NCBI GenBank assembly: GCA_027487685.1
Contig: JAIYDC010000015.1
Coordinates: 1 to 40,221, forward strand
Direction: 5' to 3'
Source: Pseudomonadota bacterium
GTDB taxonomy: Bacteria > Bdellovibrionota > Bacteriovoracia > Bacteriovoracales > Bacteriovoracaceae
Length of the DNA: 40,221 nucleotides
In this document: positions 1 through 40,221 of the stretch, piece after piece
How the letters are laid out: every line of letters begins with the position of its first letter
How positions within the stretch are numbered: position 1 is the first letter of the stretch
The notes under the pieces: generated by a model
Database searches by the model: none
What the model saw: the letters and a program-made list of their open reading frames with translations, nothing else
What the model was told of the DNA's origin: nothing
Translations under genes and position numbers: made by a program

Positions 1-35
1 ATTAACTTAAGAACTCGCTTCTTCCATAATTCCGT

Positions 36-119
36 GCCCAGGTGGTGGAATGGCAGACACACTACCTTGAGGTGGTAGCGCTGCGAGGCATGCTGGTTCA
101 AGTCCAGTCCTGGGCACCA
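36..119 (+). tRNA. tRNA-Leu (anticodon GAG)
   Basis: The acceptor strands GCCCAGG (36-42) and CCTGGGC (109-115) pair fully, followed by the discriminator A and an encoded CCA at 117-119. The anticodon stem CTACC/GGTAG (62-66/74-78) holds the seven-base loop TTGAGGT with GAG at 69-71, which reads CUC/CUU leucine codons. A long variable arm and a GGTTCAAGTCC T-arm are typical of a class II tRNA. It lies close to the window edge, so its promoter or an upstream tRNA may lie outside. Confidence 0.97.
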
Positions 120-431
120 TTTAAAAAATATCTCTTAACAATTCACGACTTACATAATCGCTCGCGAGCTTCAACCCATAATCGCCCTACTTTTTAAGTT
201 AGCTTATGTATTCACCAGTTTTGAAGCTTGAACGAAGTGTTCAGGAGCGAGGTGAGCGTACCGTTGAGAGATCTCTAAACTAGTACTGAATAGATCAATT
301 CCGCATCCCATTCGGCGGTTTATAAATTGGCCTGAAAATCACATTCCGAATATTACCAACCAGCGCATTTATAAAGATCTAAAGCTAATACTTGTAGCTT
401 ATCTTTTTTTGAAAGACGAAATGAATTCACA
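120..431. other. Gene-free stretch after tRNA-Leu
   Basis: About 310 bases without a credible ORF. It contains several short palindromes (for example AGAGATCTCT near 268) and one weak hairpin followed by a T run (listed separately). I see no RNA gene or repeat beyond these. Confidence 0.5.
382..410 (+). terminator. Possible weak intrinsic terminator
   Basis: AAGCTA (382-387) pairs with TAGCTT (395-400) across a seven-base loop, followed by ATCTTTTTTT. The stem is only six base pairs and AT-rich, so efficiency is doubtful. It could end read-through from the tRNA-Leu transcript before the convergent minus-strand gene. Confidence 0.35.
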
Positions 432-1202
432 TCAATTTCTAGTTTTTCCAAGGAGTGCAAAATTCTTCTCAATACCTTTAAAACCAATGACTACGCTTGA
501 TTCTAATTCAATTTTTTTTGCAATTGGAAAAGGGATCAAATCTACATAAGGATTATCTTTTGAATGAAAAAGATATAATCCCTTGAAACGGATTTCATCT
601 CCGACTCTTTTATAGCCTTCCAGAAGTTCCTTATGTTCTACGTGACTTCCTAAAACAAGATTAGGATTTTTCGTGGAAAAATGAGGGACTTGATTAGTCG
701 AATTTTTGATGAGTTCTTCTATTGAAAATTGCAAACTTTCAACAACCTGTTTTTGATCCCCTAGTGTTGAAGTTTTTTTTTGCCAAACAATTTCACCTAG
801 CGCAGCCGAAAAGATAAATGCATTGGATTTGTCTAGAATAATTCCTCCACAACCCGTTGGATCCGTAAATGGAAGCTCTGCTCCCACCATTGCAGTTAAG
901 GGGAGAGGAGAGTTTAAGCCGGGTTGTTGGAGTATAAAACCTTTGCAGAGTCGTTTTCTAATACTTTGACTGATTTTATACAAATTTTTAGATGAAATGG
1001 AGCTAGGTTCCAGATGGCAAATATGTATTTTTACGCAGTCTAAAAAATTTGCAGGAGTTTCGGCCGCTACGTTATTCCAGGTTAGCGAAATTCCGCCGTT
1101 CTTTTCGTGATATGTACCAATCTTGATTAGATTTGATTTTCCACAATTAAAATAAACTTCGTCGTTAATGAAAAGTGTATGAAAAATATGGGTCTTAAAC
1201 AT
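432..1202 (-). CDS. Hypothetical protein, 256 aa
   Basis: I do not recognise this protein. It starts at an ATG (1202-1200) preceded by a modest AGGA about eight bases upstream. There is no signal peptide or membrane segment. The composition is mixed alpha/beta, with scattered cysteines (residues 20, 55, 61, 85 and 118) that form no clear metal motif. The segment from about residue 105 to 140 is hydrophobic and glycine-containing (PTGCGGIILD). The gene is visibly more AT-rich than the genes around 8-10 kb and 19-24 kb, which may hint at a different history. It stands alone, tail-to-tail with the tRNA and about 110 bases downstream of the ankyrin gene on the same strand. It could be cytoplasmic or an effector; no function is proposed. 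Confidence 0.7.
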   Translation of the reverse strand: MFKTHIFHTLFINDEVYFNCGKSNLIKIGTYHEKNGGISLTWNNVAAETPANFLDCVKIHICHLEPSSISSKNLYKISQSIRKRLCKGFILQQPGLNSPLPLTAMVGAELPFTDPTGCGGIILDKSNAFIFSAALGEIVWQKKTSTLGDQKQVVESLQFSIEELIKNSTNQVPHFSTKNPNLVLGSHVEHKELLEGYKRVGDEIRFKGLYLFHSKDNPYVDLIPFPIAKKIELESSVVIGFKGIEKNFALLGKTRN

Positions 1203-1314
1203 AGGGTCAAATCCTATTACTGGAATCTTGTTTGGATAATTATAAAACTACAGAAGGGATGTTGTTTAGTAATTATTAGACAAAACTTACGACCTTCGGA
1301 ATACAGCAGTACAA

Positions 1315-2019
1315 CTAGAGCGAGGCTACAAGCCACATACCTCTTCTGAGACTCCACTTCGTGAACCACCCATGAACTGGAGGAACGAGTTGTCCTCCGA
1401 GATTCTCGATATACCGATAACACTCGCGACGTTCCTCTTTCTCCACGGACGGACACTCCGCGATTAACCGTAGAACACTCTTTCCTTCTTCGTTGAGGGT
1501 GTTTATCTTTGCTCCCTCTTCAACCAGGAAACTGATAATTTCCAGATTGCATTTCCTCGCCGCGTAGTGGATCGGCCGCATTTTCACTTGACCACCGAGA
1601 ACCCCAGATTCTTCATTGATCTTGTCTTTAATGAGATTCTTTTTTACTTCCGGGAGGTCTTCAGCGGTGATGGACAAAAGGAACCGGTATAACTTCCTTC
1701 CACGCTCAAGCGGAAGCATGAGTTCGGGTCTCTCCGGAAGTTCATTGAGAAGCGTCTGATCCGGCGACCAGTTAAAGATAAGTGGATAAAAAAAATCTCT
1801 GACCGGCATTCCTGAGCGAAGGAGAAGTCGCGCGATTTCCATTTGATTTCCGTGAATGGCGGCCACGAGGAGATGGGCGGCTTCACTGTCCCAGTGAATG
1901 CCATTCTCGATGGCCGCTTTGATGACCTCGGTTCTACCGTCGAAGGCGGCGAGTCCAAGCTCGGTAGTCTCGATTTCTACCCGTGAATGGATTTTGGATA
2001 CGAAAAATTGGCCGGACAT
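1315..2019 (-). CDS. Ankyrin-repeat protein
   Basis: A 234-residue cytoplasmic protein with two ankyrin blocks. The first spans residues about 20-75, with helix pairs such as GLAAFDGRTEVIKAAIENG and LLVAAIHGNQMEIARLLLRSG. The second is around residues 147-185 and carries the classic MRPIHYAARKCNLEIISFL consensus, then EEGAKINTLNEEGKSVL. Between them lies a divergent linker (about 76-146) that may be degenerate repeats. Ankyrin stacks mediate protein-protein contacts, so the partner cannot be told from sequence. The ATG at 2019-2017 has a good GAGGAG Shine-Dalgarno about six bases upstream. No signal peptide is present. The gene is monocistronic or leads the downstream hypothetical gene (gap about 110 bases). 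Confidence 0.85.
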   Translation of the reverse strand: MSGQFFVSKIHSRVEIETTELGLAAFDGRTEVIKAAIENGIHWDSEAAHLLVAAIHGNQMEIARLLLRSGMPVRDFFYPLIFNWSPDQTLLNELPERPELMLPLERGRKLYRFLLSITAEDLPEVKKNLIKDKINEESGVLGGQVKMRPIHYAARKCNLEIISFLVEEGAKINTLNEEGKSVLRLIAECPSVEKEERRECYRYIENLGGQLVPPVHGWFTKWSLRRGMWLVASL

Positions 2020-2236
2020 AAATCTCCTCGTAATCTTATCATAAGACCTAAAGGCACTCAGGGAAAGGCATCAAACAATGATCTCTATTTCGGGGAACGC
2101 AAAGTCTGTGATGAGACGGACTTTGGCCCATTGACTGGAGAAGACTATATCGAATGCTCTTAGTTCTCTTCTGTTGATCAAAAGTGAGGTGGTCCAAGAA
2201 AATGGTTGTGTTTGACTATTGCTACAATCACCAAAT

Positions 2237-3241
2237 CTATCGAATTGCCCAATCAAAGGCCTTGGCCCATATCTCATTGAACCTTTGCTCACCATTAACA
2301 GTAAGACCGTGATCACCGCCGGTAACCCGGTCGTAAACGTATTCACGGCCTTCAACGGTCAGCTCTGCGGCAAGCTGATCTGCAGATTCGACCGGAGAAG
2401 CTGAATCAGTCGTACCTTGGATGATGTACACCTTAGCTTGAGATTTTCTCAGATTTTCAATCGGCGATGAGGTTTTAAAAGTCGTCCAATATCTTGCAGG
2501 ATGACCCATGTAGAGTGGACTTATTGCCATTGGATGGCGCGCCATAGATTGCCAACCAGCAAGGGCTTCCATCACTGCTTTTGTTTCTCGAATGTGATCT
2601 CCATTTGCTTGAAGCTTTGCAAAATGAATAAATTCAGAAAGCTGAATGGGGCCACCGCCTCCCGCCATCAGCACATGAGTCACTTCAGGCATTTCACTTG
2701 CTAAGATGGCGGCCATTTCCCCACCCTCCGAATGACCAGCGATAATAATGTGGCGTGGAGAAAGTGAGTATGATGCGATAATCCCCCGGACGATCGTTTT
2801 TAAAATCAACGACCATTGGGCTCGAGTATAGTCTCTTTTAAATTCCTCCGAACAACCTTGGGCCGACCCTCCGGTATTCTGAAAAAACATGTTCACGTGG
2901 GGCTTTTCGACAGTAAGAATACTGACCCTGGTCCCTAGATGAGAAGCCGCATCCGTGTGAAGTCCTCCAAAGACGTTGCCTTGTTCATCACGAGAGTAGG
3001 CAGAGTTGCAGCCGGATCCTTGAAGTGTCACAATCATGGGGACTGAAGGTGACGATCCGGGACGGTAATAATATGTGGTACCTGACGTTGAATCCCGAAA
3101 GATATTGAATTGAATTCGATTTCCAATTGTCCCAAGTGCTACCGGAGAGAACCCTGTAGATGCTCGTTTTACATCGGAGGTACAGCCTCCGAGCATCATC
3201 AGTGCTGTTAGAGCAACAACAAGAAGGATTTCTTTTTTCAT
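2237..3241 (-). CDS. Alpha/beta-hydrolase lipoprotein (lipase/esterase-like)
   Basis: A secreted lipoprotein. From the ATG at 3241 the N-terminus is MKKEILLVVALTALMMLGGC, a signal peptide with lipobox LGGC (Cys at residue 20). An upstream TTG at 3265 would add eight residues ahead of the signal and is less likely. The nucleophile elbow is GHSEGG (Ser at residue 171), the likely acid is the Asp in GTTDSASP (residue 279) and the likely base is the His in GGDHGL (residue 311), all in the correct order for an alpha/beta hydrolase. An oxyanion-type stretch VTLQGSGC occurs near residues 71-78. Cysteines at about 79 and 130 may form a disulphide. The substrate is unknown; it may be an ester, lipid or peptide. 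The gene stands alone, divergent from the membrane protein gene at 3469. Confidence 0.85.
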   Translation of the reverse strand: MKKEILLVVALTALMMLGGCTSDVKRASTGFSPVALGTIGNRIQFNIFRDSTSGTTYYYRPGSSPSVPMIVTLQGSGCNSAYSRDEQGNVFGGLHTDAASHLGTRVSILTVEKPHVNMFFQNTGGSAQGCSEEFKRDYTRAQWSLILKTIVRGIIASYSLSPRHIIIAGHSEGGEMAAILASEMPEVTHVLMAGGGGPIQLSEFIHFAKLQANGDHIRETKAVMEALAGWQSMARHPMAISPLYMGHPARYWTTFKTSSPIENLRKSQAKVYIIQGTTDSASPVESADQLAAELTVEGREYVYDRVTGGDHGLTVNGEQRFNEIWAKAFDWAIR

Positions 3242-3468
3242 AAACTGAAGCTTTTCCTCTGGCAACTCGAGACCATTTGTAAAAAGGGGAATCTTTCTAA
3301 GACCCTAGCTTAATCGATGAAGCTTTTCTACTCTCAACTTTACGCCTATCACTTTGAGCAGGGATTTGATGTTGATAGGTGTTTTAAACTCAGTATGCTG
3401 ATTGATATTTACCTTTGGGGTGGGAATAGAACTTGCATCAGAGATTTTGCTTCAATTATCATTTAAGA

Positions 3469-4314
3469 ATGTTTCATATCATTAACTATCTCATTGCATT
3501 TGTTGGACTTCCATTTTCAATGTGGCTCTACAATATGGGATTATACGCCATTCCCTATGGGCGTTTGATTGTGTGGTCACCCCATTTGCTTCTGGCGATT
3601 TTGATATTGATACAAACCTATTTTTCAAAGGAAGATGCAAAAAGCCTTTCAACTTTTCTACCCCTTCTATCCTTCCCGTTGCTTCTTATCTACATAACGA
3701 CCGTCAATTCAGTAATAAAAACAAAAGAAGAAACCTGGAAGAATAAACTTTTAGAAGCGCCCGTAGCTCATTTGGTTAAGCTTCCCAGTGATTTCCTAAC
3801 TCAAGAGTTAAAGTACTACTTTGTTCGAGTCATCGAAGAGAGTAGTCTACAAAAAGTTATGCTCGTTGCCCTGCCTGAGCCCTACATGCATCCCATCGAT
3901 TCAGACGGAAATGTACTGGCCCCAACAACAACCAAACCCATGCGTGAAGGAACGACTATTCACTTTTTCAAAATTAAAAACGGAGAGATTGGTCACAGTC
4001 AAACACCATTTTTAAGTGGGTACTTCATTTCTCCTCACCTATTTAGTAATGTTGGGCCCTACCATGGCGACGAGGGCCCGAAGACAGGATTTACGCTGAT
4101 GAAGTCAATTCAAGGGCGTTTAGACTGGAGTTTAAGATTTGAACTAGTGGACTTCGCTGGACCTACGGTCCAGCTCAAAGAGATCAATGCTTTTCGTAAA
4201 CCGCGAATTAAAATTTCTGATTCTGAGACTCGGCCTGTGAACTTGGCCGACATTGAAAAGCTTATCGCGGCGGCGATTGAAATATCGCCACCTAACAATC
4301 TTGAGGGTGAGTAA
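3469..4314 (+). CDS. Membrane-anchored hypothetical protein
   Basis: From the ATG at 3469 the first about 80 residues contain three hydrophobic segments (roughly 4-25, 34-51 and 63-79), so the protein is anchored in the inner membrane. The remaining about 200 residues are soluble and mixed alpha/beta, with a KTKEETWKNKLLEAP linker. I do not recognise the soluble domain. A TTG at 3433 lies in frame with a GGTGG-like ribosome site and would add 12 residues; the choice is uncertain because the ATG has no clear Shine-Dalgarno. It reads alone, with about 200 bases to the next gene. Confidence 0.75.
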   Translation: MFHIINYLIAFVGLPFSMWLYNMGLYAIPYGRLIVWSPHLLLAILILIQTYFSKEDAKSLSTFLPLLSFPLLLIYITTVNSVIKTKEETWKNKLLEAPVAHLVKLPSDFLTQELKYYFVRVIEESSLQKVMLVALPEPYMHPIDSDGNVLAPTTTKPMREGTTIHFFKIKNGEIGHSQTPFLSGYFISPHLFSNVGPYHGDEGPKTGFTLMKSIQGRLDWSLRFELVDFAGPTVQLKEINAFRKPRIKISDSETRPVNLADIEKLIAAAIEISPPNNLEGE

Positions 4315-4523
4315 CTTCCTCTAGGATTCCAATACTTTAGTTTGCATCTGCCTATTCAACTTAGAAATGTACGGAGCAGGTTTCTTTGCAAGTGACTGAT
4401 ATTACGTAAAGGGCCAAGAGCAGTATCACAGGAAATTGGGCTAAAGTTCAGTAAAGTGATGATTACGCCGATAAAGAAGAAGTGATTGACTCTAGTATTG
4501 TAAGGCGTCCCATTCTCAAGACT

Positions 4524-7500
4524 ATGCCACGGCTTTTTGGACAGCTGGTCTTTTTGATCATGGCCTTCATGACCTTAAATGCTTGTAAGGTAGATCTATC
4601 TGAGGAAGAAAAAAATGCTCTCTCTCTTAAGGGCCTAGACCCGATCTATCGAGCAGGCGATACCCTTAATATTAACCTAGGAAAAGAGGGGAAGTTCAAA
4701 AAACTCATTTTCCAGTATGCGTCCGATGGCGAAAATTTTGAAACAATTAGAACTTTCCGTACTGCTCCCAAAACTATTTCCTGGACCGTACCCTCAACCT
4801 CCACCGTTAAAGGTAAAGTTAGGATCTTAGGTTACGGTGATGATAAGGACTTAAAGATAGCTGTCAGTTCTTCGTTTAGAATTGTTTCGACCATGGAGCT
4901 TTGGTCTGGGAACCTCAACATCCTAGGCACTGCCGATGGCACGGGGAGCGACGCTCGTTTGATGTCTCCCGAGGCCATGGTGAAAGTTGGTTCCTCTGTT
5001 TATCTCGCAGATAGAAATGCGATAAGGAAGATTGATATTAGTGACCCTACAAATCCATCTCTTACGACAATCGCGGGCAGTACTGATCTTCCAGGCACCC
5101 TTGATGGAGTTGGACTTGAAGCAAGGTTTAATTTAATCCAGGGCCTCGCTTCAGATGGAGCTTCTCTATATATAGCTGATTTTGGGAATCACACGATCCG
5201 TAAAATGGACTTGTCGACCTTGGAAGTAACGACCTTGGCCGGCGTGGCAGGAACTATAGGATCATCCGATGGAGTTGGTGCGAGTGCCCTCTTTAATGGC
5301 CCATTTGGCGTCATCTTTATGGGGGGAAATCTTTATGTGACCGATTATTCTAACCACAGAGTTAGGAAAGTAAGTCCTTCAGGGACAGTTACAACCTTTG
5401 CAGGGTCTGTAAGCGGTATCGTAAATCATGGAACTAACCCCCTGCTTGCGAGATTCAATTTACCCGGCGCTATTACTCATGATGGCAGCGCCCTTTATAT
5501 TTTCGATGGAAACAGAGTCATCCGCAAGATTGACATCACAAGCGGTGCTGTCACGACCCTCTCGGGCTCCCAGAGAATTGGTTGGAGCAACGGTGCTTCT
5601 GCAACAGACGTGAACTTTTGGTTGGTTCGAAGTATGATCTATGAAGGAGGTTACCTTTACGTCGCTGACAATGGGACTGGCATTGTTAAAAAAGTTGATG
5701 CGATTACGGGTATTGCCACGAACCTTGCGGGAATAGGTGGTGACGCTAGCGGTGATGTCGACGGTGTAGGAAGCAGTGCTCGAATCGGCGGGGTCAGTGG
5801 AATTGTATTAGTTGAACCGGATCTGATTTTTATAAATACAAAGACCTCAAGAAAGATAAAAAGAATAGTTCTTTCGACAGGCGCCGTGAGTTCCATCCTA
5901 GGGCCTTCAGGAAGTTTAACTTATGCCTACAATAGTGAGAATGTAGCGGTCCTAATGCCTACATATGGTCTTTATGTTGATGGCAATGAAGTTTACTTTA
6001 CAGAGGACCACTCCCACACCATTCGCAAAATCAATCTCACGTCTGATAGTGTCAGTCATTTCGCCGGAGTCCCTGGACAAACCGGTACAAACGATGGGAC
6101 GACAGCGACAGCGAGCTTTAATACTCCCACAAGCATCGTCAAGTTCGGGGCAAACTGGATCATCGCTGATACGGGTGGACACTGCATCCGCAGAATAGAC
6201 GACTTGGGAAATGTGACCACTCTTGTAGGACTGTGCGGGACTCTCGGCAATGTTCCTTCTGCTGGCACGACAGTTACTGGAGCGACGGCCCGCTTAAGAA
6301 CGCCGCGAGATCTTTGGGTTGAAGGTACAGATCTTTATGTCGCTGATTATTCCAATCATAAAATTCGCAAGGTCGATCTTTCTGATCTCAATAACATTCA
6401 GGTTTCTACTTTCGCAGGAAGTTCCGTGGGATTCCTCGATGACACAGGGATCAGCGCGAGATTCAATGGACCATGGGGCATTACAGGAGATGGTAGCTTC
6501 TTATATGTGTCAGATTACCTTGGGCACACGATTAGAAGAATAAGTTTACCAGGTGGAGTCGTCACAACTTTAGCTGGAACCTCTGGGACAAGCGGCGAAA
6601 CTAACGGTACTGGAGCCGGGGCCTTATTTAAAAACCCGGCAAGTCTCGCCAAAGATGCCAACTTTTTATATATTGCAGATTCTACCAACGGCTTGATTCG
6701 TAGAATGGACTTAATCACACTTAATGTGACAACACTGCTGGGAAACACAAACACGATCAACACTACAGCTGGAGATATGGGGACATACAGCCGATTGAGC
6801 TCACCACGAGGATTAGCTATTTCGGGTTCTAATCTATTTGTCTCGAATACCAGCGGTCGAACGATTCTTAAGGTAAGCACGTCTTCAGGATCAACCTCAG
6901 TTATCGCGGGCAAGTCTTTATCAAATGGTAGTGTTAATGGAAAAGGTCAGGACGTAATTACCAGATATAGGTCCATTACAGAGGTTGATGGGATTCTCTA
7001 CGCAACTGATTTCGACAATCACCTTATCTGGAAAATTGATTCAGCGGGCACAAGAACAGTCTTCGCTGGCAGCCAAAGAAATCCTGGCACTACAGATGGC
7101 GCCTTGCTTGCGGCCCGATTCCATAGACCTATTGGAATAACCTCCATCGGTAAAAATCTTTATGTGACCGACCGATCCAGCAGCACGATCCGTAAGATCG
7201 ACATTCAAGCATCCTCTGTTTCAACGATCGCCGGTTCCCCATTGCAAACTGGGGACAGTAACGGAATTGGCAGTGCAGCCAGATTTTATCTGCCGGAGAT
7301 GATCACGACGGATGGCACTGATTTATACATTTCCGACACCAAAAATCAGCTGATTCGGAAGTTACGCCTCAACGATCTCCTCGTGACAACTATTGCCGGG
7401 ACCTCAGGCGTTTCCGGGGTCACAAACGGACCTGGGTCGTCTGCGAGCTTCTCAGATCCCATCGGTTTAGCCTGGCTCGAAAACCATTTGTATGTTGCTG

Positions 7501-7865
7501 ATGTCTCTAACACCGTCATTCGAAAAATTGACTTATCAAATTCAAATACGGTGACCACATTGGCCGGAACCGCAGGAGTAACAGGGGTCCGTGACGGAAC
7601 TGGCGGCGATGCGCTATTCTTCGTACCGTCGGCCCTAGGGTCAGACGGGAAATACCTCTATGTCACAGATGCTTCAAATGGGATCATACGCCGGATTAAT
7701 CCTAATAACGGGGATACGACCACCTGGCTTGGAGTTCCTGAATCCCGCATAGATAAGCCAGGTGATTTATCATCCGTGAAAATCTATCGACCGATGTACT
7801 TTTCAATTACACCTAGTGGTATTTTTATAAACTCTGATCATAGGGCCCTATTCAAAGTGCATTAA
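4524..7865 (+). CDS. Giant NHL-repeat beta-propeller lipoprotein
   Basis: An exported lipoprotein of 1113 residues from the ATG at 4524. The signal ends at lipobox LNAC (Cys 21). A GTG at 4482 would add 14 residues before the signal and is less likely. Residues about 25-130 form a small beta domain. The rest is a run of about 18 NHL-type blades of roughly 50-60 residues, each following the pattern DGxGxxARFNxPxG...LYVADxxNHxIRKID...VTTLAG. NHL blades fold into beta-propellers that bind protein, glycan or nucleic-acid ligands. Eighteen blades would fit three six-bladed propellers, but that is inferred. Enzymatic residues are not obvious. Likely place: outer membrane surface or periplasm. It is monocistronic and followed by a promoter for the aminopeptidase gene. 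Confidence 0.92.
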   Translation: MPRLFGQLVFLIMAFMTLNACKVDLSEEEKNALSLKGLDPIYRAGDTLNINLGKEGKFKKLIFQYASDGENFETIRTFRTAPKTISWTVPSTSTVKGKVRILGYGDDKDLKIAVSSSFRIVSTMELWSGNLNILGTADGTGSDARLMSPEAMVKVGSSVYLADRNAIRKIDISDPTNPSLTTIAGSTDLPGTLDGVGLEARFNLIQGLASDGASLYIADFGNHTIRKMDLSTLEVTTLAGVAGTIGSSDGVGASALFNGPFGVIFMGGNLYVTDYSNHRVRKVSPSGTVTTFAGSVSGIVNHGTNPLLARFNLPGAITHDGSALYIFDGNRVIRKIDITSGAVTTLSGSQRIGWSNGASATDVNFWLVRSMIYEGGYLYVADNGTGIVKKVDAITGIATNLAGIGGDASGDVDGVGSSARIGGVSGIVLVEPDLIFINTKTSRKIKRIVLSTGAVSSILGPSGSLTYAYNSENVAVLMPTYGLYVDGNEVYFTEDHSHTIRKINLTSDSVSHFAGVPGQTGTNDGTTATASFNTPTSIVKFGANWIIADTGGHCIRRIDDLGNVTTLVGLCGTLGNVPSAGTTVTGATARLRTPRDLWVEGTDLYVADYSNHKIRKVDLSDLNNIQVSTFAGSSVGFLDDTGISARFNGPWGITGDGSFLYVSDYLGHTIRRISLPGGVVTTLAGTSGTSGETNGTGAGALFKNPASLAKDANFLYIADSTNGLIRRMDLITLNVTTLLGNTNTINTTAGDMGTYSRLSSPRGLAISGSNLFVSNTSGRTILKVSTSSGSTSVIAGKSLSNGSVNGKGQDVITRYRSITEVDGILYATDFDNHLIWKIDSAGTRTVFAGSQRNPGTTDGALLAARFHRPIGITSIGKNLYVTDRSSSTIRKIDIQASSVSTIAGSPLQTGDSNGIGSAARFYLPEMITTDGTDLYISDTKNQLIRKLRLNDLLVTTIAGTSGVSGVTNGPGSSASFSDPIGLAWLENHLYVADVSNTVIRKIDLSNSNTVTTLAGTAGVTGVRDGTGGDALFFVPSALGSDGKYLYVTDASNGIIRRINPNNGDTTTWLGVPESRIDKPGDLSSVKIYRPMYFSITPSGIFINSDHRALFKVH
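4920..7790 (+). repeat. About 18 tandem NHL blade-coding units
   Basis: Protein-level tandem repeat inside the lipoprotein gene. The recurring units are LYVAD-like, IRKID/IRRI-like and TTLAGxxG-like tripeptide-to-hexapeptide motifs spaced about 160-175 bases apart. Units near 6540-6640, 7380-7440 and 7560-7610 are closest to one another (AGTSGTSGETNGTGAGALF, AGTSGVSGVTNGPGSSASF, AGTAGVTGVRDGTGGDALF), which suggests more recent duplication at the 3' half. Units around 5680-5960 and 6720-6960 are more diverged. Confidence 0.85.
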
Positions 7866-7903
7866 GTATTAGGCAGTTCCAGGGTGATGCCCCTTTCGAA
7901 ATT

Positions 7904-7932
7904 TTGACTTAATTTGTTATTCTCCTTTTAAA
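7904..7932 (+). promoter_or_regulatory. Sigma70-like promoter of the aminopeptidase gene
   Basis: TTGACT (7904-7909, 5/6 to consensus) is followed after 17 bases by TTTAAA (7927-7932, 4/6). It lies about 60 bases upstream of the chosen start. Confidence 0.5.
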
Positions 7933-7994
7933 CATCAAATTGTAACCTCTCAGGCATTAAAGCTCTTTATCCAGAACAAATGCCCGGAGAGATC

Positions 7995-10601
7995 ATGAAG
8001 TTTTTTTTACTACTTCTTTTATCAATCACCAATGTTTTAGCCGTAAGTCGCAAGAACGATGACAACCTCACCCTCAAACTTGCCCAAGAGCGACGGACCC
8101 AGGTTAAAGATGTCGAATACTTCCTCCATTTTGATCTCGAGAAAGGCGTGGATACTTTTCACGGAGTCGTCAGGATTGAGCTGACACTCAATTCTATCAA
8201 AAAGGACCTATCAATTGATTTCCTTACCTCGAAAATTGAAAGTCTCAAGGTCAATGGAGTGGCCGTTAAGCAGTACCCGAAGCGCCGCGGAAGTTTTGAT
8301 GTGCCTGCAAAGTACCTGACCCCAAAGACCTCGGTGGAAGTCACCTATAGCAGCGCCTACTCAAAGGATGCCTCGGGCTTCCAGCGCTCGAAAGATCCCG
8401 AGGATGGTGCTGAATACCTCTTCACCGATTTTGAGCCCTATTATGCCCACCGGTTATTTCCTTGTTTAGACCAACCTGATCTCAAGGCAATCTATCACCT
8501 ATCGGTCCGGGCCCCGTCTGACTGGAAGGTCATTCACAATGAACTCATCGAGAAAGAAGACAAAGTAGGGGAGAAAACCCTCACTGTATTCAGGGCCACG
8601 AAGCCGTTTTCAACTTATCTTTTCTTCCTGGGGGCCGGTCCTTTCGTCGAATGGAAAGATTCCCACGGCGACCTTCCGCTTTACCTCTACGCCCGGAAAT
8701 CCCTCGAGAAGTATGTCGATCATGAGGCGATCATGAAGACCACCAAAAAAGGTCTTGCCTTCTTTAATGATTATTTCGGATATTCCTACCCTTTCTCAAA
8801 ATACGGTCATGTCTTCATTCCGGAGTTCGCCTGGGGAGGAATGGAGAATCCAGGTGCCGTCGCCATGAATGAAAGAAATATTTTCCGTGGTCCGGTCCCT
8901 CAGACGCGCTATGAAAAACGAGATAGTCTGATCCTCCACGAGATGGCGCATATGTGGTTTGGGGATCTGGTCACCATGGAGTGGTGGAATGACCTATGGC
9001 TCAACGAGAGTTTCGCCAGCTACCTGGCCGCTGTGGCACAGGAACGAGCACTGGAATCGAAGGCCACCTGGCCAGATTTTTTCCAATCTAAGACATGGGG
9101 CTATTGGCAGGATCAACTGGTTTCTACTCACCCGATTGAAACAGAAGTTTTGGACGTACGATCGGCGAAGGCGAATTTCGATGGAATCACCTATGCCAAG
9201 GGTGCTGCGAGCTTAAAGCAGCTCCATTTCTTCGTGGGAGAGGAAGGTTTTAAAAACGGTCTCCGGGACTATTTTCAGCGCTACGCATTCATGAACACCA
9301 AACGCCAGGATTTTATCGGTGCCATTGCTAAGGCGTCAAAAACGGATCTCACCGAATGGACTTCAAAGTGGCTCCAAACCGCAGGCCCGAATCGCGTGAC
9401 TCTGGTTCCCGAGTGTGAAGATGGCAAGCTAGAAAGAATGACGGTCCAACAAATGCCAAGTGTCTCGGGCAGCCTTTCACCTCACCGCTCACTTATAGGT
9501 TTTTTCAAAGAGAGTGGCGGCGAACTCTCCCTTGATCAGCAAATTGAGGTGCTTTACTCCTCTGAATCAACCGTTGTTAAGGTAAAGAAGCGCGACTGCC
9601 CCGATTTTATTCTTCCGAACTTAAACGACTATGATTACGCACTGTACTCCCTCGACCAGAAGTCACTTGGAAAGGCGAAGGTTGCTCTCAGCAAGCTCCC
9701 GGACCCACTTTCCCGACTTATGGTCTGGGGCATGCTCCACCAGATGACCCGAGATGCCGAGCTGAGTCCTTTGACCTATATGAGTAATGCGATGGAAGCG
9801 CTCAAAACGGAAAATGATGACCTCCTTTTGGGGAGCCTTCTGGGTCGGTTCAGTAATTTAAAGAGCACCTACGAGTTGTATCTCGATAAAGAAGCGCGTG
9901 AAAAAATGGCCCCGGCATTTGAAACCCTCCTTTGGAACCGCGTGGAGTCGGCAAAACCAGGGTCTTCACTTCAAATGTCGTTCTATGATTTTTATGTTGC
10001 TGTCGCACAGACCTCAATCTCAGTGAACCGTCTCTATGATATGCTGATGAAGAACTCACCGCCCAAGGGCATCACTCTGGACCAGGATCGGCGCTGGTCG
10101 ATTCTGATGAGCCTGTCGGCCCATGGTCACCCAGAGGCGATGAAACTTATCGAGGAGGAGCTTAAACGAGACCTTTCAACCTTCGGCAAGCGCATGGCGC
10201 TGGTCGGGAGAGCTGCGTACCCATCGAAGACTCAAAAAGAGCTCATGTGGAAGGAGCTTTTTACCAACAAGAACTTGACGCATAGTGATCTCGAAGAGGC
10301 CGGGTCGCGCATGCATGGCGTGAATTACCCCGAGCTCTCGGAGCCTTTCTTACAGGCCTATTTCAACCGGGTCACGACTCTCAGATGGGAGGATCATGAT
10401 GACAAGGTGGATGTGTATTTTGAAGCTCTTTTTCCCCGGGCCCTCTGCACCGAGAAGTTCCGAGACATGAGTCAGAAATACCTTCAAAAGGCCAAGAATC
10501 TGACGTCCACCGCCCGTCGGAGCTGGTCTGAGGCTCAGGATGAACTGGCCCGCTGTGTGAAAGTTCGCCAACTTCTGTCGGTGAAATCCGATAGACATTA
10601 A
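7995..10601 (+). CDS. Exported M1 family aminopeptidase (PepN-like)
   Basis: A zinc aminopeptidase of the gluzincin M1 family, removing N-terminal residues from peptides. The start is the ATG at 7995, which has GGAGAG about six bases upstream and gives a clean Sec signal peptide (MKFFLLLLLSITNVLA, cleavage after residue 16). The product is therefore periplasmic or secreted, unlike the cytoplasmic PepN. The exopeptidase motif GGMEN is at 281-285. The zinc site HEMAH is at 315-319, with Glu 338 in WLNESFASY as third ligand. The catalytic tyrosine is Tyr 400 in GITYAKGA. The 868-residue length and helical C-terminal domain (about 540-868) fit the family. It ends 30 bases before tRNA-Leu. Taken with the nearby exported proteases, it suggests use of peptides from outside the cell. 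Confidence 0.96.
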   Translation: MKFFLLLLLSITNVLAVSRKNDDNLTLKLAQERRTQVKDVEYFLHFDLEKGVDTFHGVVRIELTLNSIKKDLSIDFLTSKIESLKVNGVAVKQYPKRRGSFDVPAKYLTPKTSVEVTYSSAYSKDASGFQRSKDPEDGAEYLFTDFEPYYAHRLFPCLDQPDLKAIYHLSVRAPSDWKVIHNELIEKEDKVGEKTLTVFRATKPFSTYLFFLGAGPFVEWKDSHGDLPLYLYARKSLEKYVDHEAIMKTTKKGLAFFNDYFGYSYPFSKYGHVFIPEFAWGGMENPGAVAMNERNIFRGPVPQTRYEKRDSLILHEMAHMWFGDLVTMEWWNDLWLNESFASYLAAVAQERALESKATWPDFFQSKTWGYWQDQLVSTHPIETEVLDVRSAKANFDGITYAKGAASLKQLHFFVGEEGFKNGLRDYFQRYAFMNTKRQDFIGAIAKASKTDLTEWTSKWLQTAGPNRVTLVPECEDGKLERMTVQQMPSVSGSLSPHRSLIGFFKESGGELSLDQQIEVLYSSESTVVKVKKRDCPDFILPNLNDYDYALYSLDQKSLGKAKVALSKLPDPLSRLMVWGMLHQMTRDAELSPLTYMSNAMEALKTENDDLLLGSLLGRFSNLKSTYELYLDKEAREKMAPAFETLLWNRVESAKPGSSLQMSFYDFYVAVAQTSISVNRLYDMLMKNSPPKGITLDQDRRWSILMSLSAHGHPEAMKLIEEELKRDLSTFGKRMALVGRAAYPSKTQKELMWKELFTNKNLTHSDLEEAGSRMHGVNYPELSEPFLQAYFNRVTTLRWEDHDDKVDVYFEALFPRALCTEKFRDMSQKYLQKAKNLTSTARRSWSEAQDELARCVKVRQLLSVKSDRH

Positions 10602-10621
10602 CGACTTATCTGATTAGAATG
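10593..10621 (+). promoter_or_regulatory. tRNA-Leu promoter
   Basis: TAGACA (10593-10598) and TAGAAT (10616-10621), each 5/6 to the sigma70 consensus, are separated by 17 bases. The -10 ends ten bases before the mature tRNA 5' end. The -35 overlaps the stop codon of the aminopeptidase gene. Confidence 0.7.
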
Positions 10622-10631
10622 CTCACTAAAT

Positions 10632-10718
10632 GCCCGGGTGGTGAAATTGGTAGACATACCGTCTTCAGACGGCGGCGCCCTTAAAAGCATGCTGGTTCAA
10701 GTCCAGTCCCGGGCACCA
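10632..10718 (+). tRNA. tRNA-Leu (anticodon CAG)
   Basis: The acceptor strands GCCCGGG (10632-10638) and CCCGGGC (10708-10714) pair fully, then comes A plus encoded CCA. The anticodon stem CCGTC/GGCGG (with one G-U pair) holds the loop TTCAGAC, with CAG at 10666-10668, reading CUG. The T-arm TGGTTCAAGTCCA is the same as in the tRNA-Leu at the start of the window. The layout is class II with a long variable arm. Confidence 0.97.
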
Positions 10719-10757
10719 TTAGTAAAGCTCTGTGAATCAACATTTGCAGAGTGTTTT

Positions 10758-10790
10758 AAAAAGCCAGGATCTCGCGCTCCTGGCTTTTTT
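10758..10790 (+). terminator. Strong intrinsic terminator after tRNA-Leu
   Basis: GCCAGGA (10763-10769) pairs with TCCTGGC (10778-10784). The stem is extended by five A-T pairs and followed by a six-T run at 10785-10790; the loop is eight bases. It ends the tRNA transcript. Confidence 0.9.
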
Positions 10791-10847
10791 ATTTTTAGCT
10801 CACTTTCAAAATTCTCATCATCCAAATTCTGATAGCGATTTATCGAC

Positions 10848-11281
10848 TCAAACCCCGATCTCCATATGAACATCTGCACACTGAGGATTTGTTCCGTCCG
10901 ATCCTGCATAGCTACGAGTTGCATCGCTATATCCACCATGATTTATACACATATTATCCCAGTCATCAAAAACAGCTCCAAGATACCAGCAATGACCACT
11001 CTCCATCCGCTGTAGGTTAGCTGAATCTCCGTCAACCCTAACTTTTGGAGATGTGATGCTGGCATATTCAAGACTGATGAATGATTTAGTACTAAAACGA
11101 TAATTGATCTGCGCTGAGTACCCCGGAAACGCAGGTGAGTTATACTCGATCTCTTCAGCATGGCTTGTTTCTTTTTCTAACTTGATCGATGACATCAGAT
11201 TGGCCTTTGCTAGATGGATACTCTGAGCAAATGCCCAAGATAAACCTAAGAGAAGGAAACAAGAGGCAAACGAAAATTCAT
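10848..11281 (-). pseudogene. Exported Cys-containing protein, frameshifted in its signal peptide
   Basis: The frame open at 10848-11195 continues upstream without a stop to about 11270 and reads FASCFLLLGLSWAFA|QS, an excellent Sec signal peptide, but no start codon lies in that frame. An ATG at 11281-11279 sits just ahead in the other frame. One extra base between 11272 and 11279 (for example A after ATGAA, or T in the four-T run) would give MKFSFASCFLLLGLSWAFA and a 144-residue protein. The mature part is beta-rich with four cysteines (in the GHCWY, NMCIN and PQCAD contexts plus the signal Cys). I do not recognise the family. This is either a true single-base deletion or an assembly indel. 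The gene is convergent with the tRNA terminator. Confidence 0.65.
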
Positions 11282-11438
11282 TTTTTAAAGAGTATAAGCA
11301 GAATTGCTAAAGGAAAAGGGGTCTTGAACCTTAAGACGATTTCGGATCAAATCCTGAAAGTTGTTGGCCAAACGATTCGTTTATAATTAGGACAAGTGAA
11401 GCTCTAGCTTTTGACATGTTCCTCACTCGAAAATGCGA

Positions 11439-11778
11439 TTAAAAATACGTCGGATGGAGACCAAGATCTCCGTTCGTCTTTTTCTTTTGTGAGGCGAAAT
11501 TCAATTCAAGCTTGAACTTGCGATATGGCATTTCGATTTCATGGAGCGCGATGGATTGAGTCCCCACAATTTTAAATGACGCTTTTTTATCTTTTGGGGC
11601 GTCTTCGACCTTTGCCTTTGGCTTCTCAGCTTTCATCGTCCTGACTCGGCAGACACTGCATTCGAAGTCCAGATCTTAAATTGAAAGTTGGATAGGATGA
11701 AATCGGTCGTCGTAATCTTTTGTTCATCTCTAGATCAACATCGGGTCCATTTCCAAACTGTAGGTTGATCTGGCCATC
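11439..11778 (-). pseudogene. Degenerate coding remnant
   Basis: Minus-strand DNA that looks coding in three successive frames. The first contains GQINLQFGNGPDVDLEM (around 11725-11778). The second has TTTDFILSNFQFKIW (around 11660-11710). The third, 11439-11636, encodes a Lys-rich linker, then FKIVGTQSIALHEIEMPYRK and a beta-like end KFKLELNFASQ. Joining them needs at least two frameshifts. There is no convincing start or Shine-Dalgarno. It is best read as a decayed gene for a beta-rich exported protein, or a gene with several indels. The rest of 11282-12030 shows no gene. Confidence 0.35.
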
Positions 11779-12030
11779 TCATTTCTCAGAATGTGCGTCT
11801 CAGTCTAAGGGACTCCACTCTACCTCTGTGCTTTTACGGGTAATGAAGAACGGTTACCTGTTATTTCCCCATGTCTCGCTGTGAAGATAAGTCATCTTAG
11901 GCCTAAGACACACTTTTGTAACAGTGTAATGTTGCTTGACTTGCAATCTTGTGGCGTGTGCTAAGATCTGTTTAAAGTGTTCGTTCGAGGTCGTAAGTAT
12001 ATTCTTGCGATAGCACCCCGAGGGATTATA

Positions 12031-14259
12031 TTGAAACAACAATTTGGTTTTTCTCATTTCATTCGCTTTCCATTTCTCCTAGGGCTTTTCTCTCTTGGTC
12101 TTGGCGCTTGTAATTTCAAAGTCGCAGTCACGCCTGATACTCCGCCCCTGGGCGAGGATCCAGTTACCGCGGGCCCAAGTGCTTCTGATGGAGGAGTAAC
12201 GACTCCAACTACGCCTCCAGTTACGCCACCAATCGTCGTGAACCCGTTGCCACCCCAGACTAATGTGGTCTCAGTTCCCTCCATCGCTCGTCCCTCCTCG
12301 GCAGCTGGTGAAGTCGTTGGCCTGATTTTTCAGAATAATAAAACGACTGCTCTTCCTGCTCGGTATGTAACTTTTGGGCAACCCTTTTTAAAAGGAAAAG
12401 TTCCCGCGACCTCTGGGCTTTTAGCAGTGATCGGAGGCGTATCTTTTCCTGTTCAAATGGACATAAAAACAAAATACCCTGATAACACTGTAAAATTTGC
12501 TGTTCTCACCGTTCAGCACCCAGTGATCCCCGCAAACTCCCAGACCAACGTCAGACTTAAGACAGACGCGCTGGCCACGGGGGAAATTAATCTTCTAGAT
12601 CTCACTGGCTACTCCATGAGAGTCGGTGTCGCTATTCAGCGTCGTTCGAATTTTCAAATCGACGTGAAGGAAAGAATGTTATCTGAACTCTCCGCTAACC
12701 GCGCGAGCTATTGGCTAAGGGGACCTCTGGCGAGTCAAGCTCGAGTCCAAGTTCCTTTAGTAGGATCTATGCGCCTGGTTTTTGATGTCACAAAGTATGC
12801 GGACGGTTCATATGTGACTGATGCCCAGTTCAATAACGACATCGCCATGAGCGCTGATGGAGGCCGACTCGACTATACAGCTCAGGTCACTCATGGAGCT
12901 GTATCACAAACTTTTAGTCTAAGTCACCCTCAGTACATGCAGTGGCACCGAGTCTATTACTCCAACGGTAGGCCCGGCGTGAACATTCAGCACGACCCTA
13001 CATACATGATTCAATCGGGCGCAGTGCTACCCTACAACGTGGGAGCTGGTGTCACAAAAACGATTTTGGATGGCTATGCCACAAGACTAAGTACGGGAGA
13101 CTGGACGGCCCCGTTTGCCATAAATAATGTAGCCCAGTATATGCCAGGCACAGGTGGTCGACCCGACATTGGATCGACGACTGAGTTTAATGGCACATGG
13201 ATCGCTACGCAAAGTGAGATCGCGCGCGACATCGCCCTCTACCAAGCCGATACGGCCGCTGCAGTTCCATGGCACTATTTTGATATCGCGAATAATGTTT
13301 GGCTGAATACAACCCACTACCCACGCTTATGGACGGATGGACGAGGAGGGCAAGGCGTACCAAGAGATAGTAATTCTGGAGGGCTTGTTCAGCAGGTAGA
13401 GGCCTCACCTCTGGGTTGGTCACCAGACTCCGCTCACCAACCAGATCTTTCTTTCGTGCCATATCTCATGACTGGCGGTCGTTATTACTTGGATCAAGTC
13501 ACAGCACAAGCATCGGCGAACATTATGGGTTATTGGCCGTCGGTTGATGCGCGACTGCGGGGTGGCATAAAGACTAATTTAATCTATGGGAACCAGCTTC
13601 GTGGTGCGGCCTGGGGTCTTCGACACGTGGCCCAAGTAGCAAATTTCGGAGTGGATGGATCGATTGAAACTGCTTATTACAAGAAAGTTCTAAAGGAAAA
13701 CCTGGACTACGTCATTTCAGAGATTCCAGCAATGCAAGCTGAGCAAGGTCAGGTTTATGGTTACCTTGCTCTTGGGTCGTACGGCGGTAACCCGACCCGA
13801 TACGGCCCGAATACTCCACCATGGCAGCAAGACTTTATGATTCAGGCACTGGCAATGATGGCCCTCGGCGGTTCAACTGAGGCAAAAACGATTCTTCGAT
13901 GGATGTCCAATTTTCGTATCGGCACGTTCGTTAACGAAGCAAGCGGGTTCAATCCTCGCAATGCTATTACGTACCTGATCGGGACTACGGGCGTCAGCGG
14001 TGCTCCCGTTTATAAAACGTGGAGCGACCTCCAGCAAGGTACTGTCGCTGCAGGCCAAGACAACGGCACAGGCTGGGCGAATAGCCAAGGGTACTACGGG
14101 ATGTTGGGCGCGTCGTCCCTGAGTCTTATGTATTACGTGCTTGGAGATCCAAGGGCGAAAACGGCCCACGAATGGCTCATGAGCGTTCAGGCCCCCTTCG
14201 TGCCTCTTCCGACCGAACCAATGAACGAACCCAATCAAGTGATGATGGCACCGAGATAG
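12031..14259 (+). CDS. Large lipoprotein with RIFT-barrel-like N-terminal domain
   Basis: The TTG at 12031 is chosen because GAGGG lies seven bases upstream and it gives a proper signal (MKQQFGFSHFIRFPFLLGLF) ending in lipobox LGAC. The GTG at 11977 would place 18 extra residues ahead of the signal. A Thr/Pro-rich tether (about residues 35-80) follows. Residues about 85-170 contain YVTFGQPFLKGKVP, a FPVQM element and YPDNTVKFAVLTV, resembling the RIFT-barrel domain of PcRGLX/YetA-like exo-polysaccharide lyases. The C-terminal half is helical and aromatic-rich (PRLWTDGRGGQG, AAWGLRHVAQ, PPWQQDFMIQALAMM), like an alpha/alpha toroid. A surface polysaccharide-acting role is inferred; catalytic residues are not assigned. 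The product is 742 residues and the gene is monocistronic. Confidence 0.85.
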   Translation: MKQQFGFSHFIRFPFLLGLFSLGLGACNFKVAVTPDTPPLGEDPVTAGPSASDGGVTTPTTPPVTPPIVVNPLPPQTNVVSVPSIARPSSAAGEVVGLIFQNNKTTALPARYVTFGQPFLKGKVPATSGLLAVIGGVSFPVQMDIKTKYPDNTVKFAVLTVQHPVIPANSQTNVRLKTDALATGEINLLDLTGYSMRVGVAIQRRSNFQIDVKERMLSELSANRASYWLRGPLASQARVQVPLVGSMRLVFDVTKYADGSYVTDAQFNNDIAMSADGGRLDYTAQVTHGAVSQTFSLSHPQYMQWHRVYYSNGRPGVNIQHDPTYMIQSGAVLPYNVGAGVTKTILDGYATRLSTGDWTAPFAINNVAQYMPGTGGRPDIGSTTEFNGTWIATQSEIARDIALYQADTAAAVPWHYFDIANNVWLNTTHYPRLWTDGRGGQGVPRDSNSGGLVQQVEASPLGWSPDSAHQPDLSFVPYLMTGGRYYLDQVTAQASANIMGYWPSVDARLRGGIKTNLIYGNQLRGAAWGLRHVAQVANFGVDGSIETAYYKKVLKENLDYVISEIPAMQAEQGQVYGYLALGSYGGNPTRYGPNTPPWQQDFMIQALAMMALGGSTEAKTILRWMSNFRIGTFVNEASGFNPRNAITYLIGTTGVSGAPVYKTWSDLQQGTVAAGQDNGTGWANSQGYYGMLGASSLSLMYYVLGDPRAKTAHEWLMSVQAPFVPLPTEPMNEPNQVMMAPR

Positions 14260-14425
14260 GGTCACGATTCTACGGATTTTGGAAGGAGTGCTTAATGTCC
14301 CTGAAAATCTGTATCTCAAAATTCGGCCTAATTATTTTACTTTTAAGCCCTATGTGATCCCTGTAGAAGGCAATAACGACGGATTTGTCTCCGCGCATGA
14401 TTCTTTGAAAAAAATCATGACGTGA
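14246..14425 (+). other. Possible coding remnant or leader ORF
   Basis: The 230 bases between the two genes hold two overlapping readings. A 20-codon ORF at 14295-14357 has a good GGAG site eight bases upstream and encodes a hydrophobic signal-like peptide (MSLKICISKFGLIILLLSPM). A second frame stays open for 60 codons (14246-14425) and contains YVIPVEGNNDGFVSAHDSLK, vaguely like the acid-loop region of lipases. Neither is convincing alone. It may be a decayed exported protein gene whose signal and C-terminus now lie in different frames. Confidence 0.25.
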
Positions 14426-14492
14426 CGATCAAAAGCAATGAGAATTAAGGCATTCAATAATTTTAAAATAGTCCCTGGATGAGAGGATAGAT

Positions 14493-15134
14493 ATGATGGA
14501 ATGGGCCAAAATTGCTTCTGGTAGTGAAGGACTCGTACTCTTTACCCGTGACGGTGAATATCTTGTCTCTGTAGATGGCAAAGAACTCATGAGCAGTTAC
14601 TGTCATGTTTCTGAAGATGCCTTGGCCACAGTATCTAGACGGTGCACAAATCTCCCGAGACCTAAGATCCTCATTGGTGGACTTGGTCTGGGATTTACCC
14701 TTGCCGCCTATATCAAAGAATTCGGCCCTGAAGCAGACTTAACGATCGTTGAAAAATCCCCCGACATCATTGATTGGTACAGAAAGTATACGAAAAGAAA
14801 CTCAATCGGTGATCTTGATGATTCGAAAGTTCATTTCATCTGCAATGATATTTCGCAGTATAATCCAGAGAATTGCTTCGATATTATTGCCCTCGACGTC
14901 GATAACGGTCCTGAAGCTATTTGTGGGATTCACAACCAGACACTCTATGATCGCCCGGGACTAAAACGAATTTTTGATCAACTGAATCCGAAAGGAACTC
15001 TTCTGCTGTGGTCTGCTTTTGATTCAGATTCGTATGTGGCAGATGCGATTTCTTCAGGTTTTCAGGTCACGTCAGAGAAAATAGACATTCCTGAGGAAGG
15101 CTGGACTCATTACATCTTCATTTGTAGTAAGTAG
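14493..15134 (+). CDS. Spermidine-synthase-like class I methyltransferase-fold protein
   Basis: A 213-residue cytoplasmic protein. After a short beta N-terminus (SGSEGLVLFTRDGEYLVSVDG) comes a Rossmann domain. Its motif I is KILIGGLGLGFTLAAY (residues 58-73), the acidic end of strand two is LTIVEKSPDII, and a FDIIALDVDNGPE loop follows. The GGLGLGFT form and the nucleotide-binding order match spermidine-synthase-like (SpeE-fold) proteins often found outside polyamine loci. It lacks the N-terminal tetramerisation domain and the usual GGGDG motif of true SpeE, so polyamine synthesis is doubtful. The start ATG (14493) has GAGAGG seven bases upstream; an ATG follows immediately. Confidence 0.82.
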   Translation: MMEWAKIASGSEGLVLFTRDGEYLVSVDGKELMSSYCHVSEDALATVSRRCTNLPRPKILIGGLGLGFTLAAYIKEFGPEADLTIVEKSPDIIDWYRKYTKRNSIGDLDDSKVHFICNDISQYNPENCFDIIALDVDNGPEAICGIHNQTLYDRPGLKRIFDQLNPKGTLLLWSAFDSDSYVADAISSGFQVTSEKIDIPEEGWTHYIFICSK

Positions 15135-15141
15135 AAACGTA

Positions 15142-15160
15142 CAGGTAAGGCCTGCTTTTT
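15142..15160 (+). terminator. Possible weak terminator
   Basis: CAGG (15142-15145) pairs with CCTG (15151-15154), followed by CTTTTT, just after the methyltransferase-like gene. The stem is only four base pairs. Confidence 0.3.
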
Positions 15161-15343
15161 AGTTATGATAAGACCGAGTATTTTAATTTTTTCAGGACAA
15201 AGAATCTTGGTGAAGGCTTTTTTGAGTTTTTCATGCAGGTTTTGCATTGGATGTGCAGAGCTAGTCATGGCAAATTTTACTCCAATGCACAGTGGACTTT
15301 TCCTTTAAAATTTAAGGTATTGATTTATCTATACGGGGGTCTT

Positions 15344-16057
15344 TTGAAAACTCTTATACTTGCTATCATTTTTCTAGCGAGCTGCGCTTCTCACCACAAT
15401 GATCCGGTGCCTGGGATAGCGGCACCTTTGGCGATCACGAGTGAGCCAACATTAGAGCAAGTGAAAAAAGAAAAAGGCTCTCCGAAGGCGTGTCACTCGA
15501 TTGAAAGCTATACTTACTGCCAGTGGGATCTCAACACGATGGTCTTTAATAATGGCAAGTATACCAAAACAATTACGCCAACTAAAGAAGCGCAGTCATA
15601 TGATGTGACTTATAGTGCTCTCAAAGATGAAGATAGTGAATCTAGAACTTTCTTTCTCGCGCCGGCGTCTAAAAAAATTAATCAGAAAGGTTTGGTGTGG
15701 AAGAAGCTCTATCCCTATTTCTTACGGTCTCTTTCCACTAATGGTTTTGTTCTAGCGCCAAACCCCCAAGACGCTCAGTCTATTGTAAAAGTGAGCTTTG
15801 GGGTAAAAACAACATCTTCTGGCAAGGCATTGAGGCATCTTCATTACACTGCTTACGATAAAGAACAAAACGAACTCTGGAAGATCGAAGTGACTAGCTT
15901 AGGAACAAGTTTAGATGTGAAGAGAATTGTCCCGGCCCTGACCGCCCTCGTACAATCCACGCTTCCGAAGAGTCCAGATTCAGTGCAGAGTTTAACAATT
16001 TCGGAGAACAGTGTTCAAGCTGTGGCCTTTGAAGATTACGTTAAGTCGTTTAGGTAA
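15344..16057 (+). CDS. Lipoprotein, DUF4136-like
   Basis: The TTG at 15344 is preferred: it follows a GGGGGT element and gives the compact signal MKTLILAIIFLASC with lipobox LASC (Cys 14). The ATG at 15233 would place 37 odd residues ahead of it. The mature part begins with a segment carrying PLAITSEPTLEQVKKEKGSPKAC and a second Cys pair (CHS, YCQW), which may form a disulphide. Residues about 120-200 contain YFLRSLSTNGFVLAPNPQDA then a VKVSFGV strand, the arrangement seen in DUF4136-type lipoproteins. No enzyme motif is visible. It probably sits at the inner face of the outer membrane. Confidence 0.75.
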   Translation: MKTLILAIIFLASCASHHNDPVPGIAAPLAITSEPTLEQVKKEKGSPKACHSIESYTYCQWDLNTMVFNNGKYTKTITPTKEAQSYDVTYSALKDEDSESRTFFLAPASKKINQKGLVWKKLYPYFLRSLSTNGFVLAPNPQDAQSIVKVSFGVKTTSSGKALRHLHYTAYDKEQNELWKIEVTSLGTSLDVKRIVPALTALVQSTLPKSPDSVQSLTISENSVQAVAFEDYVKSFR

Positions 16058-16193
16058 CCTGACTTACTAAACGTGGTTAAGCGCGATAGATGGAATTTCA
16101 ATCATCTTGAAACCCAATCCGATATACTCTTTATTTTGCCTTCCACTAAAAGGATATTGAGTCGTACGGATAATTGTCGGAAGGAGTAGAGAA

Positions 16194-16691
16194 ATGAGAA
16201 TTAACCCTGAGTTAGATCTTGTCCTTGAGCGCATAGTGGATGTTCCTGTGGAACTTGTTTGGAAGGCCTGGACTACCCCCGCGCACCTTACTCAATGGTT
16301 TACTCCTGCCCCTTGGAAAACCACTGAATGTACGATTGATCTCAGATCAGGTGGATTATTCCATACAGTGATGCAATCACCTGAGGGCGAGAGTTTTCCT
16401 TTCGATGGTTGTTATTTAGAAATCATACCTCATAAAAAATTAGTTTGGACTGATGCTCTCGGACAAGATTTTAGACCAGCAATGATTCCTGGGGGATCCG
16501 CTGAGAAGAAGCCTTTTTATTTTACGGGAGTTATTTTGTTTGAAGCCTACGGCGGAGGAACAAAATATACTGCGGTAGGAATGCATCGCAACTCGGATGA
16601 CCGAAAAAAACATGACGAGATGGGATTCCACCAGGGATGGGGGGCCGCGCTTGATCAGTTAGTTGCTCATATTAAAAAATCGATGATGTAA
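16194..16691 (+). CDS. SRPBCC / AHSA1-type ligand-binding protein
   Basis: A 165-residue cytoplasmic protein of the START-like SRPBCC fold, Aha1-C-terminal (AHSA1) family. The hallmarks are [20 protein letters not shown] near residues 10-29, [19 protein letters not shown] (about 50-61), and the C-terminal [17 protein letters not shown] helix. Members bind hydrophobic ligands or act with regulators; the ligand here is unknown. The start ATG has a strong GGAAGGAG Shine-Dalgarno. It is monocistronic, followed by a bulged hairpin with a T run. Confidence 0.92.
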
Positions 16692-16698
16692 AAAGAAG

Positions 16699-16731
16699 AG
16701 CTAGAATTTCATTCTATTAGCTTTTATTTTT
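16699..16731 (+). terminator. Intrinsic terminator with bulged stem
   Basis: AGCTA and GAAT pair with ATTC and TAGCT across a TTC loop, with a three-base bulge on the 3' side. This is followed by TTTATTTTT, directly after the AHSA1-type gene. Confidence 0.5.
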
Positions 16732-16815
16732 GGTATCTTAAGAAAAGAAGTAGTAGCCTTATCTTCAAAAATTTCAAATATAACCACAATTTTAAACGAC
16801 AGTGAGGATTTTTGT

Positions 16816-17889
16816 ATGAGTGAGATACTTTTTTCGTCTTTCCAACTTGGGCCATTCTCACTCAAGAATAGAGTTGTTATGGCCCCCATGACTCGTTCCC
16901 GATGTGAGGGGAATGTACCAAGTGATATCGTCGCACAGTACTACGAACAGCGCTCGGAGGCGGGACTTATCATAACCGAGGGGACATCGCCTTCAGCAAA
17001 TGGCCTGGGCTACGCTCGGATCCCTGGTCTTTTTAACGACACGCAAAGAGCTGGATGGGAAAAAGTGGCTAAAGCGGTGCACACGAAGGGTTCAAGAGTT
17101 TTTGTTCAGCTCATGCACACTGGAAGGGTCTCCCACCCAGCTAACATGGCCTCTGAGGCGGAGATTATTGCTCCTAGTGGAGTCGCTCTTGCAGGGAGCA
17201 TGTACACCGATTCTGGGGGGATGCAGCCCCATCCTGTTCCGCGGGAAATGACAGAAGGTGACATCGAAAAGGCCATTGCCGAGTTCGTAGCTTCTGCGAA
17301 GCTCGCCATCACCGCAGGGCTTGACGGCGTCGAGCTTCACGGGGCCAATGGCTACCTCATTGATCAATTCTTAAACTGTGCGACCAACAAACGCTCGGAT
17401 CGCTGGGGCGGGAGTGTAGAAAACCGGACCCGGTTTGCATTGGAAGTTGCGCGTAGAGTGGGGGAAGCGATTGGGTTTGACCGACTAGGCATGCGTATTT
17501 CTCCCTACGGTGTCTTTGGTGGAATGGAAACTGACGCTGAGACCGATGCCGTGTTTACTCATCTTGCCGGAGGTCTCTCGCGGCTTGGTCTCGTCTATCT
17601 GCATGTGGTTGATCATAGCGCCATGGGAGCACCTGAAGTGCCTCAGAGAGTCAAGGATCTCATCCGGAGTCACTTCCGGGGAGTAGTCATCCTCTCTGGT
17701 GGCTACGATCTTAAGCGGGCCGAGCATGACCTTATCGAGAAGCGCGGAGAGCTCGTTGCTTTTGGGAGACCCTTCATTGCAAATCCGCGCCTCGTGACGA
17801 AGCTAAAGTCCGGTGAGACGCTGCTCCAGCCGGATCAAGCTACCCTCTATACTCCAGGTGAGAAGGGCTACACGGATTATTCATTGTGA
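16816..17889 (+). CDS. Old Yellow Enzyme family ene-reductase
   Basis: An FMN-dependent NAD(P)H:flavin oxidoreductase that reduces activated C=C bonds (or nitro compounds or nitrate esters). It is a TIM barrel of 357 residues, the normal family length. Landmarks are VVMAPMTRSR with Thr 26 that tunes FMN, the ITEGTSPSANG segment, FVQLMHTGR, and the substrate-anion pair His 175/Asn 178 followed by proton-donor Tyr 180 in HGANGYLIDQFL. RSDRWGGSVENR is the conserved loop, and FGRPFIANP is the phosphate-binding end. This places it with NemA/classical OYEs. The start ATG has GAGG eight bases upstream. Its stop overlaps the start of the PldA-like gene by four bases, so the two are translationally coupled, although their biochemical link is not obvious. 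Confidence 0.95.
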   Translation: MSEILFSSFQLGPFSLKNRVVMAPMTRSRCEGNVPSDIVAQYYEQRSEAGLIITEGTSPSANGLGYARIPGLFNDTQRAGWEKVAKAVHTKGSRVFVQLMHTGRVSHPANMASEAEIIAPSGVALAGSMYTDSGGMQPHPVPREMTEGDIEKAIAEFVASAKLAITAGLDGVELHGANGYLIDQFLNCATNKRSDRWGGSVENRTRFALEVARRVGEAIGFDRLGMRISPYGVFGGMETDAETDAVFTHLAGGLSRLGLVYLHVVDHSAMGAPEVPQRVKDLIRSHFRGVVILSGGYDLKRAEHDLIEKRGELVAFGRPFIANPRLVTKLKSGETLLQPDQATLYTPGEKGYTDYSL

Positions 17890-18656
17890 AGTTGTTCCTC
17901 TTCTTGTCGCTGTTCCTCACCGGAGCTGTCCGGGCGGAAGAGCGGCCAGAGGTTCGAGGGGTATTTCTCTCAAACGCTGCAGAGAGATTTTCATTCCATC
18001 AACCGACGTATTTCATCGGTGGGAAAGACGACCTTAAGCTCCAATTTAGTTTCAAGTACCGTGTGGCGAGAAAGATCCCGCTTTATTTCGCCTATTCTCA
18101 GCTCATGTTTTGGGACTTTTTTGATGATTCGAGTCCCTTTCGAGATACGAACTATAGGCCTGAGCTCTTCTACCGCTTCCTTGAACGCGACACCAGTTTC
18201 ATCTCTAGCCTTGATGCTGGCTACATGCATTTTTCTAACGGAAGAGATGAGGATGACTCCCGTTCCCTGGAACGGATTTTTCTTCGGTCGAACATGCTTT
18301 TTAAATTCGCACATCGGCAACTCGGTGTGATCTTTACGGGGCAGTATCTTTTCGATGAGGATTCAACAAATAGGGACATCGTTCAATACATTGGAAACTG
18401 GGAAGCGATTCTCTACCTCTCTAAACTCGCTTCTTTTGAAGGGAGTTACACAGATCTAGAAGTCCGAACCTATGCTGGTTCAAGTGTCTACAATTTTGAC
18501 CAAGGTGCAGTTCAAGTGGGCCTCATTCACCGCTTCGTCACTGCCGATTTTAACCCGTCGATCTATTTTCAGTACTTCGAGGGATACGCTGAGGACCTCT
18601 TGAGCTATGATCGCAAACGGTCTCGCATGAGGTTGGGCCTGATGCTCTCGTTTTAG
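17886..18656 (+). CDS. Outer-membrane phospholipase A (PldA)-like barrel
   Basis: A 256-residue outer-membrane beta-barrel with a signal peptide (MKLFLFLSLFLTGAVRA, cut after 17). The start is a GTG overlapping the previous stop. It matches OMPLA/PldA: an N-terminal PTYFIGG strand, KLQFSFKYRV, and the active-site stretch GYMHFSNGR...SRSLERIF. His 115 and Ser 117 align with the catalytic His and Ser of PldA. The position of the catalytic Asn in SRSxNR is Glu 129, and the calcium-ligand Asp position is also Glu (Glu 122). The protein ends in aromatic Phe, as barrels do. PldA hydrolyses phospholipids that reach the outer leaflet. The altered triad raises the question of activity: Glu could still orient His, or the enzyme may be weakened. 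Confidence 0.85.
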   Translation: MKLFLFLSLFLTGAVRAEERPEVRGVFLSNAAERFSFHQPTYFIGGKDDLKLQFSFKYRVARKIPLYFAYSQLMFWDFFDDSSPFRDTNYRPELFYRFLERDTSFISSLDAGYMHFSNGRDEDDSRSLERIFLRSNMLFKFAHRQLGVIFTGQYLFDEDSTNRDIVQYIGNWEAILYLSKLASFEGSYTDLEVRTYAGSSVYNFDQGAVQVGLIHRFVTADFNPSIYFQYFEGYAEDLLSYDRKRSRMRLGLMLSF

Positions 18657-18993
18657 GACCTCGAATTTTGAGATTCTGAAGCGCTCTGAGGATAGACCCA
18701 AAGAGCAATCCTAAAAAATTGAGGGAATGTTAAAGCGAATGCGGAGCTGACGAATAAACTATTGCTTATCCTTATGCGATGATCGTGTTTGATTTTGCTA
18801 CTTTCAGAGAATTTCTTGATTTGTTGGCCCTGATTTGGACCCATAACTACTTGAAATAAAAAGATTTTGACCAGCTTGGCCAGAATCGTTCAACCTTTAA
18901 ACATCCCCTATAGTTTTTTACCCTCTCACCTCTGGGAAACTCTTCCCGCTCTAGAATTTAAAAAATGATACATCCTAGTTAGAGGTGTTTTTT
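18657..18993. other. Gene-free stretch upstream of the protease operon
   Basis: About 340 bases with no credible ORF. I see no clear hairpin-plus-T-run terminator for the PldA-like gene and no convincing sigma70 pair; a TTGACC at 18867 lacks a matching -10. Confidence 0.4.
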
Positions 18994-21900
18994 ATGACTA
19001 GAACCATTCCATCCCTCGCTCTTCTCTCGACCCTCATGTCCTGCGGCCTATCTGGCCCAAATACCGTGGAAAAACTTGATCTTGTGAATTCCCACATCAT
19101 CTCCATCCGGTCCCAGAACGAGGAGATCGGAAGTTTCATGGTCCGTTTGAAGACGCCGGGTCTGATCGAATCGGCCACTGTGAGAGGTAAGGAAATTGAG
19201 ATCTCAGAGGCCCGCAAACAGGAAATCCTTAAAGAGCAGGATGACTTCGTAAACGCCATCCGACAGTTAAGTCCTGAGATCCAGGTCCTCTATAGCACGA
19301 AGCTCGTAATGAACTCTGTCACCGTGATTGCCCCTCCTTCCGTCATGAGTGCCGTCAATGGCCTTCCGATGGTTATGAACGCCAGAGAAGTTTCTCTTTT
19401 TAGCGCTCCGGATCTCGCGACCCAGAGTGAAGCAAGAGCGGCACTCGCAGCGAGTGTGCACTCTTTCGAAGAGCGAAATTCTGTTAAATTTATCGGCGGC
19501 GTCGAAGCGCGGAAAAAGTATAATCTCACGGGACAAAATCTTCGTATCGGCATCATTGATACTGGCATTGATTATACCCACACAATGTTCGGAGGCAGCG
19601 GCAGCGTTGATGAGTTTAAGGCCATTGACGGCGCCGCCGAGACGGCCCTCTTCCCGACTGCGAAGATCGTAGGCGGAATCGATCTCGTAGGAGATCTCTA
19701 CTCTCCAGGCTCGCCGTATGCCCAGCATAAACTCCCTAAACCAGATCGGAACCCTCTTGATTATAACGGTCACGGAACCCACGTTGCAGGAACGGTCGCG
19801 GGCCGTGGCGACGGTGTTAATACTTACGACGGCGTGGCCCCGGACGCCAAGCTTCACGCGATCAAGGTTTTCGGAAAAAACTCAACCTCCGACGCCGTAG
19901 TCATCGCCGCATTGGAGTACTCCCTGGACCCAAATGGTGACCTCGATCCAAAGGACCGGTTGGATATCGTCAATCTCTCACTTGGTGGAAGCTTCGGTAA
20001 GCCATCCATCAATTACGCCGAAGCGGTTAAGAATACCGTGCGCGCCGGTGTCTCCTTTATAGCGGCCGCCGGAAACTCTGGGAGCACCCCGTACATCGTA
20101 GGTGCTCCTAGCACCGCGGAGGATGCCCTATCTGTCGCCGCGGGCATCGACGACATGCCACAGAACTACCAACTGGCCGGCTCTGAAGTTTCACTTTCAG
20201 GAGTCAGTAAAGTCGTCATATCCCCTTATGCTTCCTTCTCTAAAGACATCTCGGAGGATGAGGTCGTTGTCGCCCAAGCGATCCACATCGGTTTGGCCAG
20301 CGGGGAGCTCAGTGTTGAGCTCAAGGCCCAGGTGAAGGGAAAAGTCGCTATTGCCGACCGGGGTGGAAATCCTTTCTCGGAAAAAGCTAAAAATGCCCTT
20401 AACGCCGGCGCGGTGGGTGTCGTCATTGTCCAAAACACCGATGACGAACCTTCGGTCGCGGGCGGGACCAGCGATAAGCTTTCCATACCCGTAGTGATGA
20501 TTTCTAAGAAAGATGGCCAGCTGATAAAGGATGCCCTCAAAAAAGGTGAAGAATCCTTTTTTACCTTCTCACGGAAAGCGAAGTTCGATAAACCGGAACT
20601 TATCGATACCATCACCGGTTTCTCGTCCCGAGGCCCGCGCTCGGAAGATGGCCTGATAAAGCCTGAGATCGTCGCCCCAGGCCAGCAGATCATCTCGGCC
20701 GCCACCGGTAAAGGGAATCGAGGAGAGGCCCTCAATGGCACGTCTATGGCGGCGCCTCACATCGCCGGTGTCATGGCGTTGATGCAAGAGCGTTACCCGA
20801 ACCTCACAGTTCTTGATCACAAGCACTTACTTATGAGTACTGCTCGAATCATCTCTGACCCTCAGGGAAGACGCTATCCTGTGACCTCTCAGGGCGCGGG
20901 GCGAGTCAATGTCTTACGGGCACTTGAAGCACGCCTCCTGCCGTCTGTTGGTGCGTTTTCCTTAGGGAAAATTAACCTCTGGGGCACTACGGTGAAATCG
21001 AAAACATTGACTCTGACGAACCTCACGGACGAAGACATATCATTCACCCTTAAAGAGGAGTTCTCTTCCGGACTAGCAGTGGCCGAAACTGGAAGCAGTT
21101 ATACCTTAAAGGCCAAAGGATCTTTGACACTTAACCTGAATTTTCACCTCAGCGAAATTAGTGCGGGCCGGACTAATCATCAGGGCTTTCTTTCCCTCCT
21201 TGAAAGCGGAACAGACCAGGAGATCGCGCACTTCCCAGTACTGGCCGTGGTGCATGAGGCGTCTGCGATTGCTGTGGGCAGGGTCTCTCAAAGGGGCGAG
21301 GACCTCACCGTCTTTTTAAAAAATGAAAGCTCAATGAAAGGTGCCGCTTTTCTCTTTAATCTCCTCGGAGTCGATGCGCGCAAGCCTGACCCAGGGGCCC
21401 TCTCGCTTATCCGCTCTCGTGCCTGTGACCTTAAATCCTCCGGGTACCGCCTCGCGAAGCGTAAGGTCGGCGAAGAAGAGAAAGTGTTCCTTCAGCTTGC
21501 TGTAAAGCTTTACGAGTCCGTGAGTGACTGGCAGGCCTGTGATATCTCTGTGCAAATCGATCGCGACCAGGACGGCAAGGTCGACCTCGAGTGGGTTGCG
21601 ACCCGAGGGACAAAGCTTCCCGGACTCTTGAAGAGCTCCCCTGATGGCTTTTACTCGGTCCTCCTTGATGCCCAGAAGGCCCGTGATTTACGACGAAACT
21701 TTGAAACCATTCAGCGTGAGGGCCGTGGCGAAAGTAAGCTTGAGGAAGATTACCGCGAGGCCGTGAAGTCCATCTTACCTTACGCTCCTATGAATCAGTC
21801 CTCTGTGAACATGATGGAAATCGACCTCTCTGCTCTGGGAAGTATTCCTGACGGGGAGCTGAGGGTAAAGGTGGCCATCCTGCATGAGGATTGGGCGGCA

Positions 21901-22128
21901 ATCAGGCAGGATGACTATCTCGTGAGCGAAGAGAGCTGGCACAAAATTGATCTTCTCCGAACTCCGAGACTTCCGGATCTGCTGGAATTGGCAGCTCATC
22001 AAGAACGCGAAGTCACTATTCCGCTTGGGGAGGCCTTGGGTCGACTCGTTCTCTATTCGCCAAGCAATGCGGATGGAAGGAATGGTGAGTCGGAAGATAG
22101 GCAGGAGATCATCGTTGAGGCGAGATGA
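18994..22128 (+). CDS. Subtilisin-like (S8) serine protease lipoprotein with PA domain
   Basis: A 1044-residue secreted protease. The ATG at 18994 has AGAGG eight bases upstream, and the signal ends at LMSC, a lipobox. Residues about 25-130 resemble an inhibitor I9 propeptide. The catalytic domain has Asp 189 (GIIDTGIDYTH), His 260 (NGHGTHVAGTVAG) and Ser 584 (NGTSMAAPHIAGVMA), with the oxyanion Asn in AAAGNSGS. A PA (protease-associated) domain is inserted at about 403-533 (IADRGGNPFSEKAKNALNAGA). After the catalytic part comes a beta domain starting LPSVGAFSLGKINLWGTTV and a long C-terminal region of unknown role. This is the architecture of Vpr/C5a-peptidase-like subtilases. It is followed by an exported NlpC-like gene 66 bases downstream; a shared degradative module is inferred. 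Confidence 0.95.
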   Translation: MTRTIPSLALLSTLMSCGLSGPNTVEKLDLVNSHIISIRSQNEEIGSFMVRLKTPGLIESATVRGKEIEISEARKQEILKEQDDFVNAIRQLSPEIQVLYSTKLVMNSVTVIAPPSVMSAVNGLPMVMNAREVSLFSAPDLATQSEARAALAASVHSFEERNSVKFIGGVEARKKYNLTGQNLRIGIIDTGIDYTHTMFGGSGSVDEFKAIDGAAETALFPTAKIVGGIDLVGDLYSPGSPYAQHKLPKPDRNPLDYNGHGTHVAGTVAGRGDGVNTYDGVAPDAKLHAIKVFGKNSTSDAVVIAALEYSLDPNGDLDPKDRLDIVNLSLGGSFGKPSINYAEAVKNTVRAGVSFIAAAGNSGSTPYIVGAPSTAEDALSVAAGIDDMPQNYQLAGSEVSLSGVSKVVISPYASFSKDISEDEVVVAQAIHIGLASGELSVELKAQVKGKVAIADRGGNPFSEKAKNALNAGAVGVVIVQNTDDEPSVAGGTSDKLSIPVVMISKKDGQLIKDALKKGEESFFTFSRKAKFDKPELIDTITGFSSRGPRSEDGLIKPEIVAPGQQIISAATGKGNRGEALNGTSMAAPHIAGVMALMQERYPNLTVLDHKHLLMSTARIISDPQGRRYPVTSQGAGRVNVLRALEARLLPSVGAFSLGKINLWGTTVKSKTLTLTNLTDEDISFTLKEEFSSGLAVAETGSSYTLKAKGSLTLNLNFHLSEISAGRTNHQGFLSLLESGTDQEIAHFPVLAVVHEASAIAVGRVSQRGEDLTVFLKNESSMKGAAFLFNLLGVDARKPDPGALSLIRSRACDLKSSGYRLAKRKVGEEEKVFLQLAVKLYESVSDWQACDISVQIDRDQDGKVDLEWVATRGTKLPGLLKSSPDGFYSVLLDAQKARDLRRNFETIQREGRGESKLEEDYREAVKSILPYAPMNQSSVNMMEIDLSALGSIPDGELRVKVAILHEDWAAIRQDDYLVSEESWHKIDLLRTPRLPDLLELAAHQEREVTIPLGEALGRLVLYSPSNADGRNGESEDRQEIIVEAR

Positions 22129-22194
22129 GAAAGTTTTGTTTTACGGAAAATGGCATGATGATGAATTCAATTATTCACAGATAGAGGTGTATTT

Positions 22195-23433
22195 ATGATG
22201 AAAACTGCGCTCCTTATGACACTTATGACCCTAACCTCCTTTGCTCAGGCCGATGTCTGGCAAGAGACCCAGCGATGGAACGACGACTGGGAGAAGAAGT
22301 TCTCCGACTGGGTTAAAAGCCCCGCCGTGTACAAAGAGATGTTCGTTTCCCCGAACTCCCGTTACCATGGTGTCATAGCCGACTGTGCGGACGTGGCCTA
22401 TGCCTTCCGGGTGATCTTCGCCTACGAGAACGGGCTGCCTTTTTCGGCCAAGAATCCCGTCGCTTCCGCCACCAGCTCCGTCAGAGTTTTTTCCAACCGC
22501 ATGACCCGTTTTGATAACATCCGTGATGCGGACAAACGTGTGGTGGGGTTCATCAATTTCCTCAATCAGAGCTTAGGAACCGAGACACTTGCCGCGAACG
22601 ATTCCTATCCGCTCAAACTCGATCGGATTATTCCTGGTGACTTCTACCTCTATAAAGTCATCAAGAACGGGGCCCCTGTCAGGCACAATTATAACATCAA
22701 GCAAATCGACCAGAAGGGGAACTTCGACCTGATCTACTCCACCCAGGCCATCCGGGACAATCGGCAGGCCATGAATCAGCGGCAAAAAGACCTCTATAAT
22801 GCTCCCCGCACCAACCGGTGGGGGTTCCGTCGCTACGATTTCCCTGATTCTCCGCCAACCTCAAAGAGCGACCTTTCGTTCGAACAATACACCATGGCGG
22901 GGGAGCTCGGTGATCGGGCATTCTTTGCGCACGTTAAGTCACAACTTGCAAAGGAAACGGAAACGCCTGAATCGCGATTCCGGCGCCAGCTCAGAGAGGC
23001 CTGCGATCAATTGGTTGAACGGATTGACGTGGTAGAGAAGGGTGTTCGGCACCAGCGGGTTTTGAATGGCGCGTGCATGAATCCCGCGGACTACGACATC
23101 CACTCCACGCCGTCACGGGATGGCCGCCTGAAGGACATGCTGGCGAACATTGAACTGGATTTCAAGGAACTCTCTGCCTCCCAGAAGGGCGAGCTGTCAG
23201 GATCAACCCTGACGCTCCTCGAGGCCCTTACGATGAAGGATCCGACACCGGCGGCCCTTGCTGAGCTTGGAAGCTTCTGCCCTTTACGCTATCGTGAGGG
23301 TGTCATCGCCAACATGCGAGACATACGTGAGAGGAGCGCCCGCGGCCGCCTCTCGTCTCATCCGAATGATTCTATTGAAGCCCGCTGGGGAGAAGCCACA
23401 AATGCAAAGACGAAGTGCCCTGCTCATTATTAG
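22195..23433 (+). CDS. Exported papain-like (NlpC/P60-type) putative peptidase
   Basis: A 412-residue protein with a Sec signal (MMKTALLMTLMTLTSFAQA|DVW). The start ATG follows the same AGAGGTGT element seen before the subtilase gene. Residues 60-170 look like a papain-fold amidase or peptidase: a nucleophile candidate Cys 64 in IADCADVAYAF at the head of a helix, the IIPGDFYLYK element at 145-154 (compare PGDLVFF of NlpC/P60), and His 164 in VRHNYNIKQID. The C-terminal half is helical, with Cys 284, 299, 371 and 409 that could pair. The family assignment is by motif only. A wall-peptide substrate is plausible since a MepA-like gene lies in the same run. Confidence 0.7.
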   Translation: MMKTALLMTLMTLTSFAQADVWQETQRWNDDWEKKFSDWVKSPAVYKEMFVSPNSRYHGVIADCADVAYAFRVIFAYENGLPFSAKNPVASATSSVRVFSNRMTRFDNIRDADKRVVGFINFLNQSLGTETLAANDSYPLKLDRIIPGDFYLYKVIKNGAPVRHNYNIKQIDQKGNFDLIYSTQAIRDNRQAMNQRQKDLYNAPRTNRWGFRRYDFPDSPPTSKSDLSFEQYTMAGELGDRAFFAHVKSQLAKETETPESRFRRQLREACDQLVERIDVVEKGVRHQRVLNGACMNPADYDIHSTPSRDGRLKDMLANIELDFKELSASQKGELSGSTLTLLEALTMKDPTPAALAELGSFCPLRYREGVIANMRDIRERSARGRLSSHPNDSIEARWGEATNAKTKCPAHY

Positions 23434-24061
23434 TCTCGTAACGATCGGCGGTTGGTGGCTTCTCCACCGGCCGCCGACTCACGGGCCCAAATCCAGCGCC
23501 TCCTCGGATGCCACTAGGGTCCTATCAGTGAAGACGCCGGAAACGAAACTTATGGTCCTCCTTGCTGACAAAAAAGCGAAGAACGTCCGCATTCAGGACC
23601 AGGTACAGACCTGCCTAGGCGTCGCACTTAAGCTTACTCCGGGAGAGCGGATCGAAGAGTTCCTCGCTCGACCTGAAAATGATGAAACCTGGCACTGGGA
23701 TAACTATTTCATCGATTCGCCGGAAGGCACGGCCCTCACAGTTCATGTCGTTCCCACGGAGACGGGGAGCGGTCGGGAGGCCCTCTCTCTGAAGACTTTC
23801 CGGGAGGACGACGACGGGCCAACGCTTCTGGAGGAGAAGCAGTTTTTACAAAGGAGCGAGCTGGAGAAGGTCCTCGCCCAGAAGCTTCGCCAAGGGACTC
23901 TTAAGACCCGCCAGACGGTTGATACTCTTCACTTGAATGGAGACCTCGAGGTTAAGAGAACACGCGACGATGGACATGTTACGGAGCTCCTCTGGCGCAG
24001 TTCACGAGGAAAGCTTGACTGCAAAGTTTTGGACGATCTACTATCTTGTGAGTGCAACTAA
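23402..24061 (+). CDS. Hypothetical membrane-anchored or exported protein
   Basis: I do not recognise this protein. It is 219 residues from the ATG at 23402, which lies inside the end of the upstream gene (overlap 32 bases) with GGGAG about ten bases before it. The N-terminus RRSALLIISLVTIGGWWLL is a signal anchor or uncleaved signal. The mature domain is mixed alpha/beta and charged, with Cys 68 (VQTCLGV) and a C-terminal cluster DCKVLDDLLSCECN. It sits between the NlpC-like and MepA-like genes, so a periplasmic partner or inhibitor of those enzymes is possible; this is inference. Confidence 0.75.
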   Translation: MQRRSALLIISLVTIGGWWLLHRPPTHGPKSSASSDATRVLSVKTPETKLMVLLADKKAKNVRIQDQVQTCLGVALKLTPGERIEEFLARPENDETWHWDNYFIDSPEGTALTVHVVPTETGSGREALSLKTFREDDDGPTLLEEKQFLQRSELEKVLAQKLRQGTLKTRQTVDTLHLNGDLEVKRTRDDGHVTELLWRSSRGKLDCKVLDDLLSCECN

Positions 24062-24077
24062 GTTTAAAGGTCGTTCC

Positions 24078-24764
24078 ATGCCCCCTCTCCTGATTGCCCT
24101 TGTTTTATCTGCTCTGACCTTCGCCCAACGTTCCCCAGAGCCTCGTGGGTACTACTCGAACGGGCACCTCCTCTTGGCCCGCGAGCTTCCTCTTGAGGGC
24201 GATGGGTACATGCGACTCTTCTTACACCGGGATCGTGGCTGGGGAACTCAGGAGATGATAGATCTTTTGCAGCGGACGGCCTTCATGATGAACCAACGAT
24301 TCCCGATGCGCGATCGCCTGCAGACGGGGGATCTCTCCGCCATGACTGGAGGGCAGATCACTCGTCACAATTCCCATCAGAATGGTCTCGACGTAGACTT
24401 AACCTATTACCGCACGAACGGAATGGAACAGCTCCCTGACATCTTCGACGGTTTTGTCGAGGACATGGTCTTGAACGGAAAGATCTCCCCGAACTTTGAC
24501 CACGAACGCAACTGGGAGCTCATGAAGACCCTACATCGGCATGGTGGTGTCCAACGGATTTTTGTGGATCAGGTGATCAAAAACGAACTCTGCGCCTATG
24601 CCCGCGCTCTTGGCGAGCATGACTCCGAGGCGGAGGTCCTGCGAAGCTTGCGCCACCAAACCAACCATGTTCATCATCTCCACGTCCGTCTGCGCTGTCC
24701 TGTTAAGGCGCCTCAGTGCGTACCCCAGGAAGATCCTCCGCTCGGGAGTGGCTGCGAGGGATGA
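24078..24764 (+). CDS. mepA: Penicillin-insensitive murein endopeptidase (MepA-like, M74)
   Basis: A LAS-type zinc endopeptidase that cleaves D-Ala-meso-DAP cross-links in peptidoglycan, in the periplasm or outside. It is 228 residues with a Sec signal (MPPLLIALVLSALTFAQ). Zinc-site residues are visible as His 97 and His 100 with Asp 107 in TRHNSHQNGLDVDL, and His 200/His 202 in NHVHHLHVRLRCP. YYSNGHLLLARELPLEG and GWGTQEMIDLLQ are typical of the N-terminal half. C-terminal cysteines (207, 214, 226, plus 172) are suited to disulphides, as in MepA. The start ATG has AAAGG seven bases upstream and follows the preceding stop by 16 bases, so this is the last gene of a likely operon. Confidence 0.92.
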   Translation: MPPLLIALVLSALTFAQRSPEPRGYYSNGHLLLARELPLEGDGYMRLFLHRDRGWGTQEMIDLLQRTAFMMNQRFPMRDRLQTGDLSAMTGGQITRHNSHQNGLDVDLTYYRTNGMEQLPDIFDGFVEDMVLNGKISPNFDHERNWELMKTLHRHGGVQRIFVDQVIKNELCAYARALGEHDSEAEVLRSLRHQTNHVHHLHVRLRCPVKAPQCVPQEDPPLGSGCEG

Positions 24765-24801
24765 AAATTTCTTCTCATTTTTAATCTTTGCTAGGGAAGT
24801 T

Positions 24802-25307
24802 ATGGCCCACATACGCCTACTCGATGAGTCTGATCCTTTCACCACCGACTTGAGGGCCTGAGGTTAGTACCTACTGCTTTCGGGGCGACCTATGAAGATG
24901 AGATTGCTGCCGGCCCATCACGCTGGGAACTTATTCTCCAGAAGCAAGATCCAAGTAACGTGATCTTTGGAGCTTTTGTGGATGACCAGATCGTTGGCTG
25001 CCTAGGCATATTTCAGGAGAATAGTAGGAAGTCCAATCACAAGACAGGAATCTGGGGTATGTACGTCAAACAAAATCACCAGGGTCAAGGAATTGGCAAG
25101 CTTCTCGTCCTTAAGGCCATTGAGCATGCGAAGTCTATCCCCGGTATAGATCTCATCAACCTCGGCGTTGAATCCACCAATACCTCGGCGAAGGCCCTCT
25201 ATGAATCATGTGGCTTCAGGAGCTGGGGGAATGAGCCTAAGGCCCTAAGGGTTGACGGAAAATTTTATGATCAAGAGCACATGGTTTTACCTATTGAGAA
25301 ACCATGA
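24802..25307 (+). pseudogene. GNAT N-acetyltransferase, frameshifted
   Basis: A GNAT (Gcn5-related) acetyltransferase split over two frames. An ATG at 24802 with AGGGA five bases upstream reads MAHIRLLDESDPF, a typical GNAT N-terminus, then hits a stop at 24859. The other frame carries on with HHRLEGLRLVPTAFGATYED, the standard RLEGLxxxPxAFGxxYEE continuation, and then the acetyl-CoA loop (NHQGQGIGKLLV), GVESTNTSAKALYESCGF and the C-terminus. Adding one base in the CCTTTC run (24835-24840) restores a normal 168-residue protein. Without repair, a GTG at 24960 would yield a 115-residue fragment lacking the first strands. It is either a pseudogene or a sequence indel. The substrate is unknown. 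Confidence 0.85.
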
Positions 25308-25334
25308 AAACGTTCATTGGAAGCGTATTCAAAT

Positions 25335-26162
25335 TTAGAGGAACGACCCGTACATCCAAGCACCTAAATAGGCATTACGTGTAGCATTTGATTCAGAAGT
25401 ATCAATTGCGATAAACGGAAGAATGCCTAAGGTTTTATGAATCTTTTGATGAAGAGAAAAGAAGTGATTTTGTCCATCGTCTCGAGTGCTAAAGAAATTC
25501 TGGTTTGTCCCCGCCTGGTTGAAACCCTGCTGAAGCCAATAACGGAAGCTGGTTTGATCATTGAAGTAGTACTCGACCTTTGGGCCTATCCACCCTCCAA
25601 AGCCTGCCTGATTGGTATTTCTTGAATACACGTTCATCCTGAAAAAGGTCCTGGCGGCGACGTCAAAGGCGGGCCCGAACCGATAGGTGACTTCGTGAAA
25701 ATCACCGGGATTGAGAAGAAGGTTTTTCTCTCGGGCCGATTCAGACACTTTTCCCGTCACGGTGTTGAGAATGCCGAAGTAGCTGACGTTTTCGCTGAGT
25801 TTGTAGTTAAAGATAAAACCAGTCACCGGGTCATCGAGTTCCGCCTCGCTTTCCCCGTTCGGACGTTCTCCGTAATGCAGGGTGAAGCGCGGATTTACTG
25901 CGAAGGTAATGTTGTTATTGATTTTCTTACCAATGGTGAGTTGGAACCAATGACTGACCGGATCCAGTGAGGGTTGTCCGTTGGACTCAAGCTTCCGAGA
26001 CCCGCCAGTGCGTACGCCTGGCCCAGTTAAGATGGAGAAATGACTAAAGACAAGACCTTCTTTAAACTTGCGCCATTGAGTCGTGAGCTCTGACTCACTT
26101 ATGACCTGAGCGGAGGCGTAGAATGATACGAAAAGCGAGAATGCTATAAGTACGAATTTCAC
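25335..26162 (-). CDS. Outer-membrane beta-barrel protein
   Basis: A 275-residue protein with a signal peptide (GTG start, KFVLIAFSLFVSFYASA|QV). AGGAG lies about eight bases before the start. The mature chain is built of alternating amphipathic strands (FQLTIGKKINNNITFAVNPRF, VTYRFGPAFDV, GPKVEYYFNDQTSFRYWLQ) and ends in Leu after YGSF. It shares an N-terminal pattern, a GPxxxxG stretch, then NGQ...DPVSHWFQLTIGKKIN, with the outer-membrane protein at 38,676, so the two are likely distant paralogues. The role is unknown; a channel or structural barrel is likely. It is convergent with the GNAT remnant and divergent from the pirin gene. Confidence 0.85.
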   Translation of the reverse strand: MKFVLIAFSLFVSFYASAQVISESELTTQWRKFKEGLVFSHFSILTGPGVRTGGSRKLESNGQPSLDPVSHWFQLTIGKKINNNITFAVNPRFTLHYGERPNGESEAELDDPVTGFIFNYKLSENVSYFGILNTVTGKVSESAREKNLLLNPGDFHEVTYRFGPAFDVAARTFFRMNVYSRNTNQAGFGGWIGPKVEYYFNDQTSFRYWLQQGFNQAGTNQNFFSTRDDGQNHFFSLHQKIHKTLGILPFIAIDTSESNATRNAYLGAWMYGSFL

Positions 26163-26371
26163 TTTATTCTCCTGAGGCGCGAGGTATTCTCAAAAGGATA
26201 AAATCTAGTCAATGAATTAAATTGTTCACCCTCTGGATATCATTTCAGGGGTGTGAAACAGTGCGTATTTTTCGTGTGCGAAGATGATTCCAAATCCCCA
26301 ATTGCCTAAGAGATGACAGCCTCACCCAGTCGCAGTAGGATTTGTTAAAACGTTTGACCTTATCGGATTTT

Positions 26372-27469
26372 ATGAATCGAAGATTCCTCTTAAAACTCCT
26401 TGCTCTTCTACCATTTGCAGGCTGGGGAGTTGGCCAACTGATGAGACAGGGACCAACGAAAAAGGACCACACCATGATTCAGCGGCTTGAACCTATCGAC
26501 CTCCATTGGCCAACTCAAGGGCCTTTCCTTTTCTGTGCCCACCACCTCGACCACTATCCTGCCGGGGATGAGAAGCTTGGCCTTAATCCTTCACACTTTT
26601 CGGGTCGAAATCTCGGCTCTGATTTTCAGGAAAAAGATGGCTTCCGGCTTTATCACGGCGCGGAAATACCTGGATTCCCCGTCCATCCCCACAGGGGCTT
26701 TGAGACCATTACGATCGTGCGTCAGGGCCTTGCTGACCATGCTGATTCCCTTGGTGCCTCGGGCAGATACGGCGAGGGTGACGTGCAATGGATGACGGCG
26801 GGGGCCGGAGTCCAGCACTCAGAGATGTTTCCGCTCCTTCATCAGGACAAAGAAAACACCCTTGAGCTTTTCCAAATCTGGCTCAATCTACCGAAAAAAA
26901 ACAAACTCGTCCCTCCGGATTTTAAAATGCTCTGGGCGGATACCATCCCACGAGTGGTCACAGAAAATCTTGAAGTCTCTATTATCAGTGGGCAGTACGG
27001 CACCACCCGATTCTTCGAAGCTCCCAAAAATAGCTGGGGCGCCGATCCGGGCAACGGGGTGACAATCCTCTTGGTAAAAATTAAAAACGGAGAGAAGGGC
27101 TTCTCTTATCCAGCGATGCCTGGACGAAGCCGCTCTGTGTACTTCTTCGACGGCGATGCCGCAGTCTTAAACGGTCAGAAGATTATTGGCAAACAGGCCG
27201 CCTTTGTATCGGCGGAAGAAGCACTCGAGATCGAATCCACCGGAGCCTCAGAGTTCCTTCTTCTCGAAGCGAACCCCATCGGAGAGCCGGTGGTCCAATA
27301 TGGCCCTTTCGTCATGACGACAAAAGCCGAGATCGAGGATACTTTCCGCGCCTATGAGCAAACGCAGTTCGGTGGATGGAAATGGCCGCGAGACGGCATG
27401 GTCCATGGTCCCGGCACGGAGCGCTTCGCTAAGTACCCAGATGGACGGATTGACCGACCCAAGTCTTAG
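26372..27469 (+). CDS. Pirin-family bicupin with N-terminal export signal
   Basis: A pirin-like double cupin, 365 residues from the ATG at 26372. An in-frame TTG at 26342 is less likely. The metal site residues are present: His 105 and His 107 (PVHPHRGFET), His 149 and Glu 151 (GVQHSEMF). Pirins hold iron and act as redox sensors or quercetinases. Unusually, this one begins with MNRRFLLKLLALLPFAGWGVG, a hydrophobic leader with a twin-arginine-like RRFLLK, so it may be exported folded through Tat or anchored in the inner membrane. The C-terminal cupin contains MPGRSRSVYFFDGDA and ends with a GGWKWPRDGMVHG tail. It is convergent with the DUF692 gene. Confidence 0.9.
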   Translation: MNRRFLLKLLALLPFAGWGVGQLMRQGPTKKDHTMIQRLEPIDLHWPTQGPFLFCAHHLDHYPAGDEKLGLNPSHFSGRNLGSDFQEKDGFRLYHGAEIPGFPVHPHRGFETITIVRQGLADHADSLGASGRYGEGDVQWMTAGAGVQHSEMFPLLHQDKENTLELFQIWLNLPKKNKLVPPDFKMLWADTIPRVVTENLEVSIISGQYGTTRFFEAPKNSWGADPGNGVTILLVKIKNGEKGFSYPAMPGRSRSVYFFDGDAAVLNGQKIIGKQAAFVSAEEALEIESTGASEFLLLEANPIGEPVVQYGPFVMTTKAEIEDTFRAYEQTQFGGWKWPRDGMVHGPGTERFAKYPDGRIDRPKS

Positions 27470-27518
27470 ACTTGACCAACTCCCTTAAGGATGCGGTTTA
27501 ACTATGACTTTAGGAAGT

Positions 27519-28433
27519 TTATATTTTCCATTTCTTAGCAAGTAGACTCACCACCTCAAGCGCTCTCTGATCGGGAGTATGATGCTTCAGACCAAGAAGC
27601 GGCTTGGGCCTTGTGGGGATGGCTTGAGTCGAACTTAAGTTTTCCAAACAAGGAAGGAGCCGGCGTAATGAGTTTGTCGTGAGGATGAGATCGGACAAAA
27701 AATCCATCGGCAGTTGCTCGAAGAGGGCCCAACGTAGGTTGGGAAGCGTCGTAAGAATTTGCGGGAGCTGCGACCAGATCTCTTCCGGGACCTCCCCGTC
27801 ATGGGTGTCACGTCTGAAATTCTTATACATGGATCCACCGCTAACGTGCACTTCAAGCACTTTGTCCCGGTTGATCCAAGTTAGTATTTCGGACAGGCCC
27901 ATGCCGAAGTTCACAGACTGACAGAAGAGATTGTGGAGGTCTAACAGGAGATAACCGTTGACCCGTTCCCTTATGGTCTCAATAACCTCGATCTGTCTTA
28001 GGCAATCCTCCTGTGAAAGTGCTAGGGCCAGGTTTTCAATTCCCACCGGGCATTGGAACTGCGATGCAAGATAGTTTAGACGATCACACGCGAGGTCGAT
28101 CTCCTGAGGAGTGGGGGTAATAGGGAGGAAAGTACTGACTCTCGACCCCTCATGCCAATCAGCGCCATAGTGGACGGTAAAGTAATCGGGCCTGAGTCCA
28201 GCAGTGTTTTTTTGAACCGATCGGCACCAACCCTCAAGATCGAAGTCCCTGCGGAAGAGTGAAAATTTTATGGAGTGCATGAGAAGAGAGTGATTCGGCG
28301 GTAGAATTTTTTTCCGTGGAAGATCAGGATTTAATTCGATAGCACCCAGGGATCGACCAAGGGCCAGAACCCAGGCCATCGTATGGGATGCGGACCCCGT
28401 GAGGGAAAGTCCGACCTCTACCCGAGGCCGCAT
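27519..28433 (-). CDS. DUF692/UPF0276 multinuclear iron oxidase (MNIO) family enzyme
   Basis: A TIM-barrel protein of the MbnB/TglH/BufB superfamily, which uses two or three iron ions to modify peptide cysteines (for example to oxazolone/thioamide or thiooxazole). From the ATG at 28433 it is 304 residues, the usual length. Conserved landmarks: VGLSLTGSAS at the N-terminus, IELNP (Glu 33), MHS (His 53), FTVHYGADW (His 88), GIENL (Glu 133), LLLDLHNLF (Asp 165, His 167), EVHVSGG (His 196), DTHDGEVPEEIW (Asp 209, His 211) and FEQLP (Glu 239), which together supply the iron ligands. A TTG at 28442 is possible. There is no Shine-Dalgarno; the start lies inside the end of the upstream peptide gene (16-base overlap), indicating translational coupling. 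No DUF2063-like partner is adjacent. Confidence 0.93.
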   Translation of the reverse strand: MRPRVEVGLSLTGSASHTMAWVLALGRSLGAIELNPDLPRKKILPPNHSLLMHSIKFSLFRRDFDLEGWCRSVQKNTAGLRPDYFTVHYGADWHEGSRVSTFLPITPTPQEIDLACDRLNYLASQFQCPVGIENLALALSQEDCLRQIEVIETIRERVNGYLLLDLHNLFCQSVNFGMGLSEILTWINRDKVLEVHVSGGSMYKNFRRDTHDGEVPEEIWSQLPQILTTLPNLRWALFEQLPMDFLSDLILTTNSLRRLLPCLENLSSTQAIPTRPKPLLGLKHHTPDQRALEVVSLLAKKWKI

Positions 28434-28642
28434 GCAAGGCAAGGTTTACTCTCGGGCTGGGTTGGTTCTGGTTTGAGGGGTTTCTCTGGAGTCGTGGTCG
28501 AACCAGTGCCGGCTTTTGGTGTGCTGGGTTCAGATTTAACACTGCCTTCAGGAGAAGGAGAAGTTTTAATCTCCCCTAAGGCATGGGCCGACCACTGAAA
28601 AAAGATGAGCAGGGTAGAGATGCAAGATAGAATGATTTTCAT
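28418..28642 (-). CDS. Secreted small peptide with C-terminal CxxC, putative MNIO/RiPP precursor
   Basis: A 74-residue peptide. Residues 1-21 are a Sec signal (MKIILSCISTLLIFFQWSAHA). Residues 22-66 are a disordered Pro/Ser/Thr/Glu/Lys-rich spacer (for example TTTPEKPLKPEPTQPE). The chain ends KPCLACGLG with Cys 68 and Cys 71, the only cysteines of the mature part. Its 3' end overlaps the DUF692 gene start, so the enzyme is translated behind it. Known MNIO substrates are small Cys-bearing peptides, and the bufferin class carries Sec signals, so this is a strong candidate substrate. The Shine-Dalgarno is weak (AAAG near the ATG at 28642). The chance-ORF possibility is lowered by the signal peptide and the exact coupling. 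Confidence 0.8.
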   Translation of the reverse strand: MKIILSCISTLLIFFQWSAHALGEIKTSPSPEGSVKSEPSTPKAGTGSTTTPEKPLKPEPTQPESKPCLACGLG

Positions 28643-28862
28643 GACTTTATTATAAGCTCAGTTGCTAATAATGGCCGATAGAATTCTCTCATTCTGCTGC
28701 TGGCCGGAGATATGTGCCTGGATTTACATTCAGGATCAAGTTTCTATTGGCGCTCAAAGTAGTCGCTGTGATTATAAAATGACCGGCCAACCAGGGTGAA
28801 GTCTCAGAAGACTGCTTTCAAAATTAACTTAGGTGCACGATAATAGATTTTTTAGATTCACC

Positions 28863-29945
28863 ATGAGCACTATGCCTACCACCCAAATTAAAAGATACCC
28901 TGTGAGAAAGAATGAAGTCTTGCAAGGCCATGACAGCGCCGATGACTTGATTCTTCAACACTTGCTTTCAACTGATCTGAACGGGAAGAGAATCCTTATC
29001 GTTAATGATCACTTCGGAGCGCTAAGCTGTGGTTTAGAAAGCTTTGACTGCACCACCTATACTGATTCCTATGTGAGTATGATGGGTATTCAAAGCAATA
29101 GTAAGCAAAAGATAAGACCCATCAATGACCTCTCTGAGCTCACAGGATTCTACGATATCGTTTGCATTCAACTCCCAAAAAACATGTCATTTTTTGAGGA
29201 CATTCTTTGTCACTTAACCGCCCATCTTCAGTCCCACTCAAAAATTATTTGTGGGGTCATGGTCAAGCATCTCGCCTCGAGCTGTTTTGATCTCCTGAAT
29301 AAGTACATCGGGACCACAAGAACCGGCCTAGCGCATAAAAAAGCCAGGCTAATCTTTGCAGATTTTCAGCAGGGCGTAGTTGGGACTCCTTATCCTCAGA
29401 GTGTGAGGATGGATTCCTTTGAGACTCCCTTTGTGAATCACTCCAACCTCTTTAGCCGGGAAAGACTGGATATCGGGACGAGATTTTTCTTAGAACATAT
29501 TCCTCAAGGTCAATTTGAGTCAATCCTGGACCTTGGCTGTGCCAATGGCATCATTGGGATAAAAGCAAAACTCCTTCATCCCCAGGCCAAACTACATTTT
29601 AGTGACGACTCCGCCATGGCGATTAAAAGTGCCAAGGAAAATTATGCCAACCACTTTGGAGATGAGGCCGTTTTCGATTGGACCAATTGCTACGAGAATG
29701 GGCCTCGGGAAACATTAGACTTAGTCCTGTGTAATCCCCCCTTTCATCAGGGCAATACCATTGGTGACTTTGTCTCCTCGCAAATGTTTCAGGATGCTCG
29801 CTCTGCTCTCAAAAGTGGCGGTCTCTTAAGGGTGATTGGAAACTCCCACTTGGGTTACCGGTTGAAGCTCAAAAAACTTTTTGGGAACTGCAGAATTGTT
29901 GCCACCAATCAGAAATTTGTCATCTGTGATGCTTTGAAATCATGA
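28863..29945 (+). CDS. rlmG: 23S rRNA (guanine-N2) methyltransferase RlmG-like
   Basis: An RsmC/RlmG-type rRNA m2G methyltransferase with two Rossmann domains. The first is a degenerate, non-catalytic copy (around GKRILIVNDHFGALSCGL). The second has the SAM motif SILDLGCANGIIGI (residues about 220-233) and the catalytic NPPFHQG at 291-297, followed by a GGLLRVIGNSHLGY strand. The family HLG and NPPFHQ features favour RlmG (G1835 of 23S rRNA) over RsmC. The ATG at 28863 is chosen because MPTTQIKRYP aligns with the usual LTLQRFP start. A GTG at 28833 and an ATG at 28872 are alternatives. It is divergent from the peptide-DUF692 pair and convergent, 11 bases apart, with the SMP-30-like gene. Confidence 0.9.
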   Translation: MSTMPTTQIKRYPVRKNEVLQGHDSADDLILQHLLSTDLNGKRILIVNDHFGALSCGLESFDCTTYTDSYVSMMGIQSNSKQKIRPINDLSELTGFYDIVCIQLPKNMSFFEDILCHLTAHLQSHSKIICGVMVKHLASSCFDLLNKYIGTTRTGLAHKKARLIFADFQQGVVGTPYPQSVRMDSFETPFVNHSNLFSRERLDIGTRFFLEHIPQGQFESILDLGCANGIIGIKAKLLHPQAKLHFSDDSAMAIKSAKENYANHFGDEAVFDWTNCYENGPRETLDLVLCNPPFHQGNTIGDFVSSQMFQDARSALKSGGLLRVIGNSHLGYRLKLKKLFGNCRIVATNQKFVICDALKS

Positions 29946-29956
29946 TTCGCCTTTAG

Positions 29957-30841
29957 TCACTCTACTTTGAATGCCATCACTTTGCTCTCATACATCTGCG
30001 GAACGAAGAGAAGGTTAAGCTCTTTAGAGTAGAATAGGTCCGCTGTTCCTTGTCTTAAGTTCATTTTTTTCTGAACTGTTCCATTTCGTTGAACCGCATA
30101 GATATTTCCATTCATCCAGTCTGAGATCCATAAAGTACCCTTGTTGTCCTCGGAAATGCCGTCCAGGTTCCCTGGGAGTGTCGCTTCTTCATGAAGTTTT
30201 TCAGCTGGATTCGCTACCGGTATGGTCATTAGAGTTCCCGGATTCTTGGTAGTAAAATTATCCGCGATGGGTTGACCCCACGAGGCGATGAGAAGTTGTT
30301 CATTTCCATTGACAAAAAGGCCATTGGGAGATCGTAGCTCGGGTGACTTCTTCCAAACTTTAACTCCATCCTTGTTCCAGACATGGATAGTGTCGGTCAT
30401 CATATCTGAGATATACACGTTTCCACTTTTATCAGCAGCAACATCATTCAGAAATTTGGCCCCAGGGATTTTAATCGCCTGGAGAACTTTAGCATTTCGA
30501 ACATCGATTTTGACTACTTGGTCGACGTCACTCACATAGAGTTCATTTCCTACAAGGGCCATCCCCTTGGGTGCTCTCAATCCTTTTACCCATGGTGCCG
30601 CGATCACCTTGCCTGTAGTGGTGTATTTACTGATGTTCCCAACAGGCATCACCTCGACCGGATTACCACTTGGGATATTTGATACAAAGATGGCGTTATC
30701 ATTTTTTGAAAAGAGCACCGACTCAGGGTGAGAAATACCGTCGGTTATTGTGAAGACAAGGTTAGGGGATGATGCAAGGCGACTCTCCTTAGTACTAGAA
30801 CAACTCACAAAGAGGACCAATAGTGCGATTTTCCATAGCAT
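29957..30841 (-). CDS. SMP-30/gluconolactonase-like propeller lipoprotein
   Basis: A 294-residue lipoprotein. The ATG at 30841 has GGAG six bases upstream and opens MLWKIALLVLFVSC, with the lipobox Cys at residue 14. The mature part has propeller blades of the SMP-30/LRE type: ISHPESVLFSKNDNAIFVSNIPSG, LRAPKGMALVGNELYVSDVDQVVKID, FLNDVAADKSGNVYISDMMTDTIHVW, and LDGISEDNKGTLWISDWMNGNIYAV. The E, N and D positions (PES, LND and LDG) correspond to the divalent-metal site of SMP-30 lactonases, so lactone hydrolysis in the periplasm is possible. It could also be only a binding propeller. It is divergent from the helical exported protein at 31,075. Confidence 0.85.
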   Translation of the reverse strand: MLWKIALLVLFVSCSSTKESRLASSPNLVFTITDGISHPESVLFSKNDNAIFVSNIPSGNPVEVMPVGNISKYTTTGKVIAAPWVKGLRAPKGMALVGNELYVSDVDQVVKIDVRNAKVLQAIKIPGAKFLNDVAADKSGNVYISDMMTDTIHVWNKDGVKVWKKSPELRSPNGLFVNGNEQLLIASWGQPIADNFTTKNPGTLMTIPVANPAEKLHEEATLPGNLDGISEDNKGTLWISDWMNGNIYAVQRNGTVQKKMNLRQGTADLFYSKELNLLFVPQMYESKVMAFKVE

Positions 30842-30937
30842 AAAATACTCCAATAAAAGGATTTCTCATCCAGTGTAGATGAGGTTGGGAATCTATTCAA
30901 GCCTTGTGGATAGATCAAGTGATCCTAGGATGAGTGT

Positions 30938-30966
30938 TTGACACAAAATGAAATATCATTTTATCA
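30938..30966 (+). promoter_or_regulatory. Sigma70-like promoter
   Basis: A perfect TTGACA (30938-30943) is followed after 17 bases by TTATCA (30961-30966), about 110 bases upstream of the helical exported protein gene. The -10 is a weak match. Confidence 0.5.
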
Positions 30967-31074
30967 CCTCAAGATTTTAGGCCAGCATTAGAAATACATA
31001 AATTATTAAATTGTTCGAAGGCCTGGATAAAGTTATCACAAGAACTGTAGAACAACGCCTTCAAGGAGGATTTA

Positions 31075-31734
31075 ATGTTTAAGAATTTGCTAGTGCTTTT
31101 ATCTTTATCATTTTCGTTCTTTGTTTTTGCTGCGGAATCAGTGAATGAAAGAAAGTTACCCATGGGCTTCATTGTTGTTGAAGAGCAAGTTGTTACAGAT
31201 ATGCGAGTACTTCCCTTTGAACTCCTCCAAAAATCTAAAAATGACTTTTTGAACAATAATTTTGGCGAGGCTTCAGCGGATATCTCGGCCGCCGCAAGAA
31301 TTTTAAAATCTGAGGCGATAAGAGCAGACAACGCCAAACGAGGGAAAAGCCTCTCTGATGTTTCTGTTCGTTTAGAAAGAGTGGCAAGAGATGTGAAGGA
31401 TAGGAAAATAAAATCGGAAAGAGAACTTAGCTCTGAACTGTCGAGGGCCGCTTATCAAACTGCCGCCCATCACCGAATTCTGGCGTTGGAAGAGTGGAGT
31501 AAAAAAGAATATAATCAGGCCGGGCATGACCTCAAAGCAGCTGCTGTCGCATCCGAACATGCCTTACAATGGTCGGGCAAGGAAATTGAGATAGCTTCTA
31601 AAGAAGCGGTTTCTGGAGCACGTTTCGTCGCTGGAAAACTGATTCAAGGAGCTGGTTGGACCACTGCTGAGGTTGGTAGTGCTTTTGAGAAGCTCGGCAA
31701 GGCCACCGAGAAGCTCGGCAACAAAGTATTGTGA
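31075..31734 (+). CDS. Exported helical protein with internal repeat
   Basis: A 219-residue protein with a signal peptide (MFKNLLVLLSLSFSFFVFAA) and a very strong AAGGAGG Shine-Dalgarno seven bases before the ATG. The mature protein is almost all helical. Two similar helix pairs can be seen: DFLNNNFGEASADISAAARI near 60-79 and EWSKKEYNQAGHDLKAAAVA near 140-159, suggesting an internal duplication in the style of YfdX-like periplasmic proteins, though the family is not certain. The C-terminus GSAFEKLGKATEKLGNK is amphipathic. The role is unknown. The strong ribosome site and near-perfect -35 imply high expression. Confidence 0.82.
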   Translation: MFKNLLVLLSLSFSFFVFAAESVNERKLPMGFIVVEEQVVTDMRVLPFELLQKSKNDFLNNNFGEASADISAAARILKSEAIRADNAKRGKSLSDVSVRLERVARDVKDRKIKSERELSSELSRAAYQTAAHHRILALEEWSKKEYNQAGHDLKAAAVASEHALQWSGKEIEIASKEAVSGARFVAGKLIQGAGWTTAEVGSAFEKLGKATEKLGNKVL

Positions 31735-31833
31735 GAAGTTAGCATGACCTTAGACACTTGATCATAGAGCATCTGAGAGGGATCAGTGATTGCTGAGGTC
31801 TGATTTTTATGCTCTAAGAAGAGGAGCTGGACT

Positions 31834-32064
31834 ATGCGAAAGCTGCGATCTGTTTTAATGTTGATGCCATTTATTTTTCTTTATTCTTGCGAAAGTACAG
31901 TTAGAGGAGAGAATGGAAATATTGTTAGAGAAGAACTTGAGATCAAAGTAGAGAAGAAGAAGCTTAAAGTTGATGAGCATGATTTGGACAAGGCTAAAGA
32001 GAAGGAAGGGAATGATCTCTACAAACGGGAGAAGAAAATTCTTGAAGAAGAGCAGCACTACTGA
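31834..32064 (+). CDS. Small charged lipoprotein
   Basis: A 76-residue lipoprotein with signal MRKLRSVLMLMPFIFLYSC (lipobox LYSC, Cys 19) and a GAGGAG Shine-Dalgarno. The mature 57 residues are highly charged (EELEIKVEKKKLKVDEHD, EEEQHY end) and likely a single helix or short coiled coil. Small helical lipoproteins of this kind often coat or tether the outer membrane (Lpp-like), but no heptad pattern is firm. It lies 100 bases after the helical exported protein gene and may be co-transcribed. Confidence 0.8.
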   Translation: MRKLRSVLMLMPFIFLYSCESTVRGENGNIVREELEIKVEKKKLKVDEHDLDKAKEKEGNDLYKREKKILEEEQHY

Positions 32065-32091
32065 TCGGAGCGATGATGAAAGCTAGTATCA

Positions 32092-33222
32092 TTAGATCGG
32101 TCGATTAAATCTAACTTCCAATCCATCCATGGATGGCAAGAGAATGGCCAGCCGAGGATTGATGGATGCCTGATGGAACTTGTTAGGAGGACCGATCCCA
32201 AAATCCATTTTGGAGATCGGAAACTTTGTACAGTTTGTGACGATCAATCCCGGGCAGCCGACATCCTCGAAAACACCGAATCCCTTTTCTTCTCTCAGAG
32301 CATAAAGGCATTGCAGTGACTGTTGAACGGATTCTCCATCGACGCTATTGATCGCACGACGAATTCCTAGGGCGATCTCTTCGATCTTCATCTCTTTAAG
32401 CGCTGCAGGATCGAACGCTGCAACGGCATCACGAATGGCGTTGCCGAAGTATGTTTCGGACAGTCCCAACGTTCTTCGGTAGTCGACCGGACACCGGATG
32501 ATGAATTTTCCCTCATGCAGGGGAACGAAGGAGTGAAAGCGCTTGGCCAGGTCTGCCATCACAATGTCATTCTTAGAAATAGAGATCCCTCGACCAACCA
32601 ATTTTGCCTGTAGAGCATCGAGTTTATTTTTTGAGTAATGAATTTTTTCCAGATGGGCATTCACTGCCGTGGCGGGTTTGGGCATAACATAGCCGGCCGT
32701 CCGGAATAGTTCGGCTTGCGCATGTCCCAGGTAGTTACCGCTTCCTCTAATAAGTTTTCCCCGATCATCGCATGGTTTGTTTATCACCGTGCCCCCACTG
32801 CATACACGGGAGAGCTCGCTTAAGAAGTGGAAGATGCTTTTGCCGTCGCCCAGCATATGAGAAAAACTGAATCCAATAAATGTCTTGGTCGGTGTCATTG
32901 TGACCTTCACGGCCAGAAGGGGTTCGCCTTCAGCGTTCTGGATTGATTGCACGAGATTTTCATTTTTCTCTGTTGAATGGAATTCGATCTCCCGTCTGGA
33001 CGAAAAGCTTCTGACATTGATAGGGGGTCCCGGTTCTAGTATGATCTCACGATCCGAAACGAATCTCATGCGGGCGCTCACCGCCGGAAAACTTAAGATC
33101 GTCCTTTGCAAGGCGATGTCGAAGGATCTTAAGTCCAGGTGACCTTTGTACTCGAAGATGTACTGAATGGTGTAAAGATTCCGACGGAAAAAATAATAAT
33201 CCATTGGTGCCAGTGGAATCAT
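32092..33222 (-). CDS. BAHD/condensation-like CoA-dependent acyltransferase
   Basis: A 376-residue acyltransferase. The catalytic HxxxDG is SHMLGDG (His 122, Asp 126). A C-terminal MDFGIGPP (Asp 340-Gly 344) stands where BAHD enzymes have DFGWGxP, and it follows an ...VTNCTKFPISK strand as in that family. This is the Transferase (BAHD) branch of the chloramphenicol-acetyltransferase-like superfamily, well known in plants and fungi and less common in bacteria. It transfers acyl groups from CoA to OH or NH2. It is the last gene of a minus-strand operon after PIG-L and wecB, with a four-base ATGA overlap, so an amino-sugar or lipid-linked sugar acceptor is inferred. Confidence 0.85.
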   Translation of the reverse strand: MIPLAPMDYYFFRRNLYTIQYIFEYKGHLDLRSFDIALQRTILSFPAVSARMRFVSDREIILEPGPPINVRSFSSRREIEFHSTEKNENLVQSIQNAEGEPLLAVKVTMTPTKTFIGFSFSHMLGDGKSIFHFLSELSRVCSGGTVINKPCDDRGKLIRGSGNYLGHAQAELFRTAGYVMPKPATAVNAHLEKIHYSKNKLDALQAKLVGRGISISKNDIVMADLAKRFHSFVPLHEGKFIIRCPVDYRRTLGLSETYFGNAIRDAVAAFDPAALKEMKIEEIALGIRRAINSVDGESVQQSLQCLYALREEKGFGVFEDVGCPGLIVTNCTKFPISKMDFGIGPPNKFHQASINPRLAILLPSMDGLEVRFNRPI

Positions 33223-33890
33223 AAACTAAATCCTCCTCTCTCGATTTCGAATACTTCTGCGAAGCGTCCGGTCATAGTCATGGTGCCACGGTAGAGAGAC
33301 AAACCCTCCACCGCATCGACGTAATTGATCTGCCCGATCTGGCTTGTATGCGCGCTGAGTGCCTTCTTTTTCATCTCTATGGTTGAACCGATATCGACTG
33401 CCGCCTGAAACTTTGGAATGGGATTCCAGACTTCGTACCCCAGTAAGGTTTGAACGGCGAATGGGCGTGAACCCGCTTCTGGATACCACGGGCCTTGTGC
33501 GGCCGTCACGGCCGCGCTTGTGAGATCATGAACAACCCTGTGATCGGGAAAATGATCGGAAGCGGCGTGCGTGAAAACAAACTCAGGCCGCAAGTTACGA
33601 AGTATTGCAATCAGCTTGATTTTGGTTTCTTTTGACACCTGGGTTATTCCATCAGGCACTCGCAAGAAGATGACGTTTTTAACCCCGAGGATTTTTGCTG
33701 CGACCTTTGCCTCGTCTTCACGTTTTTTGGCGTTCGCGGTCTTCTCCAGGTTTAAGATTCCCTCTTCTCCCGATGTGACGATCACGTAGTTTAGGTCAAA
33801 CCCATTCTCCGCCAGCCTCCTCAATGTTCCACCGCAACCGATTTCGATATCGTCAGGATGTGCCCCTAACGCCAGGATAGATCTTCTCAT
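33219..33890 (-). CDS. PIG-L/LmbE family zinc deacetylase
   Basis: A 223-residue N-acetylglucosaminyl deacetylase-type enzyme. The zinc site is AHPDD (His 11, Asp 14) plus His 117 in HFPDHR. SGEEG, KKREDEAKVAAKILGV and the FLRVPDG strand are typical of the family. Members remove acetyl from GlcNAc-linked substrates (mycothiol/bacillithiol precursors, GPI, antibiotics). Coupling by four-base overlaps to wecB upstream and the acyltransferase downstream suggests that a GlcNAc- or ManNAc-bearing molecule is deacetylated and then re-acylated. The start ATG is at 33890. Confidence 0.95.
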   Translation of the reverse strand: MRRSILALGAHPDDIEIGCGGTLRRLAENGFDLNYVIVTSGEEGILNLEKTANAKKREDEAKVAAKILGVKNVIFLRVPDGITQVSKETKIKLIAILRNLRPEFVFTHAASDHFPDHRVVHDLTSAAVTAAQGPWYPEAGSRPFAVQTLLGYEVWNPIPKFQAAVDIGSTIEMKKKALSAHTSQIGQINYVDAVEGLSLYRGTMTMTGRFAEVFEIERGGFSL

Positions 33891-34973
33891 GAAATGGCCC
33901 TCTCTATTTCTTCCGCAATCATTTCCGATGCAGGTGGTGTATACTTCGTGGCAGGAGTGGGATGGATCACATCTGTCCCCCTGAGACCCGCCAGTATGGA
34001 TTGCTGCAAATCATCCTTTCCAAGCCCCACGAGTCTTACAAGTCCTGACTCCAGACCGTCCCGGCGCTCAGTTTCCTGACGAGCAAGTAAAACCGGTTTA
34101 CCTAGAAACGTGGCCTCTTCTTGCACGCCGCCCGAATCTGTTACGACTAGACTTGAGCGCATTAAGAGAGATAAAAAGAGCGGATATTCCATAGGTTCCA
34201 TTAGCGTGACATTATCTAAGTCGCTTAGGACCTCATTAAAAGCGGCCTGCACACTGGGACCCGGGTGAACGGGACATACGAAATGCGCGTCTGAGCGTTC
34301 TAGTGCGGCCGCTCTCACACCTCGAAGCGAGTTCTTTAGAGAGTCGGCAGCTTCTCGGCGGTGTAGGGTTGTGACGACTAAAGGCTTATTCCTCCCTTGA
34401 TCGGGCATTTCGACCGGATGCTTCTTGAGAATGTAATCAACAGAATCATGAACCGTTGAACCGGTCACGGAGATATGACGGGAAGGTATTCCGCCCCTCA
34501 TCAGATTTTCCAATTCAACCGCTGTCGGCGCAAAGTGATGAAAGGCCAGTGGTGCGATGGTTTGCCGGTTAAACTCCTCGGGGAAAGGCGAATTCAGGCG
34601 GTAGGTACGCAGACCTGCTTCGACATGAAAGAACGGCACCTGATGGTAAAAGCTGGACAGCGCCGTCGCAAAGCATGTCGTCGTGTCACCATGACCGATG
34701 ATGGCGGCGGGCCTTTCGATTTTAAAGACGTTCTGAAGTTGTAGCAACAACCGGGCAGTCAGTTCCGAAAGAGATTGAGAGGGTCGCATGACATCCAGTT
34801 GGAGCGACGGTGTAATGTCAAAGGAACTTAGGGCCTTGCCAAAGTAACTCCTTGTGTTGCCCGGTCGACACCAAGCGAACCGAGTCACCAAGACGTTTCT
34901 TAAGGGCCAAATAGACTGGGGCCATCTTTATCGCCTCCGGTCGAGTTCCAATGATGATCACAATGCTTTTCAT
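33887..34973 (-). pseudogene. wecB: UDP-GlcNAc 2-epimerase (WecB), one-base frameshift
   Basis: Interconverts UDP-GlcNAc and UDP-ManNAc in the cytoplasm. The true start is the ATG at 34973 with AGGAAG about six bases upstream, reading SIVIIIGTRPEAIKMAPVY and on to TGQHKELLWQ, then out of frame to a stop. The rest lies in the next frame: ALSSFDITPSLQLDVMRPSQ, IIGHGDTTTCFATAL, FFHVEAGLRT, PFPEEFNR, TTLHRREA and TDSGGVQEEATFLGKPV. Removing one base from the GGGCC run at 34831-34835 joins them into 361 residues, normal for WecB. An internal GTG at 34891 would only make a 334-residue protein with a garbled N-terminus. All catalytic motifs are otherwise intact, so recent mutation or sequence error is likely. 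First gene of the operon. Confidence 0.92.
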
Positions 34974-35007
34974 TTTTAACTTCCTTTCAGGAAAATGTAT
35001 TGGGGAA

Positions 35008-35397
35008 TCAAATCACTGCGCAGGAGATTTGGTTTGTCGACTGTACATAATACCCCTCTTGAAGCTTGAGTTTCATTGCTCTTCCCGTTTTAGGGTCCAG
35101 AGAGATCTGAAGTATAATGCCGTAAAGAGTTTGAGTTGGAGGGGCCTCCACGGTAAGGAGTGAACCACTGAGCGATTTCACGAAACCCCTTCGGAATCCT
35201 GTCAACGGGCCCATCATCAGAGCTAATTTTCCGACCGTTACTGGACCATCTTCCATGTTTATTGATACTGAGTAATCCAAATCTGAGCTCGAGCAGTAGA
35301 GATCCAGACCATCTCGATCTCTTGCCTCTGCAAAAGCAGTGGCGCAGAGGAGATTTAATCCAGTAAGCGTCGTTAAAATAAATTGACCTATTTTCAC
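35008..35397 (-). CDS. Exported hypothetical protein
   Basis: A 129-residue protein with signal peptide KIGQFILTTLTGLNLLCATAFAEA, from a GTG at 35397 with AGGGA five bases before it. A GTG at 35424 is possible but moves the signal inwards. The mature part is small and beta-rich (LDLYCSSSDLDYSVSINMEDG, LYGIILQISLDPKTG) with two cysteines (LYCSS near the N-terminus and SCAVI at the end), suited to one disulphide. I do not recognise the family. It is divergent from the LysR gene, 108 bases apart. Confidence 0.8.
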   Translation of the reverse strand: MKIGQFILTTLTGLNLLCATAFAEARDRDGLDLYCSSSDLDYSVSINMEDGPVTVGKLALMMGPLTGFRRGFVKSLSGSLLTVEAPPTQTLYGIILQISLDPKTGRAMKLKLQEGYYVQSTNQISCAVI

Positions 35398-35505
35398 ATA
35401 ATCCCTTTTTGTGTGAGCAAACACTCAATTGAGTTCACTTCGAAGATTGTTATACCTAGAATGATGGTTGCCGATTAGTTCATTTTAGATTATCTTAATT
35501 AACTA

Positions 35506-36372
35506 ATGGATATAGATCGCGTCCGCTATTTTAATGTCTTTGCTGAAACAGGATCTCTGGTTAAGGCGTCAGAGATTCTGCATATCTCTCAGCCCGCTCT
35601 CTCTAAAGCTCTTAGGTTATTAGAGACCGAGGTGGGAATGAAGCTTATGCAGGCAGACGGAAGAGGTCTGAAACTCACAGATGCCGGTCGTCGATTTCGT
35701 AACGAGACTGGGCCATTGCTCTCTGAATGGTTAAATATCTCAAAAAGAGTGCGAGACCAAGAAACCTGGAGGCCAAGCCGTCTTGCGTCCTTCGAAGTTT
35801 TCACCACCTATTTTTTAGGGCATCTTCTTAAGTACGTGGACATTGAAAATCTGGAAATTTATGAATTTGGACCCGGCCGGATGGAGCAAGCAATTGCAGA
35901 AGAGAGGGTTGACCTCGCGATCACCTACGCTCCAGTACCGAGGGCCGGGGTTGAATTCATTGAAGTGACGAAAATAAAGATGGGAGTCTTTGGCAGAGAA
36001 ACTCATCTTGCCACACCGTTCGGAGATCTTCCCTTCGTTGTTCCGCTTCTTCCTACCGAGGGTACTCCCTCGAAGATGATCGGGCTTGATGGATGGCCTG
36101 ACCACCTTATCGAGAGAAAAGTGAAATATCGAGTCACCATGATGGAATCGGCGTTGGAGATTTGTCGCGAAGGACATGCCGTGGCCTACGTGCCAGAATT
36201 CGTTTCACATCTTCACAACAAACGGATGCTTTCGGAATTTCGGTTGAACGAATTTAAATGTCCTGTCCCTGTTAAAGAGCGATTACAAAGTGTATTTCTC
36301 ATCCGGCGGCAGGGGGCACCTGAGACTGTTTTAGAAAGGCAAATGGCCAAAAGTCTTCGATCGTTAAAATGA
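35506..36372 (+). CDS. LysR-type transcriptional regulator
   Basis: A 288-residue LTTR. The N-terminal winged HTH spans residues 2-60 (VRYFNVFAETGSLVKASEIL then ISQPALSKALRLLE), followed by the linker helix and a periplasmic-binding-protein-like effector domain (about 90-288; ALEICREGHAVAYVPEFV near the end). The start ATG has no clear Shine-Dalgarno. LTTRs often control a divergent neighbour, which here is the exported protein gene ending at 35,397; this is inference. Its 3' end overlaps the convergent GFA-like gene by nine bases. Confidence 0.94.
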   Translation: MDIDRVRYFNVFAETGSLVKASEILHISQPALSKALRLLETEVGMKLMQADGRGLKLTDAGRRFRNETGPLLSEWLNISKRVRDQETWRPSRLASFEVFTTYFLGHLLKYVDIENLEIYEFGPGRMEQAIAEERVDLAITYAPVPRAGVEFIEVTKIKMGVFGRETHLATPFGDLPFVVPLLPTEGTPSKMIGLDGWPDHLIERKVKYRVTMMESALEICREGHAVAYVPEFVSHLHNKRMLSEFRLNEFKCPVPVKERLQSVFLIRRQGAPETVLERQMAKSLRSLK

Positions 36373-36798
36373 ATCTATCTCAATCTCAGACTTTTCTTTG
36401 TACCTAGGAAGTCCGTCATTTACCTTGAACCAGTCGACATGCTCCTCGAAGCTCACATGACTGTCAGGCACTCGATCCAATGGGCCTGTGAGGCTTGCCA
36501 TGGTCACCCATACCCTACCAGGGGCGTCCTCATTTTCGTAAAGGAAAGATGCTCCACAATTGGCGCAGAAACCCCAATGAACAGTAGACCCAGAATTGTA
36601 TCTTTTTAGTCTGTCTTCCCCGGATAAAAACTGGAATTGAGTTTTAGGAACTTCTGTCCACGTTACAAAGGCAGCTCCGTGAGCACGGCGGCAGCTTTCG
36701 CAGTGGCAGTGTCCACACATGTCCGTTGGAAAAGTGAGTACAAATTGAACAGCTCCACAAAAGCATCGACCTCTAACGGATTTGCTACATTGATTCAT
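36364..36798 (-). CDS. GFA/CENP-V domain protein
   Basis: A 144-residue protein of the glutathione-dependent formaldehyde-activating (GFA)/CENP-V-like zinc fold. Cysteines in GRCFCGAVQF (12, 14), CGHCHCESCRRAHG (28, 31, 33, 36) and FCANCGASF (78, 81) form the structural and catalytic zinc sites. Members vary in substrate, and glutathione-adduct chemistry is not proven for most. The start ATG has AGGAAG four bases upstream. It follows the SDR gene by 25 bases, likely in the same transcript. Confidence 0.93.
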   Translation of the reverse strand: MNQCSKSVRGRCFCGAVQFVLTFPTDMCGHCHCESCRRAHGAAFVTWTEVPKTQFQFLSGEDRLKRYNSGSTVHWGFCANCGASFLYENEDAPGRVWVTMASLTGPLDRVPDSHVSFEEHVDWFKVNDGLPRYKEKSEIEIDSF

Positions 36799-36823
36799 TT
36801 TTCTTCCTGCAGGATAAACGGCG

Positions 36824-37705
36824 TTAGCATGATCTGAAATCTTCGGCGATCTTATAAATAAGTCCTTTCATCCACTCATTGCTCGAAGGAGCCGAGAATC
36901 CCAAGGATTGTAAGAGTCCAGTGTCCATAGACTTTTCGGCCGTACCTCCATAGGGAGAGTGGTTATTGTCCATGTGGCGGTCTGCCAGATTCGCTTTTTT
37001 TCCGGTCGCGGATTCACAGATCGCTACCAATTCCTTGAGGCCCATTGTTCCTGGTGTGGTACAGTTAATAGGTCCAACATGCTTGGACAAACCAATTATT
37101 TTTAGTGCTCTTCCTGCTTGGTCAGAAAGAATAAAATCTGACCTTGCTTCTATGTTAGGAAAATAAATGGGAAGTGATTGAGCAACCCTACGGACATGCC
37201 AATTTAATCTTTCAGTATAGTCATCGAGACCGACCACGAGTGAGGGACGTGGAATCGCCAGGTCAAATGTCGCGTTTTTGGTAAATACGGCTTCTACTTG
37301 GCGTTTTGCTTCCTGATAATTTTTGTTTCGATCTGCGATCTCATTAAACTCATAGTGTTTGGGATCGAAGGCCGACTCCTTTAATTGAGCACCGTTGTCG
37401 TAGACAGATTCCGAAGAGTTTACGACGTAGCGTTTGGTTCGTCCCGCAAACAAGTCGCAAGCTGTATGAGCTTCATCAGCTGTGTAGCAGGCCTGATCGA
37501 AGACGACATCCCACCTATGCCCCCCGATCGCTTTCTTCAGTGAAGAAGAGCATTGGCGATCAGCTTTTAACCGTTGGACTTTGTTTCCAAATGGATCTGA
37601 AAGATTCCCTCTATTCAAGAGGGTCACTTGAGCATCGTCCTCCAGAAGCATTTCGACAAGATGGCGTCCAAAAAATCGGTTTCCTCCAATAACAAGTACT
37701 CTCAT
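36824..37705 (-). CDS. NAD-dependent epimerase/dehydratase-like SDR
   Basis: A 293-residue extended short-chain dehydrogenase. The cofactor motif is VIGGNRFFGRHLVE (Gly 7-Gly 13). The active-site Ser is in VNSSESVYD (residues 96-104), and Tyr 130/Lys 134 form the YxxxK pair (NYQEAK). The family includes sugar-nucleotide epimerases/reductases and related isoprenoid/RNA-binding SDRs. The GGNRFFG form matches the group with atypical substrates. The role is unassigned. It is in the same direction as the GFA gene and divergent from the small lipoprotein gene. Confidence 0.92.
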   Translation of the reverse strand: MRVLVIGGNRFFGRHLVEMLLEDDAQVTLLNRGNLSDPFGNKVQRLKADRQCSSSLKKAIGGHRWDVVFDQACYTADEAHTACDLFAGRTKRYVVNSSESVYDNGAQLKESAFDPKHYEFNEIADRNKNYQEAKRQVEAVFTKNATFDLAIPRPSLVVGLDDYTERLNWHVRRVAQSLPIYFPNIEARSDFILSDQAGRALKIIGLSKHVGPINCTTPGTMGLKELVAICESATGKKANLADRHMDNNHSPYGGTAEKSMDTGLLQSLGFSAPSSNEWMKGLIYKIAEDFRSC

Positions 37706-37749
37706 CGCTCTGTTCCCTTGGGGCTTATTGTGAATCAGTGGCAGGGTCT

Positions 37750-37770
37750 AATGTCTAACATTTGGACATT
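37750..37770. promoter_or_regulatory. Inverted repeat in a divergent intergenic region
   Basis: AATGTC (37750-37755) and GACATT (37765-37770) form a perfect six-base inverted repeat separated by nine bases, about 45 bases upstream of the SDR start. It could be a regulator-binding site; it is short enough to be chance. Confidence 0.3.
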
Positions 37771-37921
37771 CCTTTTGCTAACATAAAGCATGTGGATGAT
37801 CTCTGGATTTGATAGGTCGATTAAATCAATGACTTGAACTATGGACTTTTGGAACATGTTGCCTGGCATGGAGTGTTCTAGTATTTTGGACAAGATCAAA
37901 TTTTAGGAGAAGACAATATAG

Positions 37922-38421
37922 TTGAATCTAATCCGATTTAAATCTCTAGCATTTTCGGCAGCAATGATTGGGTTTGAATCGCACATAAGTGGCTGTGTTG
38001 GCCTAAATCCGACCAGCAATCCCTGTTCTTATGGAACCCCTGTTGACATTTTTAATGATGGCGAACTTATTGCTCACGGCCTCTTCTCAAGAGACGATAG
38101 AACAAAACTTAGAATTCGTCGTGTTGGAGCGGGTGAGTTTATTGTTTCAACAGAGGATGGGAAGGACCCGACCTCTGCTCAGATTTCCCGAATCAATAAT
38201 CGTATCGTTATGGTCGAAAGAACAACCGTAACTAGCACGAATGTCTTTTTATAGTTATGCCCTTTAGACCCAGGCAACGTACAGGCGAGTATGAAATTGG
38301 CCTAGGTCAGGAGTCTAAAAAATACGTCCTTGATTCTTCGGCAGCTACTTCGCGTTTCGTAGAATACTTGTTTCAAGAAAATGATAAAGACGGGACTTGG
38401 TTAAAAATGACTCAGAATTAG
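37922..38421 (+). pseudogene. Small lipoprotein, likely split by a frameshift
   Basis: The first part (37922-38254, TTG start, AGGAG about 13 bases upstream) encodes a signal with ...ISGC (a lipobox-like end) and a beta-rich domain (FNDGELIAHGLFSRDDR...EFIVSTEDGKDPTS). It stops just after a five-T run. A second frame (38257-38421, 54 codons, no Shine-Dalgarno) encodes YEIGLGQESKKYVLDSSAA and TSRFVEYLFQENDKDG. One extra T in the 38246-38250 run joins them as ...TSTNVFFIVMPFRPRQ, giving one protein of about 166 residues. This is either two genes or one gene with an indel; I favour the latter. I do not recognise the function. Confidence 0.6.
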
Positions 38422-38675
38422 TAAAAAAGTAGTTAGATGGAACATCCTAGTAGATGACTTTCGAATCGCCATTATTTTTGGGTAAAAATAACAATTACTT
38501 AACGGTTCACCTGAGGTTCCAAATTAGACCCTCAGGTTCTTTCGTTTATTCTTTAAACCCATCCGTCTGCGCTTAGAATCAAGATGATTCACTTATCTTA
38601 GTCAATGCCACAAAAAACAATTTTACTTGGTTCATATTTATTCTTAACATAATCCTGACTATTTTAGGAGTGAAA

Positions 38676-39617
38676 ATGAGATTGATAATTTTTGGTTTTT
38701 TACTTTTACTAGGAAACCCTTCGCTGGCCTCAACTGAAGAGCAGAAGAAAGAACAGAAGGTAGAGCTTAAGGAACAAACAAGTACGCCACCGGCCTCGGA
38801 AGAAAAGCTTGAGAATAAAAGCTTCAAAGACCGGCTGGGGATGGGGTATTTCTTCTTTTTTGACGGACCCAATCTTGATAGAGGTCAGGACCTTGTAACA
38901 AACAGGCAGGGTCTGACTGGAAACCCGATCAATTCTTATTATATCTTCTCATTTAAATACAAATTGAATGAAAAATACTCTCTCGATATCCAACCGGGTA
39001 TGCAGCATTGGTATACTCGCGTGCACCGTGCCCGTTTTGACCGGATTCGAGTAGGTATTTCCGGAAAACTTTGGCAATCCGGGGATTGGACCTTGGATGG
39101 GGCCGCCAACTCGGATCTTCCGTATACTGGTTACACCGCGAGTGAGCGTACTTTGATTTTTTCACCAGGGCTTTTCGCAGGACTTTCTTATAGACCTACA
39201 AACTCTCGTTGGAGCATGTACACACTCGTGATGCCGCGAGTTTGGTTTTATGCCGATAATGAGGCCGTGGAGCCAGAATGGTTAGCGGGCCGTCGTGATC
39301 CGGGAGAAAAATTTCAATCAATTATGCAATTTACTCCGACGGTCAATTACGCCATTACGGATAAGTTTGGATTGCGTGCCGGAATTGGAATTGATTATCG
39401 TAAGTTTGTAAAAGATGAGTGGACTACCTGGAGAAGATGGGACACCCCAGTTTCTGCCGGAGTCACCTATTCATTCAGTAAAGCTTTGAACGTTTATACC
39501 TTTGTACAGAGCTTTCCATTTGACGGAAGCCGCCCTGGTCTAAACCGATCACCCTTTAATGGCTTCCGAAAAGATACTTCAAGTATTGGTACTTGGTTTT
39601 CGGGAACTTTCTTCTAA
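38676..39617 (+). CDS. Outer-membrane beta-barrel protein
   Basis: A 313-residue barrel with a signal (MRLIIFGFLLLLGNPSLAS). The ATG at 38676 has AGGAG five bases upstream; a GTG at 38670 overlaps that site. A Lys/Glu-rich periplasmic linker (residues about 22-48) follows. The barrel consists of amphipathic strands (YYIFSFKYKLNEKYSLDIQP, RVGISGKLWQSGDW, LFAGLSYRPTNSRW, YSFSKALNVYTFVQSFPFDG) and ends in Phe-Phe. The N-terminal GPNLDRGQ...GNPINSYYIF pattern resembles the barrel at 25,335. The role is unknown. A G6/C6 hairpin follows. Confidence 0.86.
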   Translation: MRLIIFGFLLLLGNPSLASTEEQKKEQKVELKEQTSTPPASEEKLENKSFKDRLGMGYFFFFDGPNLDRGQDLVTNRQGLTGNPINSYYIFSFKYKLNEKYSLDIQPGMQHWYTRVHRARFDRIRVGISGKLWQSGDWTLDGAANSDLPYTGYTASERTLIFSPGLFAGLSYRPTNSRWSMYTLVMPRVWFYADNEAVEPEWLAGRRDPGEKFQSIMQFTPTVNYAITDKFGLRAGIGIDYRKFVKDEWTTWRRWDTPVSAGVTYSFSKALNVYTFVQSFPFDGSRPGLNRSPFNGFRKDTSSIGTWFSGTFF

Positions 39618-39645
39618 GTTAAGAATAAAGAAACTTCTAGATAGT

Positions 39646-39665
39646 AGGGGGGATTGCCCCCCTTT
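39646..39665 (+). terminator. G6/C6 hairpin after the outer-membrane protein gene
   Basis: AGGGGGG (39646-39652) pairs perfectly with CCCCCCT (39657-39663) around an ATTG loop, followed by TTTACC. The T tract is short. The rest of 39618-39950 holds no ORF or obvious RNA. Confidence 0.5.
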
Positions 39666-39950
39666 ACCGTTGGGATAATCTTAACCATTAGTAGTGACTT
39701 CAATGGTTGAAACATCTTTAGATGTTAACTAAAACTTAAAAGCATCTGAAACAAGGTCCGATTGACGTTTGCCTGCTTAAGCTAGAGTTTTATTGTCAGC
39801 TTTGTAAAGCTCTCGGCTAGATCTGACTCCTGAAACACCTCACACCCTCGAATGACCTAAAGAATCACCACTAATTAATCTCAGAACTGGCACGATAAGT
39901 TGTTTAGTAGATTAAGCCCAACAATCTAAAGCACACGGCCCGGAGAAGGC

Positions 39951-40221
39951 ATGATTCATTTAAAAAGTGTTCTATCAATTAACCTGGCCTTGCTCTTTAT
40001 TGTAAGTTCCTACACTTATGCTAAAGGCGATGAAGCTAAAGAGAGTCTTCAAGTCACAGCAACAAAGATTCAGTCTTACAAAACATTTAGTGATGCTGTT
40101 GCAGGCATGATCAAAAGCGCCCCGGAAACCGGGAAGAAACTTGAAAACTATCTCAAGTTAAAAGGACTGTTGGCAGAGAAGCTTGCACCGTCAAAGATAG
40201 TTGATGGAGCGCTAATCATAG
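39951..40221 (+). CDS. Exported protein, cut off at the window end
   Basis: An ATG at 39951 with GGAG five bases before it opens a frame that is still open at the window end (90 codons). The N-terminus IHLKSVLSINLALLFIVSSY, then TYA|KG, is a signal peptide. The following mature part is helical and lysine-rich (TATKIQSYKTFSDAVAG, LENYLKLKGLLAEKLAPS). The family is not recognised. Confidence 0.75.
   Translation, partial: MIHLKSVLSINLALLFIVSSYTYAKGDEAKESLQVTATKIQSYKTFSDAVAGMIKSAPETGKKLENYLKLKGLLAEKLAPSKIVDGALII

Follow-up and report, generated by a model that had tools for sequence, protein, structure and literature searches.

What connects a short secreted peptide to the DUF692 enzyme whose gene it runs into? 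The question arises at positions 27519 to 28642 of the 40,221-nucleotide stretch of DNA analysed here (the window), which span two genes on the minus strand: a 74-residue peptide ORF with a Sec signal, and an overlapping ORF for a DUF692 (MNIO) enzyme. The two genes very probably form a RiPP cassette of the ChrH/DybH (chryseobasin-like) type, in which the MNIO would convert the cysteines of the peptide's CLACGLG end to a macrocycle and a hydantoin before the peptide is exported. An orphan pair can thus be assigned to a RiPP class that has been characterised, with a product that is predicted exactly and is easy to measure.

The gene pair and the placement of its enzyme

A congener, G006 (Proteobacteria bacterium isolate H1_MAG_00035, contig JAIYDL010000018.1, loci L003/L060), has the same pair and is used for comparison throughout. 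The features of the window pair are:

27519..28433, minus strand: MNIO (DUF692) enzyme of the ChrH/DybH subfamily, 304 aa, from the ATG at 28433 (PF05114, NF050165, tree, invariant residues, AlphaFold2 model)
28418..28642, minus strand: precursor peptide gene, 74 aa, ending in CLACGLG, MKIILSCISTLLIFFQWSAHALGEIKTSPSPEGSVKSEPSTPKAGTGSTTTPEKPLKPEPTQPESKPCLACGLG (ORF; congener locus L003; 79 of 81 ChrH-type loci)
28580..28642, minus strand: predicted Sec signal, residues 1-21, with A-H-A before the predicted cleavage site (sequence inspection; A-R-A in L003)
28421..28441, minus strand: CLACGLG core/recognition motif, residues 68-74, with Cys68 and Cys71 (invariant between the window and L003; match to CPxCGxG)
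28418..28433, minus strand: gene overlap, 16 nt counted from the enzyme ATG (sequence; the same in L003/L060)

The peptide is as the sequence-only reading had described it: a 74-residue ORF with a Sec signal, a Pro/Ser/Thr/Lys/Glu spacer, a CLACGLG end and a 16-base overlap with the DUF692 gene. Residues 22-67, the spacer, are 87% P/S/T/K/E/G. The longest possible enzyme start is a TTG at 28442. By inspection, the signal is of the signal peptidase I type and has no lipobox. Its sole cysteine is Cys7, six residues into the peptide. A lipoprotein (DAG-RiPP) signal was considered and rejected, as there is no lipobox cysteine at the cleavage site and the signal-region cysteine is absent in L003. 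The 74-aa peptide has no Pfam match. Against NCBIfam NF050125 (the chryseobasin-related precursor, ChrA_rel_RiPP) it scores 11.5 bits over its C-terminal stretch only and fails the 40-bit cut-off; the Dyadobacter precursor scores 57 bits on this model, and the precursor of L030, the phylum's second ChrH-type cassette, gives no match. No second Cys-x-x-Cys-Gly-x-Gly-stop reading was found in the window's genome, and the other match to the DNA pattern ends in TGG, without a stop.

A TATAAT lies at 28649-28654 on the minus strand, 6-7 nt before the peptide ATG, and the congener has TACAAT there. If this is a -10 box, the peptide would be translated from an mRNA with almost no leader; a -35 box to go with it was looked for and not found.

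The enzyme matches Pfam PF05114 (E = 1.3e-24), and its best NCBIfam model is MNIO_ChrH (NF050165), with 135.8 bits and an E of 1.8e-39 over the catalytic domain. This is twice its score for BufB (69.4 bits), and HvfB, ApyH and MbnB follow with 55.9, 40.3 and 15.9 bits. Both leading scores are below the cut-offs of their models, which are 600 bits for the NF050165 equivalog and 310 bits for BufB. On NF050165 the Chryseobacterium enzyme passes with 706 bits, while those of Dyadobacter (L069, 390), Chitinophaga (374), Omnitrophota (343), Myxococcota (274) and L030 (148) all fail; since only the tested Chryseobacterium enzyme passes, the cut-off appears to pick out Chryseobacterium. On this model the greatest divergence is seen in the enzymes of the window and L030, at 136-148 bits; the others tested score 274-706. 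The model is labelled “chryseobactin maturase” and the product is named chryseobasin in papers, so the label is probably a naming slip. Chryseobactin is an unrelated siderophore.

The tree puts the window enzyme and its congener counterpart (L060) within the ChrH-type group, which a branch with 100/100 support separates from 32 other MNIOs of the phylum. When the tree was repeated without long-branch rows, the ChrH-type group still received an SH-aLRT of 100. The window branch joins L030 at 87/66, with long branches, and its exact position inside the ChrH-type group is unsure. E33, D37, H53, H88, E133, D165, H167, N168, H196, D209, H211 and E239 show no variation among the 70 aligned members. 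The AlphaFold2 model of the enzyme (pLDDT 82, pTM 0.83) has the MNIO TIM-barrel, and its best PDB matches are TglH and MbnB. Identity as a bufferin, HvfB, MbnB or TglH enzyme was rejected on lower HMM scores or a separate clade, and on the lack of a partner.

The predicted product

In the ChrH/DybH subfamily precursors end in CPxCGxG, and the minimal cassette is a precursor and an MNIO with no conserved partner (Chen et al. 2025, PMC12636315). DybH is active alone, and the C-terminal heptapeptide is sufficient when fused to GFP. The two cysteines become a thioether macrocycle and a hydantoin, a change of -4 Da, and the product has no metal-chelating oxazolone or thiooxazole; the authors liken the ring to the lipid-II-binding ring of nisin-type lantibiotics. 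The Chryseobacterium product is S-methylated (+10 Da), and HymA, which ends in CPGCGLG, is modified by -4 Da (all PMC12636315).

The window pair is like DybA/DybH (Dyadobacter crusticola), ChsA/H and HymA/H in being a precursor and MNIO pair of this subfamily without a partner and with a C-terminal CxxCGxG, and HymA has the same CGLG end as the window peptide. DybA is a lipoprotein with a signal peptidase II lipobox and CPxCGxG, and DybH has the full three-helix domain; in the window the signal is of the signal peptidase I type, the motif is CLACGLG and the enzyme tail has one helix. ChrA/ChrH of Chryseobacterium share with the window a signal-peptidase-I-type signal, a long spacer, a ChrH-type enzyme and a similar C-terminal motif (ChrA ends in CPACGMG; Ayikpoe et al. 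2023, PMC10214503). ChrH differs in its length (363 aa in the family model), in S-methylating its product and in its larger operon. The window motif is the CPxCGxG of ChrA and DybA except for Leu in place of Pro at position 2, and it does not match the strict CPxCGxG pattern.

By analogy with these homologues, the cytoplasmic MNIO would recognise the C-terminal heptapeptide CLACGLG. Using O2 and a di- or tri-iron centre, it would carry out a four-electron oxidation at Cys71, and the Cys71 beta-carbon and the backbone around Gly72 and Leu73 would form the hydantoin. A thioether (thioaminal) bond from the Cys68 sulfur to what had been Cys71 would close the macrocycle, and one thiol would stay free. 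The mass is predicted to change by -4.03 Da, or by +10 Da with S-methylation as in Chryseobacterium. For the mature peptide after Ala21 the calculated monoisotopic mass is 5330.69 Da, which would become 5326.66 Da on loss of 4 H and 5340.67 Da with -4H+CH2; for a C-terminal PCLACGLG fragment the corresponding [M+H]+ values are 733.337, 729.306 and 743.322. The Sec signal would export the modified peptide and signal peptidase I would cut after Ala21, releasing to the periplasm or the outside a 53-residue Pro/Ser/Thr/Lys/Glu-rich tether with a cyclised C-terminus. Modification would come before export because the enzyme has no signal. Three points speak against this account: the Leu at motif position 2, the reduction of the enzyme's C-terminal domain to one helix, and the low scores on the ChrH and ChrA_rel models.

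The same subfamily could also give an S-methylated product (+10 Da, SAM-dependent) like that of Chryseobacterium ChrH. ChrH, and partly ArlH, yield methylated product, and the proposed route is shared (PMC12636315). We consider this unlikely for the window, however: beyond Chryseobacterium, -4 Da is the change found for most characterised members (PMC12636315), the window branch is not grouped with Chryseobacterium in the tree, and the window's genome has no ChrI-type (DUF1772) partner, though ChrI is reported to be dispensable.

The reduced C-terminal domain

The tail of the enzyme after Glu239 is 65 aa long in the window and in the congener, versus 106-133 aa in fused relatives. The model of the Dyadobacter enzyme (L069) has tail helices at 316-331, 335-344 and 359-373. 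The window model has a single tail helix, the counterpart of the last L069 helix with its conserved KW, and the two preceding helices are missing. The remaining helix is:

27525..27572, minus strand: C-terminal helix, residues 288-303, ...ALEVVSLLAKKWK (tail length; one versus three helices in the models)

The enzyme is also shorter at a second place, in the stretch from the strand at 31-34 to His53, which contains a helix in relatives. A frameshift or truncation was rejected as the source of the short tail, because the KW helix is still the last element before the stop and the congener enzyme is equally long. Of the single-chain members seen here that retain any of the C-terminal domain, the window enzyme is the shortest, which may make it convenient for tagging or for structural studies.

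The C-terminal helical domain is found family-wide and is required in MelH/MelHc (PMC12636315). The Mel cluster of Cyanobacteriota (MelA1/MelH/MelHc; PMC12636315) is like the window in its motif chemistry (as predicted for the window), its signal-peptidase-I-type signal and an MNIO without the full fused domain. It differs in that MelHc is separate and required, and in that MelA1 is a 34-kDa protein. No separate MelHc-like protein stands beside the window pair, and the window's genome (draft, 97.7% complete) gave only a chance-level match, at E = 0.33. A split C-terminal domain is mentioned in PMC12636315 for Cyanobacteriota only. The enzymes of L092, L115 and L120 end 29-34 residues after Glu239, and at each a small downstream ORF ends in a KW (or RW) helix. 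These ORFs are MelHc-like separate domains:

L092, 4680-4886: split MelHc-like protein downstream of a ChrH-type enzyme (Omnitrophota)
L115, 4491-4682: split MelHc-like protein downstream of a ChrH-type enzyme (a proteobacterium)
L120, 1442-1672: split MelHc-like protein downstream of a ChrH-type enzyme (Myxococcota)

One may ask whether the window enzyme is inactive alone or degenerating, so that it needs a partner not listed here or no longer modifies its peptide. MelH is inactive without MelHc (PMC12636315), two of the three helices are missing in the window, and the cassette is patchy, being present in 2 of the 26 genomes of the genus. Against this, the window and G006 enzymes are 65% identical, and their codon comparison (dN 0.29, dS about 2.9, saturated) indicates purifying selection on the enzyme. 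Every invariant position is kept, and both genomes share the C-terminal reduction while keeping the terminal KW helix and the exact CLACGLG. Decay or a dependence of this sort seems quite unlikely.

A functional reading of the same reduction is that a minimised ChrH-type maturase works on the Pro-less CLACGLG with one helix and no separate domain protein, and we hold this tentatively, with slightly more doubt than confidence. If it is true, most of a domain held to be essential would be dispensable, and an altered ring or oxidation outcome could result. The pair is a natural test of whether the backbone rearrangement depends on the motif Pro and on the complete C-terminal helical domain.

Related cassettes

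Three enzymes were used as queries against 84,980 species genomes. The 80 loci found came mostly from Bacteroidota, with a few from Omnitrophota, Myxococcota and other Proteobacteria, and L030 brings the total to 81. An upstream ORF ending in CxxCGxG is present at 79 of the 81 ChrH-type loci and at 0 of the 53 non-ChrH MNIO loci of the phylum. The automatic rule (an ORF at most 700 nt upstream) gave 78 of 81; L109, which was masked by an over-long predicted enzyme start, was added. This neighbourhood comparison, together with the published subfamily, lends support by homology to the earlier proposal that the peptide is the MNIO's substrate with Cys68 and Cys71 as its sites, and homology likewise favours the Sec export predicted from the sequence. 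Motif position 2 is mostly Pro, with the exceptions CLACGLG, CMKCGMG, CLSCGMG, CIACGMG, CVACGMG, CRACGMG, CNKCGLG, CGPCGMG and CITCGRG. Since Pro is replaced in other cassettes too, it is not a strict defining feature.

At L030 (1180-2538, genome G247) a peptide ending in CMKCGMG abuts a 372-aa enzyme. This cassette is like the window's in its Sec-type peptide, CxxCGxG end, ChrH-type enzyme and non-Pro position 2; its enzyme differs in having a longer C-terminal region, and the two are about 31-34% identical. The Asn after Glu133, invariant elsewhere, is Ile in the L030 enzyme, and an aspartyl/asparaginyl beta-hydroxylase gene (477-1115) lies upstream of the cassette. At L061 (3040-3775) three successive short ORFs, ending in CPACGRG, CGPCGMG and CNKCGLG, precede one ChrH-type enzyme, and two or three precursors per locus are also present in L071, L093, L117, L119 and L123. 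Loci like L061 are possible multi-substrate cassettes.

The sequence-only reading had proposed that the pair may be a distinct minimal MNIO class, its two-cysteine tail being turned into a bufferin- or methanobactin-type group that binds metal (copper) or is redox-active, and had thought the absence of a partner unusual. Two cysteines, a Sec signal for export and an MNIO enzyme are indeed common to the window pair and the bufferins (BufA/BufB/BufC), and the Leu for Pro and the reduced C-terminal domain leave room for other chemistry. The bufferins differ, however, in their enzyme clade, DUF2063-type partner, thiooxazole product and copper role. The window enzyme joins the ChrH-type enzymes at full support, and the spacing, CG and terminal xG of its peptide's motif are those of ChrA and DybA. 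The hunt for a partner gene elsewhere in the window's genome (draft, 97.7% complete) found no DUF2063, just as it found no DUF1772 or MelHc match. A separate class with such a tail is thus improbable. Two-gene CxxCGxG cassettes are the norm in the ChrH/DybH subfamily, partner-free cassettes are normal there (PMC12636315), and the product known for it is a macrocycle plus hydantoin, which lends no support to a copper-binding or bufferin-like tail. The window pair is a divergent member of this described class (the chryseobasin/DybA type) whose enzyme is trimmed and whose motif lacks the Pro, and it extends the ChrH/DybH class past the clades characterised so far.

Across the 369 genomes of the phylum, the only clear ChrH-type matches score 148, 135 and 121 bits, the next best being 72, and the cassette is present in 3 of them. 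G006 is alone among the 25 searched congeners in having the pair. In the window the pair is flanked by genes for a pirin, an RsmC-like methyltransferase and an SMP-30-like protein, and in G006 likewise by the pirin and RsmC-like genes. In the remaining congeners the RsmC-like gene, where found, has neither the pirin nor the cassette within the up to 1.5 kb fetched on each side. The neighbours gave no functional clue because their arrangement is common to one congener only. The literature on MNIOs in Bdellovibrionota yielded nothing relevant.

The window and G006 peptides are 47% identical. G006 keeps the 16-nt overlap, A-x-A at residues 19-21 and the exact CLACGLG, and its spacer has diverged, so that a relative that keeps the enzyme also keeps the peptide and its CxxC, contrary to the loss that would have spoken against the earlier proposal. 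In the spacer 30 of 45 codons are changed in sense; PCLACGLG has 0 sense changes and 3 synonymous ones, which lie outside the overlap. The overlap constrains part of the motif twice, so only Pro67-Ala70 counts as independent evidence. That the pairing, overlap, A-x-A and CLACGLG are kept despite the divergence of the spacer makes the pair more than chance. That the small ORF is read by chance, or encodes a secreted peptide unrelated to the enzyme, as a low-complexity spacer without a Pfam match might suggest, has next to no probability given the pairing, overlap and motif kept in the congener and the same pairing in about 80 relatives.

Two other parts of the window were noted. At 32092-34891 on the minus strand, three overlapping genes for a PF02458 (BAHD-type) transferase, a PIG-L de-N-acetylase and a UDP-GlcNAc 2-epimerase look like a small amino-sugar or acyl-sugar pathway; PF02458 is unexpected in a bacterium. 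At 4482-7865 on the plus strand lies a gene for a secreted protein of 1127 aa, built, by eye, of NHL-like repeats.
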